From assembly GCA_949282305.1 (NCBI GenBank), contig CASDPB010000042.1, positions 1 through 33,511 of the forward strand: a DNA stretch of 33,511 nt, in the 5' to 3' direction. How positions within the stretch are numbered: position 1 is the stretch's first letter; every line of letters begins with the position of its first letter. Under the pieces are notes generated by a model. That model did not search any database. It saw only the letters and a program-made list of their open reading frames with translations, and was not told the DNA's origin. Position numbers and translations under genes: made by a program. The stretch is from an uncultured Lentisphaeria bacterium (GTDB lineage: Bacteria > Verrucomicrobiota > Lentisphaeria > Victivallales > UBA1829). Below, piece by piece: positions 1-33,511 of this stretch.

Positions 1-40
1 TGTTGTAGAACGGCACGATAACGGATATGGCGGGAGGCAT
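1..40 (-). CDS. Glycosyltransferase family 2, N-terminal fragment
   Basis: Only the first 13 codons lie in the window; the gene runs out past base 1. Read on the minus strand from the ATG at 40-38, the protein begins MPPAISVIVPFYN. The ISVIVPFYN stretch is the first beta-strand and nucleotide-sugar-binding start typical of GT-A fold family 2 glycosyltransferases. An AAGGAG ribosome-binding site lies about 9 bases upstream, which supports this start. Members of the family transfer a sugar from a nucleotide donor to cell-surface glycans or lipids, but the acceptor cannot be read from this fragment. The divergent neighbour is the kinase gene at 331. Confidence 0.72.
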   Translation of the reverse strand, partial: MPPAISVIVPFYN

Positions 41-330
41 GTTGTTTTTCTCCTTTTCTATAGTTTCCCGATCACTTGCCGCCTCTGCTGCAAGGTGATG
101 CGGCAGTTGTCAATATAGATTGAAAATGTTGTTTTGCAAGAATCCTGTTCCATTTTATTCTGAAACAGTCCGCGCTCAATGCCTTTGAAAGGCGCATCCG
201 TCCGGCGGTTCCGCATGGACATTGACGATCCGTCATTTTCTTCATATTTCCTGAAACTTTCCGTGTTTCTGCTTGAAAACGCAGGAATTGAAGTATATTT
301 AATAAAAAATGGAAACGGGATGTTCGGAAT
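41..330. other. Divergent intergenic region between GT2 and kinase genes
   Basis: No convincing gene is seen in these 290 bases. A hydrophilic minus-strand open frame ends at 58, just before the GT2 ribosome-binding site. Its last 54 codons could be a short leader gene, but it has no clear ribosome-binding site and no family is recognised. The right end is AT-rich and probably holds the kinase promoter. Confidence 0.4.
273..299 (+). promoter_or_regulatory. Weak sigma70-like promoter candidate for the kinase gene
   Basis: TTGAAA at 273-278 is followed after 15 bases by TATATT at 294-299, about 30 bases before the kinase ATG. The spacer is shorter than ideal, so this is a candidate only. Confidence 0.25.
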
Positions 331-2487
331 ATGAAAAAAAAGAATGCGGAGCTGCCGTCCAGGGGCGATACGACCAGAGAAATTGATGCAACAGTCGTCC
401 TTGCGGGCGCGCTGGGACATCGGGAGGAAACTACTTTATCCGAAAGCCGTTCGGAATCAATGCACTCCCTGGATTTTTCGGAACGGTTTCAGTATATCTG
501 CGATTTCGGGGCGGGGGGCGTCGGCAGGGTCGGCAAGGCGCGTGATCTGGTGTTCGACCGTGTGATTGCGGTGAAGAGCCTGAATGAGAATTTTCAGGAC
601 AACGCCGAAGCGATTCGTTCCTTTATTGAAGAATGCCGCCTGAACGCAAAACTGGATCATCCTTCCATTGTGCCGGTCTATGACCTGGGGAAGGACAGGG
701 ACGGACATTGGAATGTCGCGATGAAGTTCATCAACGGTTCCTCTCTGAAACGGTTCATCAATACGATCCGCGCCGCTTATGACAAGAAAAAGGTGAGTGC
801 CGCGCAGGAACGCCATGCCTTGATTTCCCGTCTGGAATATTTCCTGAAGATCTGCGCCGTGGTGGAATACTGCCACAGTTTGAAAATCGTGCATGGCGAC
901 ATCAAGCCGGACAATATCCTGATGGGAAATTTCGGGGAGGTCTACCTGATGGACTGGGGGTGTGCGCGCCCGTTCGGCACTGTTCCGGAAACTCTGAGCG
1001 GAACCCCGAACTATCTGCCTCCGGAATTCCTGATGAATAAGGTCGTGACTCCGCTGGTGGACGTCTATTCGCTGGGAATGCTGCTGTTTGAAATGACGAC
1101 TCTCCGACGCGGAGACAACGGCTGTCCGGTTCCTGCCGGCGACAGCGCGACGTGCTGTGATGTGCATAACGAGCGGAGCTACCGCCATTATCTGCCGGAT
1201 CTGAAAATTTCTCAAAGGATCAGAGCCATCATCCTGAAAGCTGTGAATCCCGACGCCGCCGGGCGTTATCAGAGCGTGAGTGAACTTGCCGCGGACGTGC
1301 GCCATTTCATTTATGATGAGGAAGTCTCCGCCGCTCCGGACAATCTGTTCCGGAAATTCTTCCGTGTGATTTACCGCAACCGGGTGAAGACAATCCTGAT
1401 TACCGGTCTGCTGTTTGCCCTGCTTTGCGGCGAGCTGTTTTATTCCTACTACCGCACCAGCCGGGAGAATGAACGGAGAAATCTCAGCACGATGCGGCAG
1501 CTGAAACTTCAGGGATATACCGACATTCTCGGAACGGCGGTCGAGAAGAATATTTTTCAGTCCCAGGCGCAGCTCCTGATCTTCGCCGACAATCTGATCG
1601 AGGATATGCAGGAATGCGCGCACGAGCCCCTTTCCTCCGCGTCGAAATTCTACAGCAACGAGGACTATAAGAATCCGGAGACATCGCCCCCCGGCATGAT
1701 GAAGTCCGCGCTGTATCCGAATCCGGTCAATCTGGCATACATGATGCGCATGCTGCCGGAAAAGACTTCCGAAGTGAAGCAGCGTCTGCTTGACGCCAGG
1801 CCGTTTGTGGAAATCTGCAACAAGGTAATCAGTTACGATCTGACCAGTCACCGCATCAACGAGGCACAGGCGCTGCACCGGGAGCTTCTAGGGGAGAAGA
1901 GCATGATTCAGCGCATGTTTGTCCAGTGGGCGAATGGTGTCCGTTATATTTATCCGGGGACGTATGATGATCCGGCAACCCCGGCGTTCCATAAGTGCTG
2001 GAATACTTTCGTCGATCCCGGCGTGAACCGCAGGATTGTCTGGACTGCTCCCTACAAGGGGGGGCTGGATTCCCATCGGATTTGCTGCCGCTACCCGATG
2101 TTCGCCAGAAACGGAAGTTTTCTGGGCATTGCCGGGCTGGAGCTGCGCCTGGAGCGGCTGCTCGCTCCTGTTGTCAAGGCGAATGCGGCGGATCCCGTTC
2201 ATAAGCTCTATCTGCTGGGGCGCAACGGAAATGTTGTAGCTGTCCATGACGGAAAAATCATCCTGCTTTCCGAAAGATCGGGAGACCGGGGCGAGCCTGC
2301 CAATGAGGAGATAAGGAGACTTGCCGGAGAGCTCTACGAAAATAATATGGCTCAGATTGAGAGAACGGTCTGCGGGAGAAATTATTTCATTTCCGGGTAT
2401 TTCATCAAGACCACCGAAGGCATGCTGCTGCAGATGATCGACGAGGACGCCATGGAGCACCATGACCATAAGGATATTACGCTTTGA
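331..2487 (+). CDS. Transmembrane serine/threonine protein kinase with extracytoplasmic sensor domain
   Basis: 718 aa. The N-terminal half is a Hanks-type kinase: glycine loop GAGGVGRV near residues 60-67, ATP-anchoring Lys82 in IAVKSL, catalytic loop HGDIKPDN at 188-195 and metal-binding Asp208. The loop has HGD in place of HRD and the metal motif is DWG in place of DFG; both variants occur in active bacterial kinases. One membrane segment lies at about 354-374 (ILITGLLFALLCGELF). The remaining ~340 residues should be outside the membrane. The stretch near 560-620, with aromatic YIYPGTYDD and a later GIAGLELRL strand, recalls a Cache-type ligand sensor, but that is inference. It probably relays an external signal by phosphorylating cytoplasmic partners. 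It stands alone between a divergent GT2 gene and a convergent permease gene, so its targets are unknown. The start has only a weak GGGA-like site. Confidence 0.88.
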   Translation: MKKKNAELPSRGDTTREIDATVVLAGALGHREETTLSESRSESMHSLDFSERFQYICDFGAGGVGRVGKARDLVFDRVIAVKSLNENFQDNAEAIRSFIEECRLNAKLDHPSIVPVYDLGKDRDGHWNVAMKFINGSSLKRFINTIRAAYDKKKVSAAQERHALISRLEYFLKICAVVEYCHSLKIVHGDIKPDNILMGNFGEVYLMDWGCARPFGTVPETLSGTPNYLPPEFLMNKVVTPLVDVYSLGMLLFEMTTLRRGDNGCPVPAGDSATCCDVHNERSYRHYLPDLKISQRIRAIILKAVNPDAAGRYQSVSELAADVRHFIYDEEVSAAPDNLFRKFFRVIYRNRVKTILITGLLFALLCGELFYSYYRTSRENERRNLSTMRQLKLQGYTDILGTAVEKNIFQSQAQLLIFADNLIEDMQECAHEPLSSASKFYSNEDYKNPETSPPGMMKSALYPNPVNLAYMMRMLPEKTSEVKQRLLDARPFVEICNKVISYDLTSHRINEAQALHRELLGEKSMIQRMFVQWANGVRYIYPGTYDDPATPAFHKCWNTFVDPGVNRRIVWTAPYKGGLDSHRICCRYPMFARNGSFLGIAGLELRLERLLAPVVKANAADPVHKLYLLGRNGNVVAVHDGKIILLSERSGDRGEPANEEIRRLAGELYENNMAQIERTVCGRNYFISGYFIKTTEGMLLQMIDEDAMEHHDHKDITL

Positions 2488-2498
2488 GCCTCGCATCC

Positions 2499-2512
2499 GG
2501 CGGTCTGCCGCC
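2499..2512. terminator. Short GC hairpin between convergent genes
   Basis: GGCGG at 2499-2503 and CCGCC at 2508-2512 enclose a 4-base loop just after the kinase stop codon. No T-tract follows on either strand, so it is a weak terminator candidate at best. Confidence 0.2.
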
Positions 2513-2597
2513 GCCCGGTTCAGAAGTGGCGGGAAGGACCGCTTTTATCGGGAAGAGGAACGGGCGGAAGGGAATCTTTGCGGCTTTCCGTTGTCCG

Positions 2598-3944
2598 CTA
2601 GAGAACCATGCCTGCAATCCATCCGGCGATCAGCAGAGGGATGTTGTAATGGATGAACGTCGGGATGGTGGAATCGTAGATATGGTCGTGCTGTCCGTCC
2701 GCATTGAGTCCGGCTGTAGGGCCGAGAACTGACTCCGAGACTGGGGAACCTGCGTCGCCGAGAGCTCCGGCGACCCCCACGATGGATATGGTTGCCAGCG
2801 GAGAGATGCCGAGTTTCATGCAGAGCGGCACATAAATGGCCGCGATCAGAGGCACCGTTGAAAACGATGAGCCGATTCCCATGGTGATGATGAGCCCGAT
2901 CAGGAGCATCAGGAAGACCGCCAGTCCCCGGTAGTCTCCGATGGAATCCGACACCATCCTGACGAGCTCCTCCACGCTTCCTGTCGCCTTCATGACCTCT
3001 GCAAAACCGCTTGCCGCGATCATGACGATGCCGATTCCCCCCATCAGATAGACTCCGTGCGTGAACACATCCTGCGTGTCTTTCAGGTGAATCGTGCGTG
3101 CGGCAACGAAGACCAGAATGGCTGCGACGGATGCCATGACGAGGGAATCCAGCCAGAGCTGACCGGCTAAAGCTATGGCGATGGCGATGATTCCGACAAT
3201 GACATTCCGCGTTTTGATTTCTGGGATTTCCTGTGAAATGACCTCCTTGCCCGGCTGACTGGTCTTGTAGTCGCGCGGTTTGCGGTAGGAGAGAAAGACT
3301 GCGATCAGGAGTCCGGCGACCATGCCCAGCGCGGGAATCAGCATGGCTTTCGGAGCCAGCGCCGGATCGACTGCGAGCCCGTTTGCGTTCAGATTGCCGA
3401 TCAGAACTGTGTTCAGGTAGATTTTGCCGAATCCGACCGGCAGGAACATGTAGGGCGTAATGAGCCCGAAGGTCAGGATGCAGGCTACGGCACGACGGTC
3501 CAGGCGGATTTTTTCAAAAACGGGAAGCAGCGGCGGAATCAGAACCGGAATGAAAGCGATGTGAACGGGAATCAGATTCTGCGACGAGATTGCGATCAGA
3601 GTCAGGATCAGAAGAAGGGTATATTTGAAAAGGAAAAGTTTTTTCCGTGTGATTTCCCCGCCGATCCGCTTGAAAAGTTCCCGTGCGATCAGCTCCGTGA
3701 CTCCGGAACGTGAAATGGCGATTGAAAATGCACCCAGCATCGCGTAGTTGAAGGCAATCGCTGCCCCGTTTCCAAGTCCGCCCGTGAATGCTTTCATTGT
3801 CTCTGTTCCGTTCATGCCTGCGGTCATTCCCCCGCAGAGAGCGGCGATGACGAGTGAAAACACCACATTCATCCGCAGCGCGGACAGTATCAGAAGTATG
3901 ATGACGGAAAGCAGAACCGGATTTGTGCAGAAATCTGTAAACAT
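2598..3944 (-). CDS. Na+/H+ antiporter family permease (NhaC/YuiF-like)
   Basis: 448 aa integral membrane protein with about 11-12 hydrophobic segments. The opening (NPVLLSVIILLILSALRMNVVFSLVIAALCGG, given here in outline only) and the central and C-terminal features GIGSSFSTVPLIAAIYVP and GALGDAGSPVSESVLGPT match the Na+/H+ antiporter family that includes Bacillus YuiF. Members exchange cations, or carry amino acids in some cases; histidine has been proposed for YuiF relatives, so the substrate stays open. Length is normal for the family. The ATG at 3944 is preceded by AAGGAA at good spacing, and a plausible promoter sits at 3978-4005. It is monocistronic and convergent with the kinase gene. 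Confidence 0.85.
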   Translation of the reverse strand: MFTDFCTNPVLLSVIILLILSALRMNVVFSLVIAALCGGMTAGMNGTETMKAFTGGLGNGAAIAFNYAMLGAFSIAISRSGVTELIARELFKRIGGEITRKKLFLFKYTLLLILTLIAISSQNLIPVHIAFIPVLIPPLLPVFEKIRLDRRAVACILTFGLITPYMFLPVGFGKIYLNTVLIGNLNANGLAVDPALAPKAMLIPALGMVAGLLIAVFLSYRKPRDYKTSQPGKEVISQEIPEIKTRNVIVGIIAIAIALAGQLWLDSLVMASVAAILVFVAARTIHLKDTQDVFTHGVYLMGGIGIVMIAASGFAEVMKATGSVEELVRMVSDSIGDYRGLAVFLMLLIGLIITMGIGSSFSTVPLIAAIYVPLCMKLGISPLATISIVGVAGALGDAGSPVSESVLGPTAGLNADGQHDHIYDSTIPTFIHYNIPLLIAGWIAGMVL

Positions 3945-3977
3945 GGCTGTTCCTTGTGTTGTGAATGTAAAACAGTT

Positions 3978-4005
3978 AATATATCATGCCTGCCTGTTTC
4001 TTCAA
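3978..4005 (-). promoter_or_regulatory. Sigma70-like promoter for the antiporter gene
   Basis: On the minus strand TTGAAG (4005-4000) is followed after 16 bases by TATATT (3983-3978). Transcription would start near 3971, giving a leader of about 27 bases that includes the AAGGAA ribosome-binding site. Confidence 0.5.
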
Positions 4006-4241
4006 CTTTGCCTGTCGTCAAAAAATCCTGTTTTCCGTATGCTTTGACAGCCTTGTCGATTTTCCCGATCTGAATGGGCAGAGCCGCCAGAGTCTGAGCA
4101 TTGGATATTTTGCGAAGGACATTTCCCGTTTCCTGCGAAAACTGTTTGCCATACTATAGTGTCCGCAGGAGAGGGGGAGCCGCTGACTCCTGCAATTGCA
4201 GAACATCGGAATAAAATTTTCAAAAAAAATGCTTTTGCCCA
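4006..4241. other. Intergenic stretch with a possible degraded minus-strand coding fragment
   Basis: Between the antiporter promoter and the LacI-cassette promoter lie about 235 bases with no intact gene. On the minus strand, from 4153 downward, one frame reads as a well-behaved hydrophilic peptide (YGKQFSQETGNVLRKISNAQ and onward, including IGKIDKAVKAYGKQDF). It has no start codon and a TAG immediately upstream at 4156-4154. It could be the tail of a decayed gene or chance; no family is recognised. Confidence 0.25.
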
Positions 4242-4269
4242 TTGACAAAACGGGAAAAATTCATATAAT
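4242..4269 (+). promoter_or_regulatory. Strong sigma70-type promoter of the LacI-pseudopilin-hydrolase cassette
   Basis: Perfect consensus hexamers: TTGACA at 4242-4247 and TATAAT at 4264-4269, separated by 16 bases. The predicted transcription start, near 4276, falls inside the first operator-like palindrome. It is the best promoter match noticed in the window. Confidence 0.85.
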
Positions 4270-4273
4270 ATTA

Positions 4274-4293
4274 ATATGAAAAATATTTCATAT
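4274..4293. promoter_or_regulatory. Operator-like palindrome 1
   Basis: ATATGAAAAATATTTCATAT is a perfect inverted repeat with 8-base arms and a 4-base centre. It starts 5 bases after the -10 hexamer and covers the predicted transcription start, a classic repressor position. The LacI-family gene begins 38 bases further on, so autoregulation is the simplest reading. Unlike many LacI operators it has no central CG. Confidence 0.6.
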
Positions 4294-4304
4294 AGTAATT
4301 TGTT

Positions 4305-4324
4305 TTATGAAAAATAAATCATTG
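4305..4324. promoter_or_regulatory. Operator-like site 2, similar to site 1
   Basis: TTATGAAAAATAAATCATTG matches site 1 at 15 of 20 positions and keeps the ATGA / TCAT half-site ends. Its centre is 31 bases from the centre of site 1, almost exactly three helical turns, so two dimers would sit on the same face of the DNA. It reaches into the ribosome-binding site (GAGG at 4324-4327) of the regulator gene. Confidence 0.5.
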
Positions 4325-4331
4325 AGGTTTT

Positions 4332-5327
4332 ATGTCGGGAAGGAAATATAATATTGCGGCAATCGCGAAGCTGGCGGGAGTTTCACCGGCGACGGTATCG
4401 CGTGCGCTGAACAACCATCCTTATGTGACGAAAGAAGTTCATGATAAAGTGTTTGACGCGGTGCACCGCCTCGGCTACCAGCCTCGGATGCCGTCGGACA
4501 AGAAGCGTCTGGCGATCATTATCGACAGCCGGAACATGATCCTGAATTCCTATGCGAATACCATGCTGTTTCATCTGAGCCGTTTCTGCGACCGTCGTGA
4601 CATCCGCGCGGAAATTGTAGGGTATTCCAATCTGGAACTGCTGGAGGAGAATTTCCTGAAAGCCGCAATCGTTTTCCAGAATTTCCTGACGGAGCAGGAC
4701 GCACGGCAGTTTCCGCACACTCAGTTCATCTGCATCAATAAGCGGATTCCGGGGTATGCGTCTGTCTGTTCCGAGGAGGAGCAGGGGATTGCGACGGCGA
4801 TGCGCTATCTGGCGGAGCGCGGGCACCGGAGGATTGCACTTGTCCTGCCGAATGCGGGCGACAGCCGGAGCGTTCTTCTGAGGCGTGCCGCTTTCTGCAG
4901 GCTTTCGGCGGAAGCGGGGATTCCCGATGCGGAATCTCTGATCGCCTGTATCAATCAGAACCCCGTGGAGGCGGTTGCGCGTGTCATCCGGGCGCAGAAG
5001 CCGGATGCTTTGCTGATAGGGGGGGAGGACATGCTGTTTCCGACCAATTTCGCGGTGGAGATGCTGGGGCTGTCCGTGCCGGATGATCTTTCCGTAATCA
5101 GCTATGAAAACAGTTATGCGTCCGCCTACATGGTTCCGCCGCACACCACGATAGCGCAGGATTTTGCCCGGCTGGCGGAATTTGCGGTGAACCTGGCGCT
5201 GGATGCGCTGGACGGACACTCTGTTTCGGACAGGCATATTGAGGTGCCGAACAGTTTCATAGAGCGGGATTCCGTAAAGATGCGGATGAACAGTAAATCA
5301 ACATACAGCAGGAGCAATGGAGCATGA
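4332..5327 (+). CDS. LacI/GalR-family transcriptional regulator
   Basis: 331 aa, the usual family length. Residues 7-27 ([20 protein letters not shown]) form the LacI helix-turn-helix, followed by a hinge region to about residue 55 (VHRLGYQPR) and a periplasmic-binding-protein-like effector domain with features such as [18 protein letters not shown] and [13 protein letters not shown]. It should bind DNA as a dimer and respond to a sugar or sugar derivative. The start has GAGG four bases upstream. It is first in an apparent operon: its stop overlaps the ATG of the pseudopilin gene by ATGA, and the secreted hydrolase follows. The strong promoter and paired palindromes upstream suggest it represses its own cassette. 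The effector is unknown but is probably a product of the hydrolase. Confidence 0.92.
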
Positions 5328-6043
5328 AGCGCAGAGTTTGCAGGAGAAGGTTCGGAACGGGTTTATTCACAATAATAGAACTTCTGATTGTCATAGCAGT
5401 CATCGCCATACTGGCGGGAATGCTGCTGCCCGCGCTGAACCGGGCGCGTCTGAAGGCTTATGATGTCAAATGTCTCGGCAACCTGAAACAGCTGGGCATG
5501 GCGCACCTGAATTATGCGGAGGATTACAAGGGCGAGTTCTGCAAATCCATCATCAATGTGAACTATGCGTGGTTCGACAAGTCATTCAGTCCTTTCATGA
5601 CGAACCACTACATCCCGAAGAAGCTGAGGACGGAAAGCGGCAGTCTGCTGGACTGCAAACGGGTTCCATACACGGAGAATCCGGCGACCAACAATGAGAT
5701 GAACCGCAAATTGTGCGCCTATGCGCTGACACGCGATCTGGGAAACCTGAAGACTCTTCCGCATCCGGCAATCAAGGTCGTGGTCTGCGACGGGCAGGGA
5801 TACCGGGTGACTTATGAAAACTGGAACGGATACAACGGGACGCTCAACGGTGCGGTCTACCCGGCACACAACGGTGTCCCTTATATTGCGTTTGCGGACG
5901 GTCATGCCGGTTCTTTCAAAGGGATGAAACTGATTCCTTCGGGTTCACAATGTTCGCGCTACAGAGTATGTTTTTACGGCATTCGCGACAGCGTTGAGCA
6001 GGAGTGGTATCGTTATTTCATGAATCATGCAGATAAAAATTAA
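5324..6043 (+). CDS. Pseudopilin-like protein with prepilin N-terminus and H-X9-DG motif
   Basis: 239 aa. A basic leader ([14 protein letters not shown]) is followed by the prepilin segment [20 protein letters not shown], then LPALNRAR and [20 protein letters not shown], as in type II secretion/type IV pilin-like proteins. Near the C-terminus [15 protein letters not shown] is the H-X(n)-DG motif abundant in Planctomycetes and Lentisphaerota. The leader should be cut by a prepilin peptidase and the protein held in, or assembled at, the inner membrane. Its role is unknown; a secretion-filament tip or surface-display function is a guess. The ATG overlaps the regulator's stop by 4 bases, implying translational coupling, and the hydrolase gene starts 16 bases downstream. 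Confidence 0.9.
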
Positions 6044-6059
6044 AACAGAGGTGGTGAAA

Positions 6060-9000
6060 ATGAAGTTCTTGTCGGCGGGGGTGATGCTGGGCGGCTGCAT
6101 ATTCGGATGCCTGGCGCAGAATCTGATCCGCAACCCGGATTTCAACGGCGTGGAACCGTGGAGACTGACTGAATGGACCGGGAATTACGGCACTGTCAGC
6201 GCATCCGGGCGGAACATGATGATTGTGAACGATGATCCGAAGCAGACCACGATGGCGCAGCAGGGAGTGCATCTCAAACCGCACACGGAGTATCGTCTTT
6301 CGTTCCGGATCAAGGGGGAAAAAATCACGACGGACGGAGCCGGGAATTCCGGCGCCTGCGTTATGATCCTGCATAAGGGGAAACATGTCTATGAATGCAG
6401 CCCCGCGGGGGCATGGAAGACGGTTTCCGGCACGTTTGACTGGAAATCATGCGCCTTGACCTTCAAGACCGGAGAAATTACGGAACGCAGCGTTCTTTAT
6501 CTTGTCCTGCGCAAGAGCAGCGGGACGGTCCGTTTTTCAGATGTCCGGCTGGAGGAGACGGCAAAGGCTGTCACCGCGGGAGGAACGGCAAAGCTGATTC
6601 CCGTATGCTGGCAGAAGAACGTATGGAATCTCGCTGCTGGAACGCCCGGCTGCATTTTCTGCGATTTGCGCACGAAACCGGTGAAGACGTGCAGGTATGA
6701 GATCGAACTTGACCTGCCGGAAGGGGTTGAGCTTTCCGCCGCTTCCCCGTGGCACCGATATGCACCGGGCGTTTCTTCGGACCGCATTGTATCCCTGCCG
6801 TCCGGAAGGGGAGCTGCGTTCCGGACTTATCGCGTTGTGCTCGATCCGAAATTTGCAGCGGCGCTTCTGCCGGACTCCCTTGCATGGAGCAATTACTACC
6901 GTCTCTACCTGACCGCATCGGGAAAAACAGCCGGAGGCGGCGCATTTTTCCGTTTTTACGCAGACGGGAAGGAACTGATGCCGGAGCAGAGTTTCCAGAT
7001 CAATGTTCTGCCTCCTGTCGTGTTTCCGCAGGAAAAAATAAAAAAGTTCGGGCTTCACATTTCCCATCTTTACTGTCTGACGGCTCCTCTGCCTGGAATC
7101 CGGAATTCAGGATTGGACTACTGGCGGAATCTGGCGGAAAAGCCGGAAACTTTCACGGTTTTCAGATTCGGATCGTCAGACCCGGAAATCAGGGCGCAGG
7201 TATTGCGGGATTTCAAAGTCTCCCTGTTTGTCGGAACCCGTTATGTCACGCCTTTCGGAAACTTCTCCGACTGGAAGAAGCAGAGCGGAGTCCAGGTGCC
7301 GGAAATGGTGCTGGCGGACGGCAGACGGCTGGAATGGGCGTGTCCCTCCTATGCCGCGCGGAAGGGCACGCCTTTCTGGGAGAGTTATGTTTCGGAACTG
7401 ATTCAGAAGAAACTGGACGGACTGCCGCAGGCTGTCCGCATAGTCTGGGACATTGAGCCGGGCGCGAAAGATTATTGCTATTGCGCCGTGTGCCGGAAGA
7501 ATTTCTCCGATTCCGTTTCACCCGGGAAGACGCTGACGGCGGAGGAGATCCGCCGGAATCATGCGGCGGAGTGGTTTCGTTTCCGCGTGAAGCAGAATGC
7601 GGAGATCATCAGACGGTTTGCCGAACTCTGCCGCGGAAAGTTCCCCGGGAAGGAGCTGGTTCTGTGCACGGACCCGCTGCACGCTTCCCCGCCGCACGTT
7701 CAGGAATGGTGCGGTGTGGACGTCCGCCTGAGCGATGCGGATTACGGGCTGTTCATGAACATGCCGTATTATCAGGGCGTGCGCTGGTATGATGATCTAG
7801 CGTTCAATCTGAAATCCCTGAAGACGCCGAACTATCCGCTGATTGATCCCTCGGAAAATCTGGAGATGTTTTACAACCGCTACACACCGGAGGGCGTCGT
7901 GATGAACATGGTTGCCGCGGCGGCACAGGGTGCACGCGGCATCGGGTTCTGGCCCGGTGACAATTTTGACGGAAAGTATCTCCATGCGATTGCCGAAGGC
8001 TGCGGAATGATCGCGGACGGCGAGGAGTATTATTTCGGGGAGCGGTGCGACCGGATGGCGGAGGTCAAGCCGGAAAATGTGGTGAAAATGACACTGGAGG
8101 ACCGGGGGCGGAAAGCTGTGGCGACGGTTCCGGACTTTACACCGTATCTGCGCTTTACCGTTCATAAAAAGGATTCCGCCTGGCTGGTGACGGTTTTCAA
8201 TTACCATCCGTCCCAGGATCTTCTTGCGAGGATTGCGCTTCCCGGCATTCCGTGCTCCGGCGCCTGGCATGTATTCAGTCTGAAAGACCGCAGGGCTTAT
8301 TCGACGGCGAATCCGGCGGACGGTTTTCTCGCGGAAATTCCGGCGGGAACGGTTCGTCAGTTTGAGATTGCAAGGGAGAAAAGAAAAGCGGCGGGGCTCA
8401 TTGAACCGGCGGCTCTGGAGAAAAAACTTGCCGGTTTCCATGCAGGAAATTCCTCTGTTTCCCGTTTCCGGAGTCTCCGTGAAGGAAATCGTGCAGTCGG
8501 CTGGGGAATTCTGCCCGAGGGAAGCGGCCCGATGCTGAAGCTGTCTGCGGGAAGCCGTTCCGTTTATCTGGATCTGAACCGCAATGCGGCGATTGCGGGG
8601 TATTACATTGATGACTTGGAGGATATTCTTTCCGGCGAGGGAAGGGGAGTGATGGATGAACTCAACCTGTATCGCTTCCGGGATCCGCTGGCGTTTGAAC
8701 TGACGGATGCGAAAATAGAAAAGGGGATTCCGACGGTCCGGTTTGCCGCCGTTGTTCCCGCGGCGGAAAACGCCGATCCGAATTCAACCTTGCCCGCCGG
8801 ACTCCGAATCGAAAAGACCGTTTCGCTGGAGGATGACGGGAAAACGATTCGTTCCGTCTACACCTTGCTGAATCCGGAGGACAGCGGGCGCACAATGAAA
8901 GTCGGATTCCGCCTGAAGAATCATCCACGCCTCGGCGCCGCATGGAACAGCGGCAAAGTGCTCAGTTCACTTTGGAGGATAGGGATGAATGGAACTTCGG

Positions 9001-9314
9001 GCAAGATTTTGTTCCGGGGGGCGGAACGGGCTGACAATCTGATTCTTGCCGCCGGTGTGAATACGGCTCCCGGAGAGTTGACCGGAAAGATTCTGCCGGA
9101 ACGTTATGCCGGAGGCGCGGCGGAACTGTCCGCATCGTTCAACGGTCAGAACGCAGAAATCAGCTTTGAGCTTCTGCCGGACGCCGAATGCGCGGGATTC
9201 CTGATCTGGTGGAGCAGCAGTTCCGCATCCACGCTGGAGCCTCTGACCCGTGAGAAGATATTGAAGCCGGGAGAGAGCCGGACGATTGCGTCTTTGATCC
9301 GGCTCGGACAGTGA
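6060..9314 (+). CDS. Large secreted glycoside-hydrolase-like protein
   Basis: 1084 aa from the ATG at 6060, chosen because GAGGTGG lies just upstream and the protein then opens with a signal peptide (MKFLSAGVMLGGCIFGCLAQ). An in-frame ATG at 6027 lacks these features. LGGC at 10-13 could also act as a lipobox. Residues 21-170 (NLIRNPDFNGVEPWRL and on) resemble a CBM4/9-like jelly-roll. About 330-680 looks like a TIM barrel: FGLHISHLYCL, then IVWDIEPGA at 461-469 with a candidate catalytic Glu466, the Cys cluster DYCYCAVCRKNF at 471-482, and GIGFWPGDNF near 628. The remainder resembles beta-sandwich accessory domains. The C-X-C-X2-C-X3-F pattern recalls DUF4838-type glycoside hydrolases. Substrate unknown; likely a host or plant glycan. 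It is the third gene of the LacI cassette and is probably induced by its own product. Confidence 0.75.
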   Translation: MKFLSAGVMLGGCIFGCLAQNLIRNPDFNGVEPWRLTEWTGNYGTVSASGRNMMIVNDDPKQTTMAQQGVHLKPHTEYRLSFRIKGEKITTDGAGNSGACVMILHKGKHVYECSPAGAWKTVSGTFDWKSCALTFKTGEITERSVLYLVLRKSSGTVRFSDVRLEETAKAVTAGGTAKLIPVCWQKNVWNLAAGTPGCIFCDLRTKPVKTCRYEIELDLPEGVELSAASPWHRYAPGVSSDRIVSLPSGRGAAFRTYRVVLDPKFAAALLPDSLAWSNYYRLYLTASGKTAGGGAFFRFYADGKELMPEQSFQINVLPPVVFPQEKIKKFGLHISHLYCLTAPLPGIRNSGLDYWRNLAEKPETFTVFRFGSSDPEIRAQVLRDFKVSLFVGTRYVTPFGNFSDWKKQSGVQVPEMVLADGRRLEWACPSYAARKGTPFWESYVSELIQKKLDGLPQAVRIVWDIEPGAKDYCYCAVCRKNFSDSVSPGKTLTAEEIRRNHAAEWFRFRVKQNAEIIRRFAELCRGKFPGKELVLCTDPLHASPPHVQEWCGVDVRLSDADYGLFMNMPYYQGVRWYDDLAFNLKSLKTPNYPLIDPSENLEMFYNRYTPEGVVMNMVAAAAQGARGIGFWPGDNFDGKYLHAIAEGCGMIADGEEYYFGERCDRMAEVKPENVVKMTLEDRGRKAVATVPDFTPYLRFTVHKKDSAWLVTVFNYHPSQDLLARIALPGIPCSGAWHVFSLKDRRAYSTANPADGFLAEIPAGTVRQFEIAREKRKAAGLIEPAALEKKLAGFHAGNSSVSRFRSLREGNRAVGWGILPEGSGPMLKLSAGSRSVYLDLNRNAAIAGYYIDDLEDILSGEGRGVMDELNLYRFRDPLAFELTDAKIEKGIPTVRFAAVVPAAENADPNSTLPAGLRIEKTVSLEDDGKTIRSVYTLLNPEDSGRTMKVGFRLKNHPRLGAAWNSGKVLSSLWRIGMNGTSGKILFRGAERADNLILAAGVNTAPGELTGKILPERYAGGAAELSASFNGQNAEISFELLPDAECAGFLIWWSSSSASTLEPLTREKILKPGESRTIASLIRLGQ

Positions 9315-9343
9315 ACTGCCGCAGACGGGCTGGAAAAGCAGTC

Positions 9344-10702
9344 CTATTCCGTTCTTCCGCGAAGGGCGAAGAACCAGAGCAGGAGCCAGAAAATGACTCC
9401 TGCCATGCTGATGATCCAGAACAGCAGCCCCCCTTTTGCCATGACAAGCGGCAGAGCAAGGGATGTGACGACGCCACCGCCCATAAACGGTTCATGGAAG
9501 AGCTGTTTGTAGCCGAATGCGGATGCCGCGCAGGTCTTGTTTTCCGGATCGACGGTGCGCAGGAGAAGAAGCCCCGTTGCGGTGACGCCCATCGCCTGAC
9601 CGAATTCCGCGATTGCGCGCTCGAACCATGCGACTTTGAAAAGTCTCGGCGCGGCATAGAGCACCATGAATACGTTCCACAGCGTGCCGAACAGAATCAG
9701 CAGGAGCAGCGGGAGCCAGTAGGCTGCGACAAAGTCGATGCGGATCGACGCCACGGCGGAGAGCACCAGAAAGTCCAGCGCCGCTCCGGCGAGTCTCTGC
9801 ATCTGCCCGTGATCCACGATGATATGCAGTTTTGTGATGCGCAGCAGCATCTGAAGAAGGAGTCCGCCGATCATACAGAGCGGAAACAGCGGGAAGCTCG
9901 GCAGGATGCGCATGTCGCGGATTCCCGCGGGCGCCACGGTATCCAGCAGGAGCAGCAGTTCCTTGAATCCGCAGCCGATCAGCACCGCAATGCCGATCAG
10001 GGCGATATGCAGCGCAAGGGAATCGACGGAGTCGGAGAAGACGGTCTGCTTTCCGGCAGGCGGCTGCTCCTCCGGCGGATAGACGCCGCGCTGTTCCAGC
10101 TTCGACTGATCTTCAAAACTGCGGATGTTGGTGATGTGCCCGTGCCTTGCCGCCCAGTTGATGAGCCACATGCCGATGACGATGCCGAGGATCATTCCGG
10201 CGGTCGCCATGGCGAAGCCGAGATCCTTGCCGGTTTCCCAGTCCAGATGCTCGAAGGTTTCGGTCAGCCCCGCCACGGTGCCGTGCCCGCCCTCGAATCC
10301 GATTTCCAGAAGATTGCCGAACTGGATCGGGACTCCGAACAGCGGCAGAAGAACCAGTCCGGTCAGCCCGAGCCCGACCGCATACTGCCCCCACGCGATG
10401 ATCTGTCCGAAACAGAGCTGGGGCGCGGTGATGTTCCAGATGCCGCGCAGTTTTGGGGTCGGCGCTCCGAGAAAAAGCGAGGCGAACACGATGTTGATCA
10501 GGAAGCCGGGGAGTGCATCCCAGCCCGCGAACCAGTTCGGGGAGAGATGCGGACCCGCCGTGTTGATGAGGAGCAGTCCCAGCATTCCGCCGATCACCGA
10601 GGCGGGAAGATAGAGCTTCTGGAACAGCGGAATCAGGCTCCTCAGTATTTTACCGGATACCAGCAGCAGACAAAGTCCGCAGAACGACATGACAACAACC
10701 AT
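9344..10702 (-). CDS. Sodium/glutamate symporter family protein (GltS-like)
   Basis: 452 aa membrane protein with about 11-12 hydrophobic segments. GFEGGHGTVAGL near residue 120 is the hallmark first re-entrant-loop motif of the GltS family, and FGQAMGVTATGLLLLRTVDP near 365 matches the second, symmetry-related half. Family members carry glutamate in with Na+; this one is longer than E. coli GltS (about 400 aa), with a charged loop near 175-205, so the substrate may differ. The start ATG has GGGAG about 9 bases upstream, and an in-frame stop just before rules out extension. It begins 35 bases after the GH36 gene on the same strand, so the two are probably co-transcribed. The convergent hydrolase gene ends 29 bases away. 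Confidence 0.87.
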   Translation of the reverse strand: MVVVMSFCGLCLLLVSGKILRSLIPLFQKLYLPASVIGGMLGLLLINTAGPHLSPNWFAGWDALPGFLINIVFASLFLGAPTPKLRGIWNITAPQLCFGQIIAWGQYAVGLGLTGLVLLPLFGVPIQFGNLLEIGFEGGHGTVAGLTETFEHLDWETGKDLGFAMATAGMILGIVIGMWLINWAARHGHITNIRSFEDQSKLEQRGVYPPEEQPPAGKQTVFSDSVDSLALHIALIGIAVLIGCGFKELLLLLDTVAPAGIRDMRILPSFPLFPLCMIGGLLLQMLLRITKLHIIVDHGQMQRLAGAALDFLVLSAVASIRIDFVAAYWLPLLLLILFGTLWNVFMVLYAAPRLFKVAWFERAIAEFGQAMGVTATGLLLLRTVDPENKTCAASAFGYKQLFHEPFMGGGVVTSLALPLVMAKGGLLFWIISMAGVIFWLLLWFFALRGRTE

Positions 10703-10737
10703 TGTTACTTACTCCCGGTCACTCAGCTTTCCTGATT

Positions 10738-12729
10738 TCATACGGATTCCAGCATCAGATATGAGATGTGCGGCATCGTGACGCCGATTTTTCCCGCTTC
10801 GCTCGCCGTGACCTTGCCGTTTCCTGCGAGAACCTTCCATTGCGCCGCCCGTGTCTGAGGCAGGGAGAGCTCCGCATTTTCTGATTCCGACCCCGCCTCC
10901 CGGTAGAGAATCAGATACGCTTTTCCGGTTTCCGCATTGTGGGAGAGCAGACCCGTAAACGCCTTGCCGTCGGGTTCCTGCCCGACCGGATGGATTTCTC
11001 CGGCGAAGATTGCGTCACGGTATGTTTTGTGAATTTCCATGACCGTTCTGATGCCTGCGCGGTCTTCCGGCTTGACGGTGGACGGTGCGAACCAGAGCAG
11101 GGGATTGGCGAACATCGCGATTGCCGCCCAGTACTCCTGCGGGTAAGTCTGCGGCGGGCACCACGGCTTCTGCGCATAGAATTCGGGATTGATGTCTCCT
11201 GCGTAGGGAATCTCGATCTGGAGTTCCTGCGGGCGCATGTATTTTGCGAGCCGCCAGAGAGAGCGCAGAGTCTTTTCCGGATGATAGCCGACTCCCCACA
11301 TGTGGCAGACATAGCGGTTTTCCAGGAAAATGTTGCCGTATTCGAGGAACAGGAAATACCCGGGACGCTGCCCGTTGGTGGTGTCAAGATTGAAGTAGAC
11401 TTTGCCGTTTGTCTTCTCCCTGACGTATTCCAGAAGCGACCGGAGATTGTCCTCCGCTTCGTATGTGCGGATCATGACGGAATCGATTTTGAATACGTTG
11501 AAGCCGTATTCCCCGTGAAGTTCCAGAATCCGTTCCGCAAACGTCTTCCAGTCCTGGTATTCGCAGTTGAACGACGGCGCCATCCAGAGCCCCGGTTGAA
11601 TGCCCGCTTCTTCCGCCGCTTTCATCACCGGAGCGAAGGTGCCGTTGAGACGCTCCTGCGAAATTCTCCAGAATTTTTCCGTGATATGACGGTTTTTGTT
11701 GCCGAGTTCGGAGAGCGAACCGCCCTCCTGCCATGCGTCGTCGATCTGGTAATGGGTTGCGCCGACCTCCGCCGCCGCTTTCATCTCTTCGATCAGGAAC
11801 GCTTCCGAGACCAGTTTCGGAAAACGTCCGCAGCCCCACGGGTTGACCATGATGGAATAAGGCTTTGCGGAGAAACGCTTTTTCAGAAATGCCTTCAGCA
11901 GCGTGTCGCGCTCTTCCTCCGAATGATAGACCAGCAGGTCATGACGGTAGCCCCGGAATGTCTTGCCGGGGCGGATTTCGGACGGGTGGATTCCCCAGGA
12001 GCAGGAATGGATTTCGCCGTCTTTGATGCGGAAATCATAGGATTCCATATCGCGGCGTTCACCGCTGGGCGGCGCCTCCTGCAGATAAAGAAATCCCGCG
12101 CCGGAACTGTTTCTGCAGAACAGAAGATTTCCGTTCAGGTATTCCTGATCCGCCTTGTGCTCTTTCATCAGTTCATCGTGATAATCCGTCCTTCCCGCGA
12201 AGGAAACCGTTTTTTCCGCCTGGAACCCTTCCGCGCAGAGAATGCTGTCCGCGCGCGATTCCCGGACGTCGGGACGGTAGAGATCCTGATCCAGATTGCC
12301 GCGCGGAGTCCAGTAGAGAATGGGAAGCACTTTCGGGCGGATAGTGTTCCGGACGGAAACTGCCGGGAAATCCGGATAAATGAGGTACTCCCGCAGATAT
12401 TCAGTTTCGGAGACCTCCTCCCGCATGGTGACTGCGATTTTCACATGTTCGGAGTCCTTGAAAGACTCCGGCACCTGTTCCGCGGAAATATCAATGACTT
12501 TCCACGGAACTGCCGGATCCATTCCCGCCGGATACATTGCAATGAATGCGAGGTCGGCGTCCGCTTTTGCCGGATTTGCGAATTCCGTACCCTGCGCATC
12601 CTTCAGAGATACGGTACGGGGGGCGCCGGAGGAGAGATCCAGCGTGCGGCGGATTTTACTGTTTGCGATGACCAGAGTCTGCCCGGAAAGGGTGACTTCG
12701 ATGTCTTGAAAAGAGATCAGTGTTTTCAT
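10738..12729 (-). CDS. Alpha-galactosidase-like glycoside hydrolase (GH36/clan D)
   Basis: 663 aa from ATG 12729. The open frame extends further upstream, but that extension is translated from a remnant of another gene. An N-terminal beta-sandwich (about 1-280) precedes a TIM barrel with YQIDDAWQ near 326-333, LWMAPSFN near 381-388, and FKID, whose Asp416 is the likely nucleophile by analogy with GH36 enzymes. No signal peptide is present, so it probably acts in the cytoplasm on imported alpha-galactosides or alpha-galactosaminides. No good ribosome-binding site lies before the ATG; instead the ATG overlaps the TGA of the remnant methyltransferase 3' end by ATGA, a relic of translational coupling. 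The GltS gene follows by 35 bases. Confidence 0.85.
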
Positions 12730-12733
12730 GATG

Positions 12734-12858
12734 ATTGATTTGAAGGTTTCCATTTGCGCTGGCGCGCCGCTTCGTAAAGCAGGAGCGTGGCAGCGGTTGC
12801 AACATTCAGCGAGTCCATTCTGCCGAGCATCGGGTACATCGGCGGAATTCATCCGGTA
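12734..12858 (-). pseudogene. Detached 3' end of the RNA methyltransferase gene (copy 1 of the repeat)
   Basis: Bases 12734-12834 match 14396-14496 at 100 of 101 positions (C/T at 12820). After an 11-base net deletion, 12836-12858 matches 14509-14531 with two mismatches. In the methyltransferase frame it encodes the C-terminal RKWKPSNQ, then two serine codons and a TGA that overlaps the GH36 ATG. It therefore looks like the original gene end, now separated from its body by the RhuM island and decaying. Confidence 0.85.
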
Positions 12859-12885
12859 ATTATTTTTCCTGATTTGCTTTGTCTA
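12857..12885 (-). promoter_or_regulatory. Candidate promoter reading toward the GH36 gene
   Basis: On the minus strand TAGACA (12885-12880) and TAATTA (12862-12857) are 17 bases apart, exactly at the edge of the methyltransferase remnant. If real, the island supplied a new promoter to the GH36-gltS pair after cutting it off from the methyltransferase gene. Confidence 0.3.
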
Positions 12886-12928
12886 CTAGAAAATCTCCTG
12901 TTTGAATCTGCATTTATCCGACAGGCGG

Positions 12929-13969
12929 TTACTCATTTTCTTTGTCCTCCGTTGTTTCCGGCAGACTTTCACTCTCCTGCAAGAGACGGTCAAAATCGCT
13001 TCGGTACATAAAGTCCTGAATCACCCGGTATTTTTCAAATTCGCTTTCCGCAAACTGTTTTGCCACTTCCGCGGTGACTTTCCCGGCATCCGTCAACAAG
13101 TCGGCTTCGTTGAATTGCAGAAAAGCGTCCAGTTTCTCTGCCCAGTCCCGCATCATCATAGGCACATGCCGTTTTGCCTGCCGGATGGCGTAATCAAGGT
13201 ACATGGTCACAATTTCATTCAGTTCGTCCAGTTCCTGATTTTTGAGGTAGTTTTTGGCAACAGAGACATCAGCCTTGACAATTTTTCCCGCCGGAGCATT
13301 TTTCCATGTAACCAATCCCATGTTTACGCTTTTATGGCTGGCACGCTCCATAATCAGTTCCGCCGCCGTGCTGTGGTGAACGGCATAGTGCATTTTGTTC
13401 TGAACCGTGGCAAAAAAGGTTTTGGTGGTTTCGCTGTTCCGGTCATAATCGGCGGAAGTTGCATACAAGTCGGTGATTTTCTGATAAAAACGGCGTTCAC
13501 TGGCGCGGATTTCCTGAATTTCACTGAGCAGGTGTTCAAAATAATCATCATCAAAGATTTTACCGTTGCTCAGCCGTTCTTTGTCCAGCACATACCCCTG
13601 CCTGACAAATGTTTCAAGCACCCGCGTCGCCCATTGGCGGAACTCGGCGGCTCGAGAGGAATTTGCACGGTAGCCGACGGCGATAATCGCCGGGAGGCTG
13701 TAGAACTGATACTGATAAGTTCTGCCGTTGTCTGCAACTTGTGCAAAAAATGCACAAGTTGAATCTTCCATCAGTTCCCCGGATTCGTAAATCTTCTTCA
13801 AGTGCTTCGTAACCACCGACCTGTCAATGTCGAATAGCTGTCCGATTGCTTTCTGTGTCAGCCAGACATTGCCGTCCTGAACCCGGACTTCGATCGTGTC
13901 TCTGCTGTTTCCTTTTGCAAAAACCAGGAAGTCTGCCGTGCTGTTGCGGATTTGCAGAGTTTTACTCAT
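12929..13969 (-). CDS. RhuM-family (virulence RhuM) protein
   Basis: 346 aa from the ATG at 13969, preferred over the in-frame ATG at 13984 because GAGGAG lies 7-8 bases before it. The N-terminal part has the RhuM winged-helix-like segment VWLTQKAIGQLFDIDRSVVTKHLKK, followed by CAFFAQVADNGRTYQYQFY and the family's AIIAVGYRANSSRAAEFRQWA. The rest is charged and helical (LLSEIQEIRASERRFYQKIT). RhuM proteins are common on genomic islands and between subunits of type I and III restriction-modification loci; their molecular role is not settled. The start overlaps the end of the 77-aa gene upstream, so the two are translationally coupled. Confidence 0.88.
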   Translation of the reverse strand: MSKTLQIRNSTADFLVFAKGNSRDTIEVRVQDGNVWLTQKAIGQLFDIDRSVVTKHLKKIYESGELMEDSTCAFFAQVADNGRTYQYQFYSLPAIIAVGYRANSSRAAEFRQWATRVLETFVRQGYVLDKERLSNGKIFDDDYFEHLLSEIQEIRASERRFYQKITDLYATSADYDRNSETTKTFFATVQNKMHYAVHHSTAAELIMERASHKSVNMGLVTWKNAPAGKIVKADVSVAKNYLKNQELDELNEIVTMYLDYAIRQAKRHVPMMMRDWAEKLDAFLQFNEADLLTDAGKVTAEVAKQFAESEFEKYRVIQDFMYRSDFDRLLQESESLPETTEDKENE

Positions 13970-14195
13970 CGGAACACTCCTCATCTTCCAGCACAGGCGG
14001 ATGGATAATATTCAGCGCATAGCCGGCTTTTCCGAATTCGCACCGTATGGGGATATGACCGGACATTCCGGAATCAAGGGAACGGCAGGCAATTGCCGGA
14101 TGACAGGAAAGGTCGGGACATTCCAGCAGGAAACGAGGCTTAACTTCGACAGGCTTTTCTTTGCCGATCCATGTCAGTTCCAGTCTGTTTGCCAT
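13962..14195 (-). CDS. 77-aa protein with N-terminus like type III DNA methyltransferases
   Basis: The ATG at 14195 has GGAG 7 bases upstream. Its first part, LELTWIGKEKPVEVKPR followed by FLLECPDLSCH, closely resembles the opening of type III Mod subunits, which as I recall it runs LELTWIGK...PR.LLE.P..S.H. After about residue 32 the resemblance ends: there is no FGDN or DPPY motif, and the protein closes with IIHPPVLEDEECSDE before a TAA that overlaps the RhuM gene start. It may be a trimmed mod gene whose start was joined to an unrelated tail, or a small genuine partner of RhuM. No catalytic residue is visible, so no methyltransferase activity is expected. Confidence 0.6.
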   Translation of the reverse strand: MANRLELTWIGKEKPVEVKPRFLLECPDLSCHPAIACRSLDSGMSGHIPIRCEFGKAGYALNIIHPPVLEDEECSDE

Positions 14196-14393
14196 TGAAT
14201 TCTCCGTTCGGGATAATTGCTGAAATGAAAATGTTCGGAAAAGCATGCAAGTTTTTCCGGACGAATCCGTAAAATAGCATTGAAGCGGAGTTTTTTCAAG
14301 TATTTCGGAAAGGGAAAATCCATCGAACCGGAAGAAACAGCAGAAAAGCTGCAATTTCACCGGAAAGCCCTTCGTTCCGCTTCCGGAGATTTC

Positions 14394-15209
14394 CTATTGA
14401 TTTGAAGGTTTCCATTTGCGCTGGCGCGCCGCTTCGTAAAGCAGGAGCGTGGCAGCGGTTGCAACATTCAGCGAGTCCATTTTGCCGAGCATCGGGATGA
14501 CCACCTGCACATCGGCGGAGTTCATCCAGTAGTCGGAAAGCCCGTATTGTTCCGCGCCCACCACAATCGCGGTGCCGCAGGTCATGTCGTTTTCCGTGTA
14601 GACACAGTCCGTGTGAGGCGTTGCCGCAAGTGTCCTGATTCCGTGTCTGCGGAGCCATTCCAGCGCCTCCTCGGAGGAGGTTTCCGCCAGCGGCACGGAG
14701 AAAATCGCTCCGGTGCTGGCGCGGATCACGTTCGGATTGAAAAGATCCGTCTGACGGTTGCAGATGATGACGCCGGTGGCTCCGACGGCGTCCGCACTGC
14801 GGAGAATGGAGCCGAGATTGCCCGGCTTTTCGATGGTTTCCGCAACAAGATAAAGCCCGTCTTTCCTGACGGGCATGGATTCCAGCCCTTTCTTCTTCAT
14901 TTCCGCGATGGCGATCAGCCCTTCCGGACGGTCACGGTAGGCGAGCTTGCACAGGATTTCTTTCGTAGTTTCGTAGATTTCCGCGCCGGAACGCTCTATA
15001 TCGGCAATCAGGCTGTTTTCGTTTTCCCCGAGATAGAGTTCGGGACAGCAGAAGCATTCGCGGATTCTGATGCCGAGCGCAAGCGCACGGGAGAGTTCGC
15101 GGTATCCCTCAAGGAGCGTGACTCCCTCCCTGTCGCGTTCCCGTCGTTCGCGGAGCGCCCAGGCATGTTTGACTTTCGGATTTTTCGCACTTGTGATCTG
15201 TGTGACCAT
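14394..15209 (-). CDS. SPOUT-family (TrmH/SpoU) RNA 2'-O-methyltransferase
   Basis: 271 aa from the ATG at 15209, selected because GAGG sits 5 bases upstream and the family opening MVTQITSAKNPKVKHAW starts there. An N-terminal substrate-binding domain (about 1-95) precedes the knotted SPOUT domain with motifs NLGSILRSADAVGATGVI, IRASTGAIFSVP, IVVGAEQYGLSD and [20 protein letters not shown], which bind S-adenosylmethionine and form the dimer. It should methylate a ribose 2'-OH in rRNA or tRNA; the exact nucleotide cannot be told. The C-terminal 45 or so codons are duplicated at 12734-12858. Its present stop is TAG, whereas the old copy ends two codons later with TGA. The upstream esterase gene is separated by a terminator. 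Confidence 0.92.
   Translation of the reverse strand: MVTQITSAKNPKVKHAWALRERRERDREGVTLLEGYRELSRALALGIRIRECFCCPELYLGENENSLIADIERSGAEIYETTKEILCKLAYRDRPEGLIAIAEMKKKGLESMPVRKDGLYLVAETIEKPGNLGSILRSADAVGATGVIICNRQTDLFNPNVIRASTGAIFSVPLAETSSEEALEWLRRHGIRTLAATPHTDCVYTENDMTCGTAIVVGAEQYGLSDYWMNSADVQVVIPMLGKMDSLNVATAATLLLYEAARQRKWKPSNQ
14396..14531. repeat. Direct repeat, copy 2 (3' end of the intact methyltransferase gene)
   Basis: Partner of 12734-12858, in the same orientation and offset by 1662 bases. The match begins exactly at the last codons of the gene (the bases after CAAT on the minus strand differ between copies). This copy keeps the 11 bases missing from copy 1 and belongs to the intact reading frame. 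Confidence 0.9.
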
Positions 15210-15235
15210 CTTCGCCTCAATGATTTCAAATGGCA

Positions 15236-15280
15236 GGGAAAGCAAACAGGACAAACAGGACCCGCGTCCTGTCTGTCCTG
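15236..15280 (-). terminator. Intrinsic terminator after the esterase gene
   Basis: Arms 15247-15261 and 15266-15280 form a 15-base-pair stem with one mismatch and a 4-base loop (CCGC in plus-strand reading). On the minus strand the stem is followed by TTTGCTTT. It lies between the esterase stop (15298) and the methyltransferase start (15209), so those genes are separate transcripts unless read-through occurs. Confidence 0.7.
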
Positions 15281-15297
15281 CATCTCTGTTATGTTTT

Positions 15298-16446
15298 TCA
15301 GCTGAAGAAAACTTCGGAGGAGTAAACGCATCCGTTGTCGTCTTCGAGATTCAGATACGCGGCGGTCCAGCCTTCGGGCAGGGTGCCGACCACGGTTCCG
15401 TTTTCCCGGTTGAGCTTCGCGGGATAGGAGCGGAACAGACAGTCGTTCCAGCATTCCGCGGCGCGTGTTGCCACGAGTTCCGCCGTTTTGATTTTAACGG
15501 AGGAATTCCATTTTGCCCCGAGACGTTCGCCCTCGTCGTCAAGTCTGATTTTCGTGAAGCCGGGAAATTCCGTGCCGGAAACCGCCGATTTGGCGAACGG
15601 GAGGATTTCCGGAATATACATGCCGGTATTCTGATCGTGCGGCATGTTGATGCGGAGTGCGCGGTAAGTCTGCTTTGCGGAGAGTTTCGTGGAATGGTTC
15701 CAGCTGGCGATGTCGAAACAGGCGTCCGCGGTTCCATTGATCCAGAGGATCGGCATTTTCGCCTCGGAGAGATAGTTGTCCGGATCCCAGAGAGAGATCC
15801 ATTTTTTGAGATTCTTCATTGATGTGGTCTCGGGAACCAGCTTGAGGTTTGCAAAACCGCCGCAGCCGTAGACCGGGGCGGCAAATTTGAAACGGCTGTC
15901 GAATCCGATTGCGAGCGCGGTTGCGAATCCGCCCCAGGAGATGCCCGTAATGCCGATGCGTCCCGCTGCGACACCTTCAAGGGAGCCAAGAAAACTGTTT
16001 GCCGTGATGATGGCTGCGACCGCGTGATAGGGCCACTGGTTTTCGGGCGCCTCCTCCACTTTTGCAAACTGATCCAGGTGGCCAGGTCCGGAAAAATCGT
16101 GACGCGCGGACTCCGGTACGGCTCCTGCCAGTTTCCCGTCCTTTTCCGGGACCCCCCCGAACATGTCGATGGCGATTGCGGCGAATCCGCGGTCAAGCCA
16201 CATCTTGACCCAGGGCGCGTATGCCGTGCCGCTTCCGCCGTGGACGAGCACGATTCCGGGAACCGGATTTTCTTTTGCCGCGCCTTCCGGCACTCCATAC
16301 CAGGCAAAAATTCTGGTCGGTCTGCCGTCATATTCGGGGCCTGCAAGGAACACGCTTTTCACACCGGCGTCCGCCGCCTCAAAACCTTCCGCCCCGAATG
16401 TTTCGGGGACAGCGAAAAATCTTTCAAAATCGAACATCGTCTGCAT
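15298..16446 (-). CDS. Alpha/beta-hydrolase, acetyl xylan esterase / dienelactone hydrolase type
   Basis: About 382 aa. The start is uncertain among ATGs at 16476, 16446 and 16437; a promoter candidate ending near 16489 favours one of the two later ones. VPGIVLVHGGSGTAYAPWVK holds the oxyanion HGG motif, GITGISWGGFA the nucleophile Ser, WINGTADACF the probable Asp, and NMPHDQNTG the catalytic His. The order and spacing fit a serine alpha/beta-hydrolase related to acetyl xylan esterases and prolyl oligopeptidases. There is no signal peptide, so it would deacylate small substrates in the cytoplasm. The last ~100 residues form a beta-rich tail. It follows holB by about 110 bases. Confidence 0.78.
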   Translation of the reverse strand: MQTMFDFERFFAVPETFGAEGFEAADAGVKSVFLAGPEYDGRPTRIFAWYGVPEGAAKENPVPGIVLVHGGSGTAYAPWVKMWLDRGFAAIAIDMFGGVPEKDGKLAGAVPESARHDFSGPGHLDQFAKVEEAPENQWPYHAVAAIITANSFLGSLEGVAAGRIGITGISWGGFATALAIGFDSRFKFAAPVYGCGGFANLKLVPETTSMKNLKKWISLWDPDNYLSEAKMPILWINGTADACFDIASWNHSTKLSAKQTYRALRINMPHDQNTGMYIPEILPFAKSAVSGTEFPGFTKIRLDDEGERLGAKWNSSVKIKTAELVATRAAECWNDCLFRSYPAKLNRENGTVVGTLPEGWTAAYLNLEDDNGCVYSSEVFFS

Positions 16447-16488
16447 CTTTCTTTGATCTTTTGCTTTCAGTATCATACGGAATTTTCA

Positions 16489-16517
16489 AATTTAACAGTT
16501 TTCCGCGCCAATTACAA
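16489..16517 (-). promoter_or_regulatory. Candidate promoter for the esterase gene
   Basis: On the minus strand TTGTAA (16517-16512) and TAAATT (16494-16489) are spaced by 17 bases, with transcription expected to begin near 16482. This would leave almost no leader before the ATG at 16476 and so supports a later start. Confidence 0.35.
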
Positions 16518-16555
16518 ACCGCCGGAGAAGAAAAATAAAGTTTTTTTTCCTTTTT

Positions 16556-17611
16556 TTATGCTTTTGAAGTCACTTTCAGGCAAAAAGTCCGTAGCGCCAG
16601 CTCGTCATTGACATTGGTCCGCATCGCTTTCAGCAGATCTTCCGCGAAGGCAAGCGCCTTATATGCCTTTTCCTCTTCCGGTTTATCCGGCAGAGAGACC
16701 GTGTCCAGGATTTCCGGATTCGGGAGCATTTCCCTGCCGAGCCCTGAAGACAGCAGTGCGAGCTGTGCGAACCAGGTATGAATCATGCTGATGAACTGTT
16801 CACGGTAGCGGCGGTATTCACTGCTGGTTTCCCCATCGATCCGTTTTTCGATGAGTTTGACTCCCGCATTTTCCAGATTTTTTGCCGCTTCGATCCGTGC
16901 CGCCCAGCGTTCCTCGACCTCTTTTTTTGCCGCGTCGTAAAGAGAATCCGCGATGTCGATCAGCGCCCGCGCGGAATCCTCGGCTTTCATGATGCTGCGT
17001 TCCGGGTTGTTGAACAGTCCCGCGAGAATTGCCGGAAGATCGGCGCTGCGGGGAAACTTGTATTCACATTTATTGTCCGTCAGGGCGAGAAGCTGGCAGC
17101 GCGACCGGATTGTCGGCAGAAGATGCGAAACACGCCCCGTGGTCAGGATGAACAGGCATTTTCCCGGCGGTTCCTCCAGTGTTTTCAGAAAGGCGTTCTG
17201 TGCGGACTCGTTCATCGTGTCCGCTTCCTGAACGACTCCGATTTTCCAGCCGGATTCCGTGATGCTGCTCAGGTGGAACAGCGCCTCGAACCAGCGGAGC
17301 GTGTCAATGTCGTCGGAGTCCTTGCCGATGACGATTTCACGCGCCTTGGAGGTCGGGGCAAGCGTATAGATGTCCGGATAGATTCCGTTTTTCAACTGGC
17401 GGCAGGCATCGCATTTCATACACGGCGAACCGTCCGGCTCCGGAGTTGTGCATGCGGTCAGGAGCGAAAGAATGCCGGGGAATGCGAGGCGGTAGTCCGG
17501 GTTTGACGTGACCACGAGATAAGCGTGGGCGAGCCGTCCGCTGAGTTTCGCATGTCTGAGCGCATTCATCACCATCGGGAACTGAGTTTCAAAGTGCTTC
17601 CAGTCGAGCAT
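16556..17611 (-). CDS. holB: DNA polymerase III subunit delta'
   Basis: 351 aa clamp-loader subunit. It opens with a delta'-like ALRHAKLSGRLAHAYLV segment. The zinc-binding cluster C-X9-C-X2-C-X2-C lies near residues 54-69 (ending SPCMKCDACRQL), VVQEADTMNESAQNAFLKTL and EEPPGKCLFILTT are the core AAA+ motifs, and TIRSRCQLLAL carries the SRC motif. No Walker A lysine is present, as expected for delta', which is ATPase-inactive. With tau/gamma and delta it loads the beta clamp at replication forks. Its start overlaps the end of tmk by 23 bases, the common tmk-holB order in bacteria. Confidence 0.93.
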   Translation of the reverse strand: MLDWKHFETQFPMVMNALRHAKLSGRLAHAYLVVTSNPDYRLAFPGILSLLTACTTPEPDGSPCMKCDACRQLKNGIYPDIYTLAPTSKAREIVIGKDSDDIDTLRWFEALFHLSSITESGWKIGVVQEADTMNESAQNAFLKTLEEPPGKCLFILTTGRVSHLLPTIRSRCQLLALTDNKCEYKFPRSADLPAILAGLFNNPERSIMKAEDSARALIDIADSLYDAAKKEVEERWAARIEAAKNLENAGVKLIEKRIDGETSSEYRRYREQFISMIHTWFAQLALLSSGLGREMLPNPEILDTVSLPDKPEEEKAYKALAFAEDLLKAMRTNVNDELALRTFCLKVTSKA

Positions 17612-18236
17612 GAACCGCCTCCATAATCTGTCTGTGGACTTCTTCCGCCGTTTTTCCCGCGTCGATCACGGCGAACCGTGCCGGTTCTTTCGCCGCAAGG
17701 TCGAGAAACGCATTGCGGACGTCGCGATGGAACTGCGTCTTTTCCGAGTCGAAACGGTCTCCCGCGACCTCCTCCGCCGAGGCGCGCGCATGGCTCCTGC
17801 GGATTCCTTCCGCCGGGTCGAGGTCCAGCACCAGCGTGAGATCCGGCGTGATTCCACGGCAGGAGAATGCGTTGATCTCCGCCACAAAATCGCGGTTCAG
17901 CGTCCGCGCATACCCCTGATATGCCATGGTCGAGTCGTAAAAACGGTCGCACAGGATCACCGCGCCGCGTTTCAGGGCGGGGGCGACAAGATGGCTGGTC
18001 ATCTGCGAATGACATGCGGCGAACAGCAGGAGTTCGGTTTCCGGCATGACCTCTTCGCGCGGGTCGCGTATTTTGAGGATGTCGCGTATCTTTTCCGCGA
18101 TGGGTGTGCCCCCCGGAGAGCGCGTCACAATGATTTCACGCCCTGCTGCCGTCAGGCTGTCGGCGAGCATTTGTATCTGAGTGCTTTTTCCGGAACCCTC
18201 CATTCCTTCCAAAGTAATGAAAAAACCTCTGGTCAT
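17589..18236 (-). CDS. tmk: Thymidylate kinase
   Basis: 215 aa from the ATG at 18236, which has AGGA upstream and gives the standard N-terminus MTRGFFITLEGMEGSGKST. The P-loop is GMEGSGKST, the dTMP-binding TRSPGG follows near residue 38, DRFYDSTMAYQGYA is the DR-Y/F motif, and the LID region is near ASAEEVAGDRF. It phosphorylates dTMP to dTDP with ATP. TRSPGG replaces the more usual TREPGG, a tolerated variant. It is first in a two-gene operon with holB and is divergent from the AICAR transformylase gene. Confidence 0.95.
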   Translation of the reverse strand: MTRGFFITLEGMEGSGKSTQIQMLADSLTAAGREIIVTRSPGGTPIAEKIRDILKIRDPREEVMPETELLLFAACHSQMTSHLVAPALKRGAVILCDRFYDSTMAYQGYARTLNRDFVAEINAFSCRGITPDLTLVLDLDPAEGIRRSHARASAEEVAGDRFDSEKTQFHRDVRNAFLDLAAKEPARFAVIDAGKTAEEVHRQIMEAVHARLEAL

Positions 18237-18305
18237 CTCTTTTTTCCTGTCATTTCGGCTGTTTTTCTCTCCCGGCATTTGCGAATCTGCCGATCTGAAT
18301 GTAAA

Positions 18306-18333
18306 TTGTGAAACAAAATATTTCAACTATAAC
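18306..18333 (+). promoter_or_regulatory. Candidate promoter for the AICAR transformylase gene
   Basis: TTGTGA at 18306-18311 and TATAAC at 18328-18333 with a 16-base spacer, in an AT-rich patch 45 bases before the ATG. Confidence 0.45.
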
Positions 18334-18377
18334 AATAACACCGAAAAGGCGAACCTTCAAAAGCGGAGTGTAAAAAA

Positions 18378-19502
18378 ATGGCAGTAAAATTAGCCAGAAA
18401 TTCCTATCTTACCCAGAATGTCGGCGATTTTCCGTCGGAAATCATGGTCGGCGGACGCAAATACGTAAAATCTTATGACCTGCGTTACGGCACGAACCCC
18501 CACCAGCCCGCGGCGTTTTACGCTCCCGTGGACGGAACGGGCGCGATCATGAACATGAAGACGCTCAAGAGCGGCAAGAACGGACTCTCCCAGACGAATC
18601 TTGAGGATATTTCCGGCGCGTTGAACATTGTCAAATACTTCAACGACACGCCTGCCTGCGCGGTGATGAAGCATGTCAATCCGAGCGGTGCCGCGGTAGC
18701 CCGTCCCGGCGAGACCCTGAAGCAGGTTTACGTCAAGGCGCGCGACTGCGATGCGCGTGCGGCATTCGGCAGCGTGATTGCGTTCAACGTCAAGGTTGAT
18801 GTCGAGACCGCCGAGGAGATCATGTCCACATTCTGCGAGTGCGTCGTCGCCCCCGCTTACGAGCCGGAAGCGCTTGCCGTTTTCAACGATCAGGAACGTT
18901 TCAAGCTCAACAAACAGATCCGCATTCTTCAGTGCGGCGATATTTCACAGCTGCCGAAATATGTCGGAGACGACCCCGAGGGACTTGCCAACACGATGAA
19001 GGTGCTCTGCGACGGCTCGCTTGTCATTGCGGCTCCTCTCCTGACGAATGTCCGCACGGTTGCCGATCTTCCCCCCGCCTCCGGTGAAAACAAGGCATGC
19101 GGAGCGCAGACCTCCACCGTCGAGCCGACCCCGGAACAGCTTGAGGATCTTCTTGCCGCATGGTACATCAATATCAGTGTCCGTTCCAACGGCGTTGTGA
19201 TCGTGAAAAACGGTCAGACTCTTGCTGTTGGAACCGGCGAACAGGATCGCGTCGGCGCGGTCGAACAGGCGATTGAGAAGTTCAGCCAGAAATATACGGG
19301 CGAGGGAACGCTGGAAGGCGCGGTGATGTCCAGCGACGGATTCTTCCCGTTTTACGATGCGGTCGAAACTGCCGCAAAAGCGGGAATCAAGGCAATCGTC
19401 GCTCCGTCCGGTTCTCTCAAGGATGCGGACGTGGTGAAACGTGCCAATGAGCTCGGCGTTGCCCTCCGGCATGCACCGGAACGTGTCTTCTCACACCATT
19501 GA
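18378..19502 (+). CDS. purH: AICAR transformylase, stand-alone (PurH formyltransferase domain)
   Basis: 374 aa. It carries the whole AICAR formyltransferase domain: LRYGTNPHQP near residue 35, MKHVNPSGAAV with the catalytic Lys98-His99 pair, RDCDARAAFGSVIAFN, VRSNGVVIVKNGQTLAVGTG and SDGFFPFYDAVETAAKAGIK. It transfers a formyl group from 10-formyl-THF to AICAR in purine synthesis. The N-terminal IMP cyclohydrolase (MGS-like) domain of bifunctional PurH is absent. The gene has its own GGAG site and no disrupted sequence upstream, so this is a natural single-domain form and the cyclohydrolase must be encoded elsewhere. It is divergent from tmk, with short AGTGGTCAG repeats right after the stop codon. 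Confidence 0.93.
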   Translation: MAVKLARNSYLTQNVGDFPSEIMVGGRKYVKSYDLRYGTNPHQPAAFYAPVDGTGAIMNMKTLKSGKNGLSQTNLEDISGALNIVKYFNDTPACAVMKHVNPSGAAVARPGETLKQVYVKARDCDARAAFGSVIAFNVKVDVETAEEIMSTFCECVVAPAYEPEALAVFNDQERFKLNKQIRILQCGDISQLPKYVGDDPEGLANTMKVLCDGSLVIAAPLLTNVRTVADLPPASGENKACGAQTSTVEPTPEQLEDLLAAWYINISVRSNGVVIVKNGQTLAVGTGEQDRVGAVEQAIEKFSQKYTGEGTLEGAVMSSDGFFPFYDAVETAAKAGIKAIVAPSGSLKDADVVKRANELGVALRHAPERVFSHH

Positions 19503-19534
19503 CAGTGGTCAGTGATTAGTGGTCAGCGGACAGT
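19503..19534. repeat. Short tandem AGTGGTCAG repeats
   Basis: AGTGGTCAG occurs at 19504-19512 and 19518-19526 within a 14-base period, followed by a partial third unit (GGACAGT). The run starts at the base after the TGA stop of the AICAR transformylase gene. A related repeat lies at 32624-32640. Confidence 0.6.
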
Positions 19535-19572
19535 AATGAACTGAAACAGAACAGAAACAGAGGGGAAAACGA

Positions 19573-21813
19573 ATGGGTGAACTGGAATCCGCTTCCTTGC
19601 CGCTGAACTCCGGCGCATCTCCCGCGGGGGATGCCGTCACGGAGACGACTTTGCGCGGGGAAGTGGAGAAGGTGATTTACCAGAGCGAGGATGAATCGTT
19701 TTCCATTCTGAACCTGAAAGATGCGCAAGGCAATCTGCATTGCGTCTGCGGTACTGTTTCCGGCGTTTATGCGGGACAGGGAATTGAAGTCACCGGCAAA
19801 TGGGAGTTTCACAAGGAACACGGGCGCCGCCTGAAAGTTTCCTCCTGTTCGTTTACGTTGCCGACCACGACCGAGGGCATTGAAAAATATCTGGCTTCGG
19901 GGATCATCAAAGGGATCGGGGCGAAGTATGCGAAGGAGATTGTCAAGACCTTCGGAGACAAAACTCTGGAAATCCTGGACAATGCTTCCGTCCGCCTCCG
20001 CGAGGTTCCGGGGCTCGGACAGAAACGCATCAGGGCGATCAAGAAATCGTGGACGGAGAATGCGGAGAAGCGCAACGCCCAGATCTGTCTGCAGAGTCTC
20101 GGGATCACCCCGGCATACTTCAACCGGATTTACAACATTTACGGAAATGAATGTGCGGAAATCATCCGCAGGGATCCTTACCGTCTGGCATCTGACGTCG
20201 ACGGCATCGGTTTCATCATGGCGGACCGGATTGCCGAGAAATCGGGAATCGGCAAAGCGGACGCAAAGCGTCTGAAATCAGGCGTGACTTACGCGTTGTC
20301 GCAAATCCGTCTCGCGGGACATGTCTGCATGCCGCGCGTGGAATTCATCCAGACGGTTGCGCGTCTGCTGGAGGTGGAGGAGGCGAACGCGGAGCAGGCG
20401 CTGGAACTGGCGCTTCAGGAGGAACTTGCCGTGATCCGCCGTTCGCGTTCCGGCATTGACATGGTTTACGAACCGGGGCTTCTGCGCTGCGAGGAGGAAC
20501 TGCCGAAGCTGATTGCCAACCTCGCCGTGCGCGAACGGCATTTCGGTCATGCCGTTCTGAATTTCAGGACTCCGCCGGATTCCAGATTCAGCGGGGAACA
20601 GCTCCATGCGGTCGAGACCGCCGGGGCGTCGGCGTTTTCGATCATCACAGGCGGACCCGGCGTCGGCAAAACGACTGTCGTTTCGGAGATTGTAAGGCGC
20701 GCGACCGCCGCAAAGCTCAACATTGTGCTGGCGGCTCCCACCGGACGCGCCGCAAAGCGGATGTCCGAAACGACCGGGCTTCCCGCGTCCACGATACACC
20801 GTCTCCTGAAATGGGAACCTGCGGAACACCGATTTGTCCACGGGCGCGCAAATCCCCTGCCGTATGAACTTTATGTTCTGGACGAAGTTTCAATGCTGGA
20901 TCTGCCTCTGTCGGTCGCGTTTTTCCGCGCGGTGCGTCCCGGCGCCTGCGTGATTCTTGTCGGGGATGCGGATCAGCTCCCTTCGGTCGGTCCCGGCAAC
21001 GTGCTGAACGATCTGATCGGGTGCGGCTTTGTCCCTGTTTCCCGTCTGACGAAAATCTTCCGCCAGGGCGCCGGCAGCGGCATCATCCATGCCGCGCACA
21101 ATGTCAACGAAGGGAAAATGCCCGATGACGGGCTTTATTATCCGAAAAATGAGCTTGCCGATTTCTACTGGATTGAGAAAGAGGAAGCGGAGGAGGCTGC
21201 GGACGTGATCGAACGGATGATGATCGACCGCATTCCCGCGCGCTTCGGATTCGACCCGAAGAATGACATTCAGCTGATTACTCCGATGAACCGCGGAATC
21301 TGCGGCACGATCACGATGAATGAACGGATTCAGGCTCTGGTGAACGGGGAAGGCAGACTCGCTTTCACGAGCGCGGGACGCACATTCCGGATCGGGGACC
21401 GCGTCATGCAGACCTCGAACAACTATGACAAAGGCGTTTTCAACGGAGACATGGGGCGCATCATGGCGATCCGCCATTCCGATTCCGAGTTCGTGGTGCG
21501 TTTCGACTTGAACGATGTCACTTATTCCTTTGAAGACGCGGAACAGCTCACGCTTGCGTATGCGGTCACGATCCACAAGTCGCAGGGCAGCGAGTTTCCG
21601 GTGGTTGTCATGCCGATTCTTTCCCAGCATTACATGATGCTTCAGCGCAATCTGCTGTACACGGGAATGACGCGCGCGAAAAAGCTGATGATTCTCGTCG
21701 GTTCCCGCAAAGCCGTTTCGATGGCGGTGCGGAACGCGGTGAGAGAGCCGCGCCATTCACTGCTGCGCGAACGTCTGGAAGACGCATTCCGCGAGAAAGG
21801 AGCCGTCCGGTGA
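19573..21813 (+). CDS. recD2: RecD2-type ATP-dependent DNA helicase
   Basis: 746 aa, a standard RecD2 length. An N-terminal OB-like region (about 26-95) precedes tandem HhH motifs (IIKGIGAKYAKEIVKTFG and VPGLGQKRIRAIKKSW). The SF1B motor has Walker A GGPGVGKTT at 360-368, LAAPTGRAAKRM, Walker B VLDEVSMLDL, VGDADQLPSVGPGNVL, RLTKIFRQ and the C-terminal AYAVTIHKSQGSEFPVVVMP and YTGMTRAKK. It unwinds DNA 5' to 3' and is linked to DNA repair; it works without RecBC. AGGGG sits 8 bases before the ATG. Its TGA overlaps the GTG start of the GSCFA gene. Confidence 0.95.
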   Translation: MGELESASLPLNSGASPAGDAVTETTLRGEVEKVIYQSEDESFSILNLKDAQGNLHCVCGTVSGVYAGQGIEVTGKWEFHKEHGRRLKVSSCSFTLPTTTEGIEKYLASGIIKGIGAKYAKEIVKTFGDKTLEILDNASVRLREVPGLGQKRIRAIKKSWTENAEKRNAQICLQSLGITPAYFNRIYNIYGNECAEIIRRDPYRLASDVDGIGFIMADRIAEKSGIGKADAKRLKSGVTYALSQIRLAGHVCMPRVEFIQTVARLLEVEEANAEQALELALQEELAVIRRSRSGIDMVYEPGLLRCEEELPKLIANLAVRERHFGHAVLNFRTPPDSRFSGEQLHAVETAGASAFSIITGGPGVGKTTVVSEIVRRATAAKLNIVLAAPTGRAAKRMSETTGLPASTIHRLLKWEPAEHRFVHGRANPLPYELYVLDEVSMLDLPLSVAFFRAVRPGACVILVGDADQLPSVGPGNVLNDLIGCGFVPVSRLTKIFRQGAGSGIIHAAHNVNEGKMPDDGLYYPKNELADFYWIEKEEAEEAADVIERMMIDRIPARFGFDPKNDIQLITPMNRGICGTITMNERIQALVNGEGRLAFTSAGRTFRIGDRVMQTSNNYDKGVFNGDMGRIMAIRHSDSEFVVRFDLNDVTYSFEDAEQLTLAYAVTIHKSQGSEFPVVVMPILSQHYMMLQRNLLYTGMTRAKKLMILVGSRKAVSMAVRNAVREPRHSLLRERLEDAFREKGAVR

Positions 21814-22730
21814 ATCCGTCCCCCGATTACGGGCGTCCCCCGACTCTGCGCGTCCATTGGAGCTGGGACTGTCCGCTGCTTTCCAAAGACACAGTGATCG
21901 CCTCCATCGGCTCCTGTTTTTCGGAGGAGCTTGTCGGCGAACTGCTTGCGTGCGGTTTTTCCGGCGCGCAGAACCCGAACGGCATTCTTTACAATCCCGT
22001 TTCGATTGCGGATGCCATGGAGCGTGTCGTGCTGGGTGAGAACTATACCGAAGAAGATTTTTTCGAGTTCAACGGCATGTATCACTCGTGGCTTCATCAC
22101 GGTTCTTTTTCCTCTCGTGACCTTGACTGCGCCGTGGAGGGCTGCAACCGTTCCCTGAAGCATTTTCGGCATGTGCTTGCAAAGGCAGGAGTTTTGATTG
22201 TCACCGTTTCTTCTGCTGTTGTTTATGTCGAGAAGGAGGAAGGGCGGGTCGTTGCGAACTGCCATAAGCTCCCGGGAACCGCGTTCTCCCGTCATCTTCT
22301 GACTCCGGAACAGTGTGTGGAAAGTCTCCGGCGCATTGCGGGGAGGGTGCGGGAATACAATCCCGGGTGCCTCGTCGTGTTTACGCTTTCACCGGTGCGC
22401 CATTACCCGGGGAACCTTGTCGTGAACGCCCGGAGCAAGGCAGTGCTTCTGACCGCGATTCACGAGGTCTGCGGGAATATGGAGGGAACGGCGTATTTTC
22501 CCGCATATGAAATTGTCATGGACGAACTGCGCGATTATCGTTTTTACAAGGAGGATATGATTCATCTGTCGCCGTCGGCAGTCAGGATGATTGCCGACTA
22601 TTTCATTTCAAGCTGTTTTGAACCGGATGCAATGCGCAGGCTTGCCGAGGGGCGGAAACGGCTTGCAGCATCCAGACATCAGGAGGATTGGAACAGAAAT
22701 GTGCGGAATAGCGGGATATGTAAATTTTGA
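21810..22730 (+). CDS. GSCFA-domain protein
   Basis: 306 aa. It starts with GTG at 21810, overlapping the recD2 stop by 4 bases (GTGA), with AAAGGAG 7 bases upstream. IASIGSCFSEELVGELLACG near residue 30 carries the GSCFA signature, followed by NPNGILYNPVSIADAMERV and, near the C-terminus, YKEDMIHLSPSAVRMIADYF. This matches GSCFA-family proteins, a poorly studied group related to SGNH/GDSL hydrolases; the Ser in GSCF and the Asp/His in DMIHLS are the likely active residues. The substrate is unknown. The last 32 bases overlap the asparagine synthetase start, so recD2, this gene and asnB are likely made from one transcript. Confidence 0.85.
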   Translation: MNPSPDYGRPPTLRVHWSWDCPLLSKDTVIASIGSCFSEELVGELLACGFSGAQNPNGILYNPVSIADAMERVVLGENYTEEDFFEFNGMYHSWLHHGSFSSRDLDCAVEGCNRSLKHFRHVLAKAGVLIVTVSSAVVYVEKEEGRVVANCHKLPGTAFSRHLLTPEQCVESLRRIAGRVREYNPGCLVVFTLSPVRHYPGNLVVNARSKAVLLTAIHEVCGNMEGTAYFPAYEIVMDELRDYRFYKEDMIHLSPSAVRMIADYFISSCFEPDAMRRLAEGRKRLAASRHQEDWNRNVRNSGICKF

Positions 22731-24591
22731 CTTTTCGGAACCGGAGCCGGAACTTCTGCAGAAAATGATGGATGCGATGGCTCTGCGCGGTCCGGACGGT
22801 CATGATATGTATGTGAATTACAATACAGGGCTTGCGCATACGCGCCTGTCGATCATCGACCTCGAAAACGGCGGACAGCCTCTCTGCAATGAAGACGGAA
22901 CGCTCTGGATCGTCTTCAACGGCGAGATTTTCAACTACCGCGCTCTCCGCAAGGTGCTTGAAGAACGCGGACACCGGTTCCGGACGCAGAGCGATACCGA
23001 GGTCATTCTTCATCTCTACGAGGAGTGCGGCAGCGCCTTTTTACCGCATCTGGACGGTTTTTTCGCCTTTGCTCTTTACAATACCAAACTTGGAATGATG
23101 ATTCTGGCGCGTGACCGCATGGGGATCAAGCCGCTTTACTACTATCGGGACGCCGCCCATTTCGCTTTCGCCAGTTCCATCAACGCGCTGAAGCAGCTTC
23201 CGTTCGTGAAGCGGCATATTGACGAACAGGCGCTCTGGGATTACCTTTCCCTCCAGTATGTGCCTGACGGAACCATTTATACGCATATCAGTCAGCTTGC
23301 ACCGGGTTATTCTCTCTCGTTCCATTCGGAAGGACCGCGCCGTCACTTTCAGAAACGCCAGTACTGGAAACCTGATTTCACCAGAAAAACCGCACAGCCT
23401 TATGAAGACGCCTGCAAGGGACTTCGCGAGGCGATGACGGCGTCGGTTCGCGACCGCCTGATTTCCGATGTCCCGCTGGGGGTGTTTCTTTCCGGCGGGC
23501 TGGACTCCGCGATTGTTGCGGGGCTGGCGGCGGAACAGATGGAGGGACCGCTGAAATGTTTTACGATCGGTTTTGAAGAGCAGTCCTATGACGAGCGCGA
23601 GTCCGCCGCCGCGACAACCGCCCATATCCGGCAGTTCGCGCGACACGGTTTCGAGCATCATGTCAAGATGGTGAATCCCTGTGACTTCGAGTCGCTGGAG
23701 TTTCTTGTGAAACAGTATGGGGAGCCGTTTGCGGATGCCTCCATGCTTCCGACCTACCTTTTGAGCCGTTTCGCGCGCGGGGAGGTCAAGGTTGCATTGA
23801 GCGGAGACGGCGCGGACGAGTTGTTCGGCGGTTACGAGCGTTATCTTGCCATGCGTTACCTGGGAAAATTCGATTTTCTGCCGGAAACCGTGCGCCGTCC
23901 TCTGTTCCGCATGGCGGCGGCAATGATTCCGAATCTCGGCAGCGAACGTCAGAAATGGGCGCGCGCCAGACGGTTTCTGCATGGGGCTGCCGCTTCCGGC
24001 GCGGAACGTTATCTCGGGATTCTCTCGCGGGTGGATGAGAAACTCAAGCACCGGGTCTGCGGAAAATTTTTCCGCAACGTCAAGCCGACTCTTGAGACTT
24101 TCAACCGCGAATTTTATAAAAATGTTCCGTCCGGACACCCTTCCGAACGCGCTTCCGAGGTGGACATCATCAGCTATCTGCGGGAAGACATTCTGAAAAA
24201 AGTGGATGTGGCTTCCATGAGCGCCTCCCTCGAAGTGCGTTCGCCGTTTCTCGACTTCAAGATCGCGGAGCTTTCGGCGCTGTATCCCTATGAATACAAG
24301 GAGAGGAACGGTGTCCGTAAACGGATTCTCGCGGATGCGTTTGCAAACTATCTGCCGCCGGGGCTCGCACAGCGTCCCAAGCGGGGATTCGGGGTTCCGC
24401 TTGCCGCCTGGTTCCGCAATGAATGGAGGGAGCTTCTGCGGGAACGTCTGCTGGACGGCGTTTGCGTGAAGGAGCAGATTTTCAATCAGGCTGCACTGGA
24501 GCATATCCTGAACGCCCATACGGGCGGCAGGGCGGATTACAGTTACTTCCTTTTTTCCGCTCTGGTGCTGGAACTGTTTCTGAAAGAGTAA
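22699..24591 (+). CDS. asnB: Asparagine synthetase (glutamine-hydrolysing)
   Basis: 631 aa. The start is fixed at the ATG before CGIAGYV, because Cys2 must become the N-terminal nucleophile of the glutaminase domain; AGGAGG lies 12 bases upstream. The glutaminase part (about 2-210) has ALRGPDGHDMY, HTRLSIIDLENGGQPL and FNGEIFNY. The synthetase part has the PP-loop SGGLDS in DVPLGVFLSGGLDSAIVAGL and ALSGDGADELFGGYERY, with SMSASLEVRSPFLD near the C-terminus. It makes asparagine, or amidates a related acid, from aspartate, glutamine and ATP. Relatives of this length are also found in cell-surface glycan clusters. It closes the recD2-GSCFA-asnB run and is followed by a strong hairpin terminator. 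Confidence 0.94.
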   Translation: MCGIAGYVNFDFSEPEPELLQKMMDAMALRGPDGHDMYVNYNTGLAHTRLSIIDLENGGQPLCNEDGTLWIVFNGEIFNYRALRKVLEERGHRFRTQSDTEVILHLYEECGSAFLPHLDGFFAFALYNTKLGMMILARDRMGIKPLYYYRDAAHFAFASSINALKQLPFVKRHIDEQALWDYLSLQYVPDGTIYTHISQLAPGYSLSFHSEGPRRHFQKRQYWKPDFTRKTAQPYEDACKGLREAMTASVRDRLISDVPLGVFLSGGLDSAIVAGLAAEQMEGPLKCFTIGFEEQSYDERESAAATTAHIRQFARHGFEHHVKMVNPCDFESLEFLVKQYGEPFADASMLPTYLLSRFARGEVKVALSGDGADELFGGYERYLAMRYLGKFDFLPETVRRPLFRMAAAMIPNLGSERQKWARARRFLHGAAASGAERYLGILSRVDEKLKHRVCGKFFRNVKPTLETFNREFYKNVPSGHPSERASEVDIISYLREDILKKVDVASMSASLEVRSPFLDFKIAELSALYPYEYKERNGVRKRILADAFANYLPPGLAQRPKRGFGVPLAAWFRNEWRELLRERLLDGVCVKEQIFNQAALEHILNAHTGGRADYSYFLFSALVLELFLKE

Positions 24592-24609
24592 AGGGGACGG
24601 GAGACGGGG

Positions 24610-24642
24610 CGGAGGAACGACCTTCCCGTTCCTTCGTCTTTT
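24610..24642 (+). terminator. Intrinsic terminator after asnB
   Basis: Arms 24610-24619 and 24627-24636 form a 10-base-pair stem with one G-T pair and a 7-base loop, followed by TCTTTT. It lies 18 bases after the asnB stop and before the convergent M20 gene. Confidence 0.75.
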
Positions 24643-24648
24643 CCGATT

Positions 24649-25836
24649 TCATCCGTTCCTGCCTTCCGCTTCTTCAAATTCCGCTTTGACCCGCCCGCGG
24701 AACTTTTCATCCGTCAGGAAACGGAAGCCGACTTCTGCCATTGCCGCCGCGGCTTTGAGCGCCTGATCCAATGCGTATTCCGTTCCCGCCGCTTCGGCAA
24801 AATCCGTGGAGTGTCCGGCGATTTCGTGTTCCGCGATGCCGAAATAGGGATGAATGCCGGGGACTTCATGTGAAAAATCCCCGAAGTCGGAGGAGCCGCG
24901 CCCGGCACGCTTCGGAATGACGGGATTCAGCCCGAGTGCTTTCGCCGCATCAATGTAAACCGCATTCATTTCCCGATTCGGTCTGCGGCTCATGTAGGGC
25001 ACGTTGAACTGTGTGATCTTGCCGGTGGTTCCTGTCATGAGCTCCGCGCCGTGGATCATGTCGTGAAAACGGCGTTCCATTTTTTCGATCCATGTCTCGT
25101 CGGTGGAGCGCAGATAGAAACGGCATTTTGCGTAATCGGGAATGATGTTCGGTGCCTCGCCGCCGTTCACGATGATTCCGTGCAGACGTGATGTCTCCGG
25201 AAGCTGCTGTCTCCATGCGTTCAGGGCGTTGAAGAGCAGGAGAACCGCATCAAGTGCGTTGAGCCCCAGTTCCGGAGCTCCCGCCGCGTGTGCCGCTTTG
25301 CCGAAGAACTCCACGTCAAAGCGCCGGATCGCTGTGGAACCGGTGTCCGGCGTAGTTCTCCAGGAAGGATGAACCATCATTGCCGCGTCAATGCCGTCGA
25401 GACAATGCTCTTCAAGCATTCTGACTTTTCCGCCGCCGGATTCCTCGGCGGGCGTGCCGAGCAGAACGACATGTCCGGGGAGTCCGTGTTTTTCAAGCAG
25501 TTTTTTTACCGCATAGGCAGCCGCTGCCGCCGCCGTGCAGATGAGATTGTGTCCGCATCCGTGCCCGAGTTTCGGCAGGGCGTCGTATTCCGCGACAAAT
25601 GCGAATGCCGGGTTTCTCCCGCCGTGATCCGCCCGGTAGGCTGTTGCGATTCCGCAGTAAGGCGTCGTGACCTGGAAACCGAGTTCCCGCAGCAGTTCTG
25701 CCTGCTGTCCGCACGCAAAGACCTCCTTGTATGCCAGTTCGGGATGGTTCCAGATTGCTTTCGAGAGTTCCGCCCATTGTGCGCGTTTCTGCTCGATCAA
25801 AGAGCAGAGTTCCTGAAGACTGGTGTCATTTCGCAT
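24649..25836 (-). CDS. M20-family metallo-amidohydrolase (AbgB/HipO-like)
   Basis: 395 aa. Metal-binding features of the M20D group are visible: FVAEYDALPKLGHGCGHN near residues 80-97, GTPAEESGGGKV with the general-base Glu pair near 134, MMVHPSW, and GRGSSDFGDFSHEVPGIHPY near 320. A dimerisation lid domain spans about 185-300 (EFFGKAAHAAGAPELGLNAL). It cleaves an N-acyl or amide bond; p-aminobenzoyl-glutamate, hippurate-like or N-acyl amino acids are the usual substrates. No signal peptide is seen. AAAGGACGG precedes the ATG. A strong promoter and palindromic sites lie upstream, and the gene is transcribed alone, divergent from the second pseudopilin gene. Confidence 0.9.
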   Translation of the reverse strand: MRNDTSLQELCSLIEQKRAQWAELSKAIWNHPELAYKEVFACGQQAELLRELGFQVTTPYCGIATAYRADHGGRNPAFAFVAEYDALPKLGHGCGHNLICTAAAAAAYAVKKLLEKHGLPGHVVLLGTPAEESGGGKVRMLEEHCLDGIDAAMMVHPSWRTTPDTGSTAIRRFDVEFFGKAAHAAGAPELGLNALDAVLLLFNALNAWRQQLPETSRLHGIIVNGGEAPNIIPDYAKCRFYLRSTDETWIEKMERRFHDMIHGAELMTGTTGKITQFNVPYMSRRPNREMNAVYIDAAKALGLNPVIPKRAGRGSSDFGDFSHEVPGIHPYFGIAEHEIAGHSTDFAEAAGTEYALDQALKAAAAMAEVGFRFLTDEKFRGRVKAEFEEAEGRNG

Positions 25837-25862
25837 AAAAACCGTCCTTTGTTGTTTTGTCA

Positions 25863-25876
25863 GAACCGACCGGTTC
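25863..25876. promoter_or_regulatory. Palindromic operator candidate downstream of the M20 promoter
   Basis: GAACCGACCGGTTC is a perfect inverted repeat (6-base arms, 2-base centre) lying about 27 bases before the M20 start codon and a few bases after the predicted transcription start, a position suited to a repressor. Confidence 0.45.
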
Positions 25877-25890
25877 GCGTCAGATTCAGA

Positions 25891-25919
25891 AAATTACCAT
25901 GAAATCCGGCATTTGTCAA
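25891..25919 (-). promoter_or_regulatory. Strong promoter for the M20 gene
   Basis: On the minus strand TTGACA (25919-25914) and TAATTT (25896-25891) are spaced by 17 bases. The -35 hexamer overlaps the left arm of the inverted repeat at 25917-25947. Confidence 0.65.
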
Positions 25920-26026
25920 CCGGAATTTGAGAGAATCACGCCGGTTGGTTTGTACCGGAAATGTTTTCCTGCGCAGGATGGAGATTCCGCCATTTGATGA
26001 ACCGGGGGTTTTTTGAGGAAAACCGG
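25917..26026. promoter_or_regulatory. Cluster of AACCGG half-sites in a divergent promoter region
   Basis: CAACCGG at 25917-25923 and CCGGTTG at 25941-25947 form an inverted repeat with a 17-base centre. Further AACCGG copies occur at 26000-26005 and 26021-26026, and the same core makes the palindrome at 25863. A separate perfect palindrome, TCCTGCGCAGGA, sits at 25967-25978. No gene is seen in this stretch. Confidence 0.4.
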
Positions 26027-26088
26027 AAATTCCGTCTTGTATTTACCGGGAAAAAATGGTAGACTACCTGAAAACGGAGCTGGATATT

Positions 26089-26892
26089 ATGGAGAAAAGA
26101 AATTTTACGTTGCTGGAAATGCTGATGGTCGCGGCTGTCATCGCGATTCTTGCGGGACTTCTTTTCCCCGCACTGGCGTCCGCGCGCGCCAGAGGCGGAA
26201 AGACAGCCTGCATGAATCTGCTGAAGCAATACTCCCTCGCATCTTCGGCGTATGTGACCGATTACGGCGGATATTACCCCGACGTGCGGCATTATCTGGA
26301 GCCGGAGAGCGCGTTTGTCCGCTATTTCGGCAGCGGCGATGTGATGCCGGAAAAGATCGCCCGCTGTCCCGGAGACGCCGCCACTGAAGCGCTGCGCAGG
26401 GTGCCGCGCTGGAGAACTGCGGATCATGTCGGCTTCAAGGTCAGCATCGGCGGCTCCGCCTCCAATCTTTCCGATACGCAGATGCCGAGTTCCGAAGGAA
26501 TTGTCAGCGCATGGCGGCGCGCCGATCTGCCGTATATGGAGAAATATCCGGTTTCCAAGCGCGCCCTGTGGCTGGATTATCAGGCGGAGGAAGCGGTGTC
26601 CGATTCGGATTTCATGGAGTCGCCGCCGATGCTTGCCGGAGCCAGGACCGGGTATTCCACGATGAGCAATTTTGTTTTCCGGCATCCCGGAGGCACATCG
26701 AACATCGCCTATATGGACGGTCATGTCGGCGATATGCGCATTCTTGTGAAAACGGTTGACAACGGGCACCGTTTTGCCGGCTCCGTCAGCAACTTTGCCA
26801 ATTTCATGCATTATCCGTTCGGACCGCGTCCGGATAATGTCGCCGCGGGGCGCGGCACGGTCGCCGAATCCCCGCATGTATCGTATCATTAA
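26089..26892 (+). CDS. Pseudopilin-like protein with prepilin N-terminus and H-X8-DG motif
   Basis: 267 aa from the ATG at 26089, which has GGAG 9 bases upstream and yields the compact prepilin start MEKRNFTLLEMLMVAAVIAI; an ATG at 26056 would add 11 residues with no better site. After the membrane helix (ILAGLLFPALASARAR) come MNLLKQYSLASSAYVTDYGG and a variable middle, then HPGGTSNIAYMDGHVG, the H-X(n)-DG motif. It should be cut after the short leader and anchored in the inner membrane. Here the gene is first in a run with an ABC ATPase (11 bases downstream) and its permease. That pairing hints at a shared export or envelope role, which is inference. Confidence 0.88.
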   Translation: MEKRNFTLLEMLMVAAVIAILAGLLFPALASARARGGKTACMNLLKQYSLASSAYVTDYGGYYPDVRHYLEPESAFVRYFGSGDVMPEKIARCPGDAATEALRRVPRWRTADHVGFKVSIGGSASNLSDTQMPSSEGIVSAWRRADLPYMEKYPVSKRALWLDYQAEEAVSDSDFMESPPMLAGARTGYSTMSNFVFRHPGGTSNIAYMDGHVGDMRILVKTVDNGHRFAGSVSNFANFMHYPFGPRPDNVAAGRGTVAESPHVSYH

Positions 26893-26903
26893 GGAGAACC
26901 GAC

Positions 26904-27638
26904 ATGCTGAATCTGCCGCTTAAGATGGATCAGGTGATGAAAAGCTACTCCGGGAGAAGCGTGCTGCGCTCTCTTTCCCTTTGCGTGGAGCAGGGGGATT
27001 TCCTGGCTGTCATGGGGCCGAGCGGTTCGGGGAAAAGCACGCTTCTTCATGCCGCCGCCGGCTTGATCTCTGTTGACGCCGGCAGGATTGCCGTGGATGG
27101 GATTTTCCTGGATACTCTGGGGGATTCCGCGTTGAGTGAACTGCGCAGAAAAAAGATCGGGCTCGTGTTTCAGGCGTTCAACCTGATCCCGAACCTGACT
27201 GTCGGCGAGAACATCATGCTGCCGCTTCTTGCCGGAAGTTTTCAGCCGGACATAGCGCGTTACCGCACTCTGGCGGAACGGCTCGGCATCGCGGACAAGC
27301 TGGACCGTTTTCCATTGACGCTGAGCGGCGGGGAGCAGCAGCGCGCGGCGATCATGCGGGCTCTGCTGCCGGAACCGGCGCTGATCCTCGCCGATGAACC
27401 GACGGGAAGCCTGGATTCCGCGGCGGGAAGCGAACTGTGCGGACTCCTCAGGGAGCTCTGCCGGGAAAAAACGCACACAATCATCATGGTGACTCATGAA
27501 CCGTCGGTTGCGCTTGCCGCAAAGCATGTGCTGGTGCTGAAAGACGGTGTTTTTGCCGGAGAGATCGCGGATACGGCGGGGCTGACGGTGGACGCTCTTT
27601 CCGCAGAGTATCACCGGATACTGGAGAGCGCGGAATGA
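26904..27638 (+). CDS. ABC transporter ATP-binding protein (MacB/LolD-like)
   Basis: 244 aa. Walker [10 protein letters not shown] near residue 38, Q-loop in [18 protein letters not shown], signature [15 protein letters not shown], Walker [13 protein letters not shown] and switch histidine in MVTHEP. The sequence around the Q-loop is typical of the LolD/MacB/FtsE subfamily, which uses ATP to move lipoproteins, peptides or periplasmic substrates by mechanotransmission. AAGGAG precedes the ATG. Its TGA overlaps the permease ATG by ATGA, so ATPase and permease are translated together. Confidence 0.94.
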
Positions 27639-30328
27639 AAACCGCATTGCTCCTGGCTTTTCTGCGTCTGTGCCGTGCGCCGCTGCGTTCCTGTCTTGTG
27701 CTCCTGACAATCATCGTGACGGTCTGCATCGCGCTCTGGTTTGCCGCCGCCTACGACACTCTGATGGCGAATGCGGATCGTGACGCCGCCGTCATGACGG
27801 GCGATGCCGATCTGCTGCTTTTTCCACGCAGGACTGTCGTCAGCCGTCTGGACGAGGAGTTTCTTGCGGCGTTGAAGCGGGATTCCGCGGTCGGGTCTCT
27901 TGCCGTGTTTGCTCCCGTGGATGTGAATCTTGCGGGGAGGAAAGGCGGAGAGACTCCTCCGCCGATGTATGGACTGCCTCGCCGAACCCCTTCGCTGGTC
28001 GGGACGGACGCCGCGGAGCCGCCGCTTGAAATGACTGCCGGGCGGTGGCTTTCCGGGAAGCCCGGCGAGGCTGTCGCGGATGCGCAGACCGCAGCCCGGA
28101 ACCGCTGGAAACCGGGGTCTGTGATCCGGGTGCGTTCCTCCGCCGGGTTCTTCCAGTTCAGACTGGTCGGGATTATCGCCGAAAATCCTGCGGGAAAACG
28201 TTTTGCGACGATCTCGGATTCGGATGTCCTGCGTCCTCCTCCGTCGCGCGCGATCTATGCGGCGCTTGAAGATGCGCGGAGGTGCGCCGGCGGAAAACTC
28301 GATATCGCCTATGCTTCCCTGCGGCTGAACGTATCGCCTGAACTTTGGAAGGAACGTCTGAACATTGCGCATGTCCTGTGCTTTTCAAGGGAGGACATCC
28401 GTCGCGCCCTGCATGACGGCGCAAGCGCGGACAACGCCCGTATGCAGGTTTTCTCCGCGGGAAGCGTCAGTCTGCTGGTCGCTTTTTTCATCATATTTTC
28501 GGTTCTGAACATGGAAGTGGACGAACAGCGCAGACATTTTGCGATGCTCCGCATGGCGGGTTTTACGCGGAGACAGCTTTTCCTGATCCTGTTTTTCGAG
28601 GCTCTTTACTTTGCGCTTTCCTGTTGGATTTGCGGTCTTGGCGCGGGTGCGGCGCTGCTGAAACTTCTGGATCTTCCGCTTCATCTCGGATTCTGGAGCA
28701 TTGCGGTGAGCGGGATTTTCTCCTGCATCGCAACCCTCGGGGCGGCTCTGTTTCCCGCTTTGCGCGCGGCAGCCGTCATGCCGATGGATGCTTTTGTAAA
28801 GCAGGCTCCCGCGATGCCCGGAAAAACGTCCTGTCTCCTGTTCTGCGTCGGGGTGTTGCTTCTTCCGGTGAATCCGCTGATCGTGTTTCTGCCTGCGATC
28901 CCGGAGAATCTGCGGATTTTCCTGTACGGATTCCTCGGGTGTCCTGTTCAAGTTGCGGCATTCCTGCTGATGACGCCGCTGCTTCTCCGGGGGGTGGAAT
29001 GGTGTCTGCGCGGAATTTTCGCCTCTTTGTTCCGTCTGAATCCGCTTTTTTTCCGTTCGCAGCTGGATGCCGGCTTCCGTCGGGGCGCACTGTTGACAGC
29101 CGCTCTTTCCGCCGGACTCGGCTTCTATATGATGGTCGTGATCTGGAGCGCATCGCTTCTGCTGCCGTTCCTGCCGGGGACGTGGATGCCGGATCTGTTT
29201 GCCGTGATTGTCCCCGGCGGACTGAAAATCAGCGATGCGGCGATGGTGGAGAAGTTTTCCGGCGTGGAGAAGGCGCTTCCTGTTGCGGTCGAGCAGGTGA
29301 AGCTAGCCGGGGATTTGACCGGAAGCCGGAAACGGAAGAATGTGGTAAGGCAGGACAACGTTGTTTTCATGGGGCTGGATGTTGCCGCCGCGTATGAGGG
29401 GAAGGAGGCTCTCCTGCCGTTTGTCTATCTGGAGCCGGACGGGGAACGCGCGCTGAAACTGTTGAAAACTGGAGGGAATTACTGTCTGATTCCGGAACAT
29501 TTCGCGCTTGTGACCGGACTGCGAAGCGGCGATTCCTTCGATGTGATTCCGCCGGATGCGCCGGAGAAGCGTCTCCGCTATACTGTGGCGGGGGTGATTG
29601 AGTTCAAAGGCTGGCACTGGTTCTCCAAGATGTCCGGCACGCGCCGCCATGAATCGCGAACCGCCGCGATGCTGTTCGGCAGTTATGAAAATATTGCACG
29701 CAATTTCAATTTGGACCGCGTGAATTTCATCTGGATGAATCTGAACGGAAAGGCGTCGGAAAAGGAGCTGCGCAGGGAGCTTTATGCGCTTGCCGCACAG
29801 AATCGCGGTGAAAAATACCATATTGCCGGTGGGGGCGGAGGGGAGATTTCACAGGAATACGTCAAACTGGTGTCGCGCGATTTCCTGAAACATTCGATTC
29901 TGAGCCGGACGGAACAGGTTGTCAACGGGATGCTGAATCTGCCGCTGGTGATTTTGTGTGCGACGACGCTTGCCGTGGCTTCCGCGGCATTCGGCGCGGT
30001 TCACGCGCGGCGATGCGAACTCCGGGTCATGCGCATGGTCGGATTGTCCGCTTTCGGGGCTGTCCGGCTGGTGCTTGCGGAATTTCTGCTGATCGGGATG
30101 GCAGCATCGGCTGTGAGTCTGCTGTTCGGGATTTTTTCCGGCATATGCAGTGCGCAGATGGCTTCGAGTCTGAGCTTTTTCGGCGGCATGGGGTGGAACT
30201 TCTCGATTCCGTGGGGGCGGGTCATGACGGGCTGTCTGACTGCGCTCGGTGTCTGTTTCGCCGGAACCCTGATTCCCGCTCTGCTTCAGGTGAGGCGGAA
30301 ATTCTTTGACTGCGGTAATGAGGAATGA
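27635..30328 (+). CDS. FtsX-like ABC transporter permease, two-module form
   Basis: 897 aa. Hydrophobic segment near residues 16-40 (VLLTIIVTVCIALWFAAAY), a soluble extracytoplasmic domain to about 280, three helices near 283-385, several more helices near 395-515, a second soluble domain to about 770, and three closing helices, the last including CLTALGVCFAGTLIPALLQV. This is the duplicated FtsX layout (about 10 helices) of long permeases such as YbbP-like and some Lol-like exporters. The first helix bundle carries the coupling-type stretch FAMLRMAGFTRRQLFLIL, mirrored by LRVMRMVGLSAFGAVRLVL in the second. It would be powered by the upstream ATPase. The substrate is unknown; proximity to the pseudopilin is the only clue. 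Confidence 0.87.
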   Translation: MKTALLLAFLRLCRAPLRSCLVLLTIIVTVCIALWFAAAYDTLMANADRDAAVMTGDADLLLFPRRTVVSRLDEEFLAALKRDSAVGSLAVFAPVDVNLAGRKGGETPPPMYGLPRRTPSLVGTDAAEPPLEMTAGRWLSGKPGEAVADAQTAARNRWKPGSVIRVRSSAGFFQFRLVGIIAENPAGKRFATISDSDVLRPPPSRAIYAALEDARRCAGGKLDIAYASLRLNVSPELWKERLNIAHVLCFSREDIRRALHDGASADNARMQVFSAGSVSLLVAFFIIFSVLNMEVDEQRRHFAMLRMAGFTRRQLFLILFFEALYFALSCWICGLGAGAALLKLLDLPLHLGFWSIAVSGIFSCIATLGAALFPALRAAAVMPMDAFVKQAPAMPGKTSCLLFCVGVLLLPVNPLIVFLPAIPENLRIFLYGFLGCPVQVAAFLLMTPLLLRGVEWCLRGIFASLFRLNPLFFRSQLDAGFRRGALLTAALSAGLGFYMMVVIWSASLLLPFLPGTWMPDLFAVIVPGGLKISDAAMVEKFSGVEKALPVAVEQVKLAGDLTGSRKRKNVVRQDNVVFMGLDVAAAYEGKEALLPFVYLEPDGERALKLLKTGGNYCLIPEHFALVTGLRSGDSFDVIPPDAPEKRLRYTVAGVIEFKGWHWFSKMSGTRRHESRTAAMLFGSYENIARNFNLDRVNFIWMNLNGKASEKELRRELYALAAQNRGEKYHIAGGGGGEISQEYVKLVSRDFLKHSILSRTEQVVNGMLNLPLVILCATTLAVASAAFGAVHARRCELRVMRMVGLSAFGAVRLVLAEFLLIGMAASAVSLLFGIFSGICSAQMASSLSFFGGMGWNFSIPWGRVMTGCLTALGVCFAGTLIPALLQVRRKFFDCGNEE

Positions 30329-30390
30329 GAAATGTCCTTTTTATCGGACGGTGTGATAAACGGGGATTTATATTATAATGAGGAAATATG

Positions 30391-30951
30391 ATGTTAGGAT
30401 TGAAAAGAGGAACGGTAAAATTGGTCTCTCATCAGGAAGAATGGAGTGGAGAAGCTGAAAATATGATCCGTTTGCTGAGACGGCTTTTGGGTAATATTCC
30501 GATTGATATTCAGCACATCGGAAGCACTGCCATTTTTTCGATCCACGCAAAACCGATTATTGATATTGCCGTTGCCGTACATAACTTGAATGATATCCTG
30601 CCTTATATTGAAGTGCTGAAACGGCATAATATTGTTTTCCGGGGAGAAATGGTCGCTGGAGAAATATTGTTTGCAGTGGGCAATGATGAGATGCGGACCC
30701 ATCATATTCACATTGTTAAATGGAATGGTGCGGAATGGAACAATTATATTAATTTTCGGGATTACTTGAATGCGCATCCGGAAAAGGCAGCTTTATATGA
30801 TATTTGCAAACAGAAACTGGCAATGCAGTTTCCCAATGACAGAAAAAGTTATACCGCGGGCAAGGAGGAGATGATACTGCATTTGCTGTCTGAAGCCGGA
30901 ATTTGGAGGGCGGCAGCTCAACTTCCTGATGAATCGCGGCAAAAACATTGA
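30391..30951 (+). CDS. GrpB/UPF0157 family protein
   Basis: 186 aa from the ATG at 30391, preferred over 30388 because the GAGGAA site then has normal spacing. IDIQHIGSTAIFSIHAKPIIDIAV near residue 45 is the GrpB signature (GST/S and the D-X-D-like IIDIAV, as in nucleotidyltransferases), followed by HHIHIVKWNGAEWNNYINFRDYL, which matches the family's HLHV...W...L.FRDYL pattern. GrpB proteins belong to the nucleotidyltransferase superfamily and are often on mobile or accessory DNA; the reaction is uncertain. The gene is visibly more AT-rich than its neighbours, suggesting transfer. Confidence 0.88.
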   Translation: MLGLKRGTVKLVSHQEEWSGEAENMIRLLRRLLGNIPIDIQHIGSTAIFSIHAKPIIDIAVAVHNLNDILPYIEVLKRHNIVFRGEMVAGEILFAVGNDEMRTHHIHIVKWNGAEWNNYINFRDYLNAHPEKAALYDICKQKLAMQFPNDRKSYTAGKEEMILHLLSEAGIWRAAAQLPDESRQKH

Positions 30952-30975
30952 ATTTGCAATGAACCGGCTTATATT
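30948..30975 (+). promoter_or_regulatory. Candidate promoter with overlapping inverted repeat
   Basis: TTGAAT at 30948-30953 and TATATT at 30970-30975 are 16 bases apart. ATTTGCAA at 30952-30959 and TTGCAAAT at 30978-30985 form an 8-base inverted repeat around the -10 region. It would drive the secreted repeat-protein gene at 31008. Confidence 0.4.
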
Positions 30976-31007
30976 CCTTGCAAATGGAAAGAATATGGAG
31001 GAATGTC

Positions 31008-32108
31008 ATGATGAAAAAACTGTTGTTGTGTCTGGCTCTGGGATTTGCCGCCGTTTGTTCTGCGGAGGATTCGGCGTTTCGGAAAGGCGCCGCTTATCTG
31101 CTCACCCGGCAGGGACAGGACGGTTCATGGGGACGGCATCCCGCAATTACGGGGTTGGTCTGCATGGCGCTGAACGGCATTCATGAGGAAGCCGTGGAAA
31201 AGGGGCGCGCCTATCTGCTGAAGCATGTCCAGAAGGACGGTTCGATCTGGCTTGCGGGGCGTCGCCGGGAATATCCGACTTACACGACGGCAATCGCGCT
31301 GGCGGCGCTGGCGGTGATGAACCGCAGGGAGGATGAAGCCGTCATGCGCAACGCCCGCAAGTGGCTCCTGACTTTACAGAACAGCGATCCGGAATCCCAG
31401 AATTACGGCGGGTTCGGCTACGGTCCCGATCCGCGCGGCGCGGCGCATGTCGATCTTTCCAATACCCAGTGGGTTGCCGAGGCGCTTTACCTGACGGAAC
31501 ATCTGGATCGCGAACCGGAGGCGAAGTCGTCCGGAGATACGGAGAAAGCCGATCTTGCATGGGAGAAGCTCGACCGTTTCCTGAGCAGGGTTCAGCATCT
31601 GCCGGAAACAAACAAAGAGACATGGGTCGTTTCCGACCGGAACGATCCGAACTACGGCGGCTTCATCTACAGACTGGACGAGAATGCGTCGCATGATATG
31701 AAGACGGGACTTCCGCAGACACTCCGTTCCTATGGCAGCATGACCTATGCCGGACTCAAAAGCATGATTTATGCAAGGGTAGGGAAAGACGATCCGCGCG
31801 TAAAGGCCGCGGCTGCATGGGCGGCAAAGCATTATACCGTCGATGAAAATCCCGGAGTCGGCGCGAACGGACTGTTCTATTATCTCCAGACCTTTGCCAA
31901 GGCGAATTCCGCGCTCGGAGAGGATGCTGTCGTGACTCCCGACGGGAAAAAACATGACTGGCGCGCCGATCTGAAAAGAAAATTATCCTCATCACAGCGG
32001 CGGGACGGCAGCTGGATCAATGAAAAATCCGGGCGCTGGATGGAGTCCATGCCCGAACTCGTGACCGCTTATGCGCTTCTTGCGCTGAGGGTTGCGGAAC
32101 AGCAGTGA
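31008..32108 (+). CDS. Secreted prenyltransferase/squalene-oxidase-repeat protein
   Basis: 366 aa from the ATG at 31008, which follows GGAGG at good spacing and starts a clear signal peptide (MMKKLLLCLALGFAAVCSA, cut before EDS). The mature part repeats units with QDGSWG, QKDGSIW, NYGGFGYGP, NYGGFIYRL and QRRDGSWIN, the pattern of alpha/alpha-toroid proteins related to squalene-hopene cyclases and prenyltransferase beta subunits. No DXDD cyclase motif is seen, so a terpene cyclase role is unlikely; such exported proteins are common in Planctomycetes and Lentisphaerota, with unknown function. Its stop overlaps a GTG codon of the next gene's frame, but that gene's better start is 23 bases on. 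Confidence 0.82.
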   Translation: MMKKLLLCLALGFAAVCSAEDSAFRKGAAYLLTRQGQDGSWGRHPAITGLVCMALNGIHEEAVEKGRAYLLKHVQKDGSIWLAGRRREYPTYTTAIALAALAVMNRREDEAVMRNARKWLLTLQNSDPESQNYGGFGYGPDPRGAAHVDLSNTQWVAEALYLTEHLDREPEAKSSGDTEKADLAWEKLDRFLSRVQHLPETNKETWVVSDRNDPNYGGFIYRLDENASHDMKTGLPQTLRSYGSMTYAGLKSMIYARVGKDDPRVKAAAAWAAKHYTVDENPGVGANGLFYYLQTFAKANSALGEDAVVTPDGKKHDWRADLKRKLSSSQRRDGSWINEKSGRWMESMPELVTAYALLALRVAEQQ

Positions 32109-32131
32109 AAATTTTGAGAAAGGAGCTTGAA

Positions 32132-32596
32132 ATGGCGATTGAAAAAGTCAGGGAATATTTGAAACAATTCGGTGCGGATGGGCGCATCCGGGAACTTGCG
32201 GAGTCCAGTGCGACTGTTGAACTCGCGGCACAGGCTCTGCACTGTGAACCGCGGAGAATTGCGAAAACATTGTCGTTTCATCTGGATGACCGCGTGATCC
32301 TGATCGTAGCGGCGGGCGATGCCAGAATTGACAACAAAAAATACAAGGAACAGTTCGGCAGGAAGGCGAAGATGCTTGCCGGAGAGGAAGCGGAACCGCT
32401 GACGGGACATGCCGTGGGAGGTGTCTGTCCTTTTGCGGTGAAGGAAGGTGTTTCAATTTATCTGGATGTATCCCTGAAACGCTTTGAGACCGTATTTCCG
32501 GCGTGCGGCAGTGCGAACAGTGCCATTGAATTGAGTCTGGATGAGCTTGAGCGGTTTTCCGGTTCATCCCAGTGGATTGATGTCTGCAAACTGTAA
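32132..32596 (+). CDS. YbaK/EbsC-family aminoacyl-tRNA deacylase
   Basis: 154 aa from the ATG at 32132, preceded by AAAGGAG at 6 bases; the open frame reaches 32105 with GTG but lacks that site. The family core is present: RRIAKTLSFHLDDRVILIV with the conserved Lys44, DNKKYKEQFG, and GHAVGGVCPFAVKEGVSIYLD, the last holding the G-X-C-P-F loop that shapes the substrate pocket. These proteins hydrolyse mischarged tRNA, most often Cys-tRNA(Pro). The gene follows the repeat-protein gene closely and is probably on the same transcript. Confidence 0.92.
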   Translation: MAIEKVREYLKQFGADGRIRELAESSATVELAAQALHCEPRRIAKTLSFHLDDRVILIVAAGDARIDNKKYKEQFGRKAKMLAGEEAEPLTGHAVGGVCPFAVKEGVSIYLDVSLKRFETVFPACGSANSAIELSLDELERFSGSSQWIDVCKL

Positions 32597-32623
32597 AAGT
32601 CTCCCAGCTTCGCGCCGGTGTTC

Positions 32624-32640
32624 AGTGGCTAGTGGCTAGC
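32624..32640. repeat. Short tandem AGTGGCT repeats
   Basis: Two direct copies of AGTGGCT (32624-32630, 32631-32637) just downstream of the deacylase gene and next to a transposase remnant. It resembles the AGTGGTCAG run at 19504. Confidence 0.5.
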
Positions 32641-32655
32641 TCGTGTCGTCAATAT

Positions 32656-32763
32656 TTAAAAGTCCAAGCCGCAATACAGCAGAATCCCTGCCTTCATCCC
32701 TGCTTTTTCCGCTTTCTCGACAATTGCGTCCGAATCATAACCGCGATCTGCCGGAGGACACAA
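32656..32763 (-). pseudogene. IS5-like transposase remnant
   Basis: In one minus-strand frame 36 codons read LCPPADRGYDSDAIVEKAEK then AGMKAGI before diverging and stopping at 32656. ADRGYDSDAIVE is the conserved region around the second catalytic Asp of IS4/IS5-type DDE transposases, where the usual continuation is a PP-rich, basic stretch. Neither the rest of the transposase nor terminal repeats are visible, so only a scar remains. It continues in frame with the end of the HEAT-repeat gene, whose stop lies 13 bases upstream on that strand. Confidence 0.7.
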
Positions 32764-32775
32764 CCTGGAATATTT

Positions 32776-33495
32776 TTATTTAATATAACCACATTGTTCA
32801 AGTGTCAGTTTTGCCCATACTGAAAAAACTTCATCATGCAGTAGCTGCCTTAGCTCTGCTTGTATTCGGGGGGGAAGTTCTCCATCATATGCAGGGACAC
32901 TAATTATGGGGGAAAATAATCCATTATCAACACCACGAAAACCTGGTTTTGCAGGAACTTCTCCTTCCTTGATAAGTTGAAGCAAAGCTTCAACAGTTAA
33001 TGGACTTTTCAAACTCGTCAGCCTACTAATATAAAGATCTTTTCTTTTAGGGTCATTTTCGTTACGGATGACATGCAGTATATCTGGAATAATTGCCGGA
33101 TTACCTACTTCTACACAGAGAGTCCGCATTGCTGCCGCTCTAGTGTCTTTATCATGATCGGTCCGTAGAACTTGCTTCAGTAACGGATATGCTTTATCTT
33201 TATCGACAAAACGCAATGCCTTACAGACTCTTCTTCGAACTAGAGGATTATTTGAATTCAATGCTTTCCGTAAATAGGGATATGCCTCATTTCCATAGCG
33301 GTATAAAGAGTCCTCCGGCATAGTGAGCTCTGCATCGGAAAAAGTATTGATTATTATTGGAATATATTTCGATGGTTTACCAAGGATATATTCCAAGGCT
33401 AAAATTGCATATCTTCGCTGATCAGCATCTTTTGAATTCAAAAAGCCTGATTTCAAAATTTTTTCTGCATCTTTTTCTTGCCAATCGGAGCTCAT
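32776..33495 (-). CDS. HEAT-repeat protein, possibly 5'-incomplete
   Basis: 239 aa as drawn from the ATG at 33495. Helical repeats of about 30-35 residues are seen, such as PYLRKALNSNNPLVRRRVCKAL, PLLKQVLRTDHDKDTRAAAM and IPDILHVIRNENDPKRKDLY (the first is quoted only in part of its repeat), typical of HEAT/PBS-lyase-like scaffolds that bind proteins. No catalytic motif or signal peptide is visible. No clear ribosome-binding site precedes the ATG, and the frame stays open to the window edge, so the true start may lie outside. The gene is AT-rich compared with its neighbours and abuts a transposase remnant, pointing to acquisition by transfer. Confidence 0.68.
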   Translation of the reverse strand: MSSDWQEKDAEKILKSGFLNSKDADQRRYAILALEYILGKPSKYIPIIINTFSDAELTMPEDSLYRYGNEAYPYLRKALNSNNPLVRRRVCKALRFVDKDKAYPLLKQVLRTDHDKDTRAAAMRTLCVEVGNPAIIPDILHVIRNENDPKRKDLYISRLTSLKSPLTVEALLQLIKEGEVPAKPGFRGVDNGLFSPIISVPAYDGELPPRIQAELRQLLHDEVFSVWAKLTLEQCGYIK

Positions 33496-33511
33496 TAATC
33501 TTATATGAAAA

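Follow-up and report, generated by a model that had tools for sequence, protein, structure and literature searches.

The Type VII ABC systems described in PMC12646458 act together with periplasmic partners, and the permease YbbP comprises, in the same account, ten helices, with ectodomains located between helices 1-2 and 7-8. Pilin-like proteins of the DUF1559 type and their relatives form, according to PMC10632474, the largest paralogue group of Planctopirus limnophila, with 68 copies, two of them essential, and are described there as having no known function. A search of the open-licence PMC literature found no link of DUF1559 proteins or pseudopilins to a Type VII or FtsX ABC system. Here, we describe a set of pilin, ATPase and permease genes that is inherited together in two distantly related bacterial groups.

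Architecture of the locus

The analysed stretch of DNA, hereafter the window, comprises 33,511 nucleotides from an uncultured Lentisphaeria bacterium. The genes for a pseudopilin, an ABC ATPase and an FtsX permease form a single run on the plus strand, with the following features:

26089-26892, + strand: dedicated pseudopilin, 267 amino acids, with an FTLLE prepilin N-terminus and the globular part of the Lentisphaeria module family
26683-26721, + strand: pilin residues 199-211, an H-X10-DG stretch corresponding to the H-X9-DG motif
26904-27638, + strand: ABC ATPase, 244 amino acids, LolD/FtsE/MacB-type, catalytic motifs intact
27635-30328, + strand: ten-helix FtsX-type permease, 897 amino acids, a YbbP-like pseudo-dimer
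27800-28420, + strand: permease periplasmic ectodomain 1 (residues 56-262, AlphaFold2 model), with MacB-like periplasmic domain matches
29171-29875, + strand: permease periplasmic ectodomain 2 (residues 513-747, AlphaFold2 model), with LolC/LolE periplasmic domain matches
29609-29647, + strand: conserved periplasmic motif GWHWFSKMSGTRR (residues 659-671) in ectodomain 2
31008-32108, + strand: secreted alpha-toroid with QW-type repeats, squalene-cyclase-like, a frequent fourth gene of the module

The pilin gene extends from an ATG at 26089 to a TAA stop at 26890-26892 and is separated by an 11-base spacer (26893-26903), carrying a GGAG ribosome-binding-like stretch, from the ATPase gene, which reads from an ATG at 26904 to a TGA stop at 27636-27638; the permease gene starts with an ATG at 27635, in an ATGA overlap with the ATPase gene, and stops at 30326-30328. 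This run, with its spacer and overlap, is as the original prediction had it, and the pilin was correctly called the second of the window, another prepilin N-terminus being located at 5366-5533. The alpha-toroid gene had been missed.

The ATPase matches ABC_tran (E 2.5e-31), with Walker A, LSGGEQQR, Walker B and H-loop all readable, and the permease contains two FtsX domains (E 2.6e-20). The AlphaFold2 model of the permease (pLDDT 83.7, pTM 0.78) displays ten transmembrane helices and two ectodomains, inserted between helices 1-2 and 7-8, and finds its best structural match in E. coli YbbP (9ge6; Foldseek E 1.4e-20; Z 20.9 over 705 residues), the sequence identity in the structural alignments being 12-14%. 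Judging from this model, the separate ATPase and the ten-helix permease most likely constitute a YbbAP-type Type VII ABC system. In alignment A8 the conservation of the GWHW motif carries a bias, the motif having been used in part to pick those loci; in relatives found by profile, independently of the motif (45 rows in addition to the window), it recurs with variation.

With TIGR02532, the NCBIfam model of the prepilin-type domain, the pilin scores 16.4 bits, marginally over the cut-off of 16.3, and it misses the thresholds of Pfam N_methyl (12.8 versus 21.2 bits), DUF1559 (PF07596; 13 bits versus a Pfam gathering cut-off of 23.3) and H-X9-DG (TIGR04294; 12.7 versus 19 bits). It gives profile matches to solved pilins, and the AlphaFold2 model of the pilin alone was unusable (pLDDT 38). 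In a search for Lentisphaeria-type pilins it is the sole match in its genome (E 4e-95), which encodes one permease of this family, three Peptidase_A24 (prepilin peptidase) matches over the cut-off and pilus assembly-platform matches.

The fourth gene encodes a protein with a profile match to 1gsz/2sqc (E 6e-22). DxDD is the catalytic motif of squalene-hopene cyclase; it is absent here, the toroid family reading DLSNT at the DxDDT site by profile alignment (6/6 aligned rows), so canonical cyclase activity would not be expected. The toroid gene is frequently near the module, yet often unlinked, and its tie to the module is weaker because the family is present in 172 of the 387 genomes of the Verrucomicrobiota sample, most of them lacking this permease.

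Conserved linkage and co-occurrence in two phyla

One pilin beside one ABC pair means little alone, because the source genome carries at least 122 N_methyl (pilin-like) matches; DUF1559 matches range from 27 to 118 per genome in eight other genomes. Pilin genes so numerous could adjoin some ABC pairs by chance, and the matter is settled by conservation in relatives. In 28 of 71 informative relatives the gene immediately preceding the ATPase gene encodes a pilin on the same strand, with a median gap of about 80 bases across the 28 linked instances; a TonB-dependent receptor stands in its stead in 11 instances, from Verrucomicrobiota outside Lentisphaeria, and 32 of the 71 instances were scored 'neither'. 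A binomial sketch that takes pilins as 2-3.3% of genes and ignores relatedness gives P < 1e-22 for 28/71. Moreover, 26 of the 28 upstream pilins fall in two dedicated clades of a tree that includes 39 of 40 control pilins, the truncated L200 control having been dropped beforehand: (i) a Lentisphaeria clade (SH-aLRT 99) holding all module pilins of that group (10/10), apart from the 39 controls, and (ii) a Planctomycetota clade holding 16 of 18 module pilins and one control, an unlinked pilin from a genome whose ABC locus lacks a pilin.

The pilin and the permease also co-occur when their genes are apart. A dedicated pilin was found in 15 of the 387 genomes of the Verrucomicrobiota sample, all 15 with the permease, and no permease-negative genome among the 387 carries a Lentisphaeria-type pilin; 15 of the 16 permease-bearing Lentisphaeria genomes have it, unlinked in six of them. 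The Planctomycetota dedicated pilin occurs in 17/22 permease-positive versus 0/18 permease-negative genomes (Fisher P 3e-7). Where present alongside the permease, dedicated pilins number one or a few in a genome. A dedicated pilin is located at 35 of the loci. Homologous ABC-permease pairs lacking such a pilin were observed in 5/22 Planctomycetota genomes and in G293.

These counts, with linkage and clades, refute a chance neighbourhood, whose probability we regard as negligible, and pilin and permease are very probably functionally linked. The original prediction of a pilin specific to the pump is borne out by clades almost confined to the permease's side or to permease genomes, and the triplet recurs in Lentisphaerota and Planctomycetota, the groups in which it had proposed to look. 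The contrary outcome it had named, ABC pairs that lack the pseudopilin in nearly all relatives, does not hold in these two groups; it does hold in the other Verrucomicrobiota, where the Lentisphaeria-type pilin was found in none of 45 permease genomes.

A strict operon rule is rejected, given the 32 'neither' instances, the six Lentisphaeria genomes with the pilin elsewhere and several Planctomycetota loci with the pilin a few kb off or on the other strand. The pilin label requires 15 changes on the permease tree, and linkage has therefore often been lost or gained. Local variants include a protein of 207-216 amino acids between the pilin and ABC genes, seen only in L039 and L040 and lacking any Pfam match in its L039 copy, and, in L098, a pair of pilin starts ahead of the ABC gene, both below the dedicated-clade threshold. 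Genes around the unlinked dedicated pilins, compared by eye, showed no recognisable recurrence. Module gene sets occur in named strains, including Blastopirellula marina DSM 3645 and Oligosphaera ethanolica DSM 24202.

Candidate roles of the pseudopilin

We tentatively favour, at somewhat short of an even chance, a reading in which the pilin is the dedicated membrane-tethered physical partner of a YbbAP-like mechanotransmitter. This trio of genes, usually joined by that of the secreted alpha-toroid, would specify a YbbAP-like envelope machine among the Type VII ABC systems, in which two ATPase copies dimerise beneath one ten-helix permease and the ATP-driven motion is passed on to its two periplasmic domains. 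The pseudopilin would take the place of TesA, LolA or EnvC as dedicated periplasmic partner; made as a prepilin, it would use its N-terminal helix as an anchor in the inner membrane, and the globular head would dock on the permease ectodomains; the alpha-toroid may be a third, soluble member that possibly carries hydrophobic material. The partner reading draws on the linkage, the two clades, the co-occurrence, the YbbP fold, the precedent of Type VII partners and the peptidase and platform genes of the genome; counted against it are the unusable pilin model, the pilin-free homologous pairs, the 15 changes on the permease tree and the weaker tie of the toroid.

A single helix anchors pilins in the inner membrane, from which a pilus platform normally extracts them. 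The pilin could be cargo, pulled from the inner membrane by the ABC complex in a LolCDE-like manner and handed on, perhaps via the toroid, to the outer membrane or surface, a course that we consider unlikely. The LolC/LolE-like ectodomains, the relation of the toroid family to lipid-binding cyclases and the small number of dedicated pilins, as fits a private cargo, are consistent with it; however, platform genes are encoded in the source genome, its many pilin-like genes against a single permease argue against a general extractor, and the partner in relatives is a TonB-dependent receptor, not a membrane-anchored cargo of this kind. The original prediction envisaged a periplasmic filament or a cargo-presenting subunit; in this reading the pilin would assemble into a short filament or piston, which the ABC pump would power or load and which would present cargo or push it. 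The prepilin motif and the peptidase and platform genes point that way, and dextran-binding pili-like fibres have been described in Planctomycetes (PMC5394234), but motor, platform and secretin genes do not recur among the 58 neighbourhoods compared and the pilin model offers no usable structure, and we regard this role as improbable. Marginally less probable still is shared regulation or a shared pathway without contact, the pilin serving another apparatus under the same conditions: the six Lentisphaeria genomes that keep pilin and permease apart and the often unlinked toroid would suit it, whereas the joint retention of unlinked pilin and permease genes, and their almost exclusive occurrence together in two phyla, fit a closer tie.

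Returning to the partner reading, a broader version, which we consider rather doubtful, would extend it to the Planctomycetes-Verrucomicrobia-Lentisphaerae (PVL) group as a YbbP-type mechanotransmitter with a swappable envelope-spanning partner, namely (i) the pseudopilin and a lipid-carrying toroid in Planctomycetota and Lentisphaeria, and (ii) a TonB-dependent receptor in other Verrucomicrobiota. If so, a pilin would here be driven by ATP independently of pilus motors, and DUF1559-type proteins would gain their first function. Two dedicated pilin clades tied to one ABC machine, alike in two phyla, already offer a first functional handle on this huge pilin-like family, with a testable claim for at least some of its members.

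Comparison with known systems

Compared to squalene-hopene cyclases, with which it shares the QW-type repeats of the alpha-toroid, the window protein is a short, secreted, single toroid that reads DLSNT at the DxDDT site. The pilin has the same build as the DUF1559/H-X9-DG pseudopilins of Planctomycetes and relatives, whereas module pilins form dedicated clades and the window pilin scores below the DUF1559 cut-off; the tested module pilins from Pirellulales are full-length members of DUF1559 that also carry N_methyl, and 3/3 Planctomycetota pilins tested pass the DUF1559 cut-off.

MacAB-TolC is likewise a Type VII ABC system with the MacB-like periplasmic domain fold, but MacB is a fused ATPase-permease chain with four helices, in contrast to the two genes and ten helices found here; the ATPase reaches 161.7 of the 966 bits needed for the MacB model PRK10535, and neither MacA- nor TolC-like genes were seen as recurrent neighbours in 58 loci. 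Gene structure, the number of helices and the fold lead us to reject the MacB-like exporter originally proposed, the permease being a separate ten-helix protein with two ectodomains and a fold closest to YbbP. LolCDE-LolA shares the Type VII ABC character, the FtsX domains and the LolC/E-like ectodomains, and differs in its two four-helix permeases, lipoprotein cargo and LolA partner; the permease scores 18.9 bits with the NCBIfam lolCE model TIGR02212 (cut-off 362), which places it outside LolCDE. On the other hand, YbbAP-TesA agrees in the separate ATPase gene, the single ten-helix permease, the ectodomain placement and the best fold match. Its partner is the hydrolase TesA, whereas no TesA-like hydrolase was seen as a recurrent neighbour in 58 loci and the conserved neighbours here are a pseudopilin and an alpha-toroid; the pseudopilin would thereby add a new class of partner to the Type VII ABC systems.

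The pilin-ABC-permease run and its recurrent neighbours

According to the original prediction, a prepilin-type protein, an ABC ATPase and a long FtsX-type permease form a single run; the coordinates, the 11-base gap and the ATGA overlap are all borne out, and family scans back the labels, that of the pilin being marginal (TIGR02532, 16.4 versus 16.3 bits; Pfam N_methyl and DUF1559 under the cut-off). The run and the genes behind it comprise:

26089-26892, pilin (family scan, marginal)
26904-27638, ABC ATPase, 11 bases after the pilin (family scan)
27635-30328, FtsX-type permease, ATGA overlap with the ABC gene (family scan)
30388-30951, GrpB gene, downstream of the permease
31008-32108, cyc, a secreted alpha-toroid protein matching squalene-hopene cyclase repeats
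32105-32596, YbaK-type gene, after cyc

The GrpB gene is absent from the gap between permease and toroid in the two nearest relatives (loci L036 and L037), where the toroid lies at most ~0.2 kb behind the permease, and is likely a local insertion. The first pilin of the window (5324-6043) is followed by proteins of 1095 and 474 aa, both without a Pfam match at 1e-5, in a tight run (5324-10735) behind a LacI-type regulator.

With the permease as query, a loose threshold gave matches in 40 of 100 near relatives; near full-length members were present in only six genomes, including that of the window. Pilin, ABC ATPase, permease and cyc occur all together in G003, G001 (locus L074, same genus as the window genome), G063 and G044, and G007 keeps the last three together without such a pilin nearby. 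Among these relatives, cyc is the best conserved (53-80% identical to its window counterpart), against 33-70% for the permease and 32-74% for the pilin. Of 387 genomes sampled across the phylum, 61 were positive with a profile of the six permeases (E <= 1e-30). From Lentisphaerota and Planctomycetota, a motif-based search yielded 37 named loci, including Oligosphaera ethanolica and Blastopirellula marina, a set that leans to the pilin-linked clade since its permease motifs came from a mostly pilin-linked seed alignment; the genome-sample sets were found by profile. A scan of the named loci discloses two recurring orders, (i) cyc-pilin-ABC-permease in many Planctomycetota, and (ii) pilin-ABC-permease-cyc in Victivallales. 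The planctomycete module pilins are DUF1559 proteins (3/3 scanned).

An all-against-all comparison of open frames from 58 loci, with spurious overlapping frames set aside, returned four families in at least 11 loci besides the permease (56): ABC (54), pilin (30), cyc (24) and a ~720-aa family (11). The latter is a TonB-dependent receptor, with a Plug domain in 7/7 tested. In Verrucomicrobiota outside Lentisphaeria, an ABC-permease pair of the same kind adjoins such a receptor in 11 instances, which suggests that the machine has an envelope-level partner differing between lineages; the job of the receptor need not be that of the pilin. Receptor loci include:

L112, 5069-7174
L117, 5637-7805
L118, 5759-7918
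L121, L130, L116 and L123

Individual loci display further variations. In two loci from a single other family (L039:1388-2011, its product without a Pfam match, and L040:1323-1973), the gene for a protein of 207-216 aa, probably with one membrane helix, separates the pilin and ABC genes. At L040:424-1275 (the same locus as L089) no prepilin N-terminus is in frame with the rest of the pilin, reflecting either genuine loss or misassembly of repetitive sequence. At L108:10001-14517, ~1.5 kb interrupts the Blastopirellula marina permease around profile position 720, a break that is not present in the tandem pairs at L184, a second locus in that genome.

Dedicated pilins and their linkage to the permease

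The window genome, a 4.36 Mb draft, contains at least 122 N_methyl matches and few FtsX genes (five domain matches in four genes), and eight other genomes carry 27 to 118 DUF1559 matches each; because pilin genes are so numerous, one pilin-ABC adjacency alone is no proof. Prepilin processing is plausible in the window genome, given its three Peptidase_A24 (prepilin peptidase) and ten T2SSF matches. Among the N_methyl matches listed, 104 of 122 start no earlier than the Phe that follows the cleavage site (profile position 7), while Gly occupies position -1 in only 5 of 20 sampled pilins; the usual Gly before the cleavage site seems relaxed in this genome.

A tree restricted to the region after approximately residue 45 compared 28 module pilins with 39 controls, drawn as 20 from the window genome, of which one was excluded for truncation, plus 20 from four planctomycete genomes. 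The Lentisphaeria module pilins (10/10) fall in a single long-stemmed clade (SH-aLRT 99), and 16 of 18 planctomycete ones in a second clade (SH-aLRT 98) that includes one control, L224, from G410, a genome whose ABC-permease locus (L102) has no adjacent pilin. Profiles separate these dedicated pilins, the Planctomycetota profile at 383-515 bits versus at most 186 for the remaining controls, and the Lentisphaeria profile at 277-335 versus at most 21 bits, most clade members having served in building the profiles.

Of 85 permease instances, 14 were left out owing to contig ends or the lack of a recognised ABC gene, and 71 were informative, with a pilin or receptor found, or an ABC gene found with at least 1.7 kb of upstream sequence. 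A same-strand pilin lies directly upstream of the ABC gene in 28 of the 71 (the binomial value ignores relatedness), a receptor in 11 and neither in 32; many of the genomes are draft bins, in which contamination and gaps can create or hide linkage. Between the stop codon of the pilin and the first ABC codon in the alignment, the median distance is ~80 bases, and two of the 28 (L080, L089) hold a further small gene in between. When mapped onto the permease tree, the pilin label requires 15 changes versus 23.9 in shuffles (0/500 as low), and linkage is thus clustered, yet repeatedly lost or gained. A dedicated pilin occurs within the covered stretch of 35 of 74 loci, and in loci with neither neighbour it is often a few kb away or on the opposite strand. 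The adjacent pilins of L098 and L184 fall outside the dedicated clade; in L184 a dedicated pilin lies ~2 kb further upstream, and in L098 there is none in the covered stretch.

Co-occurrence across genomes

A profile of the pilin C-terminal region (E <= 1e-20) was positive in 15 of the same 387 genomes, all 15 with the permease. In Lentisphaeria, with class deduced from named loci sharing coordinates (e.g., G155 is L076, Oligosphaera), 15 of 16 permease genomes have the dedicated pilin, the exception being G293, an 88%-complete draft of ~850 contigs. At this threshold the Lentisphaeria-type pilin is found in 0/45 permease genomes outside the class, and it is absent from all 18 genomes of the window's family listed without permease. 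Hitch-hiking fails to explain this co-occurrence, because the pilin is on a separate contig or far off in six genomes (G007, G151, G155, G234, G295 and G312; lower scores, 128-133 bits, in G155, G234 and G312).

In Planctomycetota, the permease occurs in 17 of 392 sampled genomes (E <= 1e-60). A test of 40 genomes located the dedicated pilin (E <= 1e-75) in 17/22 permease-positive versus 0/18 permease-negative ones, a contrast whose Fisher value ignores relatedness and in which five positives, all with the pilin, came from the motif-based search (profile sample alone, 12/17). Three of the five permease-positive genomes without pilin (G493, G612 and G634) have the most divergent permeases.

The toroid is more widely spread, in 172/387 genomes, including 16/16 class-mates with permease. 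It lacks the cyclase DxDD motif, the aligned site reading DLSNT, and might be a binding protein. Most of the 172 Verrucomicrobiota genomes with this family (DLSNT for DxDDT in six aligned rows) are without this permease.

Permease fold and comparison with Type VII ABC systems

The AlphaFold2 model of the permease, built on an alignment of 31 sequences (window plus named-locus set), is of good quality (pLDDT 83.7, pTM 0.78) and predicts ten membrane helices and two ectodomains, residues 56-262 and 513-747. E. coli YbbP ranks first among the structural matches (9ge6; Foldseek E 1.4e-20, TM 0.57/0.63; structural alignment Z 20.9, rmsd 5.9, 705 aligned), followed by MacB, LolC/E, BceB and a heme exporter. 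YbbP is described as having likewise ten helices, with ectodomains between helices 1-2 and 7-8, originating by duplication, and binding two YbbA with TesA on top (PMC12646458). Ectodomain 2 carries the motif GWHWFSKMSGTRR, which recurs with variation, GWHWxTK being a frequent form, in relatives that were found by profile independently of the motif, and becomes faint in the most divergent of them; from its sequence position, we guess that it may lie near that of the LolC Hook. Gly/Pro-rich inserts of tens of residues occur in ectodomain 1 of L039:2812-5928 and L038:8651-11575; the window protein is without them.

Linkage, dedicated clades, co-occurrence and fold are what this analysis shows. 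By analogy with Type VII systems, ATP binding would clamp the helix bundle and move the ectodomains, performing periplasmic work, with the pilin as a tethered partner that would substitute for TesA, LolA or EnvC. The chief alternative to the tethered-partner reading is that the pilin itself is pulled out of the membrane.

The function of DUF1559 proteins is reported as unknown; one species has 68 such paralogues, of which two are essential (PMC10632474). A search of the open-licence PMC literature found no pairing of DUF1559 proteins or pseudopilins with a Type VII or FtsX ABC system. The component parts are already known; we rate the pairing as what is new, a variant of Type VII ABC systems.
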